From Rikenellaceae bacterium (lineage in GTDB: Bacteria; Bacteroidota; Bacteroidia; Bacteroidales; Rikenellaceae): 36,407 nt of DNA. Every line of letters begins with the position of its first letter. The first letter of the stretch is position 1. The notes beneath the pieces were generated by a model. That model was not told where the DNA came from. It worked only from the letters and a program-made list of their open reading frames with translations, and ran no database searches. Of this stretch, positions 1 to 36,407 are shown piece by piece. The stretch lies in NCBI GenBank assembly GCA_031262465.1, contig JAISHQ010000086.1:1-36407 (forward strand). Reading direction: 5' to 3'. The position numbers and the translations under genes were made by a program.

Positions 1-252
1 GAGGGGAAAACCGCCGTCTTTTTGGCGGTAAATTTAGGTAGGAAAAACCGGACGGTTACTACGTAAAATACTGTGTAATAGCGCATAAGCACCCGTTTAG
101 TGGTACATTTTCGTGACCATGGAGTTGTACCACGAACAGGCCACGATTAAGGTGCGTTGTTCTTCGGAGAGTGCGGCAGGCAGGATTCGTCACTATGCCG
201 CATTTTGCTGATAATCAGATTTGTTTGCACCGATCCGCCAACCATCACAAAC
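1..252. other. intergenic DNA at left edge, no gene seen
   Basis: No convincing coding region is visible. A reading frame open from position 157 runs into the gene at 676, but it crosses the tRNA and its terminator, so it is not a real N-terminus. A short hairpin (ACCGCC/GGCGGT) lies at 10-29 and a longer inverted repeat at 100-133, listed separately. The gene that would own the left-edge hairpin is outside the window. Confidence 0.5.
100..133. repeat. inverted repeat, 8-bp arms
   Basis: GTGGTACA at 100-107 pairs exactly with TGTACCAC at 126-133 around an 18-nt loop. No T-run follows, so a terminator is unlikely. It could be a protein-binding dyad or the remains of a small mobile element; the sequence does not decide. 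Confidence 0.4.
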
Positions 253-277
253 AAAAAAGGGCCTCAAAATGAGACCC
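253..277 (-). terminator. Rho-independent terminator of tRNA-Gly
   Basis: Read on the minus strand, GGGTCTCA pairs with TGAGGCCC (8 bp, one G-U) around a TTT loop, followed directly by TTTTTTG. It begins about five bases beyond the tRNA 3' end, so it ends the tRNA transcript. Confidence 0.85.
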
Positions 278-282
278 TTGGG

Positions 283-355
283 AGCGGAAAACGAGATTCG
301 AACTCGCGACCCTCAGCTTGGGAAGCTGATGCTCTACCGACTGAGCTATTTCCGC
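283..355 (-). tRNA. tRNA-Gly (anticodon CCC)
   Basis: The minus strand folds into a complete cloverleaf. The acceptor stem is GCGGAAA/TTTCCGC, the D-arm GCTC/GAGC, the anticodon stem TCAGC/GCTGA with loop TTCCCAA (anticodon CCC, reading GGG), and the T-arm GCGAG/CTCGT with loop TTCGAAT. The discriminator base is T and CCA is not encoded, so it must be added after transcription. A strong terminator follows at once, so this is a single-tRNA unit transcribed away from the xylanase gene at 676. Confidence 0.97.
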
Positions 356-438
356 ATAATATGACTGGCACACCCCTAAAGCAAATCCGACGAAGCCAAA
401 AAGAGGTTGCCGACGGCGCAAATGTAACACTATTTCGA

Positions 439-567
439 GAAATTGCAAAGTCCGGCGGCGGAAAGTATCGTGCTGTTGTGGAAAATTGCAGCGTCTTGCG
501 GCGGAAAGTGGAGGTGAATTGCGGGAAATTGCAAAGTTCGGCGGTGAAAAGTGTTGCGCTGTTGCGG
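439..567 (+). repeat. three-unit degenerate tandem repeat (42-44 bp units)
   Basis: Three consecutive units begin at about 439, 481 and 525. Each starts GAAA(A)TTGCA and carries a GCGG(C/T)GxAAAGT core. Units 1 and 3 are most alike; unit 2 is more diverged. A partial fourth start (GAAAAG) follows at about 568. The array lies between the tRNA and the xylanase start, and its last unit contains the TTG proposed as the -33 promoter element. No protein is proposed here. Spacers between identical repeats are absent, so it is not a CRISPR. Confidence 0.7.
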
Positions 568-583
568 GAAAAGTTTATTTTTG
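554..583 (+). promoter_or_regulatory. Bacteroidota-type promoter for the GH43-GH10 gene
   Basis: TTG at 554-556 is followed after 19 nt by TATTTTTG at 576-583, a full match to the TAnnTTTG -7 consensus. Transcription would begin near 590, leaving a leader of about 85 nt before the ATG at 676. Confidence 0.6.
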
Positions 584-675
584 TATCCGATAACCCAAAA
601 CAAGTTGCAAGTAAAGTCGAAAAATTACTTAACAAGAGAATCGCGAACTCATATACTAATCCAAATACTTCAACC

Positions 676-3531
676 ATGAAAAAATCACTCTTTACCCTGC
701 TCTTTGTCCCGCTATTGGGAGCGGCGCTTTCTGCCTCGGGGCAACCGCCGCAAGCGGCTCCCGGTCAACCCGGTGGGCCGACATGGACACCTCCGGGGGC
801 ACCCGTATGGGTCTCTCCCCAGCAACCGGCACGGCCAAACGGCGGCCAACCCGGACAACCCGGCCAAACTCCGCGCATGGGCATCCGCCCGCTAGCGGTT
901 CCGATTCCGGCGGAAAACAAGGCTATTTTCGACTATTTCGAGTACACGGGCAACGACACCCGGTTCAACACCCCGTACAACCCGGCCAAGGAGTACATCA
1001 ACCCGATCGTGGCCGGATTTTGGCCCGACCCGAGCATCACGCGCAAGGGCGAGGATTATTACATGGTCAACTCCTCGTTCGGCTATTTTCCGGGCGTGCC
1101 CATCTTCCATAGCAAGGACTTGGTCAACTGGACACCGATAGGGCACGTGCTCAACCGCCCCTCTCAGCTCGAACTGGCCGGTCTGCGCCACTCGCGCGGG
1201 ATTTATGCCCCGGCCATCGAGTACAACCCGCACAACGACACCTTTTATATGATTACCACCAGCACCGACGGCGTGTGGAACTTTGTGGTCAAGACGAAAG
1301 ACCCCCACTCCGGTGTTTGGTCCGAGCCGATCCTCTTGCCGGAGGTCTATGACATCGACCCGTCGTTCTTCTTCGACGACGACGGCAAGGCCTATATCGT
1401 TCACCGCACCGATCCGCCGGTGTTGAAATTCCCGAACCACAAAATGATCGTCCTGCGCGAGTACGACACGGAAAAGGACGAAACCGTCGGCGAGATGACC
1501 GTGCTGATAGAGGAGAGCCTCGATTGGTTGCCCCAGCCGCAGTACATCGAAGGGCCTCACCTCTATAAGATCGACGGCAAATACCACCTGATCGCCGCCG
1601 AAGGGGGCACGTGGGAACAACACTCCGAAGTGGCCCTGCGCGCCGACAACATCAAGGGGCCTTACCTGTCGAACCCGATCAACCCGATCCTCACCCAGCG
1701 CGACCTGCCGCCGGTGCGCCCGGACAAAATCACGACCACCGGCCACTTGGACTTCCTGCAAGACCACACCGGCCAATGGTGGGGCGTATTTTTGGCCTGC
1801 CGCCCCTATGAGGACGATTTCTACAACACGGGCCGGGAGACTTTCCTGTTGCCTGTCAGCTGGAAGGACGGCTATCCCGTGGTTTTGGAGCAAGGCAAAG
1901 CCGTTCCGACCGTGGTTCGGAAAAAAGGACTCCTCCCCGGAACGGGCTATCCCTACCTGACGGGCAATTTCACCTGGCGTGACGAGTTCGACAAGAGCGC
2001 GCTCGATTTCGAATGGTCGATGATCCGCACCCCGCGCGGGGATTGGTGGCGGCCCAAGGACGGGCAGATGGTGATCGACGCCCTACCCCGCTCGATTTAC
2101 GACATGGACAACCCGGCCTACCTCGGCAAACGGCAACAACATCAGGTTTTTGAAGCCGAAACCCGCTTCAATTTCGTACCCTCGACCGAGCGGAAACTCG
2201 CCGGGCTGGTCTATTTCCAAAACGAACGGTTCAACATCGTCTTAGGCAAAACAATGGAAGAGGGTAAAATGGTCATCACGCTCGATCGCACCGAACGGGG
2301 CGACATTCAGCGAGTTGCCACGCTCCCCGTTCCGGCAGGCAGTGAGCAAGCGGCCGTGGGGATGAAAATTTCGGTCAACAAGGACAAAGGCACGTTCTAC
2401 GTCTGTTTTGGCGACGGCGATTGGCAAGAGGTTGCCGGGGGTGTCGACGTGAAAAACCTGAGCACCCACTCGGCGGGCGGCTTTGTCGGCGCAACGATCG
2501 GGATGTATGCCACTTCGGCCAAAGTTATTCCGGCGCTGAAAGAGGTCTTCGCCGACTATTTCGACGTTGGGGTGGCGATCAGCTCGGCACAATTCCGGGG
2601 TCAAGCCTCGTCGATGGTGGCCAAACACTTCAACAGCATCACCGCCGAAAACGACATGAAGATGGCCGGAACATTGCTTTCGGACTTTACCCACAATTTT
2701 GAACGGGCCGACCGTTACATCGAAGTCGCCCGCCGCAACGGCCAAAAGGTGCGCGGTCATACGTTGGTATGGCACGCCAGCCTGCCCCGCTTTTTCTACA
2801 CGGACGAGGCGGGCAACGATGTCGATTCGGCGACCCTGCTCCAACGGATCGAAGACCACATCAAGGCGGTCGTTCCGCACTTCAAAGGCGATGTTTTCTG
2901 CTGGGACGTGGTCAACGAGGCCATTTCGGACAACGCCGACGAGCAGTTTCGCGACAGCCCGTTGTACCGCATTGCCGGCAAGGAGTTCATTTGGCACGCC
3001 TTCCGCACCGCCCGCGCACTCGACCCCGACCTGAAATTGGTCTACAACGATTACCACCTGACCGACTCGCTCAAACGGATGAAAACCTACGCGATGCTCA
3101 AGGAGATGATCGAGAACGGTGTGCCCATTGACGTGGTGGGTATGCAGGCTCACTGGAGCATGGATGAGACCACGGTCGAAGACATTCAGGCTTCGATCGA
3201 CCTCTTCGCCTCGCTGGGTCTGGAGGTTCACATCACCGAACTCGACCTGACGGTCTACACCAATTACCACGGCGAGGGAGCCTTGCACCAAACGCCGTGG
3301 ACTCGGGCGTTCGACCGCCGCACCGAGCAGGAACAGGCCCGGTTCTACAAAGATTACTTCGAATGCCTGCGCGCCAACAAGGACGTGGTCAAAAGCGTGA
3401 CTTTCTGGGCGGTGTCCGACAGTTATACGTGGTTGCACAACATGCCGGTTCGCGGGCGGGGCGACTATCCGATGCTCTTTGATCGTGAGATGGAGCCGAA
3501 AGAAGCGTATTGGGAGGTAATAGACTTCTAA
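676..3531 (+). CDS. secreted bifunctional GH43-GH10 xylan hydrolase
   Basis: A 951-residue secreted enzyme joining two catalytic modules. A signal peptide (1-21, cleavage near ASG-Q) is followed by a Pro/Gly/Gln-rich, collagen-like linker (about 22-72). The GH43 five-bladed propeller (about 105-425, subfamily-12-like) has base D118 in WPDPS, D228 in DIDPS and acid E292 in EGPHLY. A beta-sandwich typical of GH43 C-termini follows (about 430-615). The last third (about 620-951) is a GH10 endo-beta-1,4-xylanase with acid/base E748 in WDVVNEA and nucleophile E855 in HITELDL. The family roles predict backbone cutting plus removal of arabinofuranose or xylose from the same chain. The ATG at 676 is chosen because it starts MKKSLF with a good signal peptide; the in-frame upstream extension crosses the tRNA. 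The DUF418 gene follows after 25 bp. Confidence 0.93.
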   Translation: MKKSLFTLLFVPLLGAALSASGQPPQAAPGQPGGPTWTPPGAPVWVSPQQPARPNGGQPGQPGQTPRMGIRPLAVPIPAENKAIFDYFEYTGNDTRFNTPYNPAKEYINPIVAGFWPDPSITRKGEDYYMVNSSFGYFPGVPIFHSKDLVNWTPIGHVLNRPSQLELAGLRHSRGIYAPAIEYNPHNDTFYMITTSTDGVWNFVVKTKDPHSGVWSEPILLPEVYDIDPSFFFDDDGKAYIVHRTDPPVLKFPNHKMIVLREYDTEKDETVGEMTVLIEESLDWLPQPQYIEGPHLYKIDGKYHLIAAEGGTWEQHSEVALRADNIKGPYLSNPINPILTQRDLPPVRPDKITTTGHLDFLQDHTGQWWGVFLACRPYEDDFYNTGRETFLLPVSWKDGYPVVLEQGKAVPTVVRKKGLLPGTGYPYLTGNFTWRDEFDKSALDFEWSMIRTPRGDWWRPKDGQMVIDALPRSIYDMDNPAYLGKRQQHQVFEAETRFNFVPSTERKLAGLVYFQNERFNIVLGKTMEEGKMVITLDRTERGDIQRVATLPVPAGSEQAAVGMKISVNKDKGTFYVCFGDGDWQEVAGGVDVKNLSTHSAGGFVGATIGMYATSAKVIPALKEVFADYFDVGVAISSAQFRGQASSMVAKHFNSITAENDMKMAGTLLSDFTHNFERADRYIEVARRNGQKVRGHTLVWHASLPRFFYTDEAGNDVDSATLLQRIEDHIKAVVPHFKGDVFCWDVVNEAISDNADEQFRDSPLYRIAGKEFIWHAFRTARALDPDLKLVYNDYHLTDSLKRMKTYAMLKEMIENGVPIDVVGMQAHWSMDETTVEDIQASIDLFASLGLEVHITELDLTVYTNYHGEGALHQTPWTRAFDRRTEQEQARFYKDYFECLRANKDVVKSVTFWAVSDSYTWLHNMPVRGRGDYPMLFDREMEPKEAYWEVIDF

Positions 3532-3556
3532 AGAAGTTTCTAAAAAACAAAGGAAA

Positions 3557-4747
3557 ATGAATAATAACACTGTAACTCAAACTGTTTCCGCGATGCGGAT
3601 CGACGTGGCCGATGTCCTGCGCGGTGTGGCGATTTTGGGCATTGTGCTGGTACATTTTGTCGAGCACTTTAATTTCTATGCCTATCCCGACACGGCCACG
3701 CAGGGCGCGCTGTTGAATTTTACCGATCAGGTCGTTTGGGACTCGATCTTCTTCCTCTTCGGCGGGAAAGGCTATGCGATCTTTGCCCTGCTGTTCGGCT
3801 TCAGCTTTTTTATTCAGGACAACAACCAACGGATCAAGGGGAAAGATTTTCGCCTCCGTTTTGTTTGGCGACTTGTCCTGCTCTTTGTGATCGGGCTGGT
3901 CAATTCGTTGTTCTACCCGGGCGATATTTTGGTGCTCTATTCGATCCTCGGCTTGGTGTTGGTCTTGGTTTGCCGCCTGCCGGACAAAGCCGTCGGGGCG
4001 ATCGCCCTCGTCCTGTTGCTCCAACCCATGGAGCTGTGGAACACGGTTCATGCCCTGATTGACCCGGCCTTTGTTCCCTCGCGGGGCTGGTTCGATGCCT
4101 CGTTCGGAGACATCGCCCCGGTACAGGCAGAAGGAAGTTTCGGCCAAATGCTTCGAACCAACATCGGAACAGGCCTCTTGGCCAACATGGACTGGTACGT
4201 GACCAACGGACGGATCACCCAAACAGCCGGCCTCTTCGTCTTGGGGATGCTCGTCGGTCGCCGGGGGTGGCTATTGGGCGAAGAGAAGAACCTGAAACTC
4301 TGGTTCAAGGCGATCTGCTGGTCGGCGGTGGTCTTCTTCGCCACCGAAGGCTTGCGCACCCTGCTACCCGAGTTTGTCGAAAGCCGCAGTGTCCTGCGTC
4401 CGTTGACTTTGGCGCTGAAATCCTACGAAAATATGGCGATGATGATCGCGATGGTCGGAGGCCTTATTATCCTCTTCTACACCACCCGGATGGAGGGTGT
4501 GTTGATAAAACTCGCCCCTTATGGCCGGATGAGCCTGACCAACTACCTGAGCCAGTCGGTCATCGGCACGATGCTCTTTTACCACTGGGGATTCAGCCTG
4601 TACTTGACCGTGGGGATCACATACAGCATCCTGATGGGAGCCGTCTTCTTCTGCTTGCAACTCGCTTTCTGCCGCTGGTGGATGAAGTCCCACCGCCACG
4701 GCCCACTGGAATACCTCTGGAAAAAAGCGACGTGGATCGGCTCTTGA
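3557..4747 (+). CDS. DUF418 (YeiB-like) inner-membrane protein
   Basis: A 396-residue polytopic membrane protein. The N-terminus carries the RIDVADVLRGVAILGI start seen in YeiB/DUF418 and acyltransferase-3-like proteins. The C-terminal part (about 235-392) has DUF418 hallmarks: GRMSLTNYLSQS near 320 and GPLEYLWKK close to the end. About eight to ten hydrophobic segments are visible. The family function is not firmly known; the likeness to membrane acyltransferases suggests transfer or transport of an acyl group, which is inference only. It lies 25 bp after the xylanase gene, preceded by a purine-rich AAAGGAAA, so the two are probably co-transcribed. A second ATG at 3593 would also keep the conserved region, but the ribosome-site match favours 3557. 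Confidence 0.85.
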   Translation: MNNNTVTQTVSAMRIDVADVLRGVAILGIVLVHFVEHFNFYAYPDTATQGALLNFTDQVVWDSIFFLFGGKGYAIFALLFGFSFFIQDNNQRIKGKDFRLRFVWRLVLLFVIGLVNSLFYPGDILVLYSILGLVLVLVCRLPDKAVGAIALVLLLQPMELWNTVHALIDPAFVPSRGWFDASFGDIAPVQAEGSFGQMLRTNIGTGLLANMDWYVTNGRITQTAGLFVLGMLVGRRGWLLGEEKNLKLWFKAICWSAVVFFATEGLRTLLPEFVESRSVLRPLTLALKSYENMAMMIAMVGGLIILFYTTRMEGVLIKLAPYGRMSLTNYLSQSVIGTMLFYHWGFSLYLTVGITYSILMGAVFFCLQLAFCRWWMKSHRHGPLEYLWKKATWIGS

Positions 4748-5056
4748 CCTGCTCGGCAATCTCTAAATAAAAAACAAACAAACAAACTACTAAACTATTT
4801 GACAATGTAATTTTTATTATTTTACTTTGTAAACGAAGACAAATTACAGAAAATCATATACAAACAAGGAGGGATTACAGTAAGATACGACTCTTTTGCT
4901 TTTTCAGGCCGCTGAGATTGAATCGAAGCGTTGCGCCGAATAGGGTGCTTAAGTCAAATGATTTGAAAGTGAATTGGTCGTATTTTCAGGCTACGATGAT
5001 CTTTTATCTGACTGGTCAGTCCCTCTCTTGTTTTTTAACCTCTAAATTGATCTGCC
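4748..5056. other. AT-rich intergenic region before an unknown gene pair
   Basis: No coding region is seen. Base composition falls sharply compared with the DUF418 gene and stays AT-rich through the next two genes, which suggests a transferred segment starting near here. It holds a promoter candidate at 4798-4829 and two small dyads, TCAAATGATTTGA at 4954-4966 and CTGACTGGTCAG near 5009-5020. Either dyad could be an operator; neither is certain. No clear terminator for the upstream operon is visible. Confidence 0.5.
4798..4829 (+). promoter_or_regulatory. candidate promoter for the 5057/6152 gene pair
   Basis: TTTG at 4798-4801, a 20-nt spacer, then TTACTTTG at 4822-4829, which is seven of eight positions of TAnnTTTG. 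Spacing fits the family rule. The leader would be about 220 nt, long enough to hold the dyads at 4954-4966 and 5009-5020. Confidence 0.45.
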
Positions 5057-6142
5057 ATGACTGTCGATGTTGAATTTCTGTGCGTGGACATACGTCCCTT
5101 AGAAAAGATAAGAGAACGTCAGTTGCCCGCTTTCTTAAAGGAATTACATAGGTACAATAAATTGATTGAGGATAAAGGTGAGCCGGAACATCATCGTCGT
5201 CTACATTATCGAAATGTGGGTATGTGTACTACAAAAAGAGAGGTGGAACGTAGTTATTTTCAGGCGTGTAATACGATAAAATTTCCCGAATTTATAGGAC
5301 ACCGTTTGGCCTTTAAGTCGGACGGTACAGAATATGTGCTTTTTAGGAAAAACAGCAAGGTTCGTCGCCATTTTTCAAGCGATGATTTTGGTGTAACCAA
5401 TCGCCTGAAGTTGGGTTTTCAGTTCGATTTACAGGTAGGAGAAAATGTACCGAATGGCAAAAAATTCACCATGGATCTTCTGAACTATATTTTAGGTTTA
5501 AAGAGCAAACGTCAGACGGTAGAGCAGAAAATAAAAATCAAAATAGAGGGTCACAGCGATGAGGGAAAAGAGTCCTCCATAGCTGAATTGGGGGCGTGGA
5601 TGCAGGATACCATTTTGGACTCCACCCGATGCAAAAGCGAAAAGAAGAAACATAGCAAGAAAGATGAAATGGTTGAGCATATTGCCACCACGGTGGTTGT
5701 GACTTACACCGAGGGCGATTTGCCCGACCTCCCCATTGGAACTTGTGAATTTCAGATACCCGGTTGGTCTGAGCCTGTTAAGTTGTTTTATTTTGATCCA
5801 AACAACGCTTCCAATGTCCGGATTTACTTTATTGAAGAAGAAAAAGAAAAACACAACGCCTCTTTTATCCATAATCTCAGTCACAACCTGCTGGATATGA
5901 GGACAAACTATAAATGTATGGCACATACGTTCGATATGGAACGTTTAAAACGTTTAAATTACCAACGATTGAAAGAGTTTGCTAAGAAGTTAATAAAAAG
6001 AAGAGAGGAATTAAAGAAGAAGCAGCGGTATGGACTTCTTGATCAGAAAGATAATGATATAGGGCAGATATGCGATGGTGGTAAGAGATCGCAAATAGAA
6101 ATGTTTTTAAAATTCATGGAGTTATCTAATACAATTAATTAA
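5057..6142 (+). CDS. uncharacterised basic protein, accessory cassette gene 1
   Basis: A 361-residue protein I do not recognise. There is no signal peptide and no membrane segment. The N-terminal 80 residues are charged and probably helical. The middle has two beta-rich stretches (about 75-130 and 205-260) separated by a Lys/Glu-rich hydrophilic segment (about 165-212). The C-terminal third is strongly basic and helical (KEFAKKLIKRREELKKKQR). No Walker, nuclease or helix-turn-helix motif is evident. The gene is much more AT-rich than its neighbours, with frequent AAA, ATA and TTA codons, a sign of horizontal transfer. The next gene, a membrane protein, starts nine bases after its stop, so the two probably act together. 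A soluble partner of a membrane effector is possible, but that is inference from the arrangement. Confidence 0.75.
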   Translation: MTVDVEFLCVDIRPLEKIRERQLPAFLKELHRYNKLIEDKGEPEHHRRLHYRNVGMCTTKREVERSYFQACNTIKFPEFIGHRLAFKSDGTEYVLFRKNSKVRRHFSSDDFGVTNRLKLGFQFDLQVGENVPNGKKFTMDLLNYILGLKSKRQTVEQKIKIKIEGHSDEGKESSIAELGAWMQDTILDSTRCKSEKKKHSKKDEMVEHIATTVVVTYTEGDLPDLPIGTCEFQIPGWSEPVKLFYFDPNNASNVRIYFIEEEKEKHNASFIHNLSHNLLDMRTNYKCMAHTFDMERLKRLNYQRLKEFAKKLIKRREELKKKQRYGLLDQKDNDIGQICDGGKRSQIEMFLKFMELSNTIN

Positions 6143-6151
6143 GTATATCCC

Positions 6152-6742
6152 ATGGGCTCAGCAGAAGGCATAACAGATTTGTTTAGTACCAAGTCGGCCA
6201 AACTTTTAGTAATACTCGCTTTGACGGGGATTGCATTGTCGGCATACCCCATTTACAACGACCTGCACAGCAATGTGGCTCAGAAAATAGAATTAATCAA
6301 AGAGTGGAACAGTTTAGATTTCAAGATATTGCAGCCTGAGCTGATGGACACAATGTACAATCAGGTGTACACGGAATTAACAGGAGGCAATAGGACTGCA
6401 GAGCAGTTGGTGTCGACATTTAAAAAACAAGTTTTACCCTATTCTCTGAAGACTTGTCTTCTGAAAGCACTGATGGGAATGGCATTATACCTCTTTATTT
6501 ATGGAACCAGGTTGCTTTGTCTTGTGAATCGCAGAAGAACAAATAAATATATACAAATCATAAGACCAGTGAAGTTATTTATCTTTTCGTGTGCTTTTTT
6601 AGGTGTGTTAAATGCGGCGATTCCATTTGTATCTATTCTGTTTAATTATGTCTTTATTCCTTCATGTCTTACTCTCGTTTTTGCACTGATTAGTATGGTG
6701 TGTGCTGAAGTCAATGAGAGAATCAATGAGATCGAAAGCTGA
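6152..6742 (+). CDS. uncharacterised small membrane protein, accessory cassette gene 2
   Basis: A 196-residue protein without a recognised family. One hydrophobic segment lies near 18-36, a hydrophilic domain of about 65 residues follows, then a second segment (about 104-125), a short basic loop (NRRRTNKY) that should be cytoplasmic, and two more segments (about 143-163 and 167-187). Four transmembrane helices with one sizeable loop are predicted. It starts nine bases after the preceding stop codon, shares its AT-rich composition, and is followed by a strong terminator at 6789-6824, so the pair forms a closed unit. A role in membrane sensing or as a toxic effector is conceivable but not shown. 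Confidence 0.75.
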   Translation: MGSAEGITDLFSTKSAKLLVILALTGIALSAYPIYNDLHSNVAQKIELIKEWNSLDFKILQPELMDTMYNQVYTELTGGNRTAEQLVSTFKKQVLPYSLKTCLLKALMGMALYLFIYGTRLLCLVNRRRTNKYIQIIRPVKLFIFSCAFLGVLNAAIPFVSILFNYVFIPSCLTLVFALISMVCAEVNERINEIES

Positions 6743-6788
6743 AAATCCCAAACAATTTCTTACCCTAAAAACAAGTAAATTTCAAGAT

Positions 6789-6824
6789 AAAAAAGCTCCG
6801 CGAACCGATTCGCGGAGCTTTTTT
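6789..6824. terminator. bidirectional Rho-independent terminator
   Basis: A perfect 16-bp inverted repeat: an A-run plus GCTCCGCGAA, loop CCGA, then TTCGCGGAGC plus a T-run. The A-run on one side and T-run on the other serve both directions. It separates the convergent 6152 (+) and 6845 (-) genes. Confidence 0.92.
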
Positions 6825-6844
6825 GTGTTGTTTCAGTTCTTGAA

Positions 6845-8443
6845 TTAAATCTCTTCCGGGTCGGCAATCATAGCCATCGCTTCGGCTTCGGTGATGCGGC
6901 TGTATTCGAAGAAGTCGACATCGACGTATCCTCCCGGCGTTTGGGTGGCGTAGTTGAAGATGCCGAAACGGTTGCCCATGAAGTGGCGGAGGTTATAAAC
7001 CATCTTGAACTCGCCACCCAACTGGCTCCATTTCCGGTTGTTCAGGCTGTAAAAGAAAGTCGCCTGATCGACCCCGTCGGTAAAGTCGCAATCCAACCGG
7101 AGATAGACCTTATTCTTGGTCAGTTCGACCCGCTCCTTCTCCTGATCGCGATCGACCATGACCAAGTATTTTTTGCCGTCCTCCATGACGACCGAGATGA
7201 TCCCCGGCTCGGCGCAATAGGCCGTCAGCCCAGCCACGTCACCGTCCTTCATGTTGGACACGTCTAAGGCGATCACCCCGCTACACATACGCCCTTCGGT
7301 GCGTTGCGAGAGCATATTGCGTGCCTCGAAGATGGTCTGCACCACTTTGCCGGTTTTCAGACGCATATACCCCGGTCTTTCGGTCAGCGACCAAAGGGTG
7401 TTGTCGGGGTTGTGGTTCCACTCCCAAGTCAGCCCGAGGGTCGAGCCGGAGAAATCGTCGCTAACCACCAACGGCGTTGCCGAATAGCCCTGCACCGGTT
7501 TTTCCATCACCTTGGGCACTCGCCCGTTTTCGTCGCCAAGTATCGGCCAGCCGTCGATCCAACGGCAGGGCATCAGCACCGGAACGCGCCCCACGGCACC
7601 GTGATCCTGGAAAAGCATCCCGTACCAACGGCCATCCTCGGTGTCGACGATGTTGCCCTGTGCCACACCCGCACCACGCAGGTCGAGCGTATCGGAGAGG
7701 ATCACCTTGTGTTCATAAGGCCCTTGCAGGCTGTCCGAACGGAAAGCCAATTGGGTGCGCACGCCGCCACCCGGCCACCAGATCATAAAGACATAGTATT
7801 TTCCGTTGATTTTTTGGATGTGCGAACCCTCCAACAGGCCTCTCAGACCCATCTCGCGGCCATTGATCGCCTGTATGTCCAGTCCGTCTTCCTTCAACCC
7901 GGTCAGGTCGCTCTTCAGCTCGCGCACCCGAACTCCGCCCGAACCACCGGCGGCATACACCCGACCATCGTCGTCGAAAAGCAACGAAGTGTCGTGCAGT
8001 AAGGTATTGATGTCCATGATCTTCTCCCATTTCCCCGCCGGGTCTTTGGTGGTGTAGACGTAGGATTTTTGCGGGTTGTTCGTGGCAAAGAGCAGGTAGA
8101 AACGATCACCGTGATACCGGAGCGAGGTGGCCCACTGCCCTTTGCCGTAAACATTACCACCCTCCAAGTCGTAGAGCGGGCTGTCCTTGTTTTCCAGCAT
8201 CGCGTAACTGATGATCTCCCAGTTCACGAGGTCTTTCGAGTGCATGATCGGCACCCCGGGCATCAGGTGCATGGTCGTGCTGACCATGTAAAAATCGCTC
8301 CCCACGCGGATCACGTCGGGGTCGGGTACGTCGGCAAAGACCACCGGATTGGTAAAGGTGGTGCTTTGTACCGAGTTGTTCGCACTGCCGCAAGCGGTCA
8401 ACAGCAACAAACTTAAAAAGAGTAGGTTAGTTATTTTTTTCAT
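6845..8443 (-). CDS. GH43 lipoprotein, beta-xylosidase or arabinofuranosidase
   Basis: A 532-residue surface or periplasmic lipoprotein: a signal ending in lipobox LTAC (Cys18), then a GH43 propeller (about 28-320) with base D41 in VPDPD, D151 in LLHDTS and acid E205 in LLEGSH. A C-terminal beta-sandwich (about 328-522) of the type that follows many GH43 domains completes it. Expected activity is removal of beta-xylosyl or alpha-L-arabinofuranosyl ends; the subfamily cannot be fixed by eye. The start at 8443 gives MKKITNLL, a normal lipoprotein signal. An in-frame ATG three codons upstream (8452) is possible but adds MIL before the lysines. It lies downstream of the GH97 gene in the leftward operon. 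Confidence 0.88.
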   Translation of the reverse strand: MKKITNLLFLSLLLLTACGSANNSVQSTTFTNPVVFADVPDPDVIRVGSDFYMVSTTMHLMPGVPIMHSKDLVNWEIISYAMLENKDSPLYDLEGGNVYGKGQWATSLRYHGDRFYLLFATNNPQKSYVYTTKDPAGKWEKIMDINTLLHDTSLLFDDDGRVYAAGGSGGVRVRELKSDLTGLKEDGLDIQAINGREMGLRGLLEGSHIQKINGKYYVFMIWWPGGGVRTQLAFRSDSLQGPYEHKVILSDTLDLRGAGVAQGNIVDTEDGRWYGMLFQDHGAVGRVPVLMPCRWIDGWPILGDENGRVPKVMEKPVQGYSATPLVVSDDFSGSTLGLTWEWNHNPDNTLWSLTERPGYMRLKTGKVVQTIFEARNMLSQRTEGRMCSGVIALDVSNMKDGDVAGLTAYCAEPGIISVVMEDGKKYLVMVDRDQEKERVELTKNKVYLRLDCDFTDGVDQATFFYSLNNRKWSQLGGEFKMVYNLRHFMGNRFGIFNYATQTPGGYVDVDFFEYSRITEAEAMAMIADPEEI

Positions 8444-8467
8444 GAGAATCATAATTAATTCATAATT

Positions 8468-10396
8468 TTAATGAATCACCGCCGTAAAGCCTCCGCGTGG
8501 CAGGCAGTCGATAGCGATCTCGGCGGTGGGGTCGAGGATCGGGGTGCTATCTTCCAGCGTAAAGCTCCGGGGGTCGGCTCCGTCCTTGAACAGGGCAATG
8601 GAGAGGCCCTCGATGCCCAGCGTGGCCGGTGTAAAGCGGAGTGTCCGAGCATCTTCGGTGCCATTCAGGCCGCCGATGTACCAAGTGTCGCCCTTGCGGC
8701 GGGCGATAATGACCTCCTCGCCGGGGTATCCGCCCAACAGCCGGGTGTCGTCCCACGCGGTAGGAAGCCCGGAAAGCAATGTCTTAACCGCTTCAGGAAG
8801 TGCGCGATACACATCAGGACGGTCGGGCATGTGTTGCAAGGCCGATTCGAAGACCACGTAGAGCGCTAACTCGTGGCCGTGGGTGGTGATGTGCGGATTT
8901 TGGGAGTCGGAGAATGTCCCCGGCGTGTAGTCCATCGAGCCGATCACGTTGCGGGTAAAGGGCAACGTGGCGTTGTGCGCGGCGGCGCGGGGAGTCAATA
9001 GCGGGTTGTTGTTGTACCATTCGGCCCCGTAGACCGCCTCGGTGGTCATCAGGTGGGGGTAGGTGCGTTGCCAGCCTCGGGGGATCGTCGCCCCGTGGAG
9101 GGTGATGAGCAGGTTGTATTTCGCCGCATCTTCCAGCAGGTCAATGTAATAATTCATCATCTCGGCCCCGTCGATCGCAAAAAAGTCGATCTTGATGCCC
9201 GCCACGCCCATGCCGTTGAGCATGGCATATTCTTGCTCGCGGGTGGCCTTGTCGATCAACCGATCCAGCGGGCCGGGCGCGCCGGGGCCGATCCAGCTCG
9301 TGCCGGAATTGTACCACAACAGCGGTTTTACCCCGCGTTCGTGCGCATAACTCAGGGCATCGTCGATCGTGCCGCCGTTCTCCATCACGTCCCATTCCCA
9401 GTCGATCAGGTCATAGGGCCAACCCATTTCGGCGGCCAAGTCGATGTAATCTTTGACGATCTGGAAGTCCTTCGATCCGTGGTTGTATGCCCAATAGACC
9501 CACGAGGCGGGGCCGGGCTTGATCCACGAGGTGTCGCCGACCTGGCTGGGTTCGGAAACGTCGGTGACCAGCGTCGATTCTACAATGTCGGCCAGCGAGC
9601 CGACCATCAGCACCCGCCAAGGCGAACTCCACGCTCCGCTGAAGGCCACTTTTTCGTCGGGCATCTGCACCTCGTACCGATCCGGGCTGTTCCCGTTGTA
9701 GAGGCGCGAGCCGCTGTGTCCGCGCCGAATGTTGGCCTCGGTAATCAACACAAAAACAGCCTCTTGCGGCTCGACCAACGCCGGATAGCCCCAATAGTTG
9801 GGGAAACGACTCCGACCGGCCACCGATCCGTCGGTGTTGAGCGGGAAAAAGCCCTCGTAATCAATCGCATAAGTTTGCATCCACCGGTTGGTGCCCTGCG
9901 GAATGGGGTAGACGGTGCTTTCGCTCAGGATGTATTCGGTGCCCTCGCCCAGCGCGGTCAGGTCATAGCGGAAGACAACCCCGTCGTTGTAGGCGCGGAA
10001 AACCACGTCGAACTGCCCGCCCGCCTCGTTCTCGAAGCGGTATTTCCGCTCGGTGCCCGAGTTGAAGCAGTGGCTTCGCTTACCGGTTATCATCTTGTAT
10101 GCCTCCTCGATCGGGGTCGGTTCTGAGACGGAGATCAACTTCAGGCCGTCGGTAAAGTGCTGGGCATCGGTCTCCATGCCGAGCGTCACCCCGCTCAGAA
10201 GCGTTTGGGCCGACTTGCCCCGGCCGTATTCCACGGCAAAACTGACCGTTCCATACTCGCTGTCGGCCGTCGGGGTGAGGGTCAGTTGCACACGAATCTC
10301 GCCGTTGGGCGAAACCACATCGTTTGAGTTTGAGCCACACGCCGAAAAAAGCACGGCGATCAGCGCGAAAAAAAGAGCGTAAAGTTTTCCTTTCAT
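8468..10396 (-). CDS. GH97 lipoprotein, predicted retaining type
   Basis: A 642-residue lipoprotein (signal ending FSAC, Cys20) with GH97 organisation: an N-terminal beta-sandwich (about 30-270), a catalytic barrel (about 275-545) and a small C-terminal beta domain. The barrel has GIKIDFF with D404 and TTEAVYG with E453. GH97 holds inverting alpha-glucosidases (SusB type) and retaining alpha-galactosidases or beta-L-arabinopyranosidases that use an Asp nucleophile. The KIDF motif fits the retaining group, so a galactosyl or arabinopyranosyl decoration is the likelier target. It is first in the leftward operon, and the GH43 lipoprotein follows after 24 bp. A -7 element lies at 10435-10442. Confidence 0.9.
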   Translation of the reverse strand: MKGKLYALFFALIAVLFSACGSNSNDVVSPNGEIRVQLTLTPTADSEYGTVSFAVEYGRGKSAQTLLSGVTLGMETDAQHFTDGLKLISVSEPTPIEEAYKMITGKRSHCFNSGTERKYRFENEAGGQFDVVFRAYNDGVVFRYDLTALGEGTEYILSESTVYPIPQGTNRWMQTYAIDYEGFFPLNTDGSVAGRSRFPNYWGYPALVEPQEAVFVLITEANIRRGHSGSRLYNGNSPDRYEVQMPDEKVAFSGAWSSPWRVLMVGSLADIVESTLVTDVSEPSQVGDTSWIKPGPASWVYWAYNHGSKDFQIVKDYIDLAAEMGWPYDLIDWEWDVMENGGTIDDALSYAHERGVKPLLWYNSGTSWIGPGAPGPLDRLIDKATREQEYAMLNGMGVAGIKIDFFAIDGAEMMNYYIDLLEDAAKYNLLITLHGATIPRGWQRTYPHLMTTEAVYGAEWYNNNPLLTPRAAAHNATLPFTRNVIGSMDYTPGTFSDSQNPHITTHGHELALYVVFESALQHMPDRPDVYRALPEAVKTLLSGLPTAWDDTRLLGGYPGEEVIIARRKGDTWYIGGLNGTEDARTLRFTPATLGIEGLSIALFKDGADPRSFTLEDSTPILDPTAEIAIDCLPRGGFTAVIH

Positions 10397-10434
10397 CAGG
10401 TATCGGGTTTATGAGTTAGTCTCTATCCAAGTTC

Positions 10435-10467
10435 CAAATTTAAGCAAAGCGCAGGAAAAAACAGCAA
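10435..10467 (-). promoter_or_regulatory. promoter of the leftward GH97-GH43 operon
   Basis: On the minus strand TAAATTTG (10442 down to 10435) matches TAnnTTTG exactly. A TTG at 10467-10465 lies 22 nt upstream. Transcription would start near 10428, about 30 nt before the ATG at 10396. Confidence 0.6.
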
Positions 10468-10518
10468 CAACAGCAAAATATTTACCACGAAATGCACCCT
10501 CTTTTTAAAAAAACTGTT

Positions 10519-10526
10519 TATCTTTG
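10519..10526 (+). promoter_or_regulatory. -7 element of the rightward hydrolase operon
   Basis: TATCTTTG matches TAnnTTTG exactly, with transcription expected near 10533 and a leader of about 36 nt to the ATG at 10569. No good -33 TTG is present at the expected distance, so an activator may be needed. Confidence 0.55.
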
Positions 10527-10568
10527 GAAACTTGACCCAACACCAAACCGCTTAAACGATCTACTTAT

Positions 10569-12968
10569 ATGAGACTTTTTACCGCATCGCTCGTGGCTCT
10601 GCTGTTTATGGCGGGGCAAGTTTTTGCTCAAGACTTTGAAAAGACCGCCCACGGGATCCGCACCAGCGTGGCCGGGACGGAGATCGAAGTGCTGTTTTTT
10701 AATCCTTCCGCCGTCCGGGTTGTCAAAGCCCCGCAAGGGTGGGAATATACGAAGGAGAGTCTCTCGGTCATCGCCACCCCCGAGGCCGTCGACTTTACCG
10801 CGCGCAAACGGGGCAATGCTATCCGGCTGGAAAGCGATCAACTGCGCCTTGATCTCGACTTGCGCTCGGGCACCCTGTCGTTCTACACGCGGGGCGGCAA
10901 AGCGTTGATCCGCGAAAAATCGGCGGCCACGTTCACCGACTTCGATGATGCGGGTGTGCCGGCTTTCTCCGTTTACCAGCCCTTTGTGCTCGATGCCGAA
11001 GAGGCGATTTACGGCCTCGGCCAGCTCCAGAACGGGCAGTTGTCGCAACGGGGCATCACCAAACGGCTGATTCAGGGGAACACGGAGGACGTGATTACGT
11101 TTTTCCAATCCGTCAAAGGTTACGGGCTGTTTTGGGACAACTACTCCCCCACCCTCTTTACCGACAACGCAGAGGAGACCTCGTTCAACTCGGAGGTCGG
11201 CGACTGTGTCGACTATTATTTCATGTACGGCGGCAGTGGGGACGGTGTGGTGGCTCAGATGCGCGAGCTGACCGGTCAGGTGCCGATGCTCCCGCTTTGG
11301 ACGTATGGATTTTTCCAAAGCAAGGAGCGGTACAAAAGTCAGGACGAGACGGTCGGCATCGTGCGCAAATACCGCGAGTTGGGCGTACCGTTGGACGGCA
11401 TCATTCAAGACTGGCAATATTGGGGAAGCAATTACCTGTGGAACGCGATGGAATTTTTGCACGAAGATTTCCCCGACCCGCAACGCATGATGCGCGAAGT
11501 TCACGGGATGAATGCCAAGATGGTCATTTCGATCTGGTCTTCCTTCGGGCCGATGACCAAACAATACCGCGCCATGGAGCCACAGGGGATGTTGCTCGAT
11601 ATGGGTACGTGGCCGCAATCCGGCTCCAGCAAATGGCCGCCCAACCGGGACTACCCCTCGGGCGTGAAGCCTTACGACCCGTTTAACCCCGGAGCGCGGG
11701 AAATCTATTGGAACCACCTGAACGACGGCTTACTCTCGCTGGGTCTCGACGGCTGGTGGATGGACTCGACCGAGCCGGATCACTTGGATGCCCGCCCCTC
11801 GGACATGGACAACCCGACCTACCTCGGCTCGTTCCGCAAGGTGCGCAACGCCTATCCGCTGGTGGCCGTGGGCGGCGTTTACGACGGTCAGCGCGCCGTG
11901 ACCTCCGACCGGCGTGTCTTTATCCTGACCCGTTCGGCCTTTGCCGGGCAACAACGCTATGGAGCCAACACGTGGACGGGCGACGTTCAGGCCACGTGGG
12001 ACGTACTGGCTCGACAAATCCCGGCCGGGCTTAATTTCTCGCTCTGCGCCATTCCTCACTGGAACAGCGACATCGGCGGATTCTTCCTCGGGAGTTACCC
12101 GCGCAAATTGGAAGACCCGGACTATCGGGAACTTTACGCCCGCTGGTTGCAGTTCGGGACGTTTACCCCGATGATGCGTTCGCACGGAGCCGATGCGCCC
12201 CGCGAAATTTGGCAATTCGGCGAAAAGGGAACGCCGATTTACGACGCCGTTGAAAAATTCATCAACCTGCGGTACTCGCTGCTTCCTTATATCTATTCGA
12301 CGGCTTGGGAGGTGTCGGCTCGCCAGTCGAGCCTAATCCGCGCGCTGATGATGGATTTCGTGGCCGACAAAAACGTATGGGACATCGCCGACCAATATAT
12401 GTTCGGGCAGTCGCTGTTGGTTTGCCCGGTGGTCGAGCGGATGTACACCCGGGTGATCTCCGGCGAGGGGACGCGCAACCCGGTGCGGGAAGAGGATTTC
12501 TCGACCGTAAAATCGCGCGAGGTTTACCTGCCTAAGGGAGCCGATTGGTACGACTTCTGGACGAACGAAAAGCTGACCGGCGGACAAACCGTCTCGCGGG
12601 AGGCACCGATCGACATCATGCCGCTCTACGTAAAAGCGGGAGCGATCGTTCCGTTCGGCCCGAAGGTGCAATATGCCCAAGAGAAAAAGTGGGACGATCT
12701 GGAAATCCGCGTCTACCGGGGAGCCGACGGGTCGTTTGTTCTCTACGAAGACGAATTTGACAACTACAATTACGAACAGGGAGCCTATTCGGAGATCGAC
12801 TTCAGCTGGGACGACTCCGCGCGCACGCTGACCATCGACACCCGCCGGGGCAGTTATCCGGGAATGTTGGCCGGGCGTACTTTCCGCGTGGTTCTCGTCG
12901 AATCGGGCGCGGTGAATGCCGCTCAGTCGGTTTCTTACGACGGAAGCCGGACGACTGTTCAATTATAA
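10569..12968 (+). CDS. secreted GH31 alpha-glycosidase, probable alpha-xylosidase
   Basis: A 799-residue exported enzyme with a signal peptide cleaved after VFA (residue 20). An N-terminal beta-sandwich of GH31 type (about 22-235) precedes the barrel (about 245-590), which has nucleophile D399 in WWMDSTEPD and acid/base D472 in WTGDVQATWD, and two C-terminal beta domains. GH31 includes alpha-glucosidases and alpha-xylosidases. The resemblance to Bacteroidota alpha-xylosidase-like members and the xylan-enzyme neighbours make alpha-xylosidase the better guess, but substrate cannot be read from sequence. It is first in the rightward operon, and the next gene starts 31 bp after its stop. Confidence 0.9.
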   Translation: MRLFTASLVALLFMAGQVFAQDFEKTAHGIRTSVAGTEIEVLFFNPSAVRVVKAPQGWEYTKESLSVIATPEAVDFTARKRGNAIRLESDQLRLDLDLRSGTLSFYTRGGKALIREKSAATFTDFDDAGVPAFSVYQPFVLDAEEAIYGLGQLQNGQLSQRGITKRLIQGNTEDVITFFQSVKGYGLFWDNYSPTLFTDNAEETSFNSEVGDCVDYYFMYGGSGDGVVAQMRELTGQVPMLPLWTYGFFQSKERYKSQDETVGIVRKYRELGVPLDGIIQDWQYWGSNYLWNAMEFLHEDFPDPQRMMREVHGMNAKMVISIWSSFGPMTKQYRAMEPQGMLLDMGTWPQSGSSKWPPNRDYPSGVKPYDPFNPGAREIYWNHLNDGLLSLGLDGWWMDSTEPDHLDARPSDMDNPTYLGSFRKVRNAYPLVAVGGVYDGQRAVTSDRRVFILTRSAFAGQQRYGANTWTGDVQATWDVLARQIPAGLNFSLCAIPHWNSDIGGFFLGSYPRKLEDPDYRELYARWLQFGTFTPMMRSHGADAPREIWQFGEKGTPIYDAVEKFINLRYSLLPYIYSTAWEVSARQSSLIRALMMDFVADKNVWDIADQYMFGQSLLVCPVVERMYTRVISGEGTRNPVREEDFSTVKSREVYLPKGADWYDFWTNEKLTGGQTVSREAPIDIMPLYVKAGAIVPFGPKVQYAQEKKWDDLEIRVYRGADGSFVLYEDEFDNYNYEQGAYSEIDFSWDDSARTLTIDTRRGSYPGMLAGRTFRVVLVESGAVNAAQSVSYDGSRTTVQL

Positions 12969-12999
12969 ATAGACGAATAAATCATTAAAAATAACCTCC

Positions 13000-14322
13000 A
13001 TGAAAAAACTTACCGCCGCGCTTTGGCTGGTCGCCGCGCTTCCGTTGGCCTCAACGGCTCAATTGCCGCTTGTCCAGACCCGTTTTACCGCCGACCCGGC
13101 ACCGGTCGTTATCAACGACACCGTTTTTCTCTACACCACCCACGACGAAGACGGCGCGCGGGGGTTCGAGATGCTCGATTGGTTGCTTTACACCTCCACG
13201 GACATGGTCAACTGGACGGATCACGGCACAGTCGCCTCGCTGAAAGATTTCACGTGGATCGACAAGGATAACGGTGCGTGGGCTAATCAGGTCATCGAAC
13301 GCAACGGCAAATATTATATGTACTGCCCGATCCACGGCAACGGCATCGGGGTGTTGGTGGCCGATTCGCCTTACGGTCCCTTTGTCGACCCGTTGGGCGA
13401 AGCCCTCGTTTGGCAAAAGGAGCATTGGAACGACATTGACCCGACGGTCTTCATCGACGACGACGGACAGGCGTGGATGTATTGGGGCAACCCCGACCTT
13501 TATTATGTCAAACTCAACGAGGACATGATCTCGATCAGCGGCGAAATCGTCAAAGAGCCGACCAAACCGGCCAACTACCAGGAAGGCCCGTGGGTCTACA
13601 AACGGGGACGGCACTATTATCTGGCCTATGCCAGCACCTGTTGTCCCGAGGGGATCGGCTATGCCATGAGCGACTCGCCGACCGGCCCGTGGGTCTACAA
13701 AGGGATGATTATGGATGCCACCCAGCGCACCCGGGGCAACCACCCGGGGATCATCGACTACAAGGGAAAATCCTACGTCTTCGGGTTGAGCTACGACCTG
13801 AACAAGATGAAAACGCCTGAATTTATGGAACAACGCTCTTCGATGGCCTCCGAAATGACCTATAATTTGGACGGCACCATCCCGACGGTGGCCTATTGGA
13901 AAGAGGCGGGGGTTAAACAGATCGAAACGCTCGACCCGTTCCGACGCACCCAAGCCGAGACGATCGGTTGGGGCGAGGGGGTTAAAACCTTGCGGAGCGA
14001 CAAGGTGGGAATGTACGTCACGCAGATTCAGAACAACGACTATATCATTGTCCGAGGGGTCGACTTCCGGCAGGGAGCCTCTTCGTTCGAGATCGAAGCG
14101 GCCAGTGCCTCGCAAGGCGGTCGGATCGAAATTCGGCTGGACGACTTCTACGGCCCACAGATCGGCGTGTGCGAAATCGGCTCCACCGGCGGATGGGACA
14201 GTTGGAAAACCTTTATCGCGGAGATCAACCTCCGGGGCGGCGGGGTACACGACCTGTTTTTCATCTTCAAAGGCACCGAAGGCGACCTGTTTAACCTCGA
14301 CAGCTGGCAATTCAAACAATAA
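13000..14322 (+). CDS. GH43-CBM6 arabinoxylan arabinofuranosidase-like, copy 1
   Basis: A 440-residue secreted protein with a signal peptide cleaved near TAQ-L (residue 21). A GH43 propeller (about 22-300) carries D32 in TADPAP, D147 in DIDPT and E195 in QEGPW. A CBM6-type beta-sandwich (about 305-440) begins IETLDPF and ends in NLDSWQF. The arrangement matches Bacillus XynD-type enzymes that take arabinofuranose off arabinoxylan. It is closely related to the next gene at protein and DNA level and both share the unusual STCCPEGIGYAM block, so they arose by tandem duplication. It lies 31 bp after the GH31 gene and 25 bp before the next. Confidence 0.9.
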   Translation: MKKLTAALWLVAALPLASTAQLPLVQTRFTADPAPVVINDTVFLYTTHDEDGARGFEMLDWLLYTSTDMVNWTDHGTVASLKDFTWIDKDNGAWANQVIERNGKYYMYCPIHGNGIGVLVADSPYGPFVDPLGEALVWQKEHWNDIDPTVFIDDDGQAWMYWGNPDLYYVKLNEDMISISGEIVKEPTKPANYQEGPWVYKRGRHYYLAYASTCCPEGIGYAMSDSPTGPWVYKGMIMDATQRTRGNHPGIIDYKGKSYVFGLSYDLNKMKTPEFMEQRSSMASEMTYNLDGTIPTVAYWKEAGVKQIETLDPFRRTQAETIGWGEGVKTLRSDKVGMYVTQIQNNDYIIVRGVDFRQGASSFEIEAASASQGGRIEIRLDDFYGPQIGVCEIGSTGGWDSWKTFIAEINLRGGGVHDLFFIFKGTEGDLFNLDSWQFKQ

Positions 14323-14347
14323 CTGCCCAGCGTAAACCGATACGACC

Positions 14348-15706
14348 ATGAGAACTGCTTTTCTGACCCTGCTGACCGGAGCACTCTGTGCCACGGCGGC
14401 TCACGCCCAACTGCCGATTGTCCAGACCAGCTTTACGGCCGATCCGGCACCGGTTGTCATCAACGACACCGTATTCCTATACACCTCGCACGACGAGGAT
14501 TATGCCCCGCCCGGGCAGTCCCAGTTCCGGATGAGGAACTGGATGCTCTACACCAGCACCGACATGGTCAACTGGACGGATCACGGGGTGGTGGCCTCGC
14601 TGAACGATTTCAGTTGGGTCAAGGATAAAAACAACGGCGCGTGGGCACCCCAAGTCATCGAACGCAACGGTAAATATTATATGTACTGCCCGATGCCGGG
14701 CGGCGTGGGCATCGGCGTTTTGGTGAGCGACTCGCCCTATGGGCCTTTCAAAGACCCGATCGGCAAGGCGCTGGTGGTCAACAGCCCCGAAGACATCGAC
14801 CCCTCCGCATTCATCGACGACGACGGGCAGGCCTATCTCTATTGGGGCAACCCCAACCTGTGGTATGTGAAGCTCAACGAAGATATGATTTCGGTGGACG
14901 GCGACATTGTCAAAGACCCCTCCATCCAAAAAACGCGAGGACAGGCCGACCCGTTCCACTATCAGGAAGGCCCCTGGGTTTGGAAAAAGAACGGACATTA
15001 TTACCTCTCCTACGCCAGCACCTGCTGTCCCGAGGGGATCGGCTATGCCATGGGGCCCAGCGCCACCGGCCCGTGGACGTTCAAAGGATACATCATGCCG
15101 CCGGACAGTCGGGCGACCGGTAACCACCCGGGGATCATCGACTACAAGGGAAAGAGTTATGTTTTCGGTTTCAACTTCCGGCTGAATTTCATGCGCACGG
15201 ACAAACACCACGAACGGCGTTCGGTGTGCGTGGCCGAGATGACCTATAACCCCGACGGCACGATCCAAGAACTCCCCTGGTGGGACGAAGGCGTGAGTGT
15301 GGAACAGATCGAATCGTGGAACCCCTTCCGGCGCACCGAGGCCGAAACCATTGCTTGGAGCGAAGGGCTGAAGAGCGACCGAAGCGACCGCGTCGGGATG
15401 TATGTCACGGCGGTTCATAACGGCGATTACCTCATGCTGAAAGGGGTCGATTTCGGAAAAGGAGCCGAATCGTTCAACGTCCGGGCGGCCTCGGCGACAG
15501 CTGGCGGAACGATCGAACTGCGGTTGGACGACCGCGACGGCACCCTGTTAGGCTCCTGCCCGGTCAGCGGAACCGGTGCTTGGGGAGCGTGGAGAACTTT
15601 TTCCGCCCCGGTGAGCAAGATCGAAGGGATTCACGACCTTTACCTTGTCTTTACCGGAGGCGAGGGAGAGTTGTTCGATTTGGACTATTGGCAATTCAAT
15701 CATTAA
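14348..15706 (+). CDS. GH43-CBM6 arabinoxylan arabinofuranosidase-like, copy 2
   Basis: A 452-residue secreted paralogue of the preceding gene with the same order: signal peptide (1-20), GH43 propeller (about 22-315) with D32 in TADPAP, D151 in DIDPS and E207 in QEGPW, then CBM6 (about 320-452) ending DLDYWQF. It has about a dozen extra residues, mainly near YAPPGQSQF and KTRGQADPF, which sit at propeller loops and could change which branched xylan it accepts. Long DNA stretches remain nearly identical to copy 1, for example around the CCPEGIGYAM and HPGIIDYKGKSYVFG codons, so the duplication is fairly recent or kept alike by gene conversion. Confidence 0.9.
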   Translation: MRTAFLTLLTGALCATAAHAQLPIVQTSFTADPAPVVINDTVFLYTSHDEDYAPPGQSQFRMRNWMLYTSTDMVNWTDHGVVASLNDFSWVKDKNNGAWAPQVIERNGKYYMYCPMPGGVGIGVLVSDSPYGPFKDPIGKALVVNSPEDIDPSAFIDDDGQAYLYWGNPNLWYVKLNEDMISVDGDIVKDPSIQKTRGQADPFHYQEGPWVWKKNGHYYLSYASTCCPEGIGYAMGPSATGPWTFKGYIMPPDSRATGNHPGIIDYKGKSYVFGFNFRLNFMRTDKHHERRSVCVAEMTYNPDGTIQELPWWDEGVSVEQIESWNPFRRTEAETIAWSEGLKSDRSDRVGMYVTAVHNGDYLMLKGVDFGKGAESFNVRAASATAGGTIELRLDDRDGTLLGSCPVSGTGAWGAWRTFSAPVSKIEGIHDLYLVFTGGEGELFDLDYWQFNH

Positions 15707-15735
15707 TCCGATCTATAACTTAAAAAACGTAAAGT

Positions 15736-18333
15736 ATGAAAATGAAACTCGTGTCGGCCTTTGTGGCCGGAATGCTTTGTCTTTCAACGGGCTATGCACA
15801 GACGATGCCCTATCAAAACCCCGATCTCTCGCCGCAGGAGCGGGCCGCCGACTTGCTTGGGCGGTTGACTTTGGAAGAAAAAGTCGGCCTGATGGGCGAC
15901 TATTCCGAACCGGTTCCGAGGTTAGGGATTAAGAAATTTGCGTGGTGGAGCGAAGCACTTCACGGCGTGGGGCATCAGGACGATGTGACCGTTTTTCCCG
16001 AACCGATCGGCATGGCGGCCTCGTTCAACGATGATTTGGTCTTCCAAGTCTTCGACGTTACCTCGACCGAAGCCCGCGCGCGTTTCCACGAACGGGAACG
16101 GCAGGGCGACGAACGGATTCGCGACAACGGCCTCTCGGTCTGGACACCCAACGTCAACATTTTCCGCGATCCCCGCTGGGGCCGTGGCATGGAGACTTAC
16201 GGCGAAGACCCCTACCTGACCAGCCGCATGGGTGTGGCTGTGGTCAAAGGGTTGCAAGGGCCGGAAGATGCCAAATACCGCAAACTGCTGGCTTGCGCCA
16301 AACACTATGCCGTACACTCGGGGCCTGAGTCGACCCGTCACTCGCTGAATATCAACGACCTGAGCGCGCGTCACCTGTGGGAAACCTATCTGCCTGCTTT
16401 CAAATCGCTGGTGGTCGATGCCGATGTGCGCGAGGTGATGTGTGCCTATCAACGGTTGGACGACGACCCGTGTTGCGGCAACAACCGCCTGTTGAACCGC
16501 ATCCTGCGCGAAGAGTGGGGGTTCGAGTACTTGGTGGTCACCGACTGCGGGGCGATCTCCGACTTCTACACCTCGCACCGGGTCTCTTCGGATAAGGTTC
16601 ACGCCGCTTCCAAAGCCCTGTTGGCCGGAACCGACGTGGAATGCGGATCGAACTATCCGTTCCACGAACTGCCGGACGCTGTGCGCCGGGGTTTGGTCGA
16701 AGAATCTGATATTGACCAAAGCGTGATGCGCCTGTTGATTGGGCGTTTCGAGTTGGGCGACTTCGACGACAATTCGATCGTACCCTATGCTCAGATTCCC
16801 GCTTCGGTCATCAACTCGAAAGAGCATCAGGCCCTTGCGCTTGAAATCGCTCGCCAATCCATGACCCTGCTCCAAAACAAAAACAACATCCTGCCCCTGT
16901 CGAAAAACACCAAGATCGCTGTGGTCGGCCCGAACGCCAACGACGCGGCCATGATGTGGGGGAATTACAACGGACGTCCGGTACAGAGCATCAACGCCTT
17001 AGAGGGCATCCGGTCGCTGGCGCGCCGCAACGTCTTCTACGACAAGGCGTGTGAGTTAGTCGACGACATGATGCTCGAATCGCTGATCGAAAAATCGTCG
17101 TTCGAGGGTAAACCCGGTGTCAAAGCCACCTATTGGAACAATATGCGGAGAGAGGGCGAACCCGTTGCTACTGAATACTATACCAACGCTTTCCGCCTGA
17201 GAACCGGCGGAATGAACCGCTTTGCCATGGGCGTAAACCCGCAATTCTTCTCGGCTCGGTACGAAACCGTTTTCATCCCCGAAGAGGATGGCGAGGTGGT
17301 CTTTAAACTCGAATCCATGGGGAGCAGCAGCTTCTCGGTCAACGGCGAAATGTTGGCTCGCTTCGGCTCGTGGAGAAGCATTCCGCGCCGCATCCCGGTG
17401 GCCATGGAAAAGGGCAAGGAGTATAAAATTCAGCTCGATTTCACGCACCAATTCGACTTTGCCGATGCAGGGCTTTTCTTCAGCATGGGCTATGAATACC
17501 CGGCCGATTACAACCTGTTGGTTGACAAGCTGAAAGGCATCGACGTGGTGATCTTCGTGGGCGGTATCTCTCCCGAATTGGAGGGCGAACAGATGGCCAT
17601 TGATATGCCGGGCTTCAAGGGCGGCGACCGCACCGACATCGAACTGCCGGCCTCGCAACGCAAATGTATTCAGGCTTTGGCCGATGCAGGCAAGAAGATC
17701 ATCATGGTCAACTGTTCCGGCTCGCCGGTGGCCTTGGTGCCTGAGTCGGAAAACTGTGAGGCTATCTTGCAGGCGTGGTACCCCGGTCAGGCCGGTGGTC
17801 AGGCCATTGCCGAAGTGCTCTTTGGCGATTACAACCCGGCGGGCAAACTGCCGCTGACCTTCTATACGGGGATGAGCCAAATTCCGGAAGATTTCGAAGA
17901 GTACGACATGACCGGGCGCACCTATCGCTATATGACCGAAAAACCGCTCTTCCCCTTCGGCCACGGTTTGAGCTATTCGACTTTCAACGTTGGACAAGCA
18001 CAAGTCGACCGCACCGAAATGGAGATCGACGACACGATGACCCTCACCCTGCCGGTGACCAACACCAGCCGCCGCAAGGGAACGGAGATCATTCAGGTTT
18101 ACATCAAAAAACGGAACGAAGAGGGGCCGGTGAAGACCCTGCGGGCGTTTGAACGGGTCGAATTGGCTCCGGGCGAAACGCGGCAAGTGGTTATTCCGCT
18201 CGATCGCACCGCTTTTGAATGGTTCAACGAAGAGGTCGGCCGCGTGGTGACCACATCGGGCGAGTTCGACATCTTCTACGGCACCAGCTCCGACGAGGAT
18301 TACCTGCAAAAGACCGAATTGAAACTACTGTAA
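15736..18333 (+). CDS. secreted GH3 beta-xylosidase with PA14-like insert
   Basis: An 865-residue exported enzyme with a signal peptide (1-21, ending GYA-Q). The GH3 N-terminal barrel (about 27-340) has KHYAVHSGPE and nucleophile D270 in VTDCGAIS. The alpha/beta sandwich (from about 365) is interrupted by a PA14-like beta domain (about 440-590) and resumes with the acid/base region SPELEGEQM (E614-E618). A C-terminal Fn3-like domain (about 755-865) closes it. This architecture is usual for Bacteroidota beta-xylosidases, which release xylose from non-reducing ends of xylo-oligosaccharides. A beta-glucosidase is the main alternative. It sits 29 bp after the second GH43-CBM6 gene. Confidence 0.92.
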   Translation: MKMKLVSAFVAGMLCLSTGYAQTMPYQNPDLSPQERAADLLGRLTLEEKVGLMGDYSEPVPRLGIKKFAWWSEALHGVGHQDDVTVFPEPIGMAASFNDDLVFQVFDVTSTEARARFHERERQGDERIRDNGLSVWTPNVNIFRDPRWGRGMETYGEDPYLTSRMGVAVVKGLQGPEDAKYRKLLACAKHYAVHSGPESTRHSLNINDLSARHLWETYLPAFKSLVVDADVREVMCAYQRLDDDPCCGNNRLLNRILREEWGFEYLVVTDCGAISDFYTSHRVSSDKVHAASKALLAGTDVECGSNYPFHELPDAVRRGLVEESDIDQSVMRLLIGRFELGDFDDNSIVPYAQIPASVINSKEHQALALEIARQSMTLLQNKNNILPLSKNTKIAVVGPNANDAAMMWGNYNGRPVQSINALEGIRSLARRNVFYDKACELVDDMMLESLIEKSSFEGKPGVKATYWNNMRREGEPVATEYYTNAFRLRTGGMNRFAMGVNPQFFSARYETVFIPEEDGEVVFKLESMGSSSFSVNGEMLARFGSWRSIPRRIPVAMEKGKEYKIQLDFTHQFDFADAGLFFSMGYEYPADYNLLVDKLKGIDVVIFVGGISPELEGEQMAIDMPGFKGGDRTDIELPASQRKCIQALADAGKKIIMVNCSGSPVALVPESENCEAILQAWYPGQAGGQAIAEVLFGDYNPAGKLPLTFYTGMSQIPEDFEEYDMTGRTYRYMTEKPLFPFGHGLSYSTFNVGQAQVDRTEMEIDDTMTLTLPVTNTSRRKGTEIIQVYIKKRNEEGPVKTLRAFERVELAPGETRQVVIPLDRTAFEWFNEEVGRVVTTSGEFDIFYGTSSDEDYLQKTELKLL

Positions 18334-18351
18334 AAGCATGAAGTTGTTATG

Positions 18352-18399
18352 GAAGCCTGTCCGGTAAAAGTTATCGGCAGGCTTCTGTAACGATTTTTT
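18352..18399 (+). terminator. hairpin with delayed T-run inside the operon
   Basis: GAAGCCTG at 18352-18359 pairs with CAGGCTTC at 18378-18385, extended by CCG/CGG across one bulged T. TTTTTT follows only nine bases after the stem. It may be a partial terminator that lowers expression of the two downstream genes, or a 3'-end stabiliser. Confidence 0.5.
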
Positions 18400-18459
18400 C
18401 AAACCACTCATCGCACATTTAGAAATTCCATTTTATTAAAACCCAAATGCTAATTTAAC

Positions 18460-18483
18460 ATGAAAATGAAAATGAAAATGAAA
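18460..18483 (+). repeat. four ATGAAA units at a start codon
   Basis: Four perfect head-to-tail ATGAAA hexamers form the first eight codons of the third GH43-CBM6 gene, giving four in-frame possible starts. Slippage by one unit changes the N-terminus by Met-Lys without shifting frame. Confidence 0.9.
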
Positions 18484-19830
18484 AAAACGTTTTTGCTGAC
18501 GTTTGCCGCACTCGCGGCTGTCAACGCAGTGGTCGCTCAAAACCCGATCATCCAGACCCAATACACCGCCGACCCGGCTCCGATGGTCTATAACGATCGG
18601 CTGTATGTCTACACCACGCACGACGAGGACGGGTCGACTTGGTTCACGATGGACGAATGGCGGCTCTACTCGACGAATGACATGGTCAACTGGACGGACC
18701 ACGGAGCGATTATGAAATACACCGATTTCGAATGGGGGCGAAGCGACGCTTGGGCGGCGCAGTGCATCGAACGGGACGGGAAATTTTACCTCTATGTGCC
18801 CCTAATTTCGAAGACACAGGGAGGTGCGATCGGCGTGGCTGTCGGGGATAGCCCTTATGGGCCGTTCTACGATCCGCTCGGCAAGCCGCTGGCGCGAAGT
18901 GGCAACGGCGACATCGACCCGACCGTCTTCATCGACGACGACGGGCAGGCTTACCTCTATTGGGGCAACCCGAACCTCTATTATGTCAAGCTGAACGAGG
19001 ATATGATCTCCTACGAAGGGGAGATTGTCTCGGTACCGATGACCACCGAGTCGTTCGGCAAACGCGACGGCGACGAACGCCGGGCAACCCTTTACGAAGA
19101 AGGCCCGTGGATCTACAAGCGCAACCAGCTCTATTACCTCTTTTGGCCGGGTGGGCCGCTTCCCGAACACATCGGCTATTCGACCAGCACCAGCCCCACC
19201 GGCCCGTGGAAATACGGCGGTGTGGTGATGCCGACCGAAGAAGGTGCCTTTACCAACCACCCGGGGGTGATTGATTTCCGGGGGAAAACTTATTTCTTCT
19301 ACCACAACGGTGCCCTGCCCGGCGGCGGCGGCTTTAACCGTTCGGTGGCTGTGGAAGAGCTGATGTTCAACGCCGACGGCTCGATTCCGCCGATCAAAAT
19401 GACCGAAGGGGTTCCGGCGATCGCCACGCTCAATCCTTATGTGTTGAATCAGGCCGAGACGATCGCCTTCTCCGAAGGGTTTAAATCGGCGCAGGACGAT
19501 AAGGTCGGTGTATTTGTAACCGCCAATCACGATGGCAGTTACATCCGGGTGCGCGATGTCGATTTCCGGGACAAAGGCCCCTCGAAATTCACGGCGCGGG
19601 TGGCCGGTACGCACAACGATCCGGTGACGATGGAAGTGCGTCTGGACGGGGTCGACGGCCAGCTGTTAGGCTCGTTCCGCATCCCCCGCACCGGTGGCAG
19701 CGACCGTTGGCAGATGCGCACCCTCGAAAACCTGCCAAAAGTGACCGGCGTGCATGACCTTTACTTCGTGGTCAAAGGCTCTCCGGCCAGCCATTTGATG
19801 TATTTTGATTATTGGATGTTCTCGGAATAG
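18460..19830 (+). CDS. GH43-CBM6 arabinoxylan arabinofuranosidase-like, copy 3
   Basis: Up to 456 residues depending on which of four in-frame ATGs is used. A signal peptide (ending VVA-Q, residue 26) precedes a GH43 propeller (about 27-320) with D38 in TADPAP, D153 in DIDPT and E214 in EEGPW, and a CBM6 (about 325-456) ending YFDYWMF. It is the most diverged of the three paralogues. In place of CCPEGIGYAM it has [13 protein letters not shown], and it keeps [12 protein letters not shown] and [15 protein letters not shown], which are close to the classical XynD-type arabinoxylan arabinofuranohydrolases. It therefore may keep the ancestral specificity while the first two diverged. A 126-bp gap with a hairpin separates it from the GH3 gene. 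Confidence 0.9.
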
Positions 19831-19900
19831 GGACTTCAAAAAATCCAAAATACTGCGTTACGCTCCCTTAATGCTTATTGTTCCTCCAAAAACTGCTTCT

Positions 19901-22525
19901 ATGAAAGTTCTGAAAAAAGGAGTTCTCGTGGCGGTGGCCGTGTGCCTGCTCTGTCTCGCGTTGGGTTACACGGCCTGTGCGCCGCAGGGTAAAAACGGGG
20001 TTGTGTTGGAATTGGAGGAGGGTACGCTCTCGCTGATTCCGTTGAATCGGAATGCGGTTCGGGTACAATTTACCCCGCCGGGAGCGACCCCGATGGAGGA
20101 GCTGATCTACACCGAAAAAGTTCGGCGACCCAAATACCGGGTCTCCCACGAAAACGACCGAACGATCCTCTCGTTAGAGGGGATCTCGGTCGAATTCGAC
20201 CCGGCCACCGAGGTGCTGACCTTTCGCAACGCTGACGGGCAGGTCATCCTGAGCGAACTGGCCGACGGGCGGACGGTCGAACAATCGACGGTGCAGGGCA
20301 AGCCGACCTACCGGGTCGAACAGCAGTTCGACTCAGCGCCTAACGAGTTCCTCTACGGCACGGGGCAATTTCAGGACGGATACCTCAACATCCGGGGCCT
20401 GACTCGTCGCCTGACGCAGGTCAATACCCAAATTTCGATCCCGTTCGTCCTCTCCAACAAGGGCTATGGCCTGTTGTGGAACAACTATGGGCTGACGGAC
20501 TTCAACCCGGCCGATCAATCGGTCGAACTCCTTCCCGCCGGGGCGGACGGCACCGCAGTGACGGTCAACGCCACCAGCACGAGCGGTAACCGACAAGAGG
20601 TCAGGCGGATCAACGCCTTCACCGGCTCGATCGACATTCCTCAGCACGGGCGTTATGCCCTGTTGTTAGATGTCGGGCAGGAGATGGCACGGAAGCATTA
20701 CCTCTCGATCGACGGGCAGACGGTGATCGATATCAACAACACCTGGTTGCCGCCGACCACCTCGATACTGGTCGATCTGCCCGCCGGGCGACATGAAATC
20801 GAAGTGCAAGGCGAGCGCAACGACAAACCGGTGCTCTATTGGCGCGTGGTCGACGACCGGACGGTCTTCCGTTCGCCGGTGGCTCAAGGGGTCGATTACA
20901 CCGTTTTTGCGGGGAACGGCGATCAGGTGATCGCCAGCTACCGCGAGCTGACGGGGCCTGCTCCGATGATGCCCCTCTGGGCGATGGGCTACATCCACTG
21001 CCGGGAACGGTACAACACCCAAGAGGAGCTGTTGGAAAACGCGCGGGAGTTTCGCCAGCGGCAATTACCGATCGACCTCATTGTACAGGATTGGCAATAT
21101 TGGGGGAAATACGGCTGGAACGCCATGCAGTTCGACGAAGATCGCTACCCCGACCCCGCCGCCATGGTGCAGGAGTTGCACGAGATGGATATGCGGCTGA
21201 TGATTTCGGTCTGGTCTAAAATCGACCGGCAGTCCGAAGTCGGTAAAGCGATGGAGGAACGGGGATTTTACTTGGCCGGGAGCGATTGGATCGACTTTTT
21301 CAACCCGGAAGCCGCCGCCTTTTATTGGCAGAATTTCAGCGAAAAACTCCTACAACCCTATCAGATCGACGCTTGGTGGCAGGACGCAACCGAGCCGGAA
21401 AACGACGACCTGAAAAATCGGCGGATCAACGCCGGAACAACGCCCGGCGAACTCTACCGCAATGTTTATCCGCTCTACGTCAGCCGAACCATTTACGAGG
21501 GGTTGCGGCGCGACGATCCCCAGCGGCGGGCCATGATCTTTACCCGCAGTGGCTTCTCGGGAATGCAACGTTATGCGGCGGCCACTTGGTCGGGCGATGT
21601 CGGGTACGATTGGGAGACCCTGCGGCGGCAAATTGCCGGGGGGCTGGGGCAAATGGCCTCGGGCTTGCCGTGGTGGACGTATGATGCCGGTGGGTTTTTC
21701 CGCCCGCGCGACCAATACAACAACCCGGAATACCACGAACAGCTGATCCGCTGGGTACAGGCGGGAACATTCCTGCCTCTGATGCGGGTGCATGGTTACA
21801 TGAGCCAAACCGAGCCGTGGCGTTACGGGGAGCAGGTCGAGGCGATTTTTGCCCAATACCTCGATTTGCGTTACCGGATGCTTCCGTACATCTATTCGCA
21901 GAATGCGGCGGTCTCGTTTGAGGGTTCGACCTTGACAAGGCCGTTGGTGATGGATTTTCCGGAGGATCGGGAAGCACTGAAACAAAAGCACGAATTTATG
22001 TTCGGCCCCGCCCTGTTGGTGGCACCGGTGCTCGCAGGTGGTGTAGATAATTGGATAGTTTACCTGCCTGAAAATCAAGCAGGATGGATCGACTTTTGGA
22101 GTGGAGAATACTATGACGGACGGCGAACGATGCAGGTCGATGTCGACCTGACCAAAACGCCGCTCTACGTCCGAGCTGGCTCTATCGTGCCTCTTGGGCC
22201 GGTGAAACAGTACGCCGAAGAGGCGATGGATGCCCCGTGGGAGATTCGCGTCTACCCCGGTGCGGACGGCTCGTTTACCGTCTATGAAGACGAGGGCAAC
22301 AATTACAACTATGAAAAGGGCAAATTCAGCACCTTTACCTTGAGCTGGGACGATGCCCAGCAAACGCTGACGGTCGGCAAACGCAAAGGCTCCTTCCCGG
22401 GGATGACAAAAGAACGAACGCTCCGGGTCGTTATCGTCTCGCCCGAAACGGGAACCGGCATCGCCCCCTCGCCCACCACTCGCGAAATTCTCTACACCGG
22501 CAAAGCGGTAGAGGTGAAATTATAA
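19901..22525 (+). CDS. GH31 lipoprotein with PA14 domain, probable alpha-xylosidase
   Basis: An 874-residue lipoprotein with a signal ending YTAC (Cys26). An N-terminal GH31 beta-sandwich (about 32-220) precedes an inserted PA14-like domain (about 225-325, containing FTGSIDIPQHGRYALLLD). The barrel (about 345-700) has nucleophile D495 in WWQDATEPE and acid/base D566 in WSGDVGYDWE. C-terminal beta domains follow. PA14-bearing GH31 enzymes in Bacteroidota are often alpha-xylosidases, which is the favoured call; an alpha-glucosidase is possible. The start at 19901 gives MKVLKKGVL with a proper lipoprotein signal; the frame is open further upstream but overlaps the previous gene. It is the last gene of the rightward operon, followed by a strong terminator. 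Confidence 0.9.
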   Translation: MKVLKKGVLVAVAVCLLCLALGYTACAPQGKNGVVLELEEGTLSLIPLNRNAVRVQFTPPGATPMEELIYTEKVRRPKYRVSHENDRTILSLEGISVEFDPATEVLTFRNADGQVILSELADGRTVEQSTVQGKPTYRVEQQFDSAPNEFLYGTGQFQDGYLNIRGLTRRLTQVNTQISIPFVLSNKGYGLLWNNYGLTDFNPADQSVELLPAGADGTAVTVNATSTSGNRQEVRRINAFTGSIDIPQHGRYALLLDVGQEMARKHYLSIDGQTVIDINNTWLPPTTSILVDLPAGRHEIEVQGERNDKPVLYWRVVDDRTVFRSPVAQGVDYTVFAGNGDQVIASYRELTGPAPMMPLWAMGYIHCRERYNTQEELLENAREFRQRQLPIDLIVQDWQYWGKYGWNAMQFDEDRYPDPAAMVQELHEMDMRLMISVWSKIDRQSEVGKAMEERGFYLAGSDWIDFFNPEAAAFYWQNFSEKLLQPYQIDAWWQDATEPENDDLKNRRINAGTTPGELYRNVYPLYVSRTIYEGLRRDDPQRRAMIFTRSGFSGMQRYAAATWSGDVGYDWETLRRQIAGGLGQMASGLPWWTYDAGGFFRPRDQYNNPEYHEQLIRWVQAGTFLPLMRVHGYMSQTEPWRYGEQVEAIFAQYLDLRYRMLPYIYSQNAAVSFEGSTLTRPLVMDFPEDREALKQKHEFMFGPALLVAPVLAGGVDNWIVYLPENQAGWIDFWSGEYYDGRRTMQVDVDLTKTPLYVRAGSIVPLGPVKQYAEEAMDAPWEIRVYPGADGSFTVYEDEGNNYNYEKGKFSTFTLSWDDAQQTLTVGKRKGSFPGMTKERTLRVVIVSPETGTGIAPSPTTREILYTGKAVEVKL

Positions 22526-22547
22526 GAACTTTTTTGATTTTTTCACC

Positions 22548-22594
22548 AACACCCGACCGGATTCTGTTTACAGAATTTGGCCGGGTGTTTTTTT
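22548..22594 (+). terminator. Rho-independent terminator of the hydrolase operon
   Basis: AACACCCG pairs with CGGGTGTT, with an inner stem ATTCTG/CAGAAT closed by TTTA, followed by a T-run. It lies 22 bp after the GH31 stop. Confidence 0.88.
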
Positions 22595-22635
22595 GGGAAA
22601 GAGGCCTTTCAAGTGCTTGTGGCCGGAAAAAACAT

Positions 22636-22643
22636 TATCTTTA
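22636..22643 (+). promoter_or_regulatory. -7 element for the DUF2807 gene
   Basis: TATCTTTA is seven of eight positions of TAnnTTTG and lies just after the terminator at 22548-22594. Transcription would begin near 22650, leaving a very short leader to the ATG at 22658. The -33 is weak (a TTG only 16 nt upstream). Confidence 0.4.
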
Positions 22644-22657
22644 CCGAAAAATAAACC

Positions 22658-23338
22658 ATGAAAAAAACGCTTATCATTCTGTTTTTGGGGCTTTTTGTCC
22701 GGGGAGCCTTGGCGCAGGAGATTGTCGTGAACGACCTCGGAGAGTTTAACCGGATCGTGTTGTCGGGCAAGATGAATGTCACGCTGGAGCAGGGAGAGCG
22801 CAACGCGCTGGAGATCATCCTGCACAATACTACCGAAGATCGGTTTAGCCAGAGTGTTAGCGACGGGACACTGACCTTGCGCCTGCGGGTCAATACCCGA
22901 CAGGAAAGCTCGGCCGATGTGAAGATCACCTACCGGACACTGAATGAGTTAGAAGTGGCCACGGCCTCCGTGCGAGCCGAGTCACCGATCAAGGCCGATC
23001 TGTTTACCCTGAAGGTGGCAGGCGGAGCCAACGCGACGCTAGAGAGCCACTCCAAAGACCTGACGGTCGTGGCCGACGGCAATTCGGCGACTTCGCTCTC
23101 CGGGGAGACGCTCTACCTGACCATCACGGCCAACTCCAACGCCAAAATCGACGCACGGGCACTGGAGGCGCGCTCGGCAATCGTCTCGGCGCAGTTCAAC
23201 GCCGAAGTGTTCGTTTGGGGCACCGAAAAACTCGATGCCAAAGCCGGGAGCAACGCAACGATCTTCTACAAAGGAACGCCGGAAATCTTTAAAACTTCCG
23301 CCACGTTAATGGGGAGTGTGGAGCAGTTTAGCTATTAA
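22658..23338 (+). CDS. DUF2807 exported beta-repeat protein
   Basis: A 226-residue protein with a signal peptide (1-19, ending ALA-Q) and a single DUF2807 domain (about 25-215). This beta-helix-like fold is annotated in databases as a putative auto-transporter adhesin head domain, and is common and mostly uncharacterised in Bacteroidota. The pattern of short alternating strands with Ala/Asn/Ser turns (GGANATLES, ANSNAKID, AGSNATIFY) is typical. No anchor or lipobox is present, so a periplasmic or secreted location is expected. The ComF-type gene follows after 28 bp, but nothing links their functions. Confidence 0.82.
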   Translation: MKKTLIILFLGLFVRGALAQEIVVNDLGEFNRIVLSGKMNVTLEQGERNALEIILHNTTEDRFSQSVSDGTLTLRLRVNTRQESSADVKITYRTLNELEVATASVRAESPIKADLFTLKVAGGANATLESHSKDLTVVADGNSATSLSGETLYLTITANSNAKIDARALEARSAIVSAQFNAEVFVWGTEKLDAKAGSNATIFYKGTPEIFKTSATLMGSVEQFSY

Positions 23339-23366
23339 GAGCCACCCCCCTACCCTCTTTTGTCTC

Positions 23367-24089
23367 ATGAATTTCCTTGCCTCCTCCGTCCGGTCGCTGT
23401 TGCACTTGTTTGTTCCGAGCGGGTGTGCGGTGTGTGGGCGCATCATGGTCGAGGGGGAGTACCTGGTCTGCACCGCCTGCCGGTGGAATATGCCGCTGAC
23501 CAACACCTGCGCCGATCCCGACAACCCGATCCGCGAAAGGCTCCACGCCCTTTTTATGGCCGAGCAGGCCTGTTCGCTCTTTTATTACCAAAAAGGGAGC
23601 GGGTACGACCAGCTCATCCACCGCTTCAAGTATCAGGGAAAAGCCGCCCTGAGTGAGGCCCTGGGGCGGTGGCTCGGCGAGGAGATGAAGCGATCGGGGC
23701 TGTACGACGACGTGGACGTGATCCTGCCCGTCCCCCTGCACCCCTTGCGCCGGATCAAGCGGGGTTACAACCAGTCCGAAGCGATCGCCCGGGGCATCGG
23801 TCGCGTGCTCAAAAAGCCCGTCCGCACCGGCCACCTGACCCGCAAAGTCCACAACCCCAGCCAGACACACCGCCAATCGGCCGACCGCTGGGAAAACGTG
23901 GCCGGAATCTTCGGCTTGCGAGCACCCGATCGCCTCGCCGGCAAACACCTGTTGTTGGTCGACGACGTACTGACCACCGGTGCCACCCTCGAATCGTGCG
24001 CCGAAACTCTCCGCCACGCCCTCCCCAACTGCCGCATCAGCGCCGCCACCCTCGCCGCCTCGTCAAAAGACATTTTCGGCTCGGTTTAA
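23367..24089 (+). CDS. ComF-family phosphoribosyltransferase-like protein
   Basis: A 240-residue cytoplasmic protein. The N-terminus has a four-cysteine zinc site (C20, C23, C35, C38). The C-terminal half is a type I phosphoribosyltransferase fold with the PRPP-binding motif VDDVLTTGAT (D199, D200) and the ComF hallmark RGYNQSEAIARGI. ComF proteins take part in uptake of single-stranded DNA during natural transformation; in Bacteroidota this role is not proven for every copy. The ATG at 23367 (MNFLASSV) is chosen because upstream codons overlap the DUF2807 stop. Confidence 0.88.
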   Translation: MNFLASSVRSLLHLFVPSGCAVCGRIMVEGEYLVCTACRWNMPLTNTCADPDNPIRERLHALFMAEQACSLFYYQKGSGYDQLIHRFKYQGKAALSEALGRWLGEEMKRSGLYDDVDVILPVPLHPLRRIKRGYNQSEAIARGIGRVLKKPVRTGHLTRKVHNPSQTHRQSADRWENVAGIFGLRAPDRLAGKHLLLVDDVLTTGATLESCAETLRHALPNCRISAATLAASSKDIFGSV

Positions 24090-24092
24090 GGG

Positions 24093-24177
24093 AATTATGA
24101 ATTATGAATGGGGCTTCGCCACAAAAAAAAGCAAGGCAGAGCAATGACAAATAATTCATAATTTATAATTCATAATT
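24093..24177. repeat. AT-rich inverted repeat built of AATTATGAAT units
   Basis: The left arm (24093-24109) has two overlapping AATTATGAAT units. The right arm (24154-24177) has two ATTCATAATT units in the opposite sense with TATA between them. The 44-nt middle is GC-richer. It could act as a terminator hairpin for the ComF gene or be a small non-autonomous mobile element; no clear target duplication is visible. Confidence 0.55.
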
Positions 24178-24187
24178 TACAAAAATT

Positions 24188-24228
24188 CTGTCAAATTGTC
24201 AGGCAGAAGATAGTGGCACGTATCTTGT
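24188..24228 (+). promoter_or_regulatory. htpG promoter region with repeated TGTCA
   Basis: CTGTCAAATTGTCAG at 24188-24202 holds two TGTCA copies eight bases apart. The TTG inside it (24196-24198) lies 22 nt from TATCTTGT (24221-24228), a partial -7 match, placing the start near 24235. The TGTCA pair may be a binding site for a stress regulator; that is inference. Confidence 0.4.
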
Positions 24229-24271
24229 CCCATTCGGGCGTACCGAACAAAAAATCTAAAATCATAGTATA

Positions 24272-26347
24272 ATGGACAACAAGACACAGCAAGGCACGAT
24301 TGGGGTGACGACCGAGAACATCTTCCCGATCATCAAGAAATTCCTCTATTCTGACCATGAAATTTTCCTGCGCGAGTTGATTTCCAACGCCGTGGATGCG
24401 ACGCAAAAGATGAAAACGTTTGCTTCGGTGGGCGAGTTCAAGGGCGAGTTGGGCGATCTGACGATCCGTGTGCAGTTGGACGAGGCGGCTCGTGTGCTGA
24501 CTATCAGCGACCACGGGATCGGCATGACGGGCGAGGAGGTCGACAAGTACATCAACCAGATCGCCTTTTCCAGCGCCGAGGCTTTCATGGAAAAATACAA
24601 GGATAGGACGAACATCATCGGCCATTTCGGGCTGGGGTTCTATTCGGCTTTTATGGTTGCCGACCGGGTGGAGGTGGTGACCCGCTCATGGAAAGAGGGG
24701 GCGAAAACCGTCAAATGGAGTTGCGAGGGGACGCCCGAATACACCTTGGAAGAGGTTGCCGACCGGTCGGAACGCGGGACGGACATCATCCTCTACATCT
24801 CCGAGGAGAGCCGCGAGTTCGCCGAGAAGAGCCGCATCCGCGAGCTGTTGGATAAATATTGCAAATTCCTGCCCGTGCCGATCGCCTTTGGCAAGGAGGA
24901 AGAGTGGAAGGACGGCAAGATGGTCGCCACGGACAAAGAGCTGATTATCAACTCCGCCGAGCCGATCTGGATCAAAAAACCGTCGGAGCTGACCGACGAG
25001 GATTACCGCAACTTTTATCGCGTGCTCTACCCGATGGCCGAGGAGCCGCTGTTCCACATCCACCTGAACATCGACTACCCCTTCCACCTGACGGGGATTC
25101 TCTATTTTCCGAAAATTCGGAACAATTTCGAGATTCAGAAGAACAAAATCCAGCTCTATTCGAACCAGGTCTATGTGACCGACTCGGTCGAGGGCATTGT
25201 GCCGGAGTTCCTGACCCTGTTGCACGGGGTGATCGACTCGCCGGATATTCCGCTGAACGTCTCGCGGAGCTACCTGCAAAGCGACTCGAACGTCAAAAAA
25301 ATTTCGAGCTACATCACCCGCAAGGTGGCCGACCGGCTGGCCGAAATCTTCAAAAACGAACGGGCCGATTTCGAGAGCAAGTGGGACGACCTGAAAATTT
25401 TCATCGAATATGGGCTGGTGACCAACGAGAAATTTGCCGAAAAGGCGGCCGATTTTGTGCTGGTCAAAAATACCGAGGGCAAATACTTCACCCTCAAGGA
25501 GTACGAAGAGTTGGTCAAGGCCAACCAAACCGACAAAAACGGGACGCTGGTTTATCTCTACACCAACGACACCGAGGCACAATACTCCTTTATCGAAACC
25601 GCTCGAGCCAAGGGCTATGATGTGTTGTTGATGGACGGCCAGCTGGACAACCACTTCATCGGCTGGGTCGAAAGCAAGAACCAAAACCTCCGTTTTGCGC
25701 GGGTCGATGCCGACGTGGTCGAAAAGTTGATCCCCAAAGAGGAGAGCAAGAACATGACGCTCAGTACCGCTCAGCAGGAGGAATTGCGCCCCGTCTTCGA
25801 GGCACAACTGCCCTCGTCCGACAAGGCCAACTACACCGTCAGCTTCGAGGCGCTCGACGAGAACGACCAGCCGGTGCTCATCACCCGCAACGAGTTCATG
25901 CGCCGGATGAAAGACATGGCGGCCACCAGCGGCGGCGGCATGGCCTCGTTCTACGGTCAGATGCCCGACAGCTACAACGTGGTGGTCAACGGCAACCACC
26001 CGCTGGTGATCGACACGCTGAATCAGATCAACGCAACGATCGGCGACGAACTCAAAAAATTCGACAAAAAAATCGACGGCATCGAGACGCAGAAAAAGAC
26101 GATCGACGACCGCATCAACGACCAAAAGCCCGAAGAGGTGGCCGAAGAAGACCGCCAACTGCAAGAAGAATTGGGCAAAAAACTGACCGAATTGACCGAC
26201 AAACGCACCCAAAAACTGCAAGAAGCCGGCAAAGAGAACAAGCTGGTCAAACAGATGATCGACCTTGCCCTGCTGTCGAACGGGATGCTCAAAGGCGAAG
26301 AACTGACCCGCTTCATCAAACGAAGCATCGAGCTGATTGAGAAGTAA
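24272..26347 (+). CDS. htpG: Hsp90-family chaperone HtpG
   Basis: A 691-residue ATP-dependent chaperone. The N-terminal ATPase domain (about 1-225) shows the GHKL motifs: ELISNAVDA with E35, N39 and D42, DHGIGMT near 75, and GHFGLGFYSAF. The middle domain (about 230-500) and a C-terminal dimerisation domain (about 505-691) follow. A long charged helical stretch (about 590-670, rich in K, E, D and Q) is visible near the end. HtpG helps fold client proteins under stress in the cytoplasm. The first helix of a structured element starts 11 bases after the stop codon. Confidence 0.97.
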   Translation: MDNKTQQGTIGVTTENIFPIIKKFLYSDHEIFLRELISNAVDATQKMKTFASVGEFKGELGDLTIRVQLDEAARVLTISDHGIGMTGEEVDKYINQIAFSSAEAFMEKYKDRTNIIGHFGLGFYSAFMVADRVEVVTRSWKEGAKTVKWSCEGTPEYTLEEVADRSERGTDIILYISEESREFAEKSRIRELLDKYCKFLPVPIAFGKEEEWKDGKMVATDKELIINSAEPIWIKKPSELTDEDYRNFYRVLYPMAEEPLFHIHLNIDYPFHLTGILYFPKIRNNFEIQKNKIQLYSNQVYVTDSVEGIVPEFLTLLHGVIDSPDIPLNVSRSYLQSDSNVKKISSYITRKVADRLAEIFKNERADFESKWDDLKIFIEYGLVTNEKFAEKAADFVLVKNTEGKYFTLKEYEELVKANQTDKNGTLVYLYTNDTEAQYSFIETARAKGYDVLLMDGQLDNHFIGWVESKNQNLRFARVDADVVEKLIPKEESKNMTLSTAQQEELRPVFEAQLPSSDKANYTVSFEALDENDQPVLITRNEFMRRMKDMAATSGGGMASFYGQMPDSYNVVVNGNHPLVIDTLNQINATIGDELKKFDKKIDGIETQKKTIDDRINDQKPEEVAEEDRQLQEELGKKLTELTDKRTQKLQEAGKENKLVKQMIDLALLSNGMLKGEELTRFIKRSIELIEK

Positions 26348-26358
26348 CCGCCTTTGAC

Positions 26359-26557
26359 TGCCGCTTTTAGAAAGCGGCACAAATCGTCGCCTTTTGTAAA
26401 AGGCGACACCGAAAACTTTTCTGCTTCGGCTTGCAGGGAGATCATCCCTTCAGGACTTCGTTTTATACCGTATTCCCCGGCCTATCAAGCGAGCTTGAGC
26501 CGGGGAATACTGCATAAAACGCATTCGCCCACAGGCGAATGTGGTCTCCCTGAAAAC
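26359..26557 (+). ncRNA. structured element copy A, in the htpG 3' region
   Basis: A densely folded stretch. Helices: P0 26359-26367/26371-26379 (loop TAG); P1 26386-26395/26398-26407; closing P2 26434-26443/26543-26552 (10 bp, one G-U). Inside P2 are P3 26459-26466/26514-26521, P4 26470-26481/26499-26510 (12 bp), P5 26486-26490/26493-26497 and P6 26522-26529/26534-26541. A second copy, inverted, lies at 26683-26876. Stems P0, P1, P3 and P4 differ in sequence between copies yet stay paired. P0 or P1 may also end htpG transcription, although the T-runs are in the stems and not after them. I do not recognise the family. An alternative is a DNA-level palindromic mobile element. Confidence 0.6.
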
Positions 26558-26682
26558 ACAATTGCATTTGCGTTTTGTCTGCATCTTCAGACAAATAGAG
26601 AAACGAAATGGGTTCCTCAGAAGACCACATTTTGCAGAAATTTTAATATCATAAGAAGCCTTAATAAGCTGTTGTCGAATGA
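26558..26682. other. spacer between the two structured elements
   Basis: AT-richer spacer with no gene. It holds a hairpin TTTGTCTG (26574-26581)/CAGACAAA (26588-26595). On the minus strand, around 26632-26611, lies a stretch resembling the element tail (AATGTGGTCT then a CTGAGGAAC-like end), possibly a worn third fragment. Confidence 0.45.
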
Positions 26683-26876
26683 GTTTTCAGGGCGATCACA
26701 TTCGCCCCTCGGGCGAATGCGTCTTGTTTTTCATGTCCCGCCCCAAGCTCGCTTGGAGGGCAAAGGGACATGGAAAGCAAGACGAAGTTCCTGAAAGGAA
26801 TGATCGTCCTGCAAAGACAAGCATAAAAGTTTTTGGGGCGGCTTTTTACAAAAAGCCGCGATGGTTCTCTAAGAAC
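26683..26876 (-). ncRNA. structured element copy B, in the antiporter 3' region
   Basis: Inverted, diverged copy of the element at 26359-26557. Plus-strand helix positions: P0 26864-26868/26872-26876 (TAG loop on the minus strand); P1 26838-26847/26850-26859; P2 26688-26697/26802-26811 (9 of 10 pairs on the minus-strand RNA); P3 26720-26726/26778-26784; P4 26732-26739/26765-26772; P5 26743-26748/26751-26756; P6 26699-26707/26711-26719. The strings AAAACTTTT, TTGCAGG, GATCAT, CTTCGT, CAAGCGAGCTTG, GCATTCGCC and CCCTGAAAAC are shared in the same order. It lies downstream of the antiporter stop codon, in that gene's sense direction. Confidence 0.6.
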
Positions 26877-26902
26877 AGTCGAAGTAAAGGTGCGCGGGGG
26901 GG

Positions 26903-28408
26903 TTACTCGTTTTTCTCGATGTAATAGTCGTTGCCCAGGCCTAATTGTTCGTAGACTTTGCGGAGTTCTTCTTCGTTGTCGGAGATGACGAGGAGTTTGT
27001 CGCCCGGCTTGAGTTTGGTTTGGCCTTTGGGCACAAAATAGCGGTCGTCGCGTTTGACCATCACCACCAACGTGTTGTCGGGCAGGGGCATATACATCAG
27101 CTGGCATCCGCCCGCGAGCATGGTGGGTGTCACCGTAATTTCGGACATCGACGATTTGATCTGTTCGGGCAGGTCCATGTTGAACTCCTTTTCGCGCGGC
27201 TCTTTCTCGGCCAGTCCGAGTGCTTCGGCCAGCAGGCCGACGGTCGTGCCCTGCACCAGGAGGGAGACGATGGTGATGAAAAAGACCACATTGAAGATCA
27301 GCGACGCATTTTCTATTCCCGCGATCAGGGGATAGGTGGCGAAGATGATGGGCACCGCGCCGCGCAGGCCGACCCACGAGATGTAGGTTTTGGCCTTGAA
27401 GCTGATTTTACGGAAGGGCAACAGGCTGGCAAACACCGAGGCGGGACGGCCGATGAGGATCATAAAGACGGCGACCAACAGCCCGATGCCAGCCACCGGA
27501 AGCAGGTCGCTGGGGTTGACCAACAGCCCGAGGGCGAGGAACATGACGATTTGAAAGAGCCAGGTGAAGCCGGAAAAAAAGCTGGCGATGGATTTTTTAT
27601 GCGGAATTTTGGCGTTGCCGACCACCAGCCCGCCGATGTAAACGGCCAAATAACCGTTGCCGTTGATCTGGTCGGCAAAGGCAAAGATAAAGAAGTTAAA
27701 AGCCAGCAAGAGAATGGGATAGAACGAGGCGTTGTCGATGTTGAGCCGGTTCATGCCCAAGCGCGCGGCGTGTCCCAAGGCGAACCCAACCACGGCACCG
27801 ACGCTCATTTGGATGAGAAATTCAAAGGCGGCTTTCCACAGGTTGCTGTCGCCCGCCTCGATCATTTGGATCAGCACAATGGTCAAGATATAGGCCATCG
27901 GGTCATTACTCCCGCTCTCCAATTCAAGCGTGGGGCGCAGATGCTCCTTCAGCCCCTTCTTTTTGGAGCGCAGGATCGAAAAGACCGAAGCCGAATCGGT
28001 CGACGACATAACCGCCGCCATCAGCATCGACTCGGTCATCGACAGTGCAGGCACTCCGGGGAAAACGCTTGAAACCCAATGGATAAAGAGGCCGGTCAGG
28101 ATCATGGTTAGAAACACCCCGACCGTGGCCAGCACCACCCCCTGCTTCCATATTGGCTTAATCTCGGCGTATTTGGTATCCATCCCCCCCGAGAAGAGGA
28201 TGATGCTCAGGGCGATAGCCCCGATAAACTGTGCCGTGCCGGGGTTGTTGAACTCGACAATATCCAACCCGTCGTTGCCGAAAATCATCCCGATGCCCAA
28301 AAAGAGGAGCAGCACCGGCACCCCCAATTTGAACCCCGTCTTCCCCGCCACAATACTCAAAAACAGCAACACAGAGCCAATTAACAGGATATGGTCGGCA
28401 TTCATCAT
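26903..28408 (-). CDS. cation/proton antiporter, NhaP2/CvrA type
   Basis: A 501-residue inner-membrane protein with about twelve to thirteen hydrophobic segments forming a CPA1-family exchanger (about 1-395) and a C-terminal cytoplasmic TrkA-C (RCK_C) domain (about 405-490, ending near GDKLLVISDNEEEL). The STDSASVFSIL and ESGSNDPMAY blocks are characteristic of the potassium/proton antiporter NhaP2 (CvrA) group. It should exchange K+ or Na+ for H+ and help control ion content or pH, with the RCK_C domain sensing a ligand. The start is the ATG at 28408 (MMNADHILL); a TTG five codons upstream could be read instead but is less likely. Confidence 0.9.
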   Translation of the reverse strand: MMNADHILLIGSVLLFLSIVAGKTGFKLGVPVLLLFLGIGMIFGNDGLDIVEFNNPGTAQFIGAIALSIILFSGGMDTKYAEIKPIWKQGVVLATVGVFLTMILTGLFIHWVSSVFPGVPALSMTESMLMAAVMSSTDSASVFSILRSKKKGLKEHLRPTLELESGSNDPMAYILTIVLIQMIEAGDSNLWKAAFEFLIQMSVGAVVGFALGHAARLGMNRLNIDNASFYPILLLAFNFFIFAFADQINGNGYLAVYIGGLVVGNAKIPHKKSIASFFSGFTWLFQIVMFLALGLLVNPSDLLPVAGIGLLVAVFMILIGRPASVFASLLPFRKISFKAKTYISWVGLRGAVPIIFATYPLIAGIENASLIFNVVFFITIVSLLVQGTTVGLLAEALGLAEKEPREKEFNMDLPEQIKSSMSEITVTPTMLAGGCQLMYMPLPDNTLVVMVKRDDRYFVPKGQTKLKPGDKLLVISDNEEELRKVYEQLGLGNDYYIEKNE

Positions 28409-28441
28409 CGTTTTTCTACACAATTAGTTACTATCACCCTA

Positions 28442-28449
28442 CAAAAATA
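28442..28449 (-). promoter_or_regulatory. -7 element for the antiporter gene
   Basis: Minus-strand TATTTTTG matches TAnnTTTG exactly. Transcription would begin near 28435, about 27 nt before the ATG at 28408. No -33 TTG is found at the usual distance. Confidence 0.5.
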
Positions 28450-28504
28450 ATCTTTTTCAAGGATATACTGCATATCAAAATGGGGTAAAATCGGTAAAAA
28501 AACG

Positions 28505-28512
28505 TATCTTCG
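28505..28512 (+). promoter_or_regulatory. -7 element for the PagL-like gene, informs its start
   Basis: TATCTTCG is seven of eight positions of TAnnTTTG. Transcription near 28519 would fall inside the codon of the first possible ATG (28518), so the next in-frame ATG at 28530 is the likelier start. Confidence 0.45.
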
Positions 28513-28529
28513 CAAAGATGTTCCGAAAA

Positions 28530-29795
28530 ATGAAGACCCGAAAGCCCATCATAGCCCTGTCGAACCGTTTTGCCCTAATTCTGCTCATTGCGGTCGGGTC
28601 GTTCGCGCCCGTTTTCGGAGCGGATTCGGCATCCCTTACTCCAGCAAAAGAAGTGCCGATTCGTTCAGAAGCCGATCGGGAGTTTATTCACCGGGTCGGC
28701 ATGGAGGTGCGGCCGGTCTATGTGATCCCCACGAGCCGTTTTCTGAAGGGCGAGAATCTGAAGCAAACGCCCATCGACCGCTCCCTCTCCCTGCACCTGA
28801 AATACGCCTTTCAATTCCGCCCCGACACCCCGCTCGATCGCCTGTCTGGGTCGGCCTATCAGGGCGTGGGACTCTCGTTTCATACCTTTTACAACGCCGA
28901 GGAGTTGGGCAACCCGACGGCGCTCTACCTCTTTCAGGGGGCAAGGATCGCCCGCATCAGCCCACGATTTTCGCTGAATTATGAATGGAATTTCGGCCTT
29001 TCGCTGGGCTGGTCGCCTTACGATTGGGTCACGAACTATGAAAATGCGGTCATCGGGTCGAGGGTCAATGCCTACCTCAACACCAATTTTTATCTCCTCT
29101 ACCGGCTCTCGCCCCGGTTCGATCTGACGGCAGGGGTCAGTCTCTCTCATTTCTCGAACGGCAACACCAAACTGCCCAACGGGGGGCTGAACACGGCGGG
29201 GCTGACCGTGGGCATCACCGGTTACCTTGACCGGCAGGAAGACATCGACCTCCCACCCCGGTTCTCCGACGAGCCTTTTCAGCGTTACGTGAGTTACGAG
29301 GCGATACTCTTCGGGGCGTGGCGCAAAAAAGGGATACGAATCAACGACCAACCGTACATCATTCCGGGCACTTTCGCCGTGGCGGGGTTTAACTTCGCGG
29401 CCATGTACAACCTCGGGCGCAAAGTGCGTGTCGGCCTTTCGCTGGACGGGGTGTACGACAGCAGTACCAACCTCCCTTACAGCGCGGAGAATATAATCTG
29501 GCGGGAGGGCATACCCTATCTACCCCACTCGCTAAAACCCTCTTGGACAAAGCAATGGGCCTTGGGGCTGGCCGCGCAGGTCGATTATGTGATGCCCTAT
29601 TTTACGGTCACCGTAGGCTTTGGCCAAAACATCCTGCACGCCGGGGGCGACATGAAGACCTTTTACCAAAAGTTAGCACTCAAAATCGACATGACCCGTC
29701 GCTCGTTCCTGCAAATCGGGTACAGCCTGCGCGAGTTCCGCTCACCCAACTTCCTGATGCTCGGCCTCGGATACCGATTCAATACACGGGAATAG
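28530..29795 (+). CDS. PagL-like acyloxyacyl hydrolase (lipid A deacylase)
   Basis: A 421-residue outer-membrane-type protein. The signal sequence ends near VFG-A (about residue 31), and the rest is amphipathic beta strands finishing in an aromatic-rich strand (GLGYRF). The stretch SLSHFSNGNTKLPNGG (H207, S209) matches the catalytic His-x-Ser of the PagL family, outer-membrane barrels that remove an acyl chain from lipid A. The protein is about twice the length of classical PagL, with an extra C-terminal barrel-like half, as in other Bacteroidota members. The ATG at 28518 would add MFRK; the -7 element at 28505 argues against it. It is divergent from the antiporter gene. Confidence 0.8.
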   Translation: MKTRKPIIALSNRFALILLIAVGSFAPVFGADSASLTPAKEVPIRSEADREFIHRVGMEVRPVYVIPTSRFLKGENLKQTPIDRSLSLHLKYAFQFRPDTPLDRLSGSAYQGVGLSFHTFYNAEELGNPTALYLFQGARIARISPRFSLNYEWNFGLSLGWSPYDWVTNYENAVIGSRVNAYLNTNFYLLYRLSPRFDLTAGVSLSHFSNGNTKLPNGGLNTAGLTVGITGYLDRQEDIDLPPRFSDEPFQRYVSYEAILFGAWRKKGIRINDQPYIIPGTFAVAGFNFAAMYNLGRKVRVGLSLDGVYDSSTNLPYSAENIIWREGIPYLPHSLKPSWTKQWALGLAAQVDYVMPYFTVTVGFGQNILHAGGDMKTFYQKLALKIDMTRRSFLQIGYSLREFRSPNFLMLGLGYRFNTRE

Positions 29796-29861
29796 ACGCG
29801 GAGCAAGCCGCTTGGCTTGTATATTGACATATTGCAGGCTTTCAGCTTTCAGCCTTCAAAG

Positions 29862-29998
29862 ACCTACCACCCCGCCCGTTGGGCACCCCTCCTTCCAGAA
29901 GGAGGGGACTTTCTCTATCTATGTTTATCAAGTAAAGTATCTCCTCCTTCTCCGAAGGAGGAGTACCCGAGCCGACAGGCGAGGGGGAGGTGGTAGGT
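29862..29998. repeat. large imperfect palindrome, REP/MITE-like
   Basis: ACCTACCACC at 29862-29871 pairs with GGTGGTAGGT at 29989-29998, and further C-rich/G-rich segments inside also pair. Each arm carries its own hairpin (CCCCTCCTTC...GAAGGAGGGG on the left, CTCCTCCTTC...GAAGGAGGAG on the right). The centre is AT-rich. T-runs outside the arms would let it terminate transcripts from either side. The form resembles dispersed extragenic repeats of Bacteroidota. Confidence 0.7.
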
Positions 29999-30047
29999 TT
30001 TTCGTCTTTTAGCCAGATTCCAAACAAACTCTAAGAATTTGCAATCA

Positions 30048-30079
30048 AAAGCGGCTGTCTCAGATGAGACAGCCGCTTT
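30048..30079. terminator. bidirectional terminator between convergent genes
   Basis: A perfect 15-bp stem (AAAGCGGCTGTCTCA, loop GA, TGAGACAGCCGCTTT). It separates the PagL-like gene (+) from the GH9 gene (-). T-runs are short on both sides. Confidence 0.85.
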
Positions 30080-30118
30080 CTTCAACAGGGTATCAATATT
30101 TAATCAGCAAAAATTAGG

Positions 30119-32659
30119 CTATTTAATGACGATGTTGCGGAAGGCGCTCCCGAAGATCAGGTAGCTGGTGTTGCCGCCGATCGTTCCCTCGTTTTGTCCC
30201 CAGAGGAACGGCCAGTCGTCGTAATTCTCGAAGTGGTCGGGCTGACGGAACAACAGACCCGGAGCGACGTTCCCCGGAATGAAGGAGAAGTCGGCGCGGT
30301 TGTTTCCGTAGAAGACCGCTTTCGGGCGAGCCGCCGCCGCTGTGGCCACCAACGAATAGTTGTGGTAGGGGTGGCAACCAAAGAGCCAATCGGTAGCCTT
30401 AAAGGCATGGCGGGCATCAACGATGTCGGGGAAATATTCGTTGGCGTAGCAAACCGTGGTGCCGAAGCTAACCACGCCGCCGCTCCCGGCCCAGTTGCCC
30501 AAGCCGATGGGCACTCCGTAGGGGTTATCCTGTTCGAGTTCGTCGATGTACTCCTGATACTGAACCACATAGGGGCGAAGTTTTTCTTTATAGGCTTCGT
30601 CCATCACCGGAATGGCGTTCATGGCCGTCAGCAGGTTGCCGCTCACGTTGCGATCGAGCGCAGGCCAAAGCGATTCCTGGAATCGGTCGATGTATTGTTG
30701 TTCGCCGGTGGTGATGTAGAGTTGCAGGTTGGTGCCCATATCGGCTCCACCGCCGCCTCGGCCGTTGCGGCCGGAAGACTGCGCGGCCAATAGATCGGTG
30801 GCCTCTTTCAGCAACCGTTTCGACTGGGTGAGTGCCCGTTTGGCCAAATCGTCGTTGTACCCTTCCAAGGCACGGCTGGCGGCGGCAAACATGGTGGCCG
30901 CCCGCAGGTCAAGGCCGGGGTTGCGGCTGGTGAATGCCCACAAATCGTCCTTTACGCCGCTTGTTCGGCCGTCCGCAGATACTTCGTAAGGCCCTAATTT
31001 GGGGTTATAGACCAAGCCGTCGGTCATCGAGGCCGCGTCGCCCAAGTGGTGGTAATTGTCTAACACACCGTTAGATAGCGTTTGAGCCATGTGGCCGAGA
31101 ATTTCGGCCTGAGCGACCAATTGCAGGGTGCCGTGCTCGATGTATTGCAGGATGTCGGGCGTGCCGTCGGGCCGGTGCAGGTCGACATAGCGTTGTTCTT
31201 GGCTGACAAAGGTTTGGTCGCGTTCGGGTTTGAAATTTTCCCACGTTTGCACCAGATTTTGTACCACGCCGATGTTCGACCCGGTTTCGATGTCGAAGTC
31301 ACCCGCATCGAAGAAGCCGCCGATGTTCAGCCCCGGGATGTGTTCCAAGGCCTTGTAGCGGGTGTCGGTCGTCGGCCCCTGCGAGTGGAGGTCGAAGTGG
31401 TCTGTGCTGGGCGGAGCCTGAAGGTATCCGTCGCGGAAAGGCTGGCCGTGCCATACACGATAAGCCTCGTTGACAAACATATGATCCATGTGGATCGGAA
31501 TCCAAATATCGCTCGTGGCATCGGTAATCTTGTCGTAAACGTGTTCTTCGATCACAAAGTGGTTCGTTTTCACATCGCCGTATTGGATGTAATAGACACC
31601 GGGGGTCGTGACCGCCGAGAAGTCGTATTTTACGTAATGGTACTTATAATAGTCGCCCCAAGAGACGATCTTGCCGGTGAAGACTTCGGAAGCCTTGCCG
31701 TCCTCGCCGACCTGATAGAGGGAGGCTTTGGCCAGCGGTTTGTCCTTTTTATCCAACTCAATGACAGCCACTTTATCTTGCGACGGGCGGTAGCCGACCT
31801 GCGAGAAGCCGATGTTCGGCTCACGCACCCAGCCGTCGATGACGTTGCCTTGTAACTTCCACGAGAGCACCGTGCCGGTTTTCCCTGCCGGGAGCACACT
31901 GCGCACGACAAACCAGCCGTTCTGAGCCAACAGACGACCGTCGTAGAGCGACACTTCAGCCTCGGGCGAGGTGATCTTGACCGAACGTTCCGGGGTGTCG
32001 GAGGCCATCACCAGCGTGTGGCCGGTGGCCAGCGGTTGCGGGTCGATGTAGCGGCCTGTGCCCCGATCGTCGGCGGTGTGATAGCCTTTGTACTGTTTGA
32101 TCTTCTCGCTGTTGGGGCGAGTGATCGTGTTGCTCACCACATAGCGGGAGAGGATGCTCGGGTTGCCGTCCATCAGGTAGGTCTTTCCCCAATATTGCGC
32201 CGGGAGAAATTCGAGGTTGAATCCGGCATCGCCAATCAACTCCTCGGGAACGGGTTTGTCCAAAATAACCGAGATTTCGACCTCGCCACCCTCCAAGCCT
32301 TTGACCAGCACACGCGAGTCGAAGTCGTAATCGGGGTAGCGCAAGGTCACCTCGATGGTGTTGTTTTCCTTATCGACCACGCGATCGGTCATCTGAGGCA
32401 CCAAGTCCCACTGCTCGGGGGTGTTGGAGAGGCGCACGGCACCGCCCGTCACCGTCCGAACACCGTGGTGGATCAACTCGATCCCGGAGTTCTTCTCGTC
32501 GTTGAAGCCACCGTTATAGGTGTTGCTGTACACCAGCACGTTTAAGCCCTGTGTCTCGAAATACTCAAGGTCATTGAGTGTCAGATTCTTTTGCTCTGAG
32601 CAATTACAAGCCGTAAGAATCGCAAGGGCTGAAAAAAATAGAACTCTTTTCATATTCAT
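30119..32659 (-). CDS. GH9-family lipoprotein with extra N-terminal domain
   Basis: An 846-residue lipoprotein (signal ending LTAC, Cys18). Residues about 25-280 form a beta-rich region I do not recognise. About 283-375 is an Ig-like CelD_N domain starting IGFSQVGYRPSQ. From about 385 the alpha/alpha-barrel of GH9 follows, with GGFFDAGDFD (D451, D454) and the C-terminal NEGTIGGN carrying the acid E824. GH9 enzymes hydrolyse beta-1,4-glucans or related chains by inversion. Other blocks are diverged from classical cellulases (GCHPYHNYS in place of the usual GxNP...SFV region), so an exo-acting or non-cellulose specificity is possible. It is a single-gene unit with a good promoter at 32690-32722 and a terminator at 30048-30079. 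Confidence 0.82.
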   Translation of the reverse strand: MNMKRVLFFSALAILTACNCSEQKNLTLNDLEYFETQGLNVLVYSNTYNGGFNDEKNSGIELIHHGVRTVTGGAVRLSNTPEQWDLVPQMTDRVVDKENNTIEVTLRYPDYDFDSRVLVKGLEGGEVEISVILDKPVPEELIGDAGFNLEFLPAQYWGKTYLMDGNPSILSRYVVSNTITRPNSEKIKQYKGYHTADDRGTGRYIDPQPLATGHTLVMASDTPERSVKITSPEAEVSLYDGRLLAQNGWFVVRSVLPAGKTGTVLSWKLQGNVIDGWVREPNIGFSQVGYRPSQDKVAVIELDKKDKPLAKASLYQVGEDGKASEVFTGKIVSWGDYYKYHYVKYDFSAVTTPGVYYIQYGDVKTNHFVIEEHVYDKITDATSDIWIPIHMDHMFVNEAYRVWHGQPFRDGYLQAPPSTDHFDLHSQGPTTDTRYKALEHIPGLNIGGFFDAGDFDIETGSNIGVVQNLVQTWENFKPERDQTFVSQEQRYVDLHRPDGTPDILQYIEHGTLQLVAQAEILGHMAQTLSNGVLDNYHHLGDAASMTDGLVYNPKLGPYEVSADGRTSGVKDDLWAFTSRNPGLDLRAATMFAAASRALEGYNDDLAKRALTQSKRLLKEATDLLAAQSSGRNGRGGGGADMGTNLQLYITTGEQQYIDRFQESLWPALDRNVSGNLLTAMNAIPVMDEAYKEKLRPYVVQYQEYIDELEQDNPYGVPIGLGNWAGSGGVVSFGTTVCYANEYFPDIVDARHAFKATDWLFGCHPYHNYSLVATAAAARPKAVFYGNNRADFSFIPGNVAPGLLFRQPDHFENYDDWPFLWGQNEGTIGGNTSYLIFGSAFRNIVIK

Positions 32660-32689
32660 TTGATTTGGGTTTGTGCAAAAAAAGTTCCT

Positions 32690-32722
32690 TAAAGGTAAGC
32701 ACGGTTCGTGGAAGCCTGCAAA
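32690..32722 (-). promoter_or_regulatory. promoter of the GH9 gene
   Basis: Minus-strand TTTG (32722-32719), a 21-nt spacer, then TACCTTTA (32697-32690), seven of eight positions of the -7 consensus. The leader would be about 24 nt to the ATG at 32659. Confidence 0.6.
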
Positions 32723-32832
32723 TTATTTTTGCATTTCTAATCGAAATATAATCAAACTGAAGAGAGCGATGCAATAAAAAGAGAAATAATAGGTTATTTA
32801 CGCAGCAGGGGAATAATGTTAGGAAATATTAT

Positions 32833-32840
32833 TACCTTTG
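32833..32840 (+). promoter_or_regulatory. -7 element upstream of the nitronate monooxygenase gene
   Basis: TACCTTTG matches TAnnTTTG exactly. The start would be near 32847, giving an unusually long leader of about 180 nt. No -33 TTG is seen at the usual distance. Confidence 0.5.
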
Positions 32841-33027
32841 TCGACGTAAACAACGTGAGTTCATTCTGATCTTTATCTCCTGTGCATTCCCCGAGCCGCC
32901 TCTTGGCTCGGCTATTTCATCGTTGACTTAGACCTTATAGCTTCCTTGTTTCGGCTATCAACAAGCTCAAGTAGGTTCCCCCGAAAGGACTGAAGAAGGC
33001 TTTTGTCACCTGTAACGATGTTTTGAA
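32841..33027 (+). other. long possible leader with hairpins, function unknown
   Basis: Contains CCGAGCC (32891-32897)/GGCTCGG (32905-32911) and a TTTCGG/CCGAAA pair further on. A frame from 32859 to the TGA at 32991-32993 is open for 44 codons but has no ATG, and reads through the hairpins. This could be a structured 5' leader or the worn end of an inserted element. No known riboswitch is recognised. Confidence 0.4.
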
Positions 33028-34098
33028 ATGAAATCATTTTTTATCGGCAAGTACGAAATAAAACTCCCTATCATTCAGGGCGGTATGGGCGTGGGCATCT
33101 CCCTCAACGGGCTGGCCTCGGCCGTGGCCAACGAGGGCGGCATCGGGGTGATCTCCGCCGCCGGACTGGGGCTTCTCTACACCCAACACAAAGGAACCTA
33201 CGACGAGCGGTGCATCTATGGCCTGCAACGCGAAATCCGGCAGGCGCGCGAAAAGACCTCCGGCATGATCGGGGTCAACATCATGGTCGCGCTCTCGAAT
33301 TACGCCGACATGGTGCGCACGGCGATCGCCGAAAAGGTCGATGTGATCTTTTCCGGAGCGGGTCTTCCGCTCGATCTGCCCGCCTATCGGACAGCGGATT
33401 GTAAGACTATGTTGGCTCCCATTGTCTCCTCGGCTCGCGCGGCCAAACTGCTCTGCGAAAAATGGCTGACCAATTACGGCTATCTGCCCGACGCGCTGGT
33501 GGTCGAAGGCCCTCAGGCAGGCGGGCACCTCGGTTTTAAGCGCGAACAGATCGACGACGAAAATTACGCGCTGGAACACCTCATCCCCCCGGTGGTCGAG
33601 GTGGCGCAGAGCTATGCCGCCCAAAAAAACATCCCCGTGATCGCCGCCGGAGGCATCACCACAGGGCAGGACATCGCCCGATTCCTGGACTTGGGGGCTT
33701 CGGCCGTGCAAATGGGGTCGATCTTTGTGCCGACCGAGGAGTGCGACGCTTCGATCGACTTCAAACAGACCTACATCAACTCCCACCGGGAGGATATGCG
33801 GATCATCCAAAGCCCGGTCGGGATGCCCGGTCGCGCCATCAACGGCGAGTTTATCGAGCGGGTCGAGGCCGGACGGGAGCGGCCCCGTTCGTGTCCTCTG
33901 CACTGCATCAAGACGTGCGATTATACCAAAAGCGATTATTGCATCATGAAGGCGCTCTACAACGCCTCGAAAGGAAATATGAAAAAAGGGTACGCCTTCG
34001 CTGGAGGCAATGCCTATTTGGCGGACAAAATCCGCAGTGTGAAGGAGGTAATCGAACGCCTGAAGGCCGATTTCTTCCTCTCGAAAGCCGTCCTGTAA
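33028..34098 (+). CDS. nitronate monooxygenase-family flavoprotein
   Basis: A 356-residue FMN-dependent TIM-barrel protein of the nitronate monooxygenase / 2-nitropropane dioxygenase family. The N-terminus has IIQGGMGVGIS, the middle EGPQAGGHLG with H167 (the family's likely catalytic His), and IAAGGITTG then GASAVQMGS form the FMN phosphate site. The family oxidises alkyl nitronates; some relatives are enoyl-ACP reductases (FabK), which remains an alternative. The C-terminal part has an unusual cysteine run, C289-x3-C293-x3-C297-x7-C305, which could bind metal. The DEAD-box gene begins 32 bp after the stop, so they may share a transcript. Confidence 0.87.
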   Translation: MKSFFIGKYEIKLPIIQGGMGVGISLNGLASAVANEGGIGVISAAGLGLLYTQHKGTYDERCIYGLQREIRQAREKTSGMIGVNIMVALSNYADMVRTAIAEKVDVIFSGAGLPLDLPAYRTADCKTMLAPIVSSARAAKLLCEKWLTNYGYLPDALVVEGPQAGGHLGFKREQIDDENYALEHLIPPVVEVAQSYAAQKNIPVIAAGGITTGQDIARFLDLGASAVQMGSIFVPTEECDASIDFKQTYINSHREDMRIIQSPVGMPGRAINGEFIERVEAGRERPRSCPLHCIKTCDYTKSDYCIMKALYNASKGNMKKGYAFAGGNAYLADKIRSVKEVIERLKADFFLSKAVL

Positions 34099-34130
34099 CG
34101 CGGGGCGCAAGTATTTAATAAAGACGAACA

Positions 34131-35405
34131 ATGACATTTGAAGAATTAAACGTTGCGGAACCCATTTTAAAGGCCATCCGCGAAAAAGGATACGCAAAGC
34201 CGACTCCGATTCAGGAGCAGGGGATTCCCGTTGCCCTCGAGGGGCGCGATATTATGGGGATAGCCCAAACCGGCACCGGGAAAACCGCCGCTTTCTCGAT
34301 CCCCATCTTGCAACTGCTCGCCGCCTCGGCGGCCCAGCAGGCCAAAACCAACGAACAAGCCCGACAACAAGAGCAGGCCAACGAACAAAACGAACAAAAC
34401 ACCACGGAGGCGACCTCATCCGAAGAGGCTGGAAATAATACCCCGGTACGTCGCCGCGATAGGCGCGGACGCAACCACGGTCGCGCACAAGGCAAACGGG
34501 TGATTCAGGCCCTGATCCTGACCCCCACGCGGGAGTTAGCTCAACAGATCGGCGACAGCTTTACCGATTATGGCAAATACACCGGCCTGAAACATTGCAT
34601 CGTCTTCGGCGGCGTGAAACAGGGGCCGCAGGTCGAACGGCTGAAAAGCGGTGTGGACATCCTGATCGCCACTCCGGGTCGCCTGCTCGATCTGATGGGA
34701 CAGGGATACATCCACCTCGATGCCGTAAAATACTTCGTCTTGGACGAAGCCGACCGGATGCTCGACATGGGCTTTATCGCCGACATCCGACGCCTGTTGC
34801 CCAAGTTGCCCAAAGAGCGGCAGACGCAGTTTTTCTCGGCCACCATGCCGCAGGACATCGTGGCTCTCTCGCGGAGCATCCTCACCAACCCGGTGCGGGT
34901 CGAGGTTACCCCGGTCGCCTCGGCGGTCGAAACGATCGACCAATGCGTCTATTTCGTTGAAAAACCGGAGAAGAAGGTACTGCTGATCTCCCTACTGAGG
35001 GAACAGGCCAACAAATCGGTGCTGATCTTCTCGCGCACCAAACACGGGGCCGACAACATCTCGCGCATCCTGAAAAAATCGGGGATCAACAGCGAGGCCA
35101 TCCACGGCGACAAATCGCAGGGACAGCGTGAACGGGCGCTCACCAATTTCAAATCGGGCAAGGTCAAAGTGATGGTTGCCACCGACATAGCCGCCCGAGG
35201 GATCGATATTCAGGAGTTGGAAATGGTCATCAATTACGACCTGCCCGATGTGCCGGAAACCTACGTTCACCGCATCGGCCGAACGGGTCGCGCTGGACAT
35301 TCGGGCACTGCCCTGACCTTCTGCTCGCAAGACGAACACATGAAAATCAGAGACATACAGCAACTGACCGGCAAAAAGTTGGAGATGGTGCTGTATGGCG
35401 CATAA
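34131..35405 (+). CDS. DEAD-box RNA helicase, RhlE-like, with insert
   Basis: A 424-residue ATP-dependent RNA helicase. Motifs in order: Q-motif region (PTPIQEQ), motif I AQTGTGKT (K51), PTRELA, motif II DEAD (205-208), SAT, and motif VI HRIGRTGRAG. Between motifs I and Ia there is an insert of about 57 residues (about 64-120), first Q/N/E-rich and then Arg/Gly-rich (RRRDRRGRNHGR), where normal family members have only a short loop. The usual C-terminal basic tail is absent, so the insert may be a relocated RNA-binding segment. It lies 20 bp before a cold-shock-domain gene and is followed by an RRM gene, consistent with RNA unwinding during cold adaptation or ribosome assembly. Confidence 0.93.
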   Translation: MTFEELNVAEPILKAIREKGYAKPTPIQEQGIPVALEGRDIMGIAQTGTGKTAAFSIPILQLLAASAAQQAKTNEQARQQEQANEQNEQNTTEATSSEEAGNNTPVRRRDRRGRNHGRAQGKRVIQALILTPTRELAQQIGDSFTDYGKYTGLKHCIVFGGVKQGPQVERLKSGVDILIATPGRLLDLMGQGYIHLDAVKYFVLDEADRMLDMGFIADIRRLLPKLPKERQTQFFSATMPQDIVALSRSILTNPVRVEVTPVASAVETIDQCVYFVEKPEKKVLLISLLREQANKSVLIFSRTKHGADNISRILKKSGINSEAIHGDKSQGQRERALTNFKSGKVKVMVATDIAARGIDIQELEMVINYDLPDVPETYVHRIGRTGRAGHSGTALTFCSQDEHMKIRDIQQLTGKKLEMVLYGA

Positions 35406-35425
35406 AACCAAATAAATTACATTAA

Positions 35426-35866
35426 ATGGCAGGATCACAATCATTTGGAAAGAGAGAAAACGAAAAGAAGAAGCAGGCCAAACGCCTCGAAAAGCAGAAA
35501 CGCAAGGAAGAACGGCAGGCCGGTGGCACCAGCTCGATGGACGATATGATCGCCTACGTCGACGAGAACGGCAACATCACCTCGACCCCGCCCGAAGAGC
35601 GTGTCCGGCAGGAGGTCAAATTGGAGGATGTGGCCATCGCCACGCCCAAAAAGGAGGATATCGAAGTGGAGCCGCTCCGGGGACGGGTCGAGCACTACAA
35701 CGAGTCGAAAGGCTATGGCTTTATCAAAGACCTGACCACCTCCGAAAAATATTTCTTCCACATCAGCGCCGCCCCGGCCGACATCGCCGAGGGCAAGATC
35801 GTCACGTTCGAGACCGAACGCGGCACACGCGGCATGAATGCGGTTCGGATTGTGATTACCAAATAG
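35426..35866 (+). CDS. cold-shock-domain protein with charged N-terminus
   Basis: A 146-residue protein. The first 35 residues are Lys/Glu/Arg-rich and helical, followed by a short linker. The cold-shock domain occupies about 83-146, with RNP1 KGYGFI (from K95) and RNP2 YFFHIS (from Y109). Such domains bind single-stranded RNA and DNA and melt structures. The two-part form is common in Bacteroidota. It sits between the DEAD-box and RRM genes with short gaps of 20 and 34 bp. Confidence 0.92.
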   Translation: MAGSQSFGKRENEKKKQAKRLEKQKRKEERQAGGTSSMDDMIAYVDENGNITSTPPEERVRQEVKLEDVAIATPKKEDIEVEPLRGRVEHYNESKGYGFIKDLTTSEKYFFHISAAPADIAEGKIVTFETERGTRGMNAVRIVITK

Positions 35867-35900
35867 CAGAGAATAATTCATTTACCTAATACCAAACAAG

Positions 35901-36206
35901 ATGAACATTTACGTTTCAAACATCAATTTTGCAACCAAACAAGATAGCTTGCAGGATTTATTCGCGGAATACGGAGAAGTCGCTTCCGCCAACATCATCA
36001 CCGATCGCGAAACCGGCCGCTCGCGCGGATTCGGCTTTGTGGAGATGCCCAACGACGAAGAAGGCCAAAAAGCCATCGACGCGCTGAACGGCTTCACCTT
36101 CGAAGGCAAAACCCTCACCGTCAACGTGGCACGGCCCAAAACCGACCGCCGGGACGATCGCGGCGGGTACAATCGCGGTGGTGGCGGCTACAACCGACGC
36201 TACTAA
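35901..36206 (+). CDS. RRM-type RNA-binding protein with Gly/Arg tail
   Basis: A 101-residue protein with one RNA recognition motif (1-80): RNP2 IYVSNI at 3-8 and RNP1 RGFGFVEM at 42-49. The tail (81-101) is Arg/Gly/Tyr-rich (GGYNRGGGGYNRRY), as in the small RNA-binding proteins of Bacteroidota and cyanobacteria. It probably binds RNA in the cytoplasm and may modulate translation or stability. It is the third RNA-handling gene in a row, followed by a terminator. Confidence 0.94.
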   Translation: MNIYVSNINFATKQDSLQDLFAEYGEVASANIITDRETGRSRGFGFVEMPNDEEGQKAIDALNGFTFEGKTLTVNVARPKTDRRDDRGGYNRGGGGYNRRY

Positions 36207-36228
36207 TCCGCTCCCGGATCATAAACAG

Positions 36229-36262
36229 ACAGGGCTGTCCTTTTTAGGATAGCCCTGTTTTG
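36229..36262 (+). terminator. Rho-independent terminator after the RRM gene
   Basis: ACAGGGCTGTCC pairs with GGATAGCCCTGT (12 bp, one G-U) around TTTTTA, followed by TTTTG. It closes the helicase-CSD-RRM operon. Confidence 0.88.
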
Positions 36263-36341
36263 TGTGCCTCGTCGGCGAGGAAAAGTTTAGGTAATGGTGC
36301 AAAAAGTGGCGCTTTTTAGGATTGAAAAGTGGCTTGAAACG

Positions 36342-36369
36342 AGGGGAGAGATTAGCTAATCACTCCCCT
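36342..36369. repeat. 28-bp near-perfect palindrome
   Basis: AGGGGAG-A-GATTAG is followed immediately by CTAATC-A-CTCCCCT, symmetrical apart from one A-A mismatch. A CTTTTT run follows. It may be a terminator or a regulator's dyad site for a gene beyond the right edge. No other feature is seen from 36263 to the end. Confidence 0.5.
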
Positions 36370-36407
36370 GCTTTTTGGGTATTTTGTCGAGGTTGGAATT
36401 GAAGTAT

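Follow-up and report, generated by a model that had tools for sequence, protein, structure and literature searches.

The two mirrored sequence copies at positions 26359-26557 and 26683-26876 are the arms of one member of an undescribed family of repeated elements, which fold into a conserved three-armed cloverleaf on one particular strand, and whose relatives in other Bacteroidales usually sit directly behind tRNA genes. The copies lie in a 36,407-nucleotide stretch (contig JAISHQ010000086.1, positions 1 to 36,407, hereafter the window) of the gut Rikenellaceae genome GCA_031262465.1, which is a 120-contig MAG of 93% completeness and 5.6% contamination. A sequence-only reading had proposed that the pair reflects selection on a fold, with compensated stem changes between two copies that share their order of helices, and that no named family has this architecture. 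Both proposals are supported by our analysis, although the two copies are not an isolated pair but one instance of a recurrent twin, and the selected strand is the complement of the one that had been folded. Our tentative interpretation is that the twin, about 540 bp long, belongs to a new family of modular, high-copy, non-autonomous dispersed elements that are recognized, either as transcript or as single-stranded DNA, by the fold of the outward strand.

The element lies between htpG (24272-26347, +; HSP90) and a sodium/proton exchanger gene (26903-28423, -; Na_H_Exchanger plus TrkA_C), which converge on it. Each arm consists of a cloverleaf, in which the long-range helix P2 closes P5, P3/P4 and P2a, followed outward by an AAAAGTTTT box and a P1-P0 hairpin cassette; P5 and P2a had not been included in the original description of the fold. 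In the case of arm 1, which reads on the - strand, the cloverleaf occupies 26434-26552 and is composed of P2 (26434-26444/26542-26552), P2a (about 26446-26456), P3 (26459-26466/26514-26521), P4 (26470-26478/26502-26510), the apical CAAGCGAGCTTG (26486-26497) and P5 (26522-26529/26534-26541). Between cloverleaf and P1 lies the box AAAACTTTT (26412-26420; AAAAGTTTT on the selected strand), which was invariant in two alignments, and it is followed by the P1 hairpin (26386-26407; GTCGCCTTTT..AAAAGGCGAC) and by the P0 hairpin (26359-26379), which is of the CCGC type with a 3-nt TAG loop on the + strand and forms the outer end of the element, 10-12 nt after the htpG stop codon. Arm 2 reads on the + strand and comprises a cloverleaf with a CTCG apical loop (26688-26811), the AAAAGTTTT box (26825-26833), the P1 hairpin (26838-26859; GCGGCTTTTT..AAAAAGCCGC) and, at the other outer end, a P0 hairpin of the GTTCT..AGAAC type with the same 3-nt loop (26864-26876). 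The central spacer (26558-26682) holds the two leaders and is conserved between twins; divergent promoters are possible there, though inspection by eye did not establish a bacteroidal promoter. Both copies fold far better than dinucleotide shuffles (z -9.6 and -6.4, with 0/200 shuffles as good). In searches of Rfam 15 the window contained only a tRNA, and the elements gave only weak hairpin look-alikes at E 0.005 or worse, far below cut-offs.

A search with copy 1 found at least 40 further places at 81-100% identity plus inverted partners, and a signature for P1 and its AAAACTTTT box occurs 119 times in 1.98 Mb, 59 on one strand and 60 on the other, with 0 in the reversed control. From fetched loci we extracted 80 distinct arms with a 3′ domain, of which one or two are degenerate. 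Many stand as tail-to-tail twins with P1-to-P1 distances of about 350-450 bp, or about 570 where another repeat has inserted in the middle; a repeat of the form CCTACCACCTCCCCCTCGCC ... GGAGGAG ... GGGGTGGTAGG has inserted in the middle of two twins. A further dispersed repeat family of about 240 bp (ATCGGTTCGTAGAACCGACCTCGGCAGTGGGGTGAAA ... CCGAAAACTTTTCTTTGCTACTTTCTTTTAGG), which shares the CCGAAAACTTTT string with the element, was seen downstream of the arm in five loci. Eighteen of 20 scorable twins join a class I arm (P2 with GAYCA) to a class II arm (P2 with AAAA), the window's twin and one other being I/I. P0 arms come in a few discrete types, and P0 type is tied to P1 type (p 3e-10), forming two cassettes, but is independent of cloverleaf class (p 0.41), so that the hairpin cassette and the cloverleaf are separable modules; tandem P0 units also occur. 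Two arms carry deletions close to helix junctions, the left arm of locus L072 and the arm at 1501-1668 of locus L057, and in the latter P2 runs straight into P5, leaving one long hairpin.

The variation in the stems is genuine and genome-wide. In 57 arms, 94.6% of cells in the full structure are paired and 25 of 53 pairs change on both sides, with 388 two-sided cells compared with 138 in column shuffles and 25-74 in structures whose partners were slid by 1-3 columns, which also drops pairing to 38-48%. The cloverleaf alone, on the selected strand, gives two-sided changes in 21/43 pairs and 186 cells against 63. Related copies inflate these counts, but the slid controls keep relatedness, and the different P1, P3 and P4 stem types are not small variations on one sequence. 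P1 alone exists in several fully compensated stem types (GTCGCC, GTCGCT, GCGCC, GCGGC, GCAAC), with 570/570 cells Watson-Crick.

To establish which strand is under constraint, helices were realigned with Watson-Crick rules only and the isolated non-pairs inside them were counted. Read in the originally proposed direction there are 107 A.C cells against 9 G.T cells (48 against 8 distinct contexts), and on the complement these are wobble pairs. Free energies agree, the complement being more stable in 75 of 80 arms by 9.0 kcal/mol on average (p about 2e-14) and in 16 of 16 loci of other species, though most of those loci come from one genus. Covariance model R2, which lacks P1, scores arm 1 at 113 bits on - and arm 2 at 127 bits on +, compared with 47 on the opposite strand in each case, although R2 was itself trained on the outward strand. 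The pair therefore faces outward from its center, in the order cloverleaf, P1, P0. On this strand the apical loop is CTCG or CTTG, and P2a loops are mostly GNA or GNRA. Mirror-image strand preference in the two arms is easier to explain by divergent transcripts than by one processed DNA strand, but single-stranded DNA is not excluded, since G.T is probably the milder mismatch in DNA as well. A fold that survives complete turnover of its stems across genera, with a clear strand preference, is strong evidence of selection on single-stranded nucleic acid.

Among 268 Rikenellaceae genomes, with family identity taken from named records of the same contigs, the P1 motif is in 41 and the reversed control in 1. 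P1-bearing loci of other species carry a downstream cloverleaf with unrelated stems but the same apical string, and covariance model R1, trained on this genome, matches them over its full length at 1e-25 to 1e-9, of which the P1 hairpin alone explains about 40 bits. The cloverleaf-only model R2 still finds 53 of 268 genomes in 6 genera, with a best E of 2.7e-13 outside this genus, and these counts are minima because few candidates per genome were scored. Of 28 loci read among the top relatives, about 20 have a tRNA gene (Ser, Val, Pro, Thr, His) ending roughly 10-20 nt before the cloverleaf on the same strand, and in a draw of 295 genomes of the order, 7 genomes outside the family had hits, with 9 of 10 hit loci directly behind a tRNA gene. 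R2 favors the apical string, so its conservation in R2 hits is partly circular, but the position behind tRNA genes is not. Seven of 20 tested tRNA-linked loci repeat exactly the last 17-22 nt of the tRNA at +187 to +242, starting at the T-loop, with about 8-13 nt in some others, and at one locus two successive repeats of the tRNA-Pro 3′ end lie 218 bp apart, suggesting tandem units behind one tRNA. A tail hairpin GGGATCAC...GTAATCCC (or close to it) follows the tRNA-linked cloverleaf in several families. In the genome studied here, of 60 element loci only one holds a tRNA gene, a tRNA-Met inside a wide twin, and of 30 tRNA loci only that one carries strong R2 matches; one tRNA-Thr is followed, by eye, by a degenerate look-alike and a GGATCACCGGAGGTAATCC tail as in other families. 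It is thus from relatives only that we infer the tRNA-linked form to be ancestral, the form with the P1-P0 cassette having expanded in this genus. The P1 hairpin with its ACCAAAAACTTTT flank also occurs many times in Acidocella and in some Clostridia, usually right after stop codons and without a cloverleaf, and this sharing by three phyla is unexplained.

With genes called by codon usage, none of 62 elements lies inside a called gene; twins are 11 convergent, 9 tandem and 0 divergent, singles are 11, 21 and 3, respectively, and on the P0 side the neighbor reads toward the element in 27 of 38 singles. The 3′ ends of three genes found in the sister species and of two in another genus lack the element, which points to recent, lineage-specific gain, but the data are few, and the comparison gave only partial orthologues with broken synteny and no clean empty site with both flanks. 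Longest direct flank repeats averaged 5.09 in 23 twins compared with 5.10 in control pairs, so that insertion with a target duplication is not shown here. Some twins, at loci L072 and L084, appear to sit inside the loop of an older hairpin (GTTCTTTT left, AAAAGAAC right), as if hairpin loops or T runs were insertion targets. No transposase, integrase or autonomous copy was found linked to the elements in this incomplete genome, and two wide inverted pairs contained host-type or no convincing genes. No protein was common next to tRNA-linked cloverleaves, where one Y1_Tnp and one serine resolvase were seen. Spread by insertion behind transcription units, and recognition by an enzyme supplied in trans through shape plus a few fixed strings (AAAAGTTTT, apical CAAGCTYGCTTG), are inferred, and we consider this the best, though still tentative, reading of the data. 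A stronger version remains doubtful but possible, namely a new class of bacterial mobile element in which a strand-specific cloverleaf, not a sequence or an encoded enzyme, is the unit of recognition, with an order-wide tRNA-3′-linked form that gave rise in one genus to a paired, outward-facing form with over 100 copies, mobilized in trans through its RNA or single-stranded DNA. The two settings provide a natural experiment on how a structured element turns into a genome-wide repeat.

Two alternatives remain live, though each appears less likely. The elements could be structured noncoding RNAs with a cellular function, each twin holding two divergent promoters and making two ~200-nt RNAs that end at P1/P0 and act in trans, as sponge or regulator, or protect mRNA ends. 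The strand-specific wobble and stability, the conserved twin spacer, the co-orientation with tRNA genes in relatives, and apical CUCG/CUUG and P2a GNA/GNRA loops, which are likely to be stable in RNA, are consistent with this possibility. However, more than 100 copies in one genome, and absence at the few gene ends examined in the sister species, fit a selfish element better; upstream regions of solo arms differ widely, no promoter was demonstrated, P5 plus T-tract in the tRNA-linked form looks like an early terminator, and GNA and CTTG loops are also stable in DNA. The other possibility is that the palindromic cloverleaf carries two facing hairpin plus T-tract terminators and acts as a bidirectional termination or 3′-end element, its copies having arisen by duplication and been kept for insulation. 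The location at 3′ ends agrees with it, as do the TTTTTGTTTT that follows P5 and the T-tract that follows P2a on the other strand in tRNA-linked relatives, and the P1 hairpins after stop codons in Acidocella and Clostridia. By inspection, though, arms of this genome appear to lack a run of T right after P0 or P1, several copies already sit behind a recognizable terminator, and simple terminators do not need a four-way junction, a fixed apical loop or strand-specific wobble.

Known transposition routes are less probable still. An ordinary MITE of a DDE-type insertion sequence, with the folds a by-product of long terminal inverted repeats, would account for the twin geometry with ~200-bp inverted arms, the many copies and the modular ends, but it is unlikely, because the arms of one twin belong to different sequence classes in 18/20 cases, so that pairing between arms is not what is kept, whereas the within-arm fold is; there is also no flanking direct repeat above control, and no parent element was seen among the wide inverted pairs read in this incomplete genome. 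Movement of REP/REPIN-type repeats by a RAYT (Y1 tyrosine transposase) is very unlikely and already largely refuted. The hairpins are extragenic and in inverted pairs, and one tRNA-His-linked cloverleaf in another Bacteroidales family has a RAYT-like Y1_Tnp gene about 265 nt downstream, but no Y1_Tnp was found in this genome or in 12 other Rikenellaceae carriers, several of which are 98-99% complete, while the control search was positive in 5 of 14 known genomes.

The family shows resemblances to several known systems, though we do not claim membership in any of them. REP, BIME and REPIN sequences with RAYT (PMC3733652, PMC3116915) are likewise palindromic, extragenic, often in inverted pairs and of high copy, but the present elements are much longer, at 200-540 bp, have a four-way junction and an AAAAGTTTT box in a unit of about 200 bp rather than a 20-40 bp palindrome with a GTAG or CGTC tag, and lack a RAYT in the carriers searched. 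Palindromic candidate structured RNAs of Bacteroidetes have been listed without function, e.g. HMP2_4078 and HMP2_4205 (PMC8040213), which are 109-132 bp, one of them near phage integrase domains, and might overlap this family. Integron attC sites may be similar in being recognized by the fold of one strand with freely varying sequence, although the fold here is a cloverleaf instead of one hairpin. Elements integrated in tRNA 3′ ends may offer another parallel, as relatives lie behind tRNA genes and part of them have a repeated tRNA 3′ end, but the units here are about 200 bp, have no integrase and use many different tRNAs for one fold. Nearest in behavior are the BOX elements of Streptococcus pneumoniae (PMC3049150), which are modular dispersed repeats of about 122 copies per genome, foldable as RNA, over-represented between convergent genes, variable in module number and attributed to non-autonomous mobility, and with which the present family has independently assorting modules in common; it differs from them in its phylum, its cloverleaf core with a fixed apical loop, its paired class I/class II inverted twins, its strand-specific wobble, its tRNA-linked relatives and the lack of a detected target duplication.
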